From: Thermoanaerobaculum aquaticum
GTDB lineage: Bacteria > Acidobacteriota > Thermoanaerobaculia > Thermoanaerobaculales > Thermoanaerobaculaceae
Reading direction: 5' to 3'
Assembly: GCF_000687145.1 (NCBI RefSeq)
Contig: NZ_JMFG01000001.1
Location: 17,217-50,029 of the forward strand
DNA length: 32,813 nt
Shown here: piece by piece, positions 1-32,813 of the stretch
Position numbering within the stretch: position 1 is the stretch's first letter
Layout of the letters: every line of letters starts with the position of its first letter
The notes under the pieces: generated by a model
Told to the model about the DNA's origin: nothing
The model's input: only the letters and a program-made list of their open reading frames with translations
Database searches by the model: none
Translations under genes and position numbers: made by a program

Positions 1-2
1 TG

Positions 3-362
3 CGGCGGCTGGGGGTGGCCATTTTGCAGCACGGGTCCTTGCTTTTGGATTGGGATTCCCAGCTGCAAGCGGGGGCCTTGGGGCTTTCCTCCGACCAGAG
101 CCTGCGGCCGGCGGTGGTTACGCTTTCCGAGGTTTTGGGGCACATCCCCCCTTGGGAGGAGCTGGTGGCGGCGTTGGCTGCCGGTTTTGCGGCGACGTTG
201 GAAGCGGAGCTGCACCCCGGTGGGTTATCGGAAGATGAGCTGGGCTTGGCCCAGCGTCTGGCCCGCGAGGTGTACGGGCACCCGCGGTTCGTGAAGGAAA
301 GAGAGCACGTGATGACCGGGGCCTGGGAGCAAGCCCCGGGGAGGGATGCTACCGGTGGATAA
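3..362 (+). CDS. Lipoate-protein ligase family protein, C-terminal part (5' truncated by window edge)
   Basis: The reading frame is open from the window edge, so the true start lies upstream. The first visible residues, RRLGVAILQHGSLLLD, match the conserved core of the lipoate/biotin protein ligase family (the 'LQHGSILLD' stretch). Enzymes of this family attach lipoate or octanoate to lysines of 2-oxoacid dehydrogenase and glycine-cleavage proteins. The rest is the C-terminal portion of the catalytic domain. A GTG at 15 opens a shorter frame, but it would remove conserved residues and is not a likely start. The 3' end overlaps the following reductase gene by up to 17 nt, so the two are probably co-transcribed. 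The exact substrate (lipoate, octanoate or another acyl group) cannot be told from this fragment. Confidence 0.72.
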   Translation, partial: RRLGVAILQHGSLLLDWDSQLQAGALGLSSDQSLRPAVVTLSEVLGHIPPWEELVAALAAGFAATLEAELHPGGLSEDELGLAQRLAREVYGHPRFVKEREHVMTGAWEQAPGRDATGG

Positions 363-1176
363 GCCTTCGCTGAAGCTCAACGCGGTGCTGGCGTTAAAGC
401 AGGAAGTGGCGCCGGGGCTTGCCATCTTTCGGGTGGTCCCGGAGGGTTGGGAGCTTCCCGACTTTGAGCCCGGGCAGTTTGCGGTTTTGGGGTTGCCGGC
501 GGAATCCCCACGGGTGGCCGGTGCGGACCCGGAAGAACCCCCGCCCAAGCCGGGAACCCTCATCCGCCGTTCCTACTCCATTGCTTCTTCCTCGCGGCAG
601 AAGGAGTACCTGGAGTTTTACCTGGCCCTGGTGCGCTCGGGAGCCCTGACCCCCCGGCTTTTTGCCCTGGAGCCGGGAAATAAGCTTTACCTGGGGCCCA
701 AATTCTCCGGCCTCTTCACGTTGAAAGAGGTCCCACCCGACGCCAACCTCGTCATGGTGGCCACCGGTACCGGCCTTGCCCCGTACATGAGCATGCTGCG
801 CACCCATCTGGCCGAGGGCGGCCTGCGCCGTACCGCGGTGATTCACGGAGCCCGGCACGCCTCGGACCTGGGCTACCGCCACGAGCTGGAAGCCATGGAA
901 CGGCAGTTCCCCAACCTGGTGTACATCCCGGTGATTTCCCGCCCGCAGGAGGAGCTGCACCGTTGGACCGGGGAAACCGGCTATGTGCAGGACGTCTGGC
1001 GAAGGGGGGTGGTAGCGCAAAAGTGGGGCTTTGCTCCCAGCCCCGAGCATACTCACGTCTTGTTGTGCGGTAACCCAGCCATGATCGAGGATATGACGGC
1101 GCTCCTGACCGCCGAGGGCTTTCGCCAGCACAGCCGTACCCAGCCCGGCCAAATCCACACCGAAAAGTACTGGTGA
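346..1176 (+). CDS. fpr: Ferredoxin--NADP(+) reductase, Fpr type
   Basis: This 276-aa FAD enzyme moves electrons between NADP(H) and ferredoxin or flavodoxin in the cytoplasm. Family signatures are in order. RRSYSIAS is the FAD-binding arginine and serine motif. ATGTGLAPYMSML is the NADP-binding glycine-rich loop. HVLLCGNPAMIEDM lies near the C-terminus, and the protein ends IHTEKYW, the short aromatic terminus typical of bacterial Fpr. The length is close to the usual 255-280 aa. The start is uncertain. ATG 346 sits directly behind GGGGAGGG, which is too close for a normal Shine-Dalgarno. GTG 355, about 10 nt from that run, could also be used. The gene is convergent with acpS, with stop codons 3 nt apart inside a small hairpin. 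Confidence 0.88.
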   Translation: MLPVDKPSLKLNAVLALKQEVAPGLAIFRVVPEGWELPDFEPGQFAVLGLPAESPRVAGADPEEPPPKPGTLIRRSYSIASSSRQKEYLEFYLALVRSGALTPRLFALEPGNKLYLGPKFSGLFTLKEVPPDANLVMVATGTGLAPYMSMLRTHLAEGGLRRTAVIHGARHASDLGYRHELEAMERQFPNLVYIPVISRPQEELHRWTGETGYVQDVWRRGVVAQKWGFAPSPEHTHVLLCGNPAMIEDMTALLTAEGFRQHSRTQPGQIHTEKYW

Positions 1177-1190
1177 GCCTTAGAGGCTCA
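1174..1190. terminator. Small hairpin spanning both convergent stop codons
   Basis: TGAGCC (1174-1179), loop TTAGA, GGCTCA (1185-1190) form a 6-bp perfect inverted repeat. It contains the TGA of fpr and the TAA of acpS. There is no T-run on either side, so intrinsic termination is only possible, not shown. Confidence 0.35.
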
Positions 1191-1545
1191 GAATTACCAC
1201 TGCAGCGGCCCAGTGGTCGGTGTGGGTAATGGAAACCAAGACCCTTTGTGCACCCAGCGTTTGCATGCGTTCCTGGGCGGGGCCATGAAAGGTCAAGTTT
1301 GGCTTCCCCGCGGCGTCTCTTTCCACCACCACGTCGTGCCAGCCAACGCCCTCACCCCACCCGGTGCCCAGGGCCTTGAAAGCTGCTTCCTTGGCGGCAA
1401 AAAGCCCGGCTACGTGCTCGGGGTCATGGGGGCGGGCAAGCTCTCCGGGGAGAAAGCAACGGAAAAGGAAGCGCTCCCCGTGGCGAGCAAGAGCCTGCGC
1501 CACCCGCGCCACCTCCACCACATCCAGCCCCAGCCCCACGATCAC
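1180..1545 (-). CDS. acpS: Holo-[acyl-carrier-protein] synthase
   Basis: AcpS transfers 4'-phosphopantetheine from CoA to apo-ACP. It has the family hallmarks. The N-terminal strand VIVGLGLDVVEV carries the metal-binding Asp (residue 8). The motif GLFAAKEAAFKALGTG at about 47-62 carries the catalytic and metal-ligating Glu. The C-terminal VSITHTDHWAAAVVI strand is also present. I place the start at GTG 1545, giving 121 aa, the normal family length. The open frame runs upstream to 1821, but that stretch reads the upstream small membrane gene out of frame. The start overlaps that gene's stop as GTGA (1542-1545), which indicates translational coupling. Confidence 0.9.
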   Translation of the reverse strand: MIVGLGLDVVEVARVAQALARHGERFLFRCFLPGELARPHDPEHVAGLFAAKEAAFKALGTGWGEGVGWHDVVVERDAAGKPNLTFHGPAQERMQTLGAQRVLVSITHTDHWAAAVVILSL

Positions 1546-1772
1546 GAAGTGCGCTCCTTCTTGGTGGCAAAGCCCAGCGCTACCAGCAGGTGCAGCACCC
1601 CAAAACCGGAAATGGCCCCCCGCAAAGCAGGATGGGAAAGCAGCTGCGCCCAGGCCGGGGGCAAGCTCCAGGTCCACGCCAGCCAACCGCGACTCCAGGG
1701 CACCAGCACGCACACCCAGCCTGCCAGTGCCAGGTAGACAACCTCTAGCCAAAAACGAACCTCCTGTCTCAC
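1542..1772 (-). CDS. Small two-helix membrane protein upstream of acpS
   Basis: I do not recognise a family in this 76-aa predicted protein. It has two hydrophobic segments at about 8-26 and 53-69, separated by a Trp-rich stretch, and a basic tail KKERTS. This is an inner-membrane hairpin architecture. Support for its being real comes from context. Its stop overlaps the acpS start as GTGA, and it fills the space between acpS and a -10-like TACAAT. The start is GTG 1772, only 6 nt (all G) after that TACAAT, so the transcript may begin at the start codon. The alternative is that the frame is fortuitous, and a comparison with related genomes would settle this. Confidence 0.5.
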   Translation of the reverse strand: MRQEVRFWLEVVYLALAGWVCVLVPWSRGWLAWTWSLPPAWAQLLSHPALRGAISGFGVLHLLVALGFATKKERTS

Positions 1773-1778
1773 CCCCCC

Positions 1779-1784
1779 ATTGTA
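1779..1784 (-). promoter_or_regulatory. -10-like TACAAT for the small membrane protein-acpS operon
   Basis: On the minus strand TACAAT is followed by six Gs and then GTG at 1772, so a start site 6-7 nt downstream would fall on the start codon. No good -35 is visible; TTTAGC at 16-bp spacing is the best candidate. It overlaps the divergent promoter of the 1833 gene. Confidence 0.4.
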
Positions 1785-1808
1785 GGGGTTGACGGGCGAT
1801 GCTAAAGT
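1780..1808 (+). promoter_or_regulatory. Candidate sigma-70 promoter for the 117-aa protein gene
   Basis: TTGTAG (1780-1785), 17-bp spacer, TAAAGT (1803-1808). This would start transcription near 1815 and leave a short leader containing GGGAGG at 1823-1828 before the ATG at 1833. TTGACG at 1789 was also considered as a -35 but has no matching -10. Confidence 0.4.
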
Positions 1809-1832
1809 ATTTCCAAAACAACGGGAGGCGCT

Positions 1833-2186
1833 ATGAAGGGCTACCGCGAGGTGAAGGTGACGCTGACGGGCAAGCGCATTACCTGCGATCCGGACCCGGC
1901 GGTGCTGTACTACAAGGCAGGCCCCGACTGTGTGCGGTTTACGTTCCCCGGAATTCCGAAAAACGTGGATTCAGTGGTCATCCGCTGGAAGGACGGCCAA
2001 AGGCCCCTGTTTGCGGGGATGGGTTCGGCCCCTTCTTCGGTGGGCTCCCACCTGCCGGACCTCATCACGCAGGGGAACTGCCAGGTGGACGGTCGCTACC
2101 CCTACGCCGTGGAGCTTTACGATGCCCATGGGCAATTGGTCGCTGAGGTGGATCCTGAGGTGGAAAACCAAGGCGACCCGCCCTAA
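1833..2186 (+). CDS. Unrecognised 117-aa soluble protein
   Basis: No family is recognised. The sequence is rich in beta-strand-like segments (VKVTLTGKRITCD, DSVVIRWKDGQRPLF, YPYAVELYDAHGQLVAEVD) with several glycines and prolines, suggestive of a small beta-sandwich. It has no signal peptide and no membrane segment. Three cysteines are present. ATG 1833 is preceded by GGGAGG at good spacing, and a candidate promoter lies upstream, so it appears to be a monocistronic real gene. Its TAA stop overlaps the convergent kinase stop, sharing CTAA at 2183-2186. I infer a cytoplasmic location and do not assign a function. Confidence 0.62.
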   Translation: MKGYREVKVTLTGKRITCDPDPAVLYYKAGPDCVRFTFPGIPKNVDSVVIRWKDGQRPLFAGMGSAPSSVGSHLPDLITQGNCQVDGRYPYAVELYDAHGQLVAEVDPEVENQGDPP

Positions 2187-4699
2187 GGACTGGCCTTGAA
2201 AAGGGCTTGGAACTCCGGCATGTTTCGGTAAGGGGCAAACTCGGGTCCGGCAAACCATGCTTTCGGGGCCCGCAGTTGCAGGGCCTTCCGTGTATAGGCC
2301 ATCATCGAGGTCTTGTCGCCGGCAAGAGCTGCCACCTCGGCGACCACAAACGCGTTCCAGTTGCGGTTAGGGTTTTCCTCAAAGCCTTTTTGGGCAGCCA
2401 GGACTGCATCTTCGAGGCGCCCCAAGTGGGCCAGGATCCGCGCCCTGTCCCGCCAGTAACGCTGGGGGTGGGGGTTCGCTTCCAGGAGTTCCAGAGCTTT
2501 CTGGTAGTGAAGCTGGGCTTTTTGCCTGTCTCCCAGCCAAAAATAGGTGTCCGCCAGGTTGAGGTAGCTGCGGTAGTCGTTAGGGGCCTTGGTCTGTGCT
2601 TCGGTGTAAAGCTCAAGCGCCTTTTCGAGGTTTCCCAGATAAAAGGCGCAGGTGCCCCAGTTAAGAAGGTCTAAAAGCAAGTTGGTCTTCGGGTACAGCT
2701 GGGAAAAAAGTTTTTCGCAAAGGGCAAAGTCACCTTCTAAAGCCGCTACATACCCCAGGCGAAACAACCCCAAGGGGTCGTTGGGTGCCCGTTTGAGGAT
2801 TTCTTCGGCAGCTTGGCGAGCCCCGGCAAAATCCCCCCAGTCGGCGCGAGCTGATGAGAGTTGATCCCAGATTACGATGTTTGGCTGCAAGCTCAACGCG
2901 CGGGCAAAGGCCTTTTCGCTTTCCTCCTTCTGTTGCAGTTGAGCGAGGGTTGTACCTAGGACGCGCCAGGCCATGGGGTCACCGGGCCGGGACCGGGTAA
3001 GCTGGCGGAGGATTTGCGCTGCTTCTTCAGGCGCGCCTCGAGCTTGGGCCAGTTGCGCCCGCCGTAAGGGGATCTCCGGGTGCTCCGGGTCGAGCTGTGC
3101 GGCCCGCTCCAAAAGCTGTTCGGCTTTTTGCAGCCTCTTGGGGTCGTTTAAGTTGCCGCCCAGAAACCGCTCGATGGAGGCGTGGGTAATGAGGGCGTCC
3201 ACAAAATCGGGTGCGGCGGCTTCCACCTTTTCCAAAAGCGCCAGCTCTTCGGCGTAAGCGGGGGAGGCCTTACCGGCATCCAGGCGGCGCTTCACCTCCA
3301 GGTACGCCTCCAGCGCCTCTTGCGGCGGGATGCGGGGACGCCTCCGGGATTGAAACCGACGAAAGCCATCCTGCAGCGCGGTAGCCACTCGCTCCTGCAG
3401 GAGCCCGGGGTTGGTGGCGGCTACTTCCAAAGTTTGCGACCAGAGGATCCGTCCGGTGGCCCCTTCCACCCGCGAGATTTGTACGCGCACCGTAGTTGGT
3501 TCGGCCCCTGGGGTCAGTGTGGCTTCCACCAGCTCTTGCACCCCCAGGGCCCGCGCTGCTTCCCGCACCCCCATCCCTTCCCGCAACACCGAGCGTACCT
3601 CCCGCCCGGCCACCACCTGGAGACCCTGGAGGTTGGCGAGAAAGCCCGCCAAAGCGTCGGCTACGGCGGTAGAAGCCAGGGGCATTTCCGCCGGAAGCTG
3701 GCCGCTGACCGGCATCACCGCCACGGTGACGGGCCTGGGGGCGCCCACCCAGCCGCGGAGCAGGGCTAGGGCCAAAAGCCCGGAGGTGACCAGCACCGCC
3801 CCGATGGCGTAAGGCAAATGACGGGAGAGCTTGCGCACCAAGAGCGTAGCCCTGGGGACGGGCTCCAGGTAGGCGGTGCCCAGGGTTTGGGAGACCCCGC
3901 CCAGCACGCCGGCAATTTCCGAAGCGTCCTGGAACCTTCGGTCAGGGTCGCGCTCCAGACAACGCTCGATGACCTCCGCCAGCGCCCGGGGCAGGTGAGG
4001 CGCCTTCTCCCGCAGAGGGACGTATTCCGCCCGGGCCACCCTGTGCATGGTTTCCAAAACGGTTTCCCCCGCAAACGCGGGCTCGCCGGTGGCGGCCTCA
4101 TACAGCAGCGAGCCCAGGGAGAAGATGTCCGAGCGGTGGTCCAGGGGCTTGCCCATGGCCTGCTCCGGAGACATGGCCCGGGAGGTGCCAACCACCAGGC
4201 CCTCTTGAGTGAGCCTTTGGTCGCGGGGCAGCCCCTGAATTTGCGCCAGGCCAAAGTCCAAAACCTTGGCCACGCCTTCGGGGGTGATCATGACGTTTTC
4301 GCACTTGATGTCGCGGTGGATGATCCCCCGACGGTGGGCAAAAGCCAAGGCGCGGGCAATTTGCGCACCGATGCGGGCCACCTCTCCGGGGGAGAGGGGT
4401 CCGGAGGCCACGAGATCGGCAAGGGTCTGCCCCTCTACCCACTCCATGACCACGAAGTCCTGGTCTTGGAAGGTAATGACGTCGTAAATTTGCGCGATGT
4501 TCGGGTGGGTGAGAGCTGCTGCGGCCCTGGCCTCCCGGCGCAGCCGCTCTCTCCTTTCGGGGGTGGCTTGGCCGGTGCCCAAACCCTTGATGGCCACGTG
4601 GCGGGAAAGCTCGGGGTCGTAAGCCAGGTACACGGTACCCATCCCGCCGCGCCCTAGCTCCCGCACGATTTGGTAGCGGCCTACCGCCGTCAGTGTCAC
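2183..4699 (-). CDS. Membrane-anchored Ser/Thr protein kinase with TolB-like and TPR domains
   Basis: This 838-aa Hanks-type kinase has its N-terminal kinase domain at about residues 8-268. Visible elements are the GRGGMG P-loop, VAIK lysine, HRDIKCEN catalytic loop, DFGLAQ and the SPEQ segment. A transmembrane helix follows at about 294-317. Next comes a domain beginning [10 protein letters not shown] that resembles the TolB-like N-terminal domain seen in adenylate-cyclase and kinase proteins. At least six TPR-like repeats fill about 480-838. The layout of cytoplasmic kinase, one membrane span and an outside sensor or scaffold is common in Acidobacteriota and Myxococcota. The start is GTG 4699, with no Shine-Dalgarno but a TACAAT 7 nt upstream. 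It follows the chemotaxis-like operon after a 43-bp gap, so a link to that pathway is possible but unproven. Confidence 0.88.
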
Positions 4700-4706
4700 A
4701 GCTGGA

Positions 4707-4712
4707 ATTGTA
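4707..4712 (-). promoter_or_regulatory. -10-like TACAAT directly before the kinase start codon
   Basis: TACAAT on the minus strand is followed by TCCAGCT and then GTG 4699. The region before the start has no Shine-Dalgarno. This geometry would give a leaderless mRNA. No clear -35 is seen; an AT-rich stretch lies in that position. Confidence 0.45.
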
Positions 4713-4742
4713 GCGAACGGATGAGAAAAAAGCTTGTTTTCT

Positions 4743-6107
4743 TTAAGGGCTTTGCAGCCCCTCCAGGGCCGCTTGGGCTTGCCGGGCCGCTTGTTCGCGG
4801 GTGGGAAGTGGAAGCGCGGCTAAGCGGTCCAGCTCTCTTCCACCCCCGCCGGCCAGCGTGCTCAACAAGTGCCGGTACTCCGCCTGGGCGCGGGTGGTTT
4901 CTCCAGCGCGCCGGAGGGCGTGGGCTAAGAGCAGCCGGGCCTGGAAGAGGTCGGGCTCCAGGTAAAGACAAGCACGAAACGCGGCAATGGCTTCCGCAGG
5001 GCGGCCTGCCACCTCGTGGATGTAGCCTTCCAGGGCGTGGGCCTGGGCGTCCGCGGGGTTGGCGGCCAGAAGCTGGCGTAACGCTTCCTGGGCTTCCCCG
5101 AGGCGGCCCTGGGTGAGAAACGCCACCGCTTCCGCCAGTGGTTCGGTTTCGGGCTTGGGCGCTGCCGGTGGCGCTTCTTGTTTGGGCTGAGGCGGCGGCG
5201 TTTTTCTTTCCGGAACCGCGGGCTTTTGCGGTTTCCTTGGCGGTGTGGGCCTGGGGCGCGTGGGCGTAGAGCGTCCGGCAACCTGGGGGCGGTACACGAA
5301 GCAGGTGCCCAAATCCACGGGCTCGAAGCGGTCGCTCACCTGCCACACGGTTTCTGCCGGCCCCAGGAACAAAAAGCCATCGGGGGCCAGGGCTGTGGCG
5401 ATGTTGGCCAGCACCCGCTTTTGCGAGGCCAGCCGAAAGTAAATGAGCACGTTGCGGAGCATGATGATGTCGAAGGGTTGCGGGAAGGACGGAAACGGTT
5501 CCGCTATCAAATTCAAATAGCGGTAAGTAATGCGTTGCAAAAGACGTGGGGAGAGCAGCCAACCGCCGGCCTGGGGCGTGAAGTAGCGCTCTTTGAGCTC
5601 GGCAGGCACGGCAGCCACAGCTCTTTCACTGTAAAAACCCCGACGGGCCGCTTCCAGGGCTTCTTCGTCCACGTCGGTAGCCAGGATGCTCCAGCTCCAG
5701 CCGGAAAGCAGCGGGTGCTCCGCCAGCACCATGGCCAGGGTGGCCGGCTCTTCCCCCCGGGCACACCCCGCGCTCCACAGGCGCAAGGTGCGCGACGCGT
5801 GTCTTGTTTTCACCAAAAGCGGAATGATTTGATCCTTCAAAGCCTCGAAATGCTGGGGCGTGCGAAAGAACGATGATTCCTTGATGGTAATGGCGGCCAG
5901 AAGCTGTCGCCACTCCTCGGAGAGGCGGCCCGAGGCCAGGGCCTTGACGTAGTCCGAGAGGTTGGCAAAACCGCGGGCCACACGCCGCTCCTGGGCCACC
6001 TCGGCGAGGAAAGGGAAAAAGCTCTCCGGCACCACGTTGCCGCTGACCTGTTCTACCAGCTGAGCCAGCTGTCTGACGGAAGGCTCAGGGAGCGCTGGCG
6101 CCGGCAT
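4743..6107 (-). CDS. cheR: CheR-type receptor methyltransferase with TPR tail (WspC-like)
   Basis: This 454-aa protein should use S-adenosylmethionine to methylate glutamates of the receptor in the same operon. The N-terminal helical CheR domain spans about 8-70. The catalytic domain follows, with ESSFFRTPQHF, the SAM-binding LWSAGCARGEEPATLAM and LRNVLIYF. A Pro/Lys-rich linker (about 275-320) leads to two or three TPR repeats (about 325-400). The CheR-linker-TPR design is that of WspC and FrzF rather than of enteric CheR. The ATG overlaps the stop of the upstream GGDEF gene as TAATG, so it is coupled. It is the last gene of the operon. Confidence 0.92.
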   Translation of the reverse strand: MPAPALPEPSVRQLAQLVEQVSGNVVPESFFPFLAEVAQERRVARGFANLSDYVKALASGRLSEEWRQLLAAITIKESSFFRTPQHFEALKDQIIPLLVKTRHASRTLRLWSAGCARGEEPATLAMVLAEHPLLSGWSWSILATDVDEEALEAARRGFYSERAVAAVPAELKERYFTPQAGGWLLSPRLLQRITYRYLNLIAEPFPSFPQPFDIIMLRNVLIYFRLASQKRVLANIATALAPDGFLFLGPAETVWQVSDRFEPVDLGTCFVYRPQVAGRSTPTRPRPTPPRKPQKPAVPERKTPPPQPKQEAPPAAPKPETEPLAEAVAFLTQGRLGEAQEALRQLLAANPADAQAHALEGYIHEVAGRPAEAIAAFRACLYLEPDLFQARLLLAHALRRAGETTRAQAEYRHLLSTLAGGGGRELDRLAALPLPTREQAARQAQAALEGLQSP

Positions 6108-7534
6108 TAGGGCTTGACACAGTTGCGGCCGGCGGCCTTGGCCTGGTAAAGGCGCATGTCGGCCAAGGCCACCAAGGCATCGGGGGTTGGAGGTCCCACC
6201 ACTTCGGCGCTACAGGCCACCCCAAAAGAGGCGGTGATATGGACCTTGTCACCGGAAGCCAGGGCAACACTCTGTTTTGCCAGCGCTTGACGCAACCGCT
6301 CAGCGGTGTGGGCGCCTGCTTCAAGACCCGTTTCCGGGAGCACCATCATGAACTCCTCGCCCCCGTAACGACCCAGGGCATCTGAGGTGCGCAATAATTG
6401 CCGGAAGAGCTGAGCCGCAGCCCGCAGTACCGCATCACCGGCCAGGTGCCCGTAGGTGTCGTTGATGTTCTTGAAGTGGTCAAAGTCGCATAGGACCACG
6501 GAAACCGGCAGCCCGCGGCGGTTGGCACGAACCAGCTCCTCCCCCAGCCGCTCGAAGATGGAGCGGTGGTTCAAAAGGCGGGTGAGGCTGTCCAACGACG
6601 AAAGCTCCCGCAGCCTCTGGGCCAAGCGGGCGTTGTCCAGGACCAGGGCCAGGTGGTTCACCAGCTCGGAAATCAGCGGCAGCGAAAGGGCGGTAAAGGA
6701 GGCACTGTCTTTGGGCAGGATGGCCAGGACCCCCTCGGCATCCCGTAACGGCAGCTGGAAAAACTGAAGGACTTCCAGGCTCTGGTGGAAAGGGTCGTGG
6801 TTGTGTTCGCCGTCGTAAGTGAGTTCCACCTCGGCCCCCGGGGTTACCGGCAGACGATCTAAAACCGCTTTGTTCACCGCATCGAAAGCCGCCAGCGGTA
6901 TTTCCGAGGTGGCGTTCACGTACATGCTGACGGTGTGCGCTTCCGCCACCCCCAGGGCAAAAACCTCCCCGTCAACCACTTCCCGCAAGAGCCCCACCAC
7001 GCGACGGCAAGCGGTGACCAAATCCGGGCTGCCCATGCCCTGGGCCAAAAGCGAGCTGGTGAGCGTGGCCTTCATGAGCGCCTGGTCCAGTGTGCGGGCA
7101 ACCCGCGCCAGCACGTCCAGAGGCCCTTGGGGCAAGGGACCCGTGACCTTGGGCGTGGGGCTGGAGCGGGAGGCTAGCTTTTCCACGGCTTCCACCAGCT
7201 CCTGGGGGGAGGCGTCCTTGGTGATGTAGGCATCGGCGCCGGTGGCCAACCCCCAAAACCGCGAGGGTGCCTCCCCGTGGCTGGTGAGGATGATCACGGG
7301 AATGGAGGCGGTGGCCGGGTCGCTCTTGAGCAGGCGGAGGAGCTGGTTGCCGTCCATGGTGGGCATTTCCAGGTCGGTGAGCACCACATGAGGCAAGGTG
7401 CGGAATGCCGCAACCGCGCCTTCCACGCCGTCGGCGGCTTCCAGAACCTCAAACCCAGCCTGGGTGAGGGCGCGCACCACCAGCGCCCGGGCCAGGTGGG
7501 AGTCATCAATGACCAATACCCTGGTCCGGTTCAT
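6107..7534 (-). CDS. Response regulator diguanylate cyclase, REC-linker domain-GGDEF (WspR-like)
   Basis: This 475-aa protein is predicted to make cyclic di-GMP when phosphorylated by the operon's CheA. The REC domain (about 4-122) has Asp54 in LTDLEMPTMDG. Residues 150-305 form a middle region resembling a degenerate GAF sensor domain. The GGDEF domain (about 312-475) has FDHFKNINDTYGH and the active GGEEF at 391-395. RTSD at 382-385 matches the RxxD inhibitory site five residues before it, so product feedback is expected. I start it at ATG 7534, which overlaps the cheB stop as ATGA and sits behind GGGGAGGAAGG. A TTG at 7549 is less likely. The middle domain is absent from the textbook REC-GGDEF WspR. 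Confidence 0.92.
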   Translation of the reverse strand: MNRTRVLVIDDSHLARALVVRALTQAGFEVLEAADGVEGAVAAFRTLPHVVLTDLEMPTMDGNQLLRLLKSDPATASIPVIILTSHGEAPSRFWGLATGADAYITKDASPQELVEAVEKLASRSSPTPKVTGPLPQGPLDVLARVARTLDQALMKATLTSSLLAQGMGSPDLVTACRRVVGLLREVVDGEVFALGVAEAHTVSMYVNATSEIPLAAFDAVNKAVLDRLPVTPGAEVELTYDGEHNHDPFHQSLEVLQFFQLPLRDAEGVLAILPKDSASFTALSLPLISELVNHLALVLDNARLAQRLRELSSLDSLTRLLNHRSIFERLGEELVRANRRGLPVSVVLCDFDHFKNINDTYGHLAGDAVLRAAAQLFRQLLRTSDALGRYGGEEFMMVLPETGLEAGAHTAERLRQALAKQSVALASGDKVHITASFGVACSAEVVGPPTPDALVALADMRLYQAKAAGRNCVKP

Positions 7535-8550
7535 CCTTCCTCCCCGCAAGTCACGGCTACAAAGTGGGCGAGTTCTTCGGGAGGGAGGGCCACCTCGGTT
7601 GCCCCCAGCTCGAGAGCCTGTTTGGGCATTCCGAACACCGCCGAGCTTGCCTCGTCTTGCACTGCTGTTACGGCCCCTGCCCGTTTCAGTTGCAAAAGCC
7701 CCGAAGCGCCGTCGCTGCCCATCCCCGAAAAGAGCACGGCCACCACGTGGGCCGGCCGCAGGGCCAGGGTCGACTCAAAAAGCACATCCACCGAAGGGCG
7801 GTGCCCCTGCCGCGGGGGGGTCTCGGTGTCCACCTCGAGGGTGCCGTCTGCCGCCAGCCGCAGGTGGGCGTTGGCGGGGGCGAGCCTCACCGCCCCCGGC
7901 TTGAGTTGTTCCCTGGACTCCGCCACCCGCACGTCGCGGCCGGTTTCCCGTGCCAGCCAATGGGCAAGGCCCTCTTCGAATCCGGGGGCAATGTGCTGCA
8001 CCACCAGGATGGGGACCTGGACGGCCGGAGGCAGCGCCGCCAGAAAGGCCCGGAGCGCCCCGGGGCCGCCGGTGGAGGCCCCCAGGAGGATCCACTCCAC
8101 CACCCGCGGTGCTATCCGGGGAAGGCGGCGGGGGCTTTTGAGCACCGGGCGATGGGCGGGAAGACCTGCGGCGGTGCGAACGAGCTCCGGCAACCGCTGG
8201 GCCAGCTCTTTCCAACCCTCCGGAGCCTCCGGCTTGGGCAAAACCTCCAAGGCCCCCCGGCGGACGGCCTCGAAGGCCACGGCCAAGCGGTCACGGGTAG
8301 CGCGGGAGGTGATCACCAAGATCGGCGTGGGCCGCATCTCCATGATGCGCCCAATGGCGTCCAGGCCGTTCATCACCGGCATTTCCACGTCGGTGAGCAC
8401 CACATCCGGCCGCAGCTTGAGCACCAAATCCACGGCCTCCTGGCCGTTGGTGGCTTCACCGGCCACCTGCAAATCGGCATGGGAGGCAAGCAGCCGACGG
8501 AGCACGGCCCGCACCGTGGGGGAGTCGTCCACGATGAGTACCCGGACCAT
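7531..8550 (-). CDS. cheB: Chemotaxis-type protein-glutamate methylesterase CheB (WspF-like)
   Basis: This 339-aa protein has the standard two-domain CheB layout. The REC domain has Asp54 in LTDVEMPVMNG. The C-terminal methylesterase domain starts near 150 and carries the catalytic triad Ser159 (GASTGGP), His186 (VVQHIAPG) and Asp280 (SGMGSDG). It should remove receptor methyl groups and so oppose the operon's CheR. In Wsp systems the equivalent protein, WspF, restrains c-di-GMP output. The start ATG overlaps the cheA stop as TGATG (8548-8552), and its stop overlaps the next gene as ATGA. Confidence 0.95.
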   Translation of the reverse strand: MVRVLIVDDSPTVRAVLRRLLASHADLQVAGEATNGQEAVDLVLKLRPDVVLTDVEMPVMNGLDAIGRIMEMRPTPILVITSRATRDRLAVAFEAVRRGALEVLPKPEAPEGWKELAQRLPELVRTAAGLPAHRPVLKSPRRLPRIAPRVVEWILLGASTGGPGALRAFLAALPPAVQVPILVVQHIAPGFEEGLAHWLARETGRDVRVAESREQLKPGAVRLAPANAHLRLAADGTLEVDTETPPRQGHRPSVDVLFESTLALRPAHVVAVLFSGMGSDGASGLLQLKRAGAVTAVQDEASSAVFGMPKQALELGATEVALPPEELAHFVAVTCGEEG

Positions 8551-10538
8551 CAGCCCCGCCCTCCCAGACGGCGTACCAGCGCCACCAGTTCGGTGGCATC
8601 CAGGCCTTGCTTGGCAAGGTAAGCATCGGCGCCGGCCGCGAGCCCCGCCAGGCGATCTTCGGGGCGGTCACGGGTGGACACCACGATCACCGGCAAGTGG
8701 GCCAGCTGCGGCAGCGAGCGCACGTGGCGGGTAAGGTCGAGCCCATCCATTCCCGGCATTTCAATGTCGGTGATCAAGCAGTCCACAGGGTTTTCCGCCA
8801 GGATGGTGAGGGCCTCCTGGGCATCCCCGGCCACCAGCACCGAAAAACCGGCATCGGCCAGCAACCTGCGCTCCATTTCCCGGGTGACGAAGGAGTCATC
8901 CACCAGCAGCACCTTGAGGCTTTTCCTCACCGGCTTTGAGGGTGCCGCCTTGGCGGTAGGCGCCACGCGAGCCTGTTGCAGGGCCAGGGGCGAGATTAAA
9001 GGCATGGGCTCGCCGCTGGCGGTGACCGCTGCCCCCGAAAAGAAACGGGAGGGGAAGGCTTGGGAGTGGGTCTGGTCGCGCACCACCACCTCCTCCTCCC
9101 CTAACACCGCATCCACCGCCACCGCCACTTCCACCCCCGCGGCTTCGCCTTCAAGCAGCACTTGAACCGCTGGGATCGGTTGGGCGAAGAGCCGGTGGGT
9201 GGAGATAAAGGGGCGCAACCTGTCACCCAAACGCGCGAAGGTGTGGGAGCTCCTTTCCACCACGTTTTGCGCGGGAAGCAGGTGGAAGCGCTTCACCGCG
9301 GACTTGGGGTACAACAGCTTGAGCTCGCCCACCTTGACGATGAGGACCTCTTCCCCCCGCTGAGCTACCGGCAGGGTCAGGGTGACGCGGGTGCCACGTC
9401 CCGGGGTGGAGGTGATTTCCACTTCGCCCCCTACCCGGGCGCAGGCGGCAGCTACCGCGTCCATGCCGATGCCGCGGCCGGAAACCGCGCCGGCCTCCTC
9501 GCGTGTGGAAAAGCCGGAGAGGAAAAGAAAGCGGAACGCCGCTTCGGGGCTCAGCCCCTGCGCTTCCTCCTTGGTGGTGAGGCCCCGGGCGATGGCTTTT
9601 TCCACCACCTTTGCGGCATCAATGCCGCGGCCGTCGTCGGTTACCACCAGCCGAACTCTCGGCCCCGAGGTGGTGGCTTCCAGGGTCAGGGTGCCGGAGG
9701 TAGGCTTGCCCGCTGCGGCTCGTTCAGCGGCTGGCTCCAAGCCGTGGTCCACGGCGTTGCGAACCAGGTGAATGAGGGCTTCCTCCAGCTCCTTGGTAAT
9801 GCGCCGATCCAACCTCACGTCCTCACCGCGCAGCAGCACCTGCACGTCTTTGCCCAGCTCCCGGGCCAGCTCCCGGGCGTGGCGGGCCAGGTTCTGGAGG
9901 AAGGGGCCTAGAGGCTGCATTTGCAAGCTCACCGCGTGGTCGAGGTGAGCCTCCGCCAGCCGCTGCAGGCGGGTTTGGCCCAGCTCTAGCTCCAGAGCCA
10001 GCCGCCGCAGGGTAGTCACCACCACCGCCAAAAGCTGCTTGGGGTCTTCCTCGTGGAGCCCTTCCTGCGCCAGCCTTGCCAGCTCGCGCAGGCGTTGGTG
10101 GAAGACCCGAGCCCCCCGGGCAAGGATGCGGATGCGCGTGGCGCGGTCGGCCAGCGTATTCAAATCGCGACTGGACAGGCGCACGTGGTCGGGCGCGGAA
10201 GCGGGCGCCGCTGCCTCTTGTCCTGAAGTGGGTGCTTCTTGCCCTTCTTTTCCCAGCTGGTTGAGGGCCGAGGCCAGTTGGTCCAGGCCCCTTTGCAGAG
10301 AAGCGAGCCACCCCGGGGGCGTCTTTTGCACCAGCTCCTCGAGCTCGTGGCAGAGCTGGGCAAGGGAAGGAAGCTTGAGCATTCTCCCCGCGCCTTTGAG
10401 GGTGTGGAGCTCCCGCTGGGCTTCCCGCCGGCTTTCGGGGTCCTCTTCCAGGCGCGGCAAGAGCGTGTGCAGGCGCTCCAGGCGACCGGAAGCTTCGGCC
10501 AAAAAAACCGGCAGGAGATCGGAAAGCTCGCTGTTCAC
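8550..10538 (-). CDS. cheA: Hybrid chemotaxis-type histidine kinase CheA-REC (WspE-like)
   Basis: The 662-aa kinase has these domains in order. The Hpt domain carries phospho-acceptor His45 in ELHTLKGAGRML. A short linker and dimerisation helices run from about 118 to 230. The HATPase domain shows HLVRNAVDHGLE, DDGRGID and SGRGIGMDAV (about 250-392). A CheW-like domain spans about 393-525. A C-terminal receiver has VLLVDDS and Asp591 in LITDIEMPGMDG. There is no obvious P2 domain between Hpt and the kinase core. The fused receiver is typical of CheA in Wsp, Frz and other alternative pathways, where it can act as phosphate sink or relay. I choose GTG 10538, which overlaps the receptor stop as GTGA; TTG 10556 is possible. 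Confidence 0.94.
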   Translation of the reverse strand: MNSELSDLLPVFLAEASGRLERLHTLLPRLEEDPESRREAQRELHTLKGAGRMLKLPSLAQLCHELEELVQKTPPGWLASLQRGLDQLASALNQLGKEGQEAPTSGQEAAAPASAPDHVRLSSRDLNTLADRATRIRILARGARVFHQRLRELARLAQEGLHEEDPKQLLAVVVTTLRRLALELELGQTRLQRLAEAHLDHAVSLQMQPLGPFLQNLARHARELARELGKDVQVLLRGEDVRLDRRITKELEEALIHLVRNAVDHGLEPAAERAAAGKPTSGTLTLEATTSGPRVRLVVTDDGRGIDAAKVVEKAIARGLTTKEEAQGLSPEAAFRFLFLSGFSTREEAGAVSGRGIGMDAVAAACARVGGEVEITSTPGRGTRVTLTLPVAQRGEEVLIVKVGELKLLYPKSAVKRFHLLPAQNVVERSSHTFARLGDRLRPFISTHRLFAQPIPAVQVLLEGEAAGVEVAVAVDAVLGEEEVVVRDQTHSQAFPSRFFSGAAVTASGEPMPLISPLALQQARVAPTAKAAPSKPVRKSLKVLLVDDSFVTREMERRLLADAGFSVLVAGDAQEALTILAENPVDCLITDIEMPGMDGLDLTRHVRSLPQLAHLPVIVVSTRDRPEDRLAGLAAGADAYLAKQGLDATELVALVRRLGGRG

Positions 10539-12169
10539 GCGACGATCTTCGTCCAAGATGTGGCGTTCACATCCAACCCCAAGACCCCCGCCAGACGACC
10601 TTGCGGGTCATAGACCGGCGCTGCCACGGTAAAGCACTTTTGACCGGTAAGCAGGGAGGTGTAGACGGGCGTGAGGGTCGTCCGTCTGTCCCGCATGACC
10701 GCCTGGAACCAGGGGCGCTCGGAGAGGTTTTGACCCACCGCCACCGGGATGGCAGTATCGGGAAGCCGCAGCTCGGGGTTGGGCGTAAACGCCACCAGGT
10801 TGCCTTCGGGGTCGGTGAGGAAGGCGTTTTCCAGAAAGCGGTGCTGTTTGAGGGCTTGGACAAAGGTGCTGTCGAGAGCTTCCCAGTGGCCAGCTTCTGC
10901 CCCCAGGGCGTCGGCCAGGGTCTGGGCGATGTGTTTGACCGAGCGGGGGGAGTCCAGGTGGAAGGACTGGGTCAAAAGCTGAATGGACAGGGCGAGCTGG
11001 TTGAGCCGTTCGGCGGTGGCGGAGAAAGCCTTCAACCCTTCCGCCATCTTTTGGATCACCTGGCTCACCTCCTTCAGCGTGAGGACCACCTGGTCGGAAG
11101 CGCTTCGCTGCTGCTGGGTGGCCAGGGAAATCTCGCGGGCGGCATGGGCGGTTTCGCTCACCGCCCCCCGCAGCTGCTCGATGCTGGCCGTGGCCGCCCT
11201 GGCCCGCTCCAAAACCTTGCTCACTTCCTTGGAGGATTCCTCGGTGGCCACCACCGTGGCGCGGATGGAGGCGGAAAACTCCTCGAGGAGCGTACGCACT
11301 GATTCCACCGATTCCCGGGAGCGCTCCGCCAGACGCCGCACCTCATCGGCCACCACTGAAAAACGCCTGCCGTGCTCACCGGCGGCGGTGGCCTCGATGG
11401 CCGCGTTGAGGGCCAAAATATGGGTTTCCTGGGCAATTTCGGTGATGAGGTCCAAAACCCGGTAGATCTCCCGGGAACGGGTACCCAGGGAATCGGCGCG
11501 GGTGGCAATGGCGGCAATGCGCTTCTGCACTTCTTCTACCCCCCGCACCGCATCCTCCACAGCAGCGGCACCCATGGTCCCCGCTTCCTCCGCTTGCGCG
11601 GCCAGGTCTGCTTGGTTGGCGGCGTTGGTGGCAATTTGCGCGGCGGTGCGGGCCAACTCCTCCATGGTGGCGGTGATTTCCACCACCGCTGCGGCCTGTT
11701 CGGAAGAGCCCGAAGCTAGCTCTGAAGCGGTGTTTTGCACCTCTTGGCCGGCCACCGCAATATCCACCGAGCTGGTGAGGATTTGCTGCACCAGGGCGCT
11801 TACCGCCCGGTTGGCCGACAAAAACTGGTCCTCCACCTGTTCTGGTAGCTCGCGGGCGGCCTGCTGGGCGGCCACCAAGTCCCCCGCTTGGAGGTGCTTG
11901 AGCACGTGTTCAAAGGCCTTTTCGGTCTTTTCCGCCTGCGCGGCCAGGCGGGCAAACCGGCGCGTGAACTTGCGGGCGGGCTGCAGCACCAACCCGATGT
12001 ACAGGCCCAGGATGCCCAAAGCCACCACGAGGTACGTGTCGAAAACCCACCGCGGCAAGCCGTAATAAGTGGCCGCCAGAACCCCCGAAAAACCCAGCAG
12101 GCCCAAAAGGCCTAAAAGCACCACCCCGAAGATCGGGACCAGCATCACGGTCTTTTCCTGCTCTTTCAT
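10535..12169 (-). CDS. Methyl-accepting chemotaxis protein with C-terminal PDC/Cache-like domain (WspA position)
   Basis: The 544-aa receptor has two transmembrane helices (about 8-34 and 42-63) separated by only a few residues, so almost nothing faces the periplasm. A signalling domain with the conserved hairpin tip ITEIAQETHILALNAAIEA follows (tip about 242-285), and candidate methylation stretches lie near 150-175 and 335-360. Residues 410-540 form an extra domain with PWFQAVM, TLTPVYTSLLTGQ, FTVAAPVYD and LAGVLGLDV. These resemble the membrane-distal part of Cache/PDC sensor domains, but by topology this domain should be cytoplasmic. ATG 12169 overlaps the upstream stop as ATGA, with AGGGGGA before it. 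GTG 12184 is the alternative start. Confidence 0.93.
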   Translation of the reverse strand: MKEQEKTVMLVPIFGVVLLGLLGLLGFSGVLAATYYGLPRWVFDTYLVVALGILGLYIGLVLQPARKFTRRFARLAAQAEKTEKAFEHVLKHLQAGDLVAAQQAARELPEQVEDQFLSANRAVSALVQQILTSSVDIAVAGQEVQNTASELASGSSEQAAAVVEITATMEELARTAAQIATNAANQADLAAQAEEAGTMGAAAVEDAVRGVEEVQKRIAAIATRADSLGTRSREIYRVLDLITEIAQETHILALNAAIEATAAGEHGRRFSVVADEVRRLAERSRESVESVRTLLEEFSASIRATVVATEESSKEVSKVLERARAATASIEQLRGAVSETAHAAREISLATQQQRSASDQVVLTLKEVSQVIQKMAEGLKAFSATAERLNQLALSIQLLTQSFHLDSPRSVKHIAQTLADALGAEAGHWEALDSTFVQALKQHRFLENAFLTDPEGNLVAFTPNPELRLPDTAIPVAVGQNLSERPWFQAVMRDRRTTLTPVYTSLLTGQKCFTVAAPVYDPQGRLAGVLGLDVNATSWTKIVA

Positions 12170-12462
12170 GGCTCCCCCTTGCACAGCAAAGGCGGTACGT
12201 GGTCGGGCGACAGGACCACGGTAGGCTGGTTTTCAAAAAGTCCCAGGCCCTGGCAGCGATAGGGCCAAAAGGCCCCCAAGGTGCGGCCGGCAGGCACCTG
12301 GTGAAGCTCGTGGCAAACCCCCACCACCTCGTCGGCGGCGACGGCGGCGTGGCCAAGGTGAATTTCCGGCGTGGAGCCGGGAGCAATGGCCGTCACGTGC
12401 TGGGCGGGCAAGGCCCAGAGGCAGCCAAAGCGACGAAAAAGGAGGTACGCTTCCCTGCTCAT
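12166..12462 (-). CDS. Short CheW-like protein (98 aa)
   Basis: The N-terminus, YLLFRRFGCLWALPAQHVTAIAP, resembles the first strands of CheW, where the protein reads its own sequence as the opening of the SH3-like fold. The protein is only 98 aa against about 140-170 for normal CheW, and the later CheW strands are hard to see. It may be a minimal or degenerate scaffold occupying the second CheW position (WspB or WspD) of a Wsp-type operon. It is tightly coupled on both sides by ATGA overlaps (12459-12462 and 12166-12169) and has AGGAG before its ATG, so it is clearly translated as part of the operon. The CheW assignment itself is moderate. Confidence 0.62.
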   Translation of the reverse strand: MSREAYLLFRRFGCLWALPAQHVTAIAPGSTPEIHLGHAAVAADEVVGVCHELHQVPAGRTLGAFWPYRCQGLGLFENQPTVVLSPDHVPPLLCKGEP

Positions 12463-12884
12463 AAGGCTCCTAAGCGCGAGAGGTCCAGAACTTCGGCTGT
12501 CCCTTGGGGCAGGGCTGCCTCTCCCACCACCAGGCCCTCGCCGGTGGGCACCACCTGCTCTGGGCTGAGAAACACCAAATCCACCGCGGCATCGGCGGCC
12601 AGGCCCACCAGCTCCCGCTGGGATGGGGGACCCACCCAGACCACAACTGTTACCGGGAAGCTTGCGGGCTGACCAGGTTTGGCGCCAATGAGCTGGGCCA
12701 GATCCAAAACCGGCAGCGGTTCCCCTCCAAACTCGGCCAACCCCAAAAGCTCCGGCTGCGCTCCAGGCAGCGGAACCGTGGGCAAGGCGCGGAGGATGCG
12801 GCGCACTTGCCGGGCGTCTACGGCGGCCAGGCGATCACCAGCAGAAAGGAGCAAGAAGCGCCGGCTTCCGGCTTCGGCCGTCAT
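12459..12884 (-). CDS. cheW: CheW-like coupling protein
   Basis: This 141-aa CheW-domain protein should couple the receptor to CheA. It shows RRFLLLSAGDRLAAVDARQVRRIL at its N-terminus, the ELLGLAEFGGEPLPVLDL stretch typical of CheW, and a C-terminal EVLDLSRLGAL strand. It is the first gene of the seven-gene operon. Its ATG at 12884 has no Shine-Dalgarno at usable distance (GGATGG is about 12 nt away), but TAGTCT lies 6 nt upstream. This suggests the whole operon mRNA may start at this codon. Its stop overlaps the next gene as ATGA. Confidence 0.88.
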   Translation of the reverse strand: MTAEAGSRRFLLLSAGDRLAAVDARQVRRILRALPTVPLPGAQPELLGLAEFGGEPLPVLDLAQLIGAKPGQPASFPVTVVVWVGPPSQRELVGLAADAAVDLVFLSPEQVVPTGEGLVVGEAALPQGTAEVLDLSRLGAL

Positions 12885-12890
12885 AATAAA

Positions 12891-12896
12891 AGACTA
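12891..12896 (-). promoter_or_regulatory. Candidate -10 (TAGTCT) of the chemotaxis-like operon
   Basis: TAGTCT, then TTTATT, then the cheW ATG at 12884. The placement fits a leaderless start. No -35 resembling TTGACA is present at 16-18 bp, so the promoter may be weak or activator-dependent. Confidence 0.35.
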
Positions 12897-12963
12897 CCAT
12901 CCTTGCGCTGGCTTTCGCTTTTGACCCGAAAACTCCTGGCTAACCACCCCATGGACCTGCGGG

Positions 12964-14436
12964 TTACCTTTCAGCGGGGGTCTTTTTGCCGTTCAAAAGC
13001 GCCAAAAGGTCCCTTTTGGCGACCTTGCCCCGGGCGGTGAGGGGAAGCTCGGGCACCAGCGCCACCTTGCGCGGCACCTTGTAAGGCGCCAAACGAGAGC
13101 GGCAGTAGCTAATGACCTTATGCACGGTGAGCCCCGCCTGCGGCGCCACCGCCAGCACCGCCCCCAGCACCTGACCCCGGTGAGGATCCGGCACCCCCAC
13201 CACCGCGGCACTCAATACCCCAGGCAGCGCTTCCAAAACCCGGCGCACCTCCTCGGGGTGCACCTTTTTACCCGCCACGTTCACCACTTCCGAAAGCCGG
13301 CCGGTGAGGTGGAGGACGCCCTGGTCATCGAAAAAGCCCGCATCGCCGGTGAGGAAGCACCCAGGGGTGAGTACCTTCGCATCCGCCAGGGGGGGTACCG
13401 CGCCCAGCACCACCGCCCGGGAGCGCACCCGCACCCGACCTTCGGTGCCCGCCGGCAGGGGATTGCCTTCCTCGTCCACCACGTCCACCCTCACCCCGTC
13501 CAGGGGCGTTCCCACCGCTCCTTCTTGGTGCGGGCAGGCGTCGGTGCGATCGTAAGTGATGCCCCCACATTCGGAAGAGCCGTAAAAAACGTGGGGCTTG
13601 TGGCCGGTGGCGGCAAAAAAGGCAGCGGCGTCGCGGGGGGTGAGGGGGGCGCCGGCGGTGAGACAAACCCGCAGGGCAGGCCAGGGGGGCAGGTCCGGCA
13701 GCGAGGCCAAAGCCCGAACCATGGCGGGCACCGCCGGGAAATGCTGGACTTTGGCCACGGCCAGGGTGTGGGCCAGGGCGGCCGGGAGGTTGCAGGAGGG
13801 CAGCACCAGCGGGGTTCCCCACACCAAAAGCGGCACCAGGCACGAGCCGAGCCCGTAGGAGTGGGTGAGGGGGATGGCGGCTAAGGTGCGATCGCTGCGC
13901 TGCAAACCCATGGTGCTGAAGATATGCACGGCATCGGCGTAGAGTTGCGCCGCCGCCGCGGCAAAGGCTTGCGGTTCGCCGGTGGAGCCAGAGCTCAGCT
14001 TGAAAACCGCTGTGCCTTTGGGAAATGGGACGGGCTTGGTGTCCTGCCGCTCCACCCCCACCCCCGGGGGCATGAGCTCCTGGCCCTTTTCCAGCCGCTC
14101 CATGTTGGCCACCAGCGCCCCTGCCCCCAAAGCTGTGGCGACCCTCGCCAGCTCCGGGTACGGGGCGGTGGTATCGGCCAGAGCCACGGGGTGTCCAAGG
14201 CTGCGCAAGGCCAAAAAATGAGCCACCAGGGCCGGTCCGTTGGCCAGGGAAAGCACCACGGGGCGGTGGGGGAGCTTCAGGCGCCCGTAAAGTTCGGCTA
14301 AAAGCTCGCTCTGCTGGGCCACCAGCGCCCGGGGGGCCAGGAGGTGTCCATCCGCATCCAAAAAGGCAGGGGCAGCCGGCTCTCCCTGAGCTAGCCGGAA
14401 GAAGCGAGCGACAAAGGGACAGAGGGGGCGAATCAT
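12964..14436 (-). CDS. AMP-forming acyl-adenylate synthetase/ligase family protein
   Basis: The 490-aa protein belongs to the ANL superfamily (acyl-CoA synthetases, acyl-AMP ligases, NRPS adenylation domains). Motifs are SSGSTGEP (P-loop, 148-155), YGSSECGGITYDR, LTGDAGFFDDQG (ATP-ribose Asp), TGRLSEVVNVAGKKVHPEEV (hinge) and the late LTARGKVAKRDLL lysine. It should activate a carboxylic acid as an adenylate and pass it to CoA or a carrier protein; the substrate cannot be read from sequence. The start is ATG 14436, overlapping the upstream stop as ATGA. The open frame continues to 14538, but that extension only re-reads the neighbouring gene. It is third in an operon with an amidohydrolase and a cyclic-nucleotide-binding protein. 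Confidence 0.87.
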   Translation of the reverse strand: MIRPLCPFVARFFRLAQGEPAAPAFLDADGHLLAPRALVAQQSELLAELYGRLKLPHRPVVLSLANGPALVAHFLALRSLGHPVALADTTAPYPELARVATALGAGALVANMERLEKGQELMPPGVGVERQDTKPVPFPKGTAVFKLSSGSTGEPQAFAAAAAQLYADAVHIFSTMGLQRSDRTLAAIPLTHSYGLGSCLVPLLVWGTPLVLPSCNLPAALAHTLAVAKVQHFPAVPAMVRALASLPDLPPWPALRVCLTAGAPLTPRDAAAFFAATGHKPHVFYGSSECGGITYDRTDACPHQEGAVGTPLDGVRVDVVDEEGNPLPAGTEGRVRVRSRAVVLGAVPPLADAKVLTPGCFLTGDAGFFDDQGVLHLTGRLSEVVNVAGKKVHPEEVRRVLEALPGVLSAAVVGVPDPHRGQVLGAVLAVAPQAGLTVHKVISYCRSRLAPYKVPRKVALVPELPLTARGKVAKRDLLALLNGKKTPAER

Positions 14437-15320
14437 GGGGCTTCCCGCAGACGGGCCAGCATCACGCTTACCGTGGCGTTGGCCCGCTCCTGGTAAAACT
14501 TGTCGAGAACCGCCGACACCTCCGGGTGCCGCTGGCAAATTTCCGCCAGGATTTCCTTTGAAATTTCAATCACCGTGACCGGGCTTTGGGCTACCACCGT
14601 GGCGGTGCGCGGCTTTCCAGTGAGCACCGCCACTTCCCCAAAGAAATCCCCGGGGCCCAGGGTGGCCAGCGTGACCTTTTTGCCGTGGGGGTCGGTACCC
14701 TCCACCACCACGTTGCCTTCCACGATTAAGAACAGCGAATCGCCGTACTCCCCCTCCCGGACGATGGCGTGGCCGGGTCCGTAGGAGCGAACCGACGTGG
14801 AACCCAGAAGCTCGGTGAGGGCCGGGCTGGGGAACGCCGAGAAGAAGCGCAACGCTTCGCTTTCCGGAGCGGGCTGGGGAGTCGCCGGGGGTGGCGGGGG
14901 AGGCTCAGGGGCCGGGGCCTGGGACACCGTGACCCTGGGCGGTGGGGTGGGTGTCCTGGCAGCTTGCAGCAGCCGGCTTTTTGCTTTTTCTTCCTCTTCC
15001 TTTTGCGCGGCTAAAAGCGCCTGCAGCTCTTCGGCGGCTTCGGTTTGGGAGGGGTCCAAGCGGAGGATCTTGTTGGTCACCGCAATGGCCATGGAGTAGC
15101 GACCCTGCTTGGCAAAGTGCCGGGCAAGGTTGCGGTAAACCTCAATGGCGTGCCCACGATCGCCGGCCATTCCCAAAATTTCTGCTTGCCGCAAGAGCAA
15201 GTTGAAGTTTTCCGGGTGTTTTTTGAGCTCTTCGGCAATGGCCGATAGGGCAGCGCCGTAGTCCCGCTTGGCCAGGTACTGGTCCAGCTCCTCAATGCGG
15301 TAGCGGGGGCGGAGGATCAT
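14433..15320 (-). CDS. TPR and cyclic-nucleotide-binding domain protein
   Basis: This 295-aa predicted cytoplasmic protein has N-terminal TPR-like helices (about 8-115, including YGAALSAIAEELKKHPENF and YSMAIAVTNKILRLDPSQ). A highly charged stretch and a Pro-rich linker (about 125-155) follow. A C-terminal cNMP-binding domain (about 162-290) contains GDFFGEVAVLTGKPRTAT. The conserved Glu and Arg of the phosphate-binding cassette are present, so real cAMP or cGMP binding is plausible. There is no DNA-binding helix-turn-helix, unlike Crp. Both ends use ATGA overlaps with the flanking genes, so it is made with the amidohydrolase and the AMP-forming ligase. It may act as a scaffold whose partner binding is gated by a cyclic nucleotide (inference). 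Confidence 0.85.
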   Translation of the reverse strand: MILRPRYRIEELDQYLAKRDYGAALSAIAEELKKHPENFNLLLRQAEILGMAGDRGHAIEVYRNLARHFAKQGRYSMAIAVTNKILRLDPSQTEAAEELQALLAAQKEEEEKAKSRLLQAARTPTPPPRVTVSQAPAPEPPPPPPATPQPAPESEALRFFSAFPSPALTELLGSTSVRSYGPGHAIVREGEYGDSLFLIVEGNVVVEGTDPHGKKVTLATLGPGDFFGEVAVLTGKPRTATVVAQSPVTVIEISKEILAEICQRHPEVSAVLDKFYQERANATVSVMLARLREAP

Positions 15321-16651
15321 GGCCAGGCCAGCCTCCCGGCCAGCGCTTGGGCCGCCTGGCGGGCTTCCTGTTGGATGGCGGCGGCATCGGCGGTGAGGAG
15401 CCTTCCCTCCTCCACCACCACTTGGCCATTGACTACCACGTGTCGCACGTTCGCTACCCCGCCCCCAAAGACTACCATGCTGGCGGGATCGCCCCAGGGC
15501 TCCCAGCTCAAGCTGGGGGAAAGCACCACCACATCGGCGAGAAAGCCCTCCTGGAGACGGCCCAGCTCCTGCCCCCAGCCCAGAACTTGCGCCCCCCGCC
15601 AGGTGGCCAGCTCCAGGACCCGCCAGGGGGAAATAGCCCCTGGCCCGTGACGCAGGTTGTGGAGGGTTCCCGCCAGCGCCATCTCGTGAAAGATCGACAG
15701 CCGATTGTTACAGGGGGGACCGTCGGCTCCCAGCCCCACCCGCACGCCGCTGGCCAGCAGCCGGGGCAAATCGGCAATGCCCGAGCCCAGCTTGAGGTTG
15801 GCCCCGGGGCAGTGGGCCACGCCGGTTTGCCGGCGGGCCATGAGCTCGTATTCGCCGTCCTCCAGGTGCACGCAGTGGGCCAGCACGGTATCCGGTCCGG
15901 CAAGGCCTAAATCGGCCAGGTAAGCCACGTTGCCTTTGCCGGTCAGGGAACGCACCAGCTCAGTTTCCTTTTGGTTTTCGCTGGCGTGGGTGTGAAGCAT
16001 GAGGTGCTGGCTTCTGGCCAGCTCCACGCAACCCACCAGCAGCTCGGGCGAGCAGGAAAGCACAAAGCGCGGGGCCACTGCGTAGCGCAGGCGGTCGGAA
16101 GCCGCGCCGTGCCAGCGGGCGGCCAGCTGTTCGGCTTCGGCCAGTGAGGTTTCGGGGTCCTCCAAGAGCGGCTCGGGGACCTGTTCCCCGCGGTCCATGT
16201 GGCACTTGCCGGAAACAAAGCGGATGCCTAGCTCGGCGGCCGCGGCAAAGACCTGGTGATGGTGGTGCACGGTGCCCATGTCCAGCGCGGCGGTGGTGCC
16301 GGAAAGCAACAGCTCAGCAACCCCCAGGCGGGCCGCCACCGCCACCTCGCTTTCGGTGAGCGCCGCTTCGTAGGGCCAAATCCGCCGGGAAAGCCAATCC
16401 AAAAGCGAAAGACTATCGGCGCGGTTGCGGGCCAGGCTTTGCACCACATGGACGTGGGTTTGCACAAAACCCGGCAGCACCAGGCAGCCTCGGGCGTCCA
16501 AAACCTGGCAACCCTCAGGTGGGCGGATGTGAGGAGCTACTTGGATGATCCTGTTGCCCTTGATCAAAAGGTCAGCAGAAAAGAACAGGCCCTCTTGCGT
16601 CATGGGCACCACGGTTCCGGAAGCGATCAGCAAGAAGCGGGCCTCGTTCAC
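15317..16651 (-). CDS. Amidohydrolase/deaminase, TrzA/MtaD-SAH deaminase family
   Basis: This 444-aa metal-dependent hydrolase keeps the family's metal and catalytic residues: the HxH pair in GFVQTHVHVV, His in MLHTHASENQKE, His in VLAHCVHL and Asp in GLGADGPPCNN. The family deaminates adenosine derivatives (S-adenosylhomocysteine, methylthioadenosine, 5'-deoxyadenosine), guanine-like bases or triazines. The overall pattern (LPGFVQTHVHVVQSLARNRADSL) fits the adenosine-derivative group best, but the substrate is not certain. It heads the operon. GTG 16651 is preceded by a consensus-like promoter whose -10 lies 6 nt away and by no good Shine-Dalgarno, so its mRNA is likely leaderless. It is divergent from the histidine kinase gene. 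Confidence 0.87.
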   Translation of the reverse strand: MNEARFLLIASGTVVPMTQEGLFFSADLLIKGNRIIQVAPHIRPPEGCQVLDARGCLVLPGFVQTHVHVVQSLARNRADSLSLLDWLSRRIWPYEAALTESEVAVAARLGVAELLLSGTTAALDMGTVHHHHQVFAAAAELGIRFVSGKCHMDRGEQVPEPLLEDPETSLAEAEQLAARWHGAASDRLRYAVAPRFVLSCSPELLVGCVELARSQHLMLHTHASENQKETELVRSLTGKGNVAYLADLGLAGPDTVLAHCVHLEDGEYELMARRQTGVAHCPGANLKLGSGIADLPRLLASGVRVGLGADGPPCNNRLSIFHEMALAGTLHNLRHGPGAISPWRVLELATWRGAQVLGWGQELGRLQEGFLADVVVLSPSLSWEPWGDPASMVVFGGGVANVRHVVVNGQVVVEEGRLLTADAAAIQQEARQAAQALAGRLAWP

Positions 16652-16657
16652 GTCTCG

Positions 16658-16686
16658 ATTGTGAAAGCCGTTGCAAGAGCTGTCAA
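16658..16686 (-). promoter_or_regulatory. Sigma-70 promoter for the amidohydrolase operon, leaderless geometry
   Basis: On the minus strand TTGACA (16686-16681), a 17-bp spacer, CACAAT (16663-16658), then CGAGAC and GTG 16651. Transcription would begin at or within a base of the start codon. Confidence 0.65.
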
Positions 16687-16698
16687 CTTGCCTTTCGC

Positions 16699-16704
16699 TA
16701 TACT
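16699..16704 (+). promoter_or_regulatory. -10 hexamer TATACT for the histidine kinase operon
   Basis: TATACT is followed by six bases (CTCGCC plus flanking C) before ATG 16711, again placing the start site at the start codon. No TTGACA-like -35 is found at 16-18 bp. It lies about 13 bp from the divergent amidohydrolase -35, so the two promoters probably interfere. Confidence 0.45.
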
Positions 16705-16710
16705 CGCCCC

Positions 16711-18093
16711 ATGCGTGCCGAGAGCCGATTTGCCATGCGCCACGTGCTGGTGCTGGTGGTGCTGGCGGTGGTGCTGAACGCTCAGTTCACCTGGTGGGTC
16801 GTCTATTCCCTGCGGGAAAACGGGGTGCGGTTGCGCTTGGAACGCCAGCTCATGGTGGACGGCTTGCGGCGGGTGGCGGCGCGGGTGCAGGAGCGCTTGG
16901 CAAGGCTGGAGGCCTCGCTGCCAGCCGGAGGCGTGGTGCCCTCGCCAAAACCGCCCTTTTCCTCCCTGGTGCTGATCCCCCGCAACCTCAAGGAACGGCA
17001 GTGGGAGGCGCGAGAAGGGGGCATTGCCCTGCTGGTACCCGTGCGTGGTGGCTTGGTAGCCGAGCTGGGCTTGCCGCTGGAGGTGGTAAGCCGCTGGGTG
17101 GAGGAGGAAGAGCCGGGGGCGTGGCTGGTGCCCCCCGACGCCCCCCGCCCCCGAGGGATCGAAACCGTGCCCTTGGGTTTGCCGGTGGCGGGTTACGCGC
17201 TGGCGCCGGACCGGGAGCAGTGGGAGGTCGCCACCATCCGCTACCAGCGGCGGGTGCTCATGGTGGTGAGCGAGGGCGTCTTCTTCTGGGTGGGGATGGC
17301 GGCGGTGGTGGCGCTGCTCTGGCGCATGCTGCGCCAGGAAGCGGTTTTGGAACAGCAGCGGCAGAACTTTATTTCCGCGGTGACCCATGAGCTGAAAACG
17401 CCCATTGCCGGTATCCGTTTGAGCTTGGAAACGGTGCTTTCGGGGCGGGCCCAGGGCCCCTCCCAGGAGCAGTTTTTGCGCAACGCCTTATCCGATGCTG
17501 AGCGCCTGCAGAACCTGGTGGAAAAGGTGCTGGAGCTGACCCGCTTTGCCTCCGGTGTGCACCGGCTTAACATTCAACTGGCTGACCTTTCGCAGCTGGT
17601 GGAGGAAGAGCTCTTGAGCGCCCAGGTACGAGCGGAGGCCCGAGGGGTGAAGGTGGAAGCTGACATCACCCCGGGGGTCATGGTGCCCCACGACGGGGAA
17701 GGCGTGGCCATCATCCTCTCAAACTTGCTGGAAAACGCCTTCAAATACGCTTCCACTACGGATCCCAGGGTGTGGGTGAAGCTTTGGGTGGAGCATGGGC
17801 AAGCCGTTGTGGAGGTGCGTGACAACGGCATTGGCATTGCCCCCGAGGAATTGCCTAAGATCTTTGGGGTGTTTTACCGGGGCGGCGATGAGGTGGCCCG
17901 CCGCACCCCCGGCACCGGCATCGGCCTTTTTGTGGCCAGGGAGATTGCCAAGGCGCACGGGGGCAAGCTGGTGGCCTCCAGTGCCGGTCCCGGCCAGGGG
18001 GCAAGCTTTAGGTTGATCCTCCCCGGTGCCCAGCAAGTGGACGGAGAGGGGGAGTTGGAGTACGATAACGATGAGGTGAGCCATGGCAGCTAA
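16711..18093 (+). CDS. Sensor histidine kinase
   Basis: The 460-aa kinase has two transmembrane helices (about 10-33 and 182-204) flanking a periplasmic domain of about 150 residues with no recognised fold. The HisKA box FISAVTHELKTPIAG carries phospho-acceptor His226. The HATPase domain contains LLENAFKYA (N box), VRDNGIGIAPEELPKIF (G1) and GTGIGLFVAREIAKAHGG (G2). It overlaps the downstream OmpR-type regulator gene by 11 nt, so the two are a cognate pair. ATG 16711 has no Shine-Dalgarno but a TATACT just upstream. ATG 16735 is a possible internal start that would still keep the first helix. The stimulus is unknown. Confidence 0.93.
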   Translation: MRAESRFAMRHVLVLVVLAVVLNAQFTWWVVYSLRENGVRLRLERQLMVDGLRRVAARVQERLARLEASLPAGGVVPSPKPPFSSLVLIPRNLKERQWEAREGGIALLVPVRGGLVAELGLPLEVVSRWVEEEEPGAWLVPPDAPRPRGIETVPLGLPVAGYALAPDREQWEVATIRYQRRVLMVVSEGVFFWVGMAAVVALLWRMLRQEAVLEQQRQNFISAVTHELKTPIAGIRLSLETVLSGRAQGPSQEQFLRNALSDAERLQNLVEKVLELTRFASGVHRLNIQLADLSQLVEEELLSAQVRAEARGVKVEADITPGVMVPHDGEGVAIILSNLLENAFKYASTTDPRVWVKLWVEHGQAVVEVRDNGIGIAPEELPKIFGVFYRGGDEVARRTPGTGIGLFVAREIAKAHGGKLVASSAGPGQGASFRLILPGAQQVDGEGELEYDNDEVSHGS

Positions 18094-18799
18094 GATCTTG
18101 GTGGTGGAAGACGAAAAACACCTTGCTGAGGCGTTGGCCCACAACTTGCGTTTTGAAGGCTACGAGGCCACCGTCGTCCACGACGGCGAGCAGGCCCTGG
18201 AGCGCTTGGCCAACGAAGACTTCGATTTGGTGGTTCTGGACGTGATGCTTCCCGGGATTTCGGGTTTCGAGGTTTGCCAGCGCCTGCGGGACATGGGCAA
18301 CCGCGTGCCCATCCTGTTCTTGACCGCCAAATCCTCGGACGCCGATCGCCTTCAGGGGCTCCGCCAGGGTGGCGACGACTACATGACCAAGCCGTTCCTG
18401 CTGGAAGAGCTGGTGCTGCGCATAAAGGGCATCCTCCGGCGGCAGGAGTGGTTCAAAACCCCGGTTGCCGAGCGCGGGGTTTTCCGCTTTGGGGACAGCG
18501 AGATCAACTTCCGCACCTTTAAGGCCAAAGGCCCCCACGGCGAGGTGGAGCTAACCGAGAAGGAATGCATGCTGATGAAGCTTTTGGTGGAGCTGCAGGG
18601 GCAGGTGGTTTCCCGGGAGCTCATCCTGGAGCGGGTTTGGGGCTACAAGTACGGCTCCTCTTCCCGCACCATTGACAACTTCATCGTGCGCTTGCGCCGC
18701 TACTTTGAACCCGATCCCCGCCGCCCGCGGTATATTCACTCGGTGCGGGGTGTGGGGTACCGCTTTACGCCTGAGGGTCTTCCGGCGCAAAAGTCTTGA
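18083..18799 (+). CDS. OmpR/PhoB-family response regulator
   Basis: The 238-aa regulator has a receiver domain with Asp53 in VVLDVMLPGISG, the Thr and Lys switch residues in FLTAKSS and DDYMTKPF, and a winged-helix DNA-binding domain (about 135-230) ending YIHSVRGVGYRFTPEG. It is the partner of the overlapping histidine kinase and should control transcription of unknown targets. Its stop codon overlaps the -35 of the recA promoter. Confidence 0.94.
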   Translation: MAAKILVVEDEKHLAEALAHNLRFEGYEATVVHDGEQALERLANEDFDLVVLDVMLPGISGFEVCQRLRDMGNRVPILFLTAKSSDADRLQGLRQGGDDYMTKPFLLEELVLRIKGILRRQEWFKTPVAERGVFRFGDSEINFRTFKAKGPHGEVELTEKECMLMKLLVELQGQVVSRELILERVWGYKYGSSSRTIDNFIVRLRRYFEPDPRRPRYIHSVRGVGYRFTPEGLPAQKS

Positions 18800-18824
18800 C
18801 CTGTGGGTAGACGGGTGGTACCTT
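18796..18824 (+). promoter_or_regulatory. recA promoter
   Basis: TTGACC (18796-18801), exactly 17 bp, TACCTT (18819-18824). This gives a leader of about 40-45 nt carrying GGGAAGGAG (18857-18865) before ATG 18874. I looked for a LexA-type palindrome around it and could not identify one with confidence. Confidence 0.65.
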
Positions 18825-18873
18825 GGCGGAGGCTATCCAGTCCCGTGCCACGCCGCGGGAAGGAGTGTGGACA

Positions 18874-19902
18874 ATGGGTGATGTGAGTCAGGAAAAGCTC
18901 AAGGCTTTGGAAGTGGCTGTGTCGCAAATCGAGCGCCAGTTTGGCAAAGGCGCCATCATGCGCCTGGGTCAGCGGGAAGCGCTGGCCGTGCAGGTGATCC
19001 CCACCGGCTCCCTGGGGCTGGATGCGGCCCTGGGCGTTGGGGGGATGCCCCGGGGGCGTGTGGTGGAGATTTACGGCCCCGAATCCTCGGGGAAAACCAC
19101 CTTGGCCTTGCACGTCATCGCTGAAGCCCAAAAACTTGGGGGCCTTGCGGCCTTTATTGACGCGGAACACGCCCTGGATCCCGAGTACTCGGCCAAGCTC
19201 GGGGTGGACGTGGACAACCTGCTGGTTTCCCAGCCGGACAACGGCGAACAAGCCCTGGAAATTGCCGAAACCCTTATCCGCTCGGGCTCGGTGGACGTGG
19301 TGGTCATTGACTCGGTGGCGGCGCTGGTGCCCAGGGCTGAGCTGGAAGGGGAAATGGGCGACGCTTCCATGGGGTTGCAAGCCCGCCTCATGTCGCAGGC
19401 CCTGCGCAAGCTCACCGGTGTGGTTTCCAAGTCCAAAACCTGCGTGATCTTCATCAACCAGATTCGGGAAAAGATCGGCGTGATGTTTGGCAACCCCGAA
19501 ACCACCACCGGCGGCCGGGCGCTGAAGTTTTACGCCTCGGTGCGCCTGGACATTCGCCGGATTGCGCCGATCAAGTCCGGAGAAGAGGTGGTGGGCAACC
19601 GCACCAAGGTGAAGGTGGTGAAAAACAAAGTGGCGGCGCCCTTCCGGGTGGCGGAGTTTGACATCCTTTACGGTGAGGGCATCTCCCGCGCCGGCGAAAT
19701 CCTGGATTTGGGGATCGAGCACCGCTTGCTCACCAAATCCGGCACCTGGATTTCCTACGGTGACGTGCGGCTCGGCCAGGGGCGGGAAAACGCCCGGGCT
19801 TACCTCAAGGAGCACCCCGAGCTCATGGCTGAGCTGGAGGGCAAGCTGCGCAGCATGCTCCCCAACCTGGCGCGGCCGGCAACGGCAGCGGAAGAAGCCT
19901 AA
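18874..19902 (+). CDS. recA: Recombinase RecA
   Basis: The 342-aa RecA forms filaments on single-stranded DNA, drives strand exchange and triggers SOS autocleavage. Seen in sequence are the N-terminal polymerisation helix ([22 protein letters not shown]), Walker [10 protein letters not shown] (68-76), Walker [15 protein letters not shown], loop L1 ([12 protein letters not shown]), the [22 protein letters not shown]2 region and a short acidic C-terminus. The start is ATG 18874, with a strong Shine-Dalgarno 8 nt upstream. The frame is open back to 18823 but overlaps the promoter. QOR follows after 9 nt and may be read from the same transcript. Confidence 0.98.
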
Positions 19903-19911
19903 AGCCCCCTC

Positions 19912-20931
19912 ATGCGGGCCTGGGTTGCGCACCGCTACGGTCCTCCTGAAGTTTTGCGGCTGACGGAGCTCCCCGATCCCAAACCTGGGCCCGGTCAGGC
20001 TCTGGTGAGGGTTCGCGCCATCGGCTTGAACTTTGCCGACTGCATGGCGCGAGCAGGCGTTTACCCCAATACCCCCAGGCCCCCTTTCGTGCCCGGCATG
20101 GAAGTGGCGGGGGAGGTGGCGGCGTTGGGGGAGGGTGTGTCTGAACCGCCGGTGGGAACGCCGGTGGCGGCCGTTCCCATCTTCGGCGGGCATGGGGAGT
20201 ACGTGGTGGTGAAGGCCAGCCACCTGCGCCCGTTACCGCCGGGGCTTTCTTTTGTGGAAGGAGCCAGCCTGGTGGTCACGGGGCTCACCGCTGACCACGC
20301 GCTTTTTACCGTGGGGCGCCTGCGCCCCGGTGAAAGGGTGGCCATCCTGGCGGCGGCCGGTGGGGTGGGGACAATCGCCGTGCAAATGGCGATGCGGGCG
20401 GGAGCGCAGGTGCTGGCGGTGGCTTCCACCGAAGCCAAGCGGGAGCTGGTGCGGCAACTGGGGGCCCAGGAGGTGGTGGACTACGAGGCCTATCCAGAAG
20501 CGTTGGCCGACGGCGTGGATGTGGTGCTGGATTCGGTGGGGGGAAGGCTCTTCCGGATCGGGTGGCGGGCCTTGCGGCCCGATGGGCGCTACGTGCTCTT
20601 CGGTTTTGCCTCGGCGGTGGGCCGCCGGCGCATCCGCTACCTCAAGGCAGCGGTAGAGCTCTTGCGCATGGGTGTGGTTTTCCCTAGGGCCTTGCTGCAG
20701 TCCTGCCGCACGCTTTCGGGCTTTAACCTCTCTTTGGTGCCGCACCTGGCTTCGCACCTGGCCGAACGCTACCAGGTGCTTTGCGAAAAAGTTGCAAGTG
20801 GTGAGCTCAAGCCGGTGATCGGAAGGGTTTTCCCGTTTTCAGAGCTGCCGGCAGCCCACGCTTTCCTGCAGGGACGGGCTTCCTTTGGCAAGGTGGTGGT
20901 GACGGTTCCGTACCTGCTAAGCAGGGTCTAG
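19912..20931 (+). CDS. NADPH:quinone oxidoreductase-type zinc-independent alcohol dehydrogenase family protein
   Basis: This 339-aa member of the medium-chain dehydrogenase/reductase superfamily resembles quinone oxidoreductase (QOR). It begins MRAWVAHRYGPPEVLRL, has GLNFADCMARAG and PFVPGMEVAGEV in the N-terminal domain, and the Rossmann loop AAAGGVGTIAVQMA. The DSVGG and KVVVTV segments are also typical. The usual zinc-binding cysteines and histidines of alcohol dehydrogenases are missing, as in QOR. It probably reduces quinones or alpha,beta-unsaturated carbonyls with NADPH. It lies 9 nt after recA with no clear Shine-Dalgarno, and the co-occurrence with recA has no obvious functional meaning. 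Confidence 0.88.
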   Translation: MRAWVAHRYGPPEVLRLTELPDPKPGPGQALVRVRAIGLNFADCMARAGVYPNTPRPPFVPGMEVAGEVAALGEGVSEPPVGTPVAAVPIFGGHGEYVVVKASHLRPLPPGLSFVEGASLVVTGLTADHALFTVGRLRPGERVAILAAAGGVGTIAVQMAMRAGAQVLAVASTEAKRELVRQLGAQEVVDYEAYPEALADGVDVVLDSVGGRLFRIGWRALRPDGRYVLFGFASAVGRRRIRYLKAAVELLRMGVVFPRALLQSCRTLSGFNLSLVPHLASHLAERYQVLCEKVASGELKPVIGRVFPFSELPAAHAFLQGRASFGKVVVTVPYLLSRV

Positions 20932-20934
20932 ACT
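20929..20934 (+). promoter_or_regulatory. -10-like TAGACT before the NtrC/NtrX-type regulator
   Basis: TAGACT overlaps the QOR stop codon and is followed by TCCGCC and GTG 20941. The start codon lacks a Shine-Dalgarno. The candidate -35 (TTCCGT, 17-bp spacing) is weak. Confidence 0.35.
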
Positions 20935-20940
20935 TCCGCC

Positions 20941-22302
20941 GTGGAGAAGAAGGGGCGAGTGCTGGTGGTGGACGACGATGGGGCCAACCGCAAGGTGGTG
21001 GCCACCATCCTTGGGGGCGAAGGCTTCGAGGTTGCGGAAGCGGCTGACGCCTTTTTGGCCTTGGATCGCCTGGACCGTTTTCACCCCCACGCGGTGATCC
21101 TGGACATCAAGATGCCGGGGATGGACGGCCTGGGTCTCTTGCGGGACTGGCGGGCCCGGGGGCTGGAGGTGCCGGTGATCATCCTCACCGGTCACGGGGA
21201 CGAGTTCACCGCCAGCCACTGTTTGGCCGCCGGTGCCGATGCGTTTTTGGACAAGCCCCCCCAGCGGGCCGAGCTTTTGTTGGCGGTGCAAAACGCCGTG
21301 GCCCGGGGCAAGCTCCTGGAGGAAAACCGCACCCTCAAGGAGGAGCTGCGCTACCCGCCGCTTTTGGGTTCTTCCGCGGCCATGGAAAAGCTCCGGGAGG
21401 ACATTGCCCGGGTGGCGCCGGCGCGGGCCACGGTGCTCATCGTGGGGGAATCCGGCACCGGCAAGGAGCTGGTGGCGCGGCGCATCCACGAGCTTTCCCC
21501 CCGGGCGGAAAAGCCCTTTATCCGCGTGAACTGCGCCGCCATCCCCGAAGAGCTCATCGAGTCCGAGCTTTTTGGCCATGAAAAGGGCGCCTTCACCGGT
21601 GCCGTCCGCCGGCAAATTGGCAAGTTCGTGCAAGCCGATGGTGGCACGATCTTCTTGGACGAGGTGGGGGATATGTCCGCCCGCACCCAGGCCAAGGTGC
21701 TGCGGGTGCTGCAGGACGGCGAGGTGGAGCCGGTGGGTGCGGGCGAGGTGAGGCGGGTGGACGTGCGGGTCATTGCTGCAACCAACAAGGACCTGGAAAA
21801 AGAAGTGGCCGCTGGGCGCTTCCGCGAGGACCTTTACTTCCGCCTTTCGGTGGTGGTGCTGCGCACCCCTCCGCTGCGGGAGCACCCCGAGGACATCCCC
21901 GAGCTGGTTTCGTACTTCACCGCCCAGGCCTGCCAGGAGTACAACCGCCACTGCAAGAAGTGGAGCCCCGAAGCGCTGGAGCAGCTGGCCCGCTACCCCT
22001 GGCCGGGGAACGTGCGGGAGCTCAAGAACCTGGTGGAGCGGGTGGTGATCATGGACCTTGCCGAAACCATCACCGCGGTGGATCTGCCCAGCGTCAGCGG
22101 CAGGGGTCAGGACCCGGAGCTGGCGGCGGTGTTTGCCGCACCCACCCTGGCCGAGTTCCACGCCCGTGCGGAACGGGAGTACTTGAAGCGCATGCTGGAG
22201 CGCCACCACTGGAACGTAGCCGCCACTGCCCGCGCCATCAAAACCCCACGGTCCAACCTGTACAAGAAAATCGAAGCCTACAAGCTTCGCCGGGAGGAGT
22301 AA
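20941..22302 (+). CDS. Sigma-54-dependent response regulator, NtrC/NtrX type
   Basis: The 453-aa activator has three parts. The receiver domain (1-120) has Asp55 in [12 protein letters not shown]. The AAA+ domain carries Walker A GESGTGKE (169-176), the sigma-54 contact loop GAFTGA (216-221), Walker [12 protein letters not shown] and [13 protein letters not shown]. The C-terminal Fis-type helix-turn-helix contains [25 protein letters not shown], split here only for identification. The intact GAFTGA loop means true sigma-54 activation is expected. No kinase is adjacent. The C-terminal helix and short linker resemble NtrX. It ends in TAATG overlap with pyrE. Confidence 0.93.
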
Positions 22303-22871
22303 TGCAAGCGGTAAGCCTTGAAGATATGGCCGCGGTGGGTGCCTACCTTTCCGGCCATTTTGTGCTGTCCTCAGGCCTTCATTCCCCCAACTACCTACAG
22401 TGCGCCCTGTACCTGGCCTCCCCGCCGGCGGCGGAAGCCGCAGGCAGGCAGTTGGCTGCTCGTCTGAAGCACGTGGCGCCGAACCTGGTGGTCTCCCCGG
22501 CTTTGGGCGGGGTCATCATCGGCCATGAGGTAGCCCGCGCTCTGGGGGTGCGGTTTTTCTTTACCGAGCGGTGGGAAGGGAAGATGACCCTGCGTCGGGG
22601 CTTTGCCGTGCCGGCGCAAGCGCGGGTTTTGGTGGTGGAAGACGTGGTGACCACCGGCGGCTCCACCCGGGAGGTCATGGCTGTGGTTGAAGAGCAAGGC
22701 GGCACGGTGGTGGGGGTGGGGGCCATTGTGAACCGCTCGGGAAGCGACAACCCGTTTGCGCCGTTGCCCTTTGCCTCGCTTTTGTCGGTGAACATCCCCA
22801 CTTACCCGCCGGAGGCTTGCCCCCTTTGCCAGCAAGGGCTGCCGCTGGAAAAGCCCGGCTCGCGCCGCTAA
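22302..22871 (+). CDS. pyrE: Orotate phosphoribosyltransferase
   Basis: PyrE joins orotate to PRPP to give OMP in UMP synthesis. The 189-aa protein contains GHFVLSSGLHSPNYLQC near the N-terminus, SPALGGVIIGHEVA, FTERWEGKMTLRRGF and the PRPP-binding motif VLVVEDVVTTGGSTREV. The ATG at 22302 overlaps the regulator's stop as TAATG behind GGGAGGAG, giving the normal family length. The open frame continues to 21960, but that part re-reads the regulator gene. The C-terminal CPLCQQGLPLEKPGS has a Cys pair common in a subset of PyrE proteins. Its stop shares CTAA with the convergent DUF2752 gene. Confidence 0.95.
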   Translation: MQAVSLEDMAAVGAYLSGHFVLSSGLHSPNYLQCALYLASPPAAEAAGRQLAARLKHVAPNLVVSPALGGVIIGHEVARALGVRFFFTERWEGKMTLRRGFAVPAQARVLVVEDVVTTGGSTREVMAVVEEQGGTVVGVGAIVNRSGSDNPFAPLPFASLLSVNIPTYPPEACPLCQQGLPLEKPGSRR

Positions 22872-23257
22872 CCCCTGGCAACCACCCAGACCCAGTTGGC
22901 CACCAGAGCCAGGGTCACGCCCATCCGCAGCCACCACGGCCAGTGCCGTTCCAGGGAGGCCAGGGCTTTGGGGAGGGTCTTTCCGCCGGCGTGGGCGAAA
23001 GCCCAAAGGACCGCGGCAAGCCCCGTGAAGAACAGCCCCACGGTGACCATGGGGTTGTGCAGGAAAGCCTCCCCCACGTGGCCGTGGCTGAGGGCCAGCA
23101 CGGCGCGGGTGGTGCCGCAGGTGGGACAGGGGACACCGGTGAGGGTGCGGAAGGGGCAGGGGGGCAGGCTGTGGCTCAGCTCCGGCCAAAGGGGGACGGT
23201 GAGAGCCAAAAGCAGACCCACCCCCGCCACAAGAGCCAAAGGACCGCAGCGTTTCAC
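22868..23257 (-). CDS. DUF2752 family membrane protein
   Basis: This 129-aa protein has the DUF2752 signature: CPFRTLTGVPCPTCG at 34-48, followed by TTRA and an LSHGHVGEAFLHNP stretch. Hydrophobic helices lie at about 5-24, 70-90 and 106-126. The function of the family is unknown. The Cys-rich motif suggests metal binding or a redox pair at the membrane face, but this is inference. GTG 23257 overlaps the Yip1-family stop as GTGA (23254-23257). The frame is open further upstream, but that stretch re-reads the Yip1 gene. The two are a coupled pair. Confidence 0.86.
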   Translation of the reverse strand: MKRCGPLALVAGVGLLLALTVPLWPELSHSLPPCPFRTLTGVPCPTCGTTRAVLALSHGHVGEAFLHNPMVTVGLFFTGLAAVLWAFAHAGGKTLPKALASLERHWPWWLRMGVTLALVANWVWVVARG

Positions 23258-23970
23258 CGCAGCTGCTGCAAGGCGCCGAAGATAGCGGCGCCCGCCATCA
23301 CCAGCACGGCAATCACGCAAACGCAACACAGCAAAACCGGGGTCAAAACCGCACCGGCAGCTCGTCCGGTGGTGGTGCCGTGGGCTTGGGCCAGGCCCAC
23401 AATGCTCACAAAAAACCACCAGATGACGGCAACGATCCAACCTACCAGCGGAATGATCTGGAACACGTAGGTAGCTTCGCTGTAGGCCAGCGTGCGAAGG
23501 GTGGTCTCAAAACCCCGTTGAGCCCCGCCGAAGAGCAGCAAGAACAGGTGGATGAACAGGGTGGTGAGGCCAAGACCGAAGAGCACCCACACCGGTGCGG
23601 TGATCACGGTGATGACCGAGGCTACCTTGGAGAAGAACATGTCTTGGCGGGCAAACATACCGGGCATGAGGGAGGCCAGGGTGGAGCGGAAGGCCCATTG
23701 GTAAATTTGCCCCACGATAATGCCCACCCATCCCAGGATGACGGCAAAAAGGATGGGTTTTCCTAAGCTCACCGTGAGGCTCATACGGGAAAAAGCCTCC
23801 CGCGGGTTGAAGAGCACCAGCTTGGCGGTTTCGTAAAGCGCTTCCAAGCGCGGATAAGCGGGGTCCTCCCAGGGGAGCAAGGGCGGAGCCGGAGGTGGCG
23901 CGAAGGGTGGTTCGGGTGGGGTTGGTGGTTGCGGGGGCTCAAAGCCAGAAGGCGGCATGACATCGGCCAT
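23254..23970 (-). CDS. Yip1-domain membrane protein
   Basis: The 238-aa protein opens with a very Pro-rich cytoplasmic segment (1-34). A YIP1-like domain follows (about 40-195), with membrane stretches near 71-91, 117-148, 167-193 and 208-233. NPREAFSRMSL before the first helix is typical of bacterial YIP1-domain proteins, whose function is not known. ATG 23970 has an excellent Shine-Dalgarno, AGGAGGAACCT. It is the first gene of a two-gene operon with the DUF2752 protein. The pairing suggests a shared role in the inner membrane, perhaps in envelope stress or protein placement, but nothing in sequence proves this. Confidence 0.83.
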   Translation of the reverse strand: MADVMPPSGFEPPQPPTPPEPPFAPPPAPPLLPWEDPAYPRLEALYETAKLVLFNPREAFSRMSLTVSLGKPILFAVILGWVGIIVGQIYQWAFRSTLASLMPGMFARQDMFFSKVASVITVITAPVWVLFGLGLTTLFIHLFLLLFGGAQRGFETTLRTLAYSEATYVFQIIPLVGWIVAVIWWFFVSIVGLAQAHGTTTGRAAGAVLTPVLLCCVCVIAVLVMAGAAIFGALQQLR

Positions 23971-24074
23971 AGGTTCCTCCTTTCCTCAGGTGCAACCTTA
24001 CCCGAATTGCCGCGGAATCAAAAGGCCACTTTCTTCATCATGGGAGAGGAATTCGCGTTTTTTGCTCTTGTTCA

Positions 24075-24134
24075 TGTGGGGCCGCCGCGGGCAATGTGGG
24101 GCCGCCGCTCCTGCTGTGGGGCCGGCGCTCCGCG
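24075..24134. repeat. Three 20-bp tandem repeats
   Basis: Units begin at exactly 20-bp spacing at 24075, 24095 and 24115, each opening TGTGGGGCCGCCGC or, in the third, TGTGGGGCCGGCGC. Units 1 and 2 share their first 14 bases. Units 2 and 3 differ at four positions. The third runs into a hairpin. Confidence 0.75.
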
Positions 24135-24145
24135 CCGGCTACCAC
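24115..24145. repeat. Strong extended hairpin at the end of the tandem repeat
   Basis: GCCGGCGC (24121-24128), loop TCC, GCGCCGGC (24132-24139) form a perfect 8-bp stem. TGTGG and CCACA outside it add about 5 bp after a small internal loop. It resembles REP-type dispersed palindromes or a transcript-end structure. There is no second copy in this window. Confidence 0.6.
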
Positions 24146-24172
24146 AAAAAGACCCGCGCAGGAGCGCAGGTC
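24146..24172 (-). terminator. Intrinsic terminator of lysine 6-transaminase
   Basis: On the minus strand GACC-T-GCGC, loop TCCT, GCGC-G-GGTC, then TTTTT. It begins about 15 nt after the transaminase stop. Stem plus T-run is the classical Rho-independent form. Confidence 0.75.
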
Positions 24173-24186
24173 ACTCCGGCTGTTTT

Positions 24187-25530
24187 TCAGCCCAGTCGTC
24201 TGAGGGCATTGGCCAGAAGCGCCAGGCCCTTTTGTGCGTCCTCTGGCGTGAGGTCCAAAAACGGACGGAGGCGAATGGACTTCTCACCGCAAGGCAAAAG
24301 CAAAAGCCCCTCGGCACGGCAGGCTTCCACAGCCTTCTTCCGCGTTTCCGGGTTGGGAAGGTCAAAAGCGATCATCAAACCCCGTCCCCGAACCTGCGAG
24401 AGGAGCTGGGGGAACTCCCGCTCCAGCTGGTGAAGTCCGGCGAGAAGCTGAGCCCCCACCCGGCGAGCGTTCTCCACCAGGTTTTCTTCGGCAATGATCT
24501 CCAAAATCCTGGTGGAGCGCACCATGTCGGTGAGGTTGCCGCCCCAGGTGGAGTTGATGCGCGAGGAAACTCGGAACACGTTGTCCGGTACCTCGTCAAT
24601 GCGCCGGTTGGCGGCAAACCCGCCCACCTGGACTTTCTTCCCGAAGGAAAAGAGGTCCGGCTCCACGCCTAAGCCTTCAAACGCCCACATGGTGCCGGTC
24701 AGGCCCAGGCCGGTTTGCACCTCGTCGAAGATCAGGAGAAAGTCGTGCTGGTCTGCAAGCTTTCGCAAAGCTTTTAAGAACTCAGGCCGGAAGTGGTTGT
24801 CCCCGCCTTCCGCTTGAATGGGCTCGATGATGAGGCAGGCGATGTCGTCCCCGTACTGGGCCACCGCCTTTTCAATTTCGGCCAGGGCCCGGGCTTCTGC
24901 CGCTTCCACCTCGGCCAGATGTTCGGACAGGGGGAAGACGATTTTGGGGTTGGAGATCCGCGGCCAATCGAACTTGGGGAAGTAAGCGGTTTTCCGGGGA
25001 TCGGCAGTGTTGGTGAGGGAAAGGGTGTACCCGGAACGGCCGTGGAACGCTTGGCGGAAGTGCAGCACTTTGGTACCCACCGTCTCTGGAAGTCCTTTGG
25101 CCATGTTCTTGCGGATCTTCCAGTCGAAGGCTGCCTTGAGGGCGTTTTCCACGGCCAGCGCCCCCCCTTCGATGAAGAACAAGTGGGAGCGGTGGGAAGG
25201 GGGAACGGCCACCTCGGCAAAGGTAGCCACGAACTCGGCGAAGAAGCGGGTGTAGACGTCGGAGTTGGCAGGCTTGTGCAACGCCGCCAAAAGCAGCCGC
25301 TCGCGAAACTCGGGATCGGCAAGCCCGGGGTGGTTCCAGCCTAACGCCTGGGAGGCAAAGTTGGAGAAGAAGTCCAGGTAGGTTTTGTTTTCCCTCTCGT
25401 CTACCAGGTACGAACCTCGCGAGCGCTCCAGGTCCGGCACAATGTGGAAACCGTCCACCAGCATGTGGGAACGGAGCACATCGTGGACCTGCGAAGCGTT
25501 GAGTCGGATGGCTTTGGTGGCTGTGGCCAT
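24187..25530 (-). CDS. lat: L-lysine 6-transaminase
   Basis: This 447-aa class III PLP aminotransferase should move the epsilon-amino group of lysine to 2-oxoglutarate, giving 2-aminoadipate 6-semialdehyde and glutamate. Sequence features specific to this group include YLDFFSNFASQALGWNHP, FFIEGGALAVENALKAAFDWK, FRQAFHGRSGYTLSLTNT, IIEPIQAEGGDNHF, FDEVQTGLGLTGTMWAFE and the Schiff-base Lys in FGKKVQVGG. The start ATG 25530 has GGGAGGG upstream. The gene lies 81 bp after infC, where ribosomal protein genes rpmI and rplT usually lie. It probably serves lysine breakdown or osmolyte/aminoadipate formation; no partner dehydrogenase is in the window. Confidence 0.9.
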   Translation of the reverse strand: MATATKAIRLNASQVHDVLRSHMLVDGFHIVPDLERSRGSYLVDERENKTYLDFFSNFASQALGWNHPGLADPEFRERLLLAALHKPANSDVYTRFFAEFVATFAEVAVPPSHRSHLFFIEGGALAVENALKAAFDWKIRKNMAKGLPETVGTKVLHFRQAFHGRSGYTLSLTNTADPRKTAYFPKFDWPRISNPKIVFPLSEHLAEVEAAEARALAEIEKAVAQYGDDIACLIIEPIQAEGGDNHFRPEFLKALRKLADQHDFLLIFDEVQTGLGLTGTMWAFEGLGVEPDLFSFGKKVQVGGFAANRRIDEVPDNVFRVSSRINSTWGGNLTDMVRSTRILEIIAEENLVENARRVGAQLLAGLHQLEREFPQLLSQVRGRGLMIAFDLPNPETRKKAVEACRAEGLLLLPCGEKSIRLRPFLDLTPEDAQKGLALLANALRRLG

Positions 25531-25550
25531 GGGAACCCTCCCTACAACGA

Positions 25551-25582
25551 GAAGCTTTTGCTAGCTTCCCCTTAAAAAGCTT
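25551..25582. promoter_or_regulatory. Overlapping inverted repeats in the infC-lat gap
   Basis: AAGCTTTT (25552-25559) can pair with AAAAGCTT (25575-25582). Alternatively GAAGCT (25551-25556) pairs with AGCTTC (25563-25568). The two stems share bases and exclude each other. They lie in the leader of lat if the mRNA reads through from infC. No poly-T follows on the lat-sense strand. Confidence 0.35.
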
Positions 25583-25611
25583 GGATCCGCCGCAAAACCT
25601 TGTTACGTCAC

Positions 25612-26148
25612 TTACGACGAGCCGCGGCGGAGCGGCACGAAGACCATGGTGAGATCCCGCCCACCGTCGGCCATGGAGGCGTCCTTTTCCACCTTGGCCA
25701 CGTCGGCCAAGGCTTCCCGCACCCGTTCCAGCACCTCGTAGCCGTTCTCCAAGCGCCGCATTTCCCGCCGCCGAAACATGATGGTGACCTTCACGTGCTT
25801 GCCCTCGGCGAGGAAGCGCTTGACCATGTTGAGCTTGGTTTGAAAGTCGTGATCCGCCACCCCGGGCCGAAACTTCACTTCCTTGACCTCGATTTGGTGC
25901 TCCTTCTTGCGCGCTTCCCGGGCTTTCTTTTCCTGCTCGTAGCGGTACTTGCCCCAGTCCATGATTTTGCACACGATGGGGCGAGCGGTAGGCGCAACTT
26001 CAACCAAATCAAGTCCCCTCTGGCGGGCCAACTCGAGGGCATGCTCGATGGGGACGATACCCACCTGGGTACCGTCAGCATCGATGAGGCGCACCGGCGA
26101 AAGCCGGATCATTTCGTTAATCCTTACCCGATCTCGATCGTCTGCGAT
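25612..26148 (-). CDS. infC: Translation initiation factor IF-3 with AUC start codon
   Basis: IF-3 binds the 30S subunit and checks start-codon choice. The first ATG (26112) gives MIRLSPVRLIDADG and would cut off the conserved N-terminal RINE segment. The same frame continues upstream as IADDRDRVRINE, and the family conserves RVRINE before the R-LID strand. Immediately before this lies GAGGAGGG followed by AAAC and ATC at 26148-26146, with no ATG, GTG or TTG at that place. I therefore place the start at ATC, giving 178 aa, the usual size. AUC and AUU starts are known for infC and mediate autoregulation. Later motifs VCKIMDWGKYRYEQEKK and the C-terminal GKHVKVTIMFRRREM domain are intact. Confidence 0.93.
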   Translation of the reverse strand: MADDRDRVRINEMIRLSPVRLIDADGTQVGIVPIEHALELARQRGLDLVEVAPTARPIVCKIMDWGKYRYEQEKKAREARKKEHQIEVKEVKFRPGVADHDFQTKLNMVKRFLAEGKHVKVTIMFRRREMRRLENGYEVLERVREALADVAKVEKDASMADGGRDLTMVFVPLRRGSS

Positions 26149-26152
26149 GTTT

Positions 26153-26160
26153 CCCTCCTC
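26153..26160 (-). promoter_or_regulatory. Shine-Dalgarno that sets the AUC start of infC
   Basis: GAGGAGGG on the minus strand, 4-5 nt before ATC 26148. It is too far (more than 40 nt) from ATG 26112 to serve it. This is the main argument for the non-canonical start. Confidence 0.75.
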
Positions 26161-26212
26161 GTGGAACCTGGCTTAGCCCAGAGCTCCACCTCCTGCCCTG
26201 CAGGACAGAGGC

Positions 26213-26221
26213 ATTATAGCA
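26213..26221 (-). promoter_or_regulatory. Extended -10 promoter of infC
   Basis: TGCTATAAT on the minus strand is a perfect TATAAT with the TG extension. Transcription would start near 26206 and leave a leader of about 58 nt. That leader contains a CCTGC-AGG-GCAGG hairpin before the Shine-Dalgarno. The infC-lat pair can thus be expressed separately from the upstream CoA-binding gene. Confidence 0.6.
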
Positions 26222-26237
26222 AGCGGCAATAAAAGCT

Positions 26238-26684
26238 CTAGCCCTGCACCAGGCGGCGGTGCTCCACCATCATGCAGCGGTCCATCACCACCGCCAGGCC
26301 GGCAGTCCGAGCTTTGTCGGCGGCGGCGTTGTGCGCCAGACCCTTTTGCATCCAAACCGCTTTGGCACCGCGGGCAATGGCCTGATCCACGATTTCCGGG
26401 ATGAACTCGGGACGGCGGAAGATGTCCACCACATCAACCTTGATGTCTTTCGGGATGTCGCTCAGGGTGGGGTAGGCCCGCTCGCCCAGCACCTCCCGGA
26501 CGTTGGGGTTGACGGGGATGATGCGGTAGCCCTGGGCCTTGAGGTACGCAGCTACCTGGTACGACTCGCGCTCGGGGTTGTCGGAAAGCCCCACCACCGC
26601 CACGGTCTTGGCCTCCTCGAGGATCGCCTTGATTTCCTCGTCGCTGGCGTTGGCCAACGGAAACTCGCAGAACTCGGTACTCAT
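26238..26684 (-). CDS. CoA-binding domain protein (YccU type)
   Basis: This 148-aa single-domain Rossmann protein shows TVAVVGLSDNPERESYQVAAYL, the glycine loop, then YRIIPVNPNVREVLGERAYPTLSDIP and AVWMQKGLAHNAAADKA, as in the CoA-binding family related to the succinyl-CoA synthetase N-domain. The family's physiological role is unclear. ATG 26684 has GGGGAGGAAC upstream. It is divergent from the cytochrome operon, with 141 bp between the two start codons, and is followed after 89 bp by infC, which has its own promoter. Confidence 0.88.
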   Translation of the reverse strand: MSTEFCEFPLANASDEEIKAILEEAKTVAVVGLSDNPERESYQVAAYLKAQGYRIIPVNPNVREVLGERAYPTLSDIPKDIKVDVVDIFRRPEFIPEIVDQAIARGAKAVWMQKGLAHNAAADKARTAGLAVVMDRCMMVEHRRLVQG

Positions 26685-26748
26685 GAGGTGTTCCTCCCCA
26701 CTTGGGCATGATAGCTCACCATCAATAACTTTATGGTTCTAAGCATGG

Positions 26749-26777
26749 TTGACAGTATCGGCAACAGGGATTATACT
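26749..26777 (+). promoter_or_regulatory. Near-consensus sigma-70 promoter of the cytochrome/porin operon
   Basis: TTGACA (26749-26754), 17-bp spacer, TATACT (26772-26777); only one base differs from the consensus hexamers. It is the best promoter in the window. Transcription would start near 26784. Confidence 0.85.
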
Positions 26778-26791
26778 TTTTTGTGACAGCT

Positions 26792-26806
26792 GGGGGGTAA
26801 ACCCCC
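26792..26806 (+). promoter_or_regulatory. Hairpin in the 5' leader of the cytochrome operon
   Basis: GGGGGG (26792-26797), loop TAAA, CCCCC (26802-26806), about 8 nt after the likely start site and 9 nt before GGGAGG. It could protect the mRNA 5' end or modulate ribosome access. Confidence 0.45.
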
Positions 26807-26825
26807 TAATCTGCGGGAGGTGCTT

Positions 26826-27188
26826 GTGAACGGGAAAACAAGGTTTAAAGCCTGGATGGCCGCGGTGGTGCCGGTGCTAGCCGTGGCGGTGGGTTTGGTT
26901 TGGGCTGCCGACAAGGCTCCGGACGGGAAGACCCTGTTCCGCGAGTACTGCAAGCCCTGTCATGGGCCCGATTCACCCAACGGTGAGGTCACGCCCATGA
27001 CCCTCATCCAGGACCAGTGGGAGCGCTTCTTCAAGGAAAAGCTGGTGCCCTCGCACGGCAACCTGGACGATCCCAAGGGAAGCGGGAAGAAGCTCCTGGA
27101 GGTGTTGACGCCGGAGCTTCTGGAAAAAATCAAGAAGTTCGCTTTGGAACACGCTGCGGATTCCGAACACCCCATGACTTGTGGCTAA
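26826..27188 (+). CDS. Small monoheme cytochrome c
   Basis: The 120-aa exported protein has an N-terminal signal segment (KTRFKAWMAAVVPVLAVAVGLVWA, cleaved near residue 28, written here as its hydrophobic run) and one heme-binding site, CKPCH at 42-46. The remainder, with DQWERFF and GKKLLEVLTPELLEKIKKFALEH, is helical, as in class I cytochromes c. It should be a soluble or anchored periplasmic electron carrier. I choose GTG 26826, 5 nt after GGGAGG. GTG 26820, the nearest alternative, would overlap the Shine-Dalgarno. It is the first gene of a cytochrome-porin-octaheme set, 16 nt before the porin start. Confidence 0.85.
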   Translation: MNGKTRFKAWMAAVVPVLAVAVGLVWAADKAPDGKTLFREYCKPCHGPDSPNGEVTPMTLIQDQWERFFKEKLVPSHGNLDDPKGSGKKLLEVLTPELLEKIKKFALEHAADSEHPMTCG

Positions 27189-27204
27189 GAAAGGAGGCCC
27201 AAAC

Positions 27205-28842
27205 ATGAAACGTGTTTTTGCATCGTTCCTGCTCCTGGTTGCTCCGCTTGCCGTCTTTGGCCAGCAGAGCAGCCAAGACGAAGCGGAAAAGCTACGGCAG
27301 CAACTGAAGGAAATCGAAAAGCGCTTGCAAAAGGTGGAAAAGCAGGCGGCCCAGGACCGTATTCGGTTCGGTGGCGACTACCGCTTTGAGGCCCATTCCA
27401 TTGCTGCCACGATCCCCGACTATTACGACGGCATGGCCCTGCAAGCGGGGTTGGTGAACACCATGTTCTACTACGGGGCGACGGGTCAGCTCCCCACCTC
27501 GCCGGCGGCGGTGCAGCAGTTCATCGCTTCGCACTACGGCGACTACCTGTACTTCACCAACTCGCTAACGTTTGACCAGCTGAAGAGCGCCATGGCTTCT
27601 TTCCCGCCGCAAATGCAGCAGCAGCTCATGATGATGCTACTCCCCGGTGCGTACCGGCACGGGTACGATGCCGACAACAGCCTCATGTACACCAACCGCC
27701 TGCGCCTCACCATGGATGCGGATGTGGCGGAAAACGTCACGTTTTCCGGCCGGCTCGCCATGTACAAGACCTGGGGGGACTCCACCGCGGTTCAGGTGTT
27801 CAACGGCCAAGCCAACAGCTTCAGCATTGACGGCAACACCGTAGGCGTGCCCAACTCCGACATCCTGCGCGTGGAGCGTGCCTACTTCACCTGGAACAAC
27901 ATTGCCGGTTTGCCGCTTTACCTGTCCATCGGTCGTAGGCCTTCCACCGGTGGTCCGCCCATGAACCTGCGCAAGGGCGAGCTGCGGGGCGGCACGCCCA
28001 TGGGCTCCCTCATTGACTTTCAGTTCGACGGCATCACCGTTGGCTACCATTTGGGTGAGCACTCCACCTTGCGGTTCTGCTACGGCCGCGGGTATGAGTC
28101 CGGCTTTGGCAACGGCGAGGTTTTGAAGCAGCCCGCCGACCGGCTTGAAGACGCCGACTTTTTCGGCATCAACTGGGACGTTTACAGCGACGACAACACC
28201 CTGCTGCAAACCACGGTGGCCCGGGCGTTCAACATCACCGACGGCTTTAACGGCCTCATCGTGCTGCCGGCCAACCCGCTTACCGGGCAACCGGTGAATG
28301 CGCCGGTGGTGATGCGGTTTACGCCTTCCGCCAACCTCGGCGATATGGACATTGCTGGCGTTCTCCTGAAGCGCAAGGACGGACCCTTCGATTGGTTCCT
28401 CAACGTCAACTACGTGAAGAGCCACCCTGACCCGGTGACCACCCCCTTTGGTGGTTTGTTCAGCGATCCCTTTGAGGTTCCCAAGTCCCATTCGGGATCC
28501 ATGTGGTACCTGGGGGGCCGCTACACCTTCAACAACGACCACACCATGGTGGGGTTGGAGTACAACCACGGCTCCAAGTACTGGTTCAACTTCACGCCGG
28601 CCCAGGACGACATCTTTGCCCCCAAGACCGCAGCTCGGGGCGATGTGGCCGAGGCTTACCTCATTCACCAGCTGGCCAAGCGCTTCTTCGTGCGGCTGGG
28701 AGTCATCAACTACCAGTACGACTATTCGGGCTCCAGCTGGCATCTGGGAGCCCCCAAGAAGCTGGATTCCAAGCCGATTCTGGGCTTCCCGACCTACGAC
28801 GACGCCACGGTGGTCACGCTTTCTATGACCGCCCGGTTCTAA
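27205..28842 (+). CDS. DUF3373-type outer-membrane porin
   Basis: The 545-aa protein has a signal peptide (MKRVFASFLLLVAPLAVFGQ). A short coiled coil follows (about 25-52, EAEKLRQQLKEIEKRLQKVE), then alternating beta-strand sequence to a terminal aromatic residue (TVVTLSMTARF), the usual outer-membrane barrel ending. Segments such as IRFGGDYRFEAHS, LMYTNRLRLTMDADV and ERAYFTWNNIAGLPLYLSIGRRPSTGGPP match the DUF3373 family of putative porins, often found beside multiheme cytochromes. It sits between a monoheme and an octaheme cytochrome, so it may house or serve an electron-transfer complex. ATG 27205 has AAGGAGG at 27191-27197. Confidence 0.85.
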   Translation: MKRVFASFLLLVAPLAVFGQQSSQDEAEKLRQQLKEIEKRLQKVEKQAAQDRIRFGGDYRFEAHSIAATIPDYYDGMALQAGLVNTMFYYGATGQLPTSPAAVQQFIASHYGDYLYFTNSLTFDQLKSAMASFPPQMQQQLMMMLLPGAYRHGYDADNSLMYTNRLRLTMDADVAENVTFSGRLAMYKTWGDSTAVQVFNGQANSFSIDGNTVGVPNSDILRVERAYFTWNNIAGLPLYLSIGRRPSTGGPPMNLRKGELRGGTPMGSLIDFQFDGITVGYHLGEHSTLRFCYGRGYESGFGNGEVLKQPADRLEDADFFGINWDVYSDDNTLLQTTVARAFNITDGFNGLIVLPANPLTGQPVNAPVVMRFTPSANLGDMDIAGVLLKRKDGPFDWFLNVNYVKSHPDPVTTPFGGLFSDPFEVPKSHSGSMWYLGGRYTFNNDHTMVGLEYNHGSKYWFNFTPAQDDIFAPKTAARGDVAEAYLIHQLAKRFFVRLGVINYQYDYSGSSWHLGAPKKLDSKPILGFPTYDDATVVTLSMTARF

Positions 28843-28849
28843 CGTGATT

Positions 28850-28884
28850 TTGGGGGCCAGCGTGCGCTGGCCCCCAACTCTTTT
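28850..28884 (+). terminator. Hairpin terminator or attenuator between porin and octaheme genes
   Basis: A perfect 12-bp stem (28850-28861 with 28866-28877, loop GTGC) is followed by CTCTTTT. The T-run is broken, so termination is probably partial. It would let the octaheme gene be read at a lower level than the porin. Confidence 0.7.
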
Positions 28885-28899
28885 CAAAAGGGGGGAGAA

Positions 28900-30303
28900 A
28901 TGAGGTTTCAAAGAGGAGTGATTTGGGCCATGCTCTTGGCTGCGCCACTTGCCGCCAAAGAGTACAGCCACCAGAAGTACTTCGAGCACTACGAAGGAAC
29001 CAAGACCTGTTTGAGCTGCCACGAAAAGGAAGCCAAGAGCTTCTTCCGCTCGCAGCACTACCAATGGCGCGGGCAAACCCCTAACCTGGTGAACGCCCGC
29101 GGTCAACGGTTGGGGAAGATCAACACCATTAACGACTTTTGCACCAACCCCAGGGCTTCCTGGATTGGTGTGGTGAAGAACTCCCGGGGCGAGGCGATTT
29201 CTGAAGGTTGCTCCAAGTGCCACGCCGGCCTTGGGCTCATGCCCTCCGAACAGGAAACCCCGGAGCAACTGGCCAACATTGACTGCTTGATTTGCCATGC
29301 CCAGGGCTACCAGCGGGATCTGTACCCCGACGGTCAGGGGGGCTGGGTTTGGAAGCCCGTCCTCTGGAAAAACCAGGAGGGGCTGGATGCGGTGGCCAAG
29401 CGCATTGGCATGCCCACCCGCAATACCTGCTTGCGCTGCCACGCCGGCTCCGGTGGTGGCCCCAACTTCAAGCGCGGGGACTTGGAGTACGCCCTTGCTG
29501 ACACCACCCGGGACTTCGATGTGCACATGGGCACCGACGGCGCCAACCTCCAGTGCATTGACTGCCACAAGGGCGAGGACCACCGGGTGCGCGGGCGGGG
29601 GAGCGACCTCTCCGGTACCGACTTTCCGGCCAAGCCGCTTTCCTGTGACGATGGTACCTGCCACGATTCCCGTCCCCATCCGGCGGAGGTCTTAAACCTC
29701 CACGCCCAACGGGTGGCTTGCCCCACCTGCCACATTCCTACCTTTGCCAAGGCCGATGCCACCGACATGGTGCGCGATTGGTCCAAGCCGGCATACAACC
29801 AGGAAGCCGACAAGTGGTCAGCAACGATCGAGTTCGCCAAGGACGTGAAGCCCGTGTACGCCTGGTTTAACGGCACCACCTGGGCGCAGCTCCCCGGTGA
29901 GCCGGTGAAGCTGCAGCCTGACGGTACGGTGGGCATGATGTTGCCGCAGGGCAGCCGGAAGGACCCCAAGGCGCGCATTTACCCGTTCAAGCTGCACCGT
30001 GGTGTGATGCCGGTGCTGGAAGGCAAGAACTACATCCTGCCCATTGCCGTGGAGGAGTTCTTTGCCGAAGGGGAGATCCACAAGGCCATCCAGCACGCCG
30101 CCGAAGAGATGTACGGCGTCAAGGACGCCCGTTACGGTTGGGTCAAGACCAAGCGGTACATGGGTATTTACCACGAGGTTGTGCCTAAGGAAAAGGCCTT
30201 AACCTGCTTGGATTGCCACGGTCCCAACGGCCGGCTGGACTGGAAGGCGCTGGGTTACGGTGCCGATCCCATCCTCCAGCGCTGGGCCAAGACCGGCAAA
30301 TAA
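28900..30303 (+). CDS. Octaheme c-type cytochrome, tetrathionate reductase (OTR) family
   Basis: The 467-aa periplasmic protein has a signal peptide (to about residue 19) and eight heme-binding sites. Seven are CXXCH: 37, 104, 129, 177, 219, 274 and 436. One is CX4CH: CDDGTCH at 249-255. The arrangement CLSCHEKEAKSFF, then LGKINTINDFCTNPRASW, then GCSKCHAGLG, is that of the octaheme tetrathionate-reductase family, which reduces sulfur oxyanions and some nitrogen oxides in vitro. Its true substrate here is unknown; metals via the neighbouring porin are possible. ATG 28900 follows GGGGGGAG. It is the third gene of the operon, behind a partial terminator. Confidence 0.9.
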   Translation: MRFQRGVIWAMLLAAPLAAKEYSHQKYFEHYEGTKTCLSCHEKEAKSFFRSQHYQWRGQTPNLVNARGQRLGKINTINDFCTNPRASWIGVVKNSRGEAISEGCSKCHAGLGLMPSEQETPEQLANIDCLICHAQGYQRDLYPDGQGGWVWKPVLWKNQEGLDAVAKRIGMPTRNTCLRCHAGSGGGPNFKRGDLEYALADTTRDFDVHMGTDGANLQCIDCHKGEDHRVRGRGSDLSGTDFPAKPLSCDDGTCHDSRPHPAEVLNLHAQRVACPTCHIPTFAKADATDMVRDWSKPAYNQEADKWSATIEFAKDVKPVYAWFNGTTWAQLPGEPVKLQPDGTVGMMLPQGSRKDPKARIYPFKLHRGVMPVLEGKNYILPIAVEEFFAEGEIHKAIQHAAEEMYGVKDARYGWVKTKRYMGIYHEVVPKEKALTCLDCHGPNGRLDWKALGYGADPILQRWAKTGK

Positions 30304-30330
30304 TCAAGAAAACGCAACCGCAACAAACCC

Positions 30331-30354
30331 AGGGGCGACCGGCCGGTCGCCCCT
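30331..30354. terminator. 24-bp perfect palindrome between convergent genes
   Basis: The arm AGGGGCGACCGG is followed directly by its exact reverse complement. It lies 27 nt after the octaheme stop and overlaps the pncA stop codon (30353-30355). As RNA it forms about 10 bp with a 4-nt loop, on either strand, so it can end both transcripts. T-rich stretches follow only weakly. Confidence 0.6.
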
Positions 30355-30958
30355 ATTCGTTTTCGATAAGCGTGACCCCGGCCTGGCGCAAGCGCTCCAG
30401 GGTCTTTTCCGTGTGCCCGGGGGGAGCCCCCACCGCCCGACAGGCGGGGAGAAACACCCTGGCGCCAAAGCCCAGCTCCACCGCGTCCAGGGCTGTGGCG
30501 GCCACGCAGTAATCGGTGGCCAGCCCCACCACGGTAACGGCGGTAACCCCCAGCTCCCGGAGGAAGCCGGCCAGCCCCGTAACGCGGTCCTTGCGGTTGT
30601 CCCGGAAGGCGGAGTAGGAGTCCACCCGGGGATCGGTGCCCTTGCGGATGATCATGCGGAAGAAACGGGTCTCCAAGCCCGGGTGGAAATCCGCTCCCCA
30701 GCTGCCGGCCACGCAGTGGTCAGGCCAAAGCACCTGCGGCTGGCCCTCTACCTCCACCACGTCCAGCACCTGCTTGCCCGGGTGGTTGGAGGCAAAGGAC
30801 ACGTGATCCTCGGGGTGCCAGTCCTGGCTTGCCACCACCACGGGAAAGCGGGTACACAGGCGGTTGATCACCGGCACCACCTCGTCCCCGTGGGGCACCG
30901 GCAAGGCGCCTCCTGGGCAAAAGTCGTTTTGCACGTCCACCACCAGCAGGGCTTCCAT
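30353..30958 (-). CDS. pncA: Nicotinamidase
   Basis: This 201-aa isochorismatase-fold hydrolase converts nicotinamide to nicotinate for NAD salvage. The catalytic triad is visible: Asp8 (VVDVQNDF), Lys106 (IRKGTD) and Cys151 (GLATDYCV). The metal site Asp46, His48 and His52 in SQDWHPEDH is also present, together with LWPDHCVAGSWGA, all characteristic of PncA. ATG 30958 lies 7 nt after the HU stop, with GAGGAAG as Shine-Dalgarno, so it is part of the fmt-rsmB-HU-pncA run. Its stop codon is inside a 24-bp palindrome. Confidence 0.92.
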   Translation of the reverse strand: MEALLVVDVQNDFCPGGALPVPHGDEVVPVINRLCTRFPVVVASQDWHPEDHVSFASNHPGKQVLDVVEVEGQPQVLWPDHCVAGSWGADFHPGLETRFFRMIIRKGTDPRVDSYSAFRDNRKDRVTGLAGFLRELGVTAVTVVGLATDYCVAATALDAVELGFGARVFLPACRAVGAPPGHTEKTLERLRQAGVTLIENE

Positions 30959-30965
30959 GGCTTCC

Positions 30966-31250
30966 TCACCGCTTGCTGTTCAGGATCTCCTTGAACTCCT
31001 TCGCTGGCCGAAAGCGCGCCACCCGCACCGGCGGGAGCTGAAGCTCCTCCCCGGTTTGGGGGTTGCGGGCCTTGCGAGCGGACCGCTCGCTGGCGTAAAA
31101 GATCCCCAGCCCCGGGATGGCCACCTTCTCGCCGGCGGCTACCCATTCCTGGAGGGCGTCCACCAAAATCTCCACCGCCCGAGCCGCGTGGGCCTTGGGC
31201 ATCCCGGTTTCAAACACAATTCTGGAAACAAGCTCGGCCTTTCCTGGCAT
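30966..31250 (-). CDS. HU-family DNA-binding protein
   Basis: The 94-aa nucleoid protein shows the HU/IHF signature: KAELVSRIVFETGMPKAHAARAVEILVDAL at the N-terminal dimer helices (shown here as the identifying stretch) and then GLGIFYASERSARKARNPQTG, with the conserved RxxRNPxTG of the DNA-binding arm. VPVRVARFRPAKEFKEIL-like residues close the protein. It should bend and compact DNA. ATG 31250 has AGGAGG about 5 nt upstream. It follows rsmB after 42 nt and precedes pncA. Confidence 0.94.
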   Translation of the reverse strand: MPGKAELVSRIVFETGMPKAHAARAVEILVDALQEWVAAGEKVAIPGLGIFYASERSARKARNPQTGEELQLPPVRVARFRPAKEFKEILNSKR

Positions 31251-31292
31251 TCCTGCCTCCTGCTGTGTCTTACGTGTACCACTGCCGGTGGT

Positions 31293-32531
31293 TTAGCGCA
31301 CCGGCCCCACAAGGTGTACCACAAAACCGTCCCCCCAGGGCCCGGGGGGGATGAGGCACCCACCCGAAGGCAACACCACCCGCGGCAACTGGGGGGGAAG
31401 GCCATCGCTCACGGGGGACACCGGCAAGCCCAGGGAAGCCACCACTTCTTCGTTTTCTTCGGGCTCCAGAGAGCAGGTGGCGTAAAGCAAGAAGCCGCCG
31501 GGCTTCACCAGGGGAACGGTGGCGGCCAGGAGCTCCTTTTGCAGGCTTGCCAGCTCCGAAAGCTGGTAAGGGGTGAGCCGCCAGCGGATTTCCGGGTGGC
31601 GGCGCAGGGTGCCGGTTCCCGAGCAGGGGGCGTCCAGCAAAACCGCATCGAAGCTATGCCGTCGCAAGGGCGGCCGCGTGCCGTCGGCGGCTAACAGGTG
31701 CGGCGGGCGGGAAAGCAAGCGCGTGGCCCTGGCCAGGAGCCTCACGCGGCTCACCCGCAGATCCAGGGCCACCCGCAGGGCCTGCGGGTGTTCCAGCCCA
31801 AGCACAAGGCTCTTGCCCCCCGGTGCGGCGGCCACCTCCAAAAGCTTCTGGCCATGGGGTACCAGCCGGGCCACCGCCACCGCCGTAGGGTCCATGGCGT
31901 AGGCCTGTCCCTGGGCGCACGCCTGGGCGGCGGCTTTGGCCCCTGCGGTCACCACCAAAACCCCCGGCACCTGGGGGTGCGGCGCGGTTTGCACTTCGGG
32001 GGGAAGCTTGGAAACCCCGGCCAGAAGGCACATGGGCGCCGGCTCTTGGGCGGAGGCCAATGCCTGCCGCAGGAGCTCCGGTGGCAGGCGCTTTTCCCAG
32101 CGCTCCACCAGCCACGGAGGGTGAGAGGTGCGGAGGGCCAGGGGCACGCTCTCGTCCTCGGGCGAAGGCCACCGTGCCTCCACGGCCCGCCGGAGGCAGG
32201 CGTTCACCAACCCGGAAGCCTTGGGCACAAAACCCTTGCACACCCTCACCGCTTCCGCCACCGCCACCGGCGGAGGGGTGCGCAGCAAACGAGCTTCCGC
32301 CAACCCCATGCGCAGCGAGGCCCGCACCAGCGGATCCAGGTGGGGCAGGGGTGTCTTACAGAACCTCTGGAGCAGGTCATCCAGGGTGTGCTGCCAGCGA
32401 AGCACGGTGAGGACCAGCTCCCGGGTAAGGGGTAGAGCCTCGGTGAGCAAGCGGGCGGCGTGGGCCTGGTGGGCATCCACCCGGGCCAGGATGCGCACCG
32501 CCTCCCGCCGGGGATCAACGGAACTGCTCAC
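31293..32531 (-). CDS. rsmB: 16S rRNA (cytosine(967)-C(5))-methyltransferase
   Basis: The 412-aa protein has an N-terminal NusB-like helical domain (REAVRILARVDAHQ to about 140) and a C-terminal SAM methyltransferase domain. The latter has the SAM loop EVAAAPGGKSLVLG, the motif IV cysteine in LLDAPCSGTGTLRRHPEIRW and the catalytic motif VI cysteine in LLYATCSLEPEENEEV. This two-cysteine pair is diagnostic for m5C RNA methyltransferases. GTG 32531 gives VSSSVDPRREAVRIL and overlaps the fmt stop by 17 nt; the frame is open upstream, but there it re-reads fmt. The Shine-Dalgarno is poor, so translation probably depends on coupling to fmt. Confidence 0.93.
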   Translation of the reverse strand: MSSSVDPRREAVRILARVDAHQAHAARLLTEALPLTRELVLTVLRWQHTLDDLLQRFCKTPLPHLDPLVRASLRMGLAEARLLRTPPPVAVAEAVRVCKGFVPKASGLVNACLRRAVEARWPSPEDESVPLALRTSHPPWLVERWEKRLPPELLRQALASAQEPAPMCLLAGVSKLPPEVQTAPHPQVPGVLVVTAGAKAAAQACAQGQAYAMDPTAVAVARLVPHGQKLLEVAAAPGGKSLVLGLEHPQALRVALDLRVSRVRLLARATRLLSRPPHLLAADGTRPPLRRHSFDAVLLDAPCSGTGTLRRHPEIRWRLTPYQLSELASLQKELLAATVPLVKPGGFLLYATCSLEPEENEEVVASLGLPVSPVSDGLPPQLPRVVLPSGGCLIPPGPWGDGFVVHLVGPVR

Positions 32532-32813
32532 CTTTGACCACGCGCTCGCCGAGGATGAAAGCATCGGCCGGCAAACGCCGCCTGCCTTCCCGCTGCAGCT
32601 CGGTGATGATGCCCACGGTGCCCTCCCCGCAGCGCACCTCAATGCCGGCTTTACTCACCGCCAGAACCGTCCCCGGCGGCTCGTCCCCGGGGCGCGGTTC
32701 GCCTACCCGGAAGTCGTGAATCTTGAGCCTCCCCCCCCGGAAGTTGCAGAAAAGCCCGGGCCAGGGATCGAAAGCCCGGCAGCGGCGGGCCAGCTCGTCG
32801 GCGGGGAGGTTCC
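32515..32813 (-). CDS. fmt: Methionyl-tRNA formyltransferase, C-terminal part (truncated by window edge)
   Basis: Translated from the window edge the frame reads NLPADELARRCRAFDPWPG, FCNFRGGRLKIHDFRVGE, and ends ITELQREGRRRLPADAFILGER. This matches the C-terminal domain of Fmt, which formylates initiator Met-tRNA. The catalytic N-terminal domain is outside the window. The stop (32515-32517) lies within the start of rsmB. The fmt-rsmB order is common in bacteria and supports both calls. Confidence 0.9.
   Translation of the reverse strand, partial: NLPADELARRCRAFDPWPGLFCNFRGGRLKIHDFRVGEPRPGDEPPGTVLAVSKAGIEVRCGEGTVGIITELQREGRRRLPADAFILGERVVKGEQFR

Follow-up and report, generated by a model that had tools for sequence, protein, structure and literature searches.

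A DUF3373 porin and a monoheme cytochrome with exchangeable reductase partners: a candidate module for dissolved sulfur respiration in Thermoanaerobaculum aquaticum

Shewanella OTR, an octaheme cytochrome, is active on nitrite and hydroxylamine too (PMC4484225), and in Thermoanaerobaculia otr transcripts rise 36-fold upon tetrathionate addition (PMC8528874). For Desulfurivibrio, Deferribacter and Deferrivibrio, porins encoded close to genes for Psr/Ttr or sulfurtransferases have been proposed to admit polysulfide, going by the accessible parts of the reports (PMC12142623, PMC6896113, PMC11896075). As for the DUF3373 family, the accessible part of PMC4827864 has a table that gives DUF3373 for TCDB 1.B.62 and "DUF373" for 1.B.60 (Omp50).

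Here we describe a locus of T. aquaticum in which a monoheme cytochrome c, a DUF3373 porin and an OTR-family octaheme cytochrome are encoded together on the + strand. The window, meaning the whole stretch of DNA that was analysed, is 32,813 nucleotides long. A preliminary description had left two readings side by side: either electrons cross the barrel, or a small oxidant enters by the porin and reaches an octaheme reductase in the periplasm. It seems to us quite likely that the module admits and reduces a dissolved sulfur compound (tetrathionate, polysulfide or thiosulfate) in anaerobic respiration and is no electron conduit.

Layout of the locus and its three products

The features run in this order:

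26749..26777, + strand: sigma-70-like promoter by consensus match only: TTGACA-N17-TATACT, 11 of 12 positions
26826..27188, + strand: exported cytochrome c with one haem, from a family without a name; single CXXCH (CKPCH), HAADSEHPMTCG tail at the C-terminus
27205..28842, + strand: DUF3373 outer-membrane porin with signal peptide, helical (coiled-coil-like) segment and beta-barrel
28850..28877, + strand: hairpin with a 12-bp stem between the porin and octaheme genes; candidate roles are terminator, attenuator or mRNA-stabilising element
28900..30303, + strand: octaheme cytochrome of the OTR family, predicted periplasmic; Lys191 and Cys81 are the aligned counterparts of OTR Lys153 and Cys64, CX4CH at haem 6
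30331..30354, + strand: terminator-like hairpin 3' of the octaheme gene

The monoheme gene starts with GTG at 26826 (alternatively at 26820) and its stop ends at 27188; the porin and octaheme genes start with ATG at 27205 and 28900. The trio of genes named in the preliminary description is thus confirmed, and each product carries a hydrophobic N-terminal stretch; no lipobox was found in the three N-termini. The preliminary description's placing of all three in one operon behind the window's strongest promoter stands, with one reservation. Only two promoter-like sites occur across the window and this one is the better, although shuffles give the same number. The hairpin at 28850-28877 separates the porin from the octaheme gene, so that full co-transcription of the latter is uncertain. 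The window operon holds no quinol dehydrogenase gene.

The monoheme protein matches Pfam Cytochrome_CBB3 weakly (20.8 bits, cut-off 27) and so falls below every curated Pfam cut-off. Of 65 homologues, 64 have a cysteine at one of the three C-terminal positions. A monoheme cytochrome with such an almost invariant C-terminal Cys is new here. In the AlphaFold model the C-terminal tail (117-120) is of low confidence.

The porin is a member of its family: it covers profile positions 2-409 of 409 in Pfam DUF3373 (PF11853) with an E value of 2.7e-111 and 373 bits, against a gathering cut-off of 26.1. By sequence it also matches PDB 10aw, a "50 kDa outer membrane protein" (E 9e-18) that, from the molecule's name, is presumably Campylobacter Omp50; this entry, though found by sequence, was not among the matches listed in the PDB fold searches. 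The structural model, of moderate confidence (pLDDT 61, pTM 0.60), is an outer-membrane beta-barrel of about 18 strand segments that aligns with smaller porins; in the fold search it matched the diffusion porins OmpM1, OmpF, OprP, Omp32 and DcaP with Z of about 20-22. Profile searches gave no MtrB family match to the window porin.

The octaheme had been assigned to the OTR family, and this holds: NCBIfam TIGR04315 (tetrathionate reductase family octaheme) matches with 336 bits (E 3e-100) and PDB 1sp3, the Shewanella OTR structure, with E 6e-64. The score nevertheless falls short of the curated TIGR04315 cut-off of 375 bits, and we therefore term the protein OTR-like, outside NCBI's OTR subfamily. 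It has seven CXXCH motifs and one CX4CH, and all eight OTR haem motif positions are kept in 65-66 of 66 aligned rows. OTR Lys153, which we take to be the lysine ligand of the catalytic haem with Cys64 nearby, has an equivalent in 66/66 aligned rows (window Lys191); Cys64 has one in 63/66 (window Cys81).

Linkage across genomes and exchange of the reductase

The preliminary description had proposed checking the linkage across genomes, and it proved to be conserved. We counted OTR, Psr and monoheme genes at each locus by frame-wise HMM search, accepting a partner if it lay on the porin's strand and no more than 5 kb away. Of 68 Acidobacteriota DUF3373 loci, 67 have an OTR-like or Psr/Phs-type partner (OTR in 29, Psr in 36, both in 2), and at the sole partnerless locus the contig ends 10 bases past the porin. 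A monoheme gene is present at 62 of the 68. At 29 Acidobacteriota loci the OTR gene shares the porin's strand at a distance of one or two genes, and at 27 of these it is a direct neighbour; chance would give about 0.01 over the 39 genomes with both, far below what is observed. At the syntenic site of a sister species nothing is left but a stop-bearing cytochrome gene and part of a porin, a joint decay.

The preliminary description missed two points: at least two partners, the octaheme among them, can be exchanged for one another, and in other lineages the cluster has a link to sulfur. At 36 of the 68 loci a molybdenum enzyme stands in the octaheme's place, accompanied by an Fe-S partner and in most cases by an NrfD subunit. 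The enzyme is PhsA/PsrA-like (NF012032, 619 bits; PDB 2vpw, E 1e-129), and the accompanying subunits are a PsrB-like Fe-S protein and NrfD. Changes between OTR and Psr number at least 12 on a porin tree of 111 rows, one of them inside the window's own family, where one genome (G349) has Psr genes with a porin that is 69% identical. A porin cassette in which OTR and Psr are exchangeable is new here. Relatives pair this porin and monoheme cytochrome with a PsrABC/Phs-type reductase, so these two appear to be the constant parts and the terminal reductase the exchangeable one. In Desulfobacterota, OTR is found at 12/40 DUF3373 loci and Psr at 4/40; the 24/40 with neither partner are mostly in separate porin clades.

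Sulfur genes recur in related clusters. One cluster (L187) consists of the porin, a YeeE-type sulfur transporter, TusA, a monoheme cytochrome, OTR and cytochrome b561, and another (L192) has the same gene order; a triple-rhodanese protein adjoins the porin and PsrA in L164, DsrC lies upstream of the porin in L177, and L063 includes a rhodanese gene. Within Desulfobacterota, a sulfur transporter gene adjoins the porin in 2 of the 16/40 loci with OTR or Psr.

Proposed entry of a dissolved oxidant and competing readings

Relatives keep the porin and monoheme cytochrome and often swap the octaheme for an unrelated sulfur reductase, and the pore therefore most likely admits a dissolved sulfur compound instead of letting electrons out. 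We imagine that the dissolved oxidant would cross the outer membrane through the DUF3373 porin, and that the octaheme, free in the periplasm, would reduce it at the Lys-ligated haem, probably converting tetrathionate to thiosulfate. The exported monoheme cytochrome may assist the reductase: it would either supply electrons or bind the sulfur compound via its conserved C-terminal Cys; in relatives, the same two proteins would assist a PsrABC/Phs-type enzyme. It is from comparative evidence of this kind, which favors the oxidant-entry alternative of the preliminary description, that we infer the substrate, the direction of electron flow, the location of the octaheme and the role of the monoheme protein.

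Other clusters encode an exported-looking protein of 103-131 aa ending in TAGC. More speculatively, and we hold this to be rather doubtful, it and the monoheme cytochrome might be periplasmic sulfur carriers, the C-terminal Cys taking sulfane sulfur from the porin-admitted compound and handing it to the octaheme or molybdenum reductase. The C-terminal Cys arm of SoxY has an analogous carrier role in sulfur oxidation.

A trans-outer-membrane conduit, with the octaheme in or against the barrel, electrons passing to external Fe(III) or Mn(IV) and the monoheme as periplasmic feeder, would fit the gene order of porin plus multiheme cytochrome, as would seven related Acidobacteriota loci where a DmsE/MtrA-like decaheme comes next after the trio, mostly with a GSU2204-type protein behind it. 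We nonetheless consider it quite unlikely: the barrel is modelled as an ordinary diffusion porin, all three proteins lack a lipobox, the catalytic OTR residues Lys153 and Cys64 are retained, and a Psr-type enzyme takes the octaheme's place at more than half of the Acidobacteriota loci. On another contig of the genome, moreover, an MtrC-type decaheme adjoins an MtrA-type one, and the MtrA-like proteins of the genome lie on contigs other than that of the trio.

Nitrite has to be weighed as well, given the activities of Shewanella OTR (PMC4484225) and the lack of a clear NrfA in the window's genome; the porin would then admit nitrite and the octaheme would be an ammonifying reductase, forming ammonium from nitrite or hydroxylamine. 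This seems unlikely, because the best relatives of the exchange partner are polysulfide and thiosulfate reductases, related clusters carry sulfur genes, and a separate locus of the genome encodes a NapA-like enzyme, an HAO-like octaheme and a barrel of its own.

The Psr family includes selenite reductases, so the substrate could be a selenium oxyanion, and a rhodanese next to a Psr-clade enzyme has been taken as a sign of selenite reduction (PMC8528874); rhodanese genes are present in L063 and L164. Respiration of selenium or tellurium oxyanions would resemble the Geobacter ext system, the porin admitting selenite and the reductase belonging to the Srr branch of the Psr family or being an OTR relative. 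In the accessible part of PMC5877670, extHIJ has similar parts (a 49-kDa rhodanese-like protein, a porin and a 104-aa protein) and ExtI is implicated in selenite and tellurite reduction, but ExtI is assigned to the phosphate-selective O/P porins and not to DUF3373. With YeeE-type transporters, TusA and DsrC all indicating sulfur, and no rhodanese gene in the window operon, respiration of selenium or tellurium strikes us as very unlikely.

If entry and reduction of a sulfur compound is the right reading, DUF3373, a porin family of unknown function, gains a testable role in dissolved sulfur respiration. Terminal reductases of two unrelated kinds, one a multihaem cytochrome and the other a molybdenum enzyme, are seen to trade places behind one pore and a small cytochrome. 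OTR reduces tetrathionate, nitrite and hydroxylamine in vitro, and the exchange with Psr is thus an independent, testable pointer to the substrate in vivo. It also serves as a caution that a porin-plus-cytochrome pair is not always an extracellular electron conduit.

Comparison with described systems

Mtr and other porin-cytochrome (PCC) conduits have in common with the trio that a porin and a multiheme cytochrome are co-encoded. The window operon differs in having an OTR-like multiheme protein with eight haems and no MtrA/DmsE-type decaheme, no MtrB family match and no surface lipoprotein cytochrome.

Among porins, those of TCDB 1.B.60 (Omp50) and 1.B.62 are similar to the window porin in length and barrel type; a respiratory partner, present here, is not described for them in the accessible part of PMC4827864. 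The proposed polysulfide porins of Desulfurivibrio, Deferribacter and Deferrivibrio are alike in concept: polysulfide would enter through a porin encoded close to genes for sulfur respiration. As far as the accessible parts of PMC12142623, PMC6896113 and PMC11896075 go, exchange with OTR and a monoheme cytochrome are not described there, and the Deferrivibrio porin is phosphate-selective, whereas ours is DUF3373. Geobacter extHIJKL and window-type cassettes both combine a porin, a rhodanese, a small protein and cytochromes, with oxyanion entry proposed for ext; in what is accessible on ext, ExtI belongs to another porin family and an OTR or Psr partner is not named.

Shewanella oneidensis OTR (1sp3) and the window octaheme are alike in their eight haems, the Lys153 and Cys64 equivalents, a signal peptide and a nearly full-length match. 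They differ in the CX4CH at haem 6 in the window's clade and in the encoding of the window protein with a porin and a monoheme cytochrome. PsrABC/PhsABC reductases (Thermus 2vpw) are molybdenum-FeS-NrfD enzymes, in contrast to the multihaem one of the window, whose operon lacks their molybdopterin, Fe-S and NrfD subunits and whose genome has a single PhsA-model match, which is NapA-like; in relatives, PsrABC/PhsABC enzymes occupy the same slot by the same porin and monoheme cytochrome.

The trio and its conservation

A monoheme cytochrome c, a DUF3373 porin and an octaheme cytochrome resembling octaheme tetrathionate reductase (OTR) are encoded in a row behind a promoter-like site:

26749-26777, + strand, sigma-70-like promoter site, TTGACA-17-TATACT (consensus match; of the window's two such sites, the better one)
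26826-27188, + strand, monoheme cytochrome c gene (gene call)
27205-28842, + strand, DUF3373 porin gene (DUF3373, E 2.7e-111)
28850-28877, strong 12-bp hairpin between the porin and octaheme genes
28900-30303, + strand, octaheme cytochrome gene, OTR-like (OTR model, 336 bits, below the NCBI cut-off of 375; match to the Shewanella OTR structure 1sp3, E 6e-64)

All three proteins have N-termini of the exported type, none with a lipobox. Judged by its named relatives, the window belongs to the Acidobacteriota, and one of the porin's nearest relatives comes from a Thermoanaerobaculaceae MAG. The hairpin possibly has a role in the ratio of porin to octaheme expression.

The preliminary description had treated these genes as one candidate module, and their linkage is borne out: the trio is real and conserved. 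Among 396 Acidobacteriota genomes, 61 carry the octaheme and 69 DUF3373, with both in 39 (Fisher P 7e-20). When 68 porin loci were read frame by frame, counting same-strand partners no more than 5 kb away, the porin was accompanied by an OTR-like gene in 29 (a few of these assignments having weak scores, such as 58 bits at L118), by a polysulfide/thiosulfate reductase (Psr)-type gene in 36, and by both in 2; the remaining locus is cut off 10 bases after the porin ends. The monoheme gene was found in 62 of the 68, and porin and OTR genes were direct neighbors 27 times, versus about 0.01 expected by chance. In a sister species of the genus (G356), the syntenic site (L226 8888-9535) is a decayed remnant of the trio whose parts were lost together: the monoheme gene has a TAG stop and a frameshift, the porin survives only as fragments, including residues 287-393, and no octaheme match was found there.

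Exchange of the reductase and sulfur gene context

In the octaheme's place, the porin can have a molybdopterin enzyme of about 720-850 aa. Among NCBIfam models this enzyme scores best with thiosulfate reductase PhsA (619 bits, cut-off 694), and among solved structures its closest relative is Thermus 2vpw (E 1e-129). It usually has two companions, an Fe-S protein resembling PsrB and an NrfD subunit, and often a chaperone-like gene is present too. Most copies have a Tat motif, followed shortly in many by a cysteine; judging from these N-termini, many may be lipoproteins. On a 111-row porin tree, built by a quick method with warnings on some long rows, the OTR/Psr label switches at least 12 times, and a genome of the window's own family (G349) combines a 69%-identical porin with Psr genes. 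At L229 (7258-9414), a third partner type may be present: behind porin and monoheme cytochrome comes an octaheme of 718 aa that is only distantly OTR-like.

In a second survey, of 297 genomes from the phylum of a Desulfobacteraceae MAG (L041), here called Desulfobacterota, DUF3373 occurred in 49; the 40 loci read had OTR in 12, Psr in 4 and neither in 24. L187 has porin, sulfur transporter, TusA, monoheme cytochrome, OTR and cytochrome b561 in a single run, an order seen by inspection in L192 as well. At L164 the porin gene comes with genes for a small protein whose last residues are TAGC, for a triple-rhodanese protein and for PsrAB-NrfD, and in L177 a DsrC gene lies upstream of the porin. 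L042 and L103, two loci without a called DUF3373 porin, likewise have Sulf_transp-type genes next to OTR.

The monoheme protein may do more than deliver electrons, because it is also encoded with Psr complexes that include an NrfD subunit of their own. A cysteine lies within the last three residues in 64 of 65 copies, and this tail, modeled with low confidence over the last four residues, is possibly sulfur-binding. In a further species of the genus (G697 contig C33, L227 6598-6927), the monoheme homologue has apparently shifted middle residues and a tail ending QAADGEQPMPCG, where the contig stops. Eight loci (L061, L069, L164, L166, L167, L168, L173 and L179) encode, just downstream of the porin, an exported-looking protein of 103-131 aa ending TAGC; it precedes a reductase or rhodanese gene, and the monoheme gene was not found there. 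The L164 copy matched no Pfam family.

Oxidant entry or electron conduit

Most likely, the trio is a cassette for sulfur-compound respiration. In this view, a dissolved oxidant would cross the outer membrane through the DUF3373 porin and the octaheme, in the periplasm, would act on it as catalyst. The predicted porin structure (pLDDT 61, pTM 0.60) aligns with the diffusion porins OmpM1, OmpF, OprP, Omp32 and DcaP (Z about 20-22). The heme-ligating Lys153 of OTR is conserved in 66 of 66 aligned rows (window Lys191), and Cys64 in 63 of 66 (window Cys81). Fold and residues fit a catalytic periplasmic octaheme supplied through the porin, which favors this half of the preliminary description. Its other half, electrons crossing the barrel, fares less well: the window operon has no MtrA-type decaheme, MtrB-family match or surface lipoprotein, and an Mtr-type pair lies on another contig of the genome (C20, L216 7656-10760), an OmcA/MtrC-family decaheme (TIGR03507, 485 bits) beside a DmsE/MtrA-family decaheme.

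The trio could also have an electron link to a separate conduit, because seven related loci (L037, L038, L081, L231, L233, L234 and L235) carry a GSU2203-type decaheme after the trio, with a GSU2204-type protein wherever sequence extends that far; this arrangement is the strongest evidence counter to a reading without a conduit. Contig C9 of the window's genome (L219 5264-10885) holds a second porin, octaheme and molybdenum-enzyme set, with an HAO-like octaheme, an Alginate_exp barrel, a four-heme ORF and a NapA-like enzyme side by side.

No description of an exchangeable OTR/Psr porin cassette was found in the open-access literature searched, and the excerpts of the two papers there that mention DUF3373 do so without a link to respiration. 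Polysulfide entry via other porins near sulfur-respiration genes was proposed earlier (PMC12142623, PMC6896113, PMC11896075). For Thermoanaerobaculia, in a text where the word porin is absent, OTR was reported as predicted periplasmic, and otr transcripts rose 36-fold after tetrathionate addition (PMC8528874).
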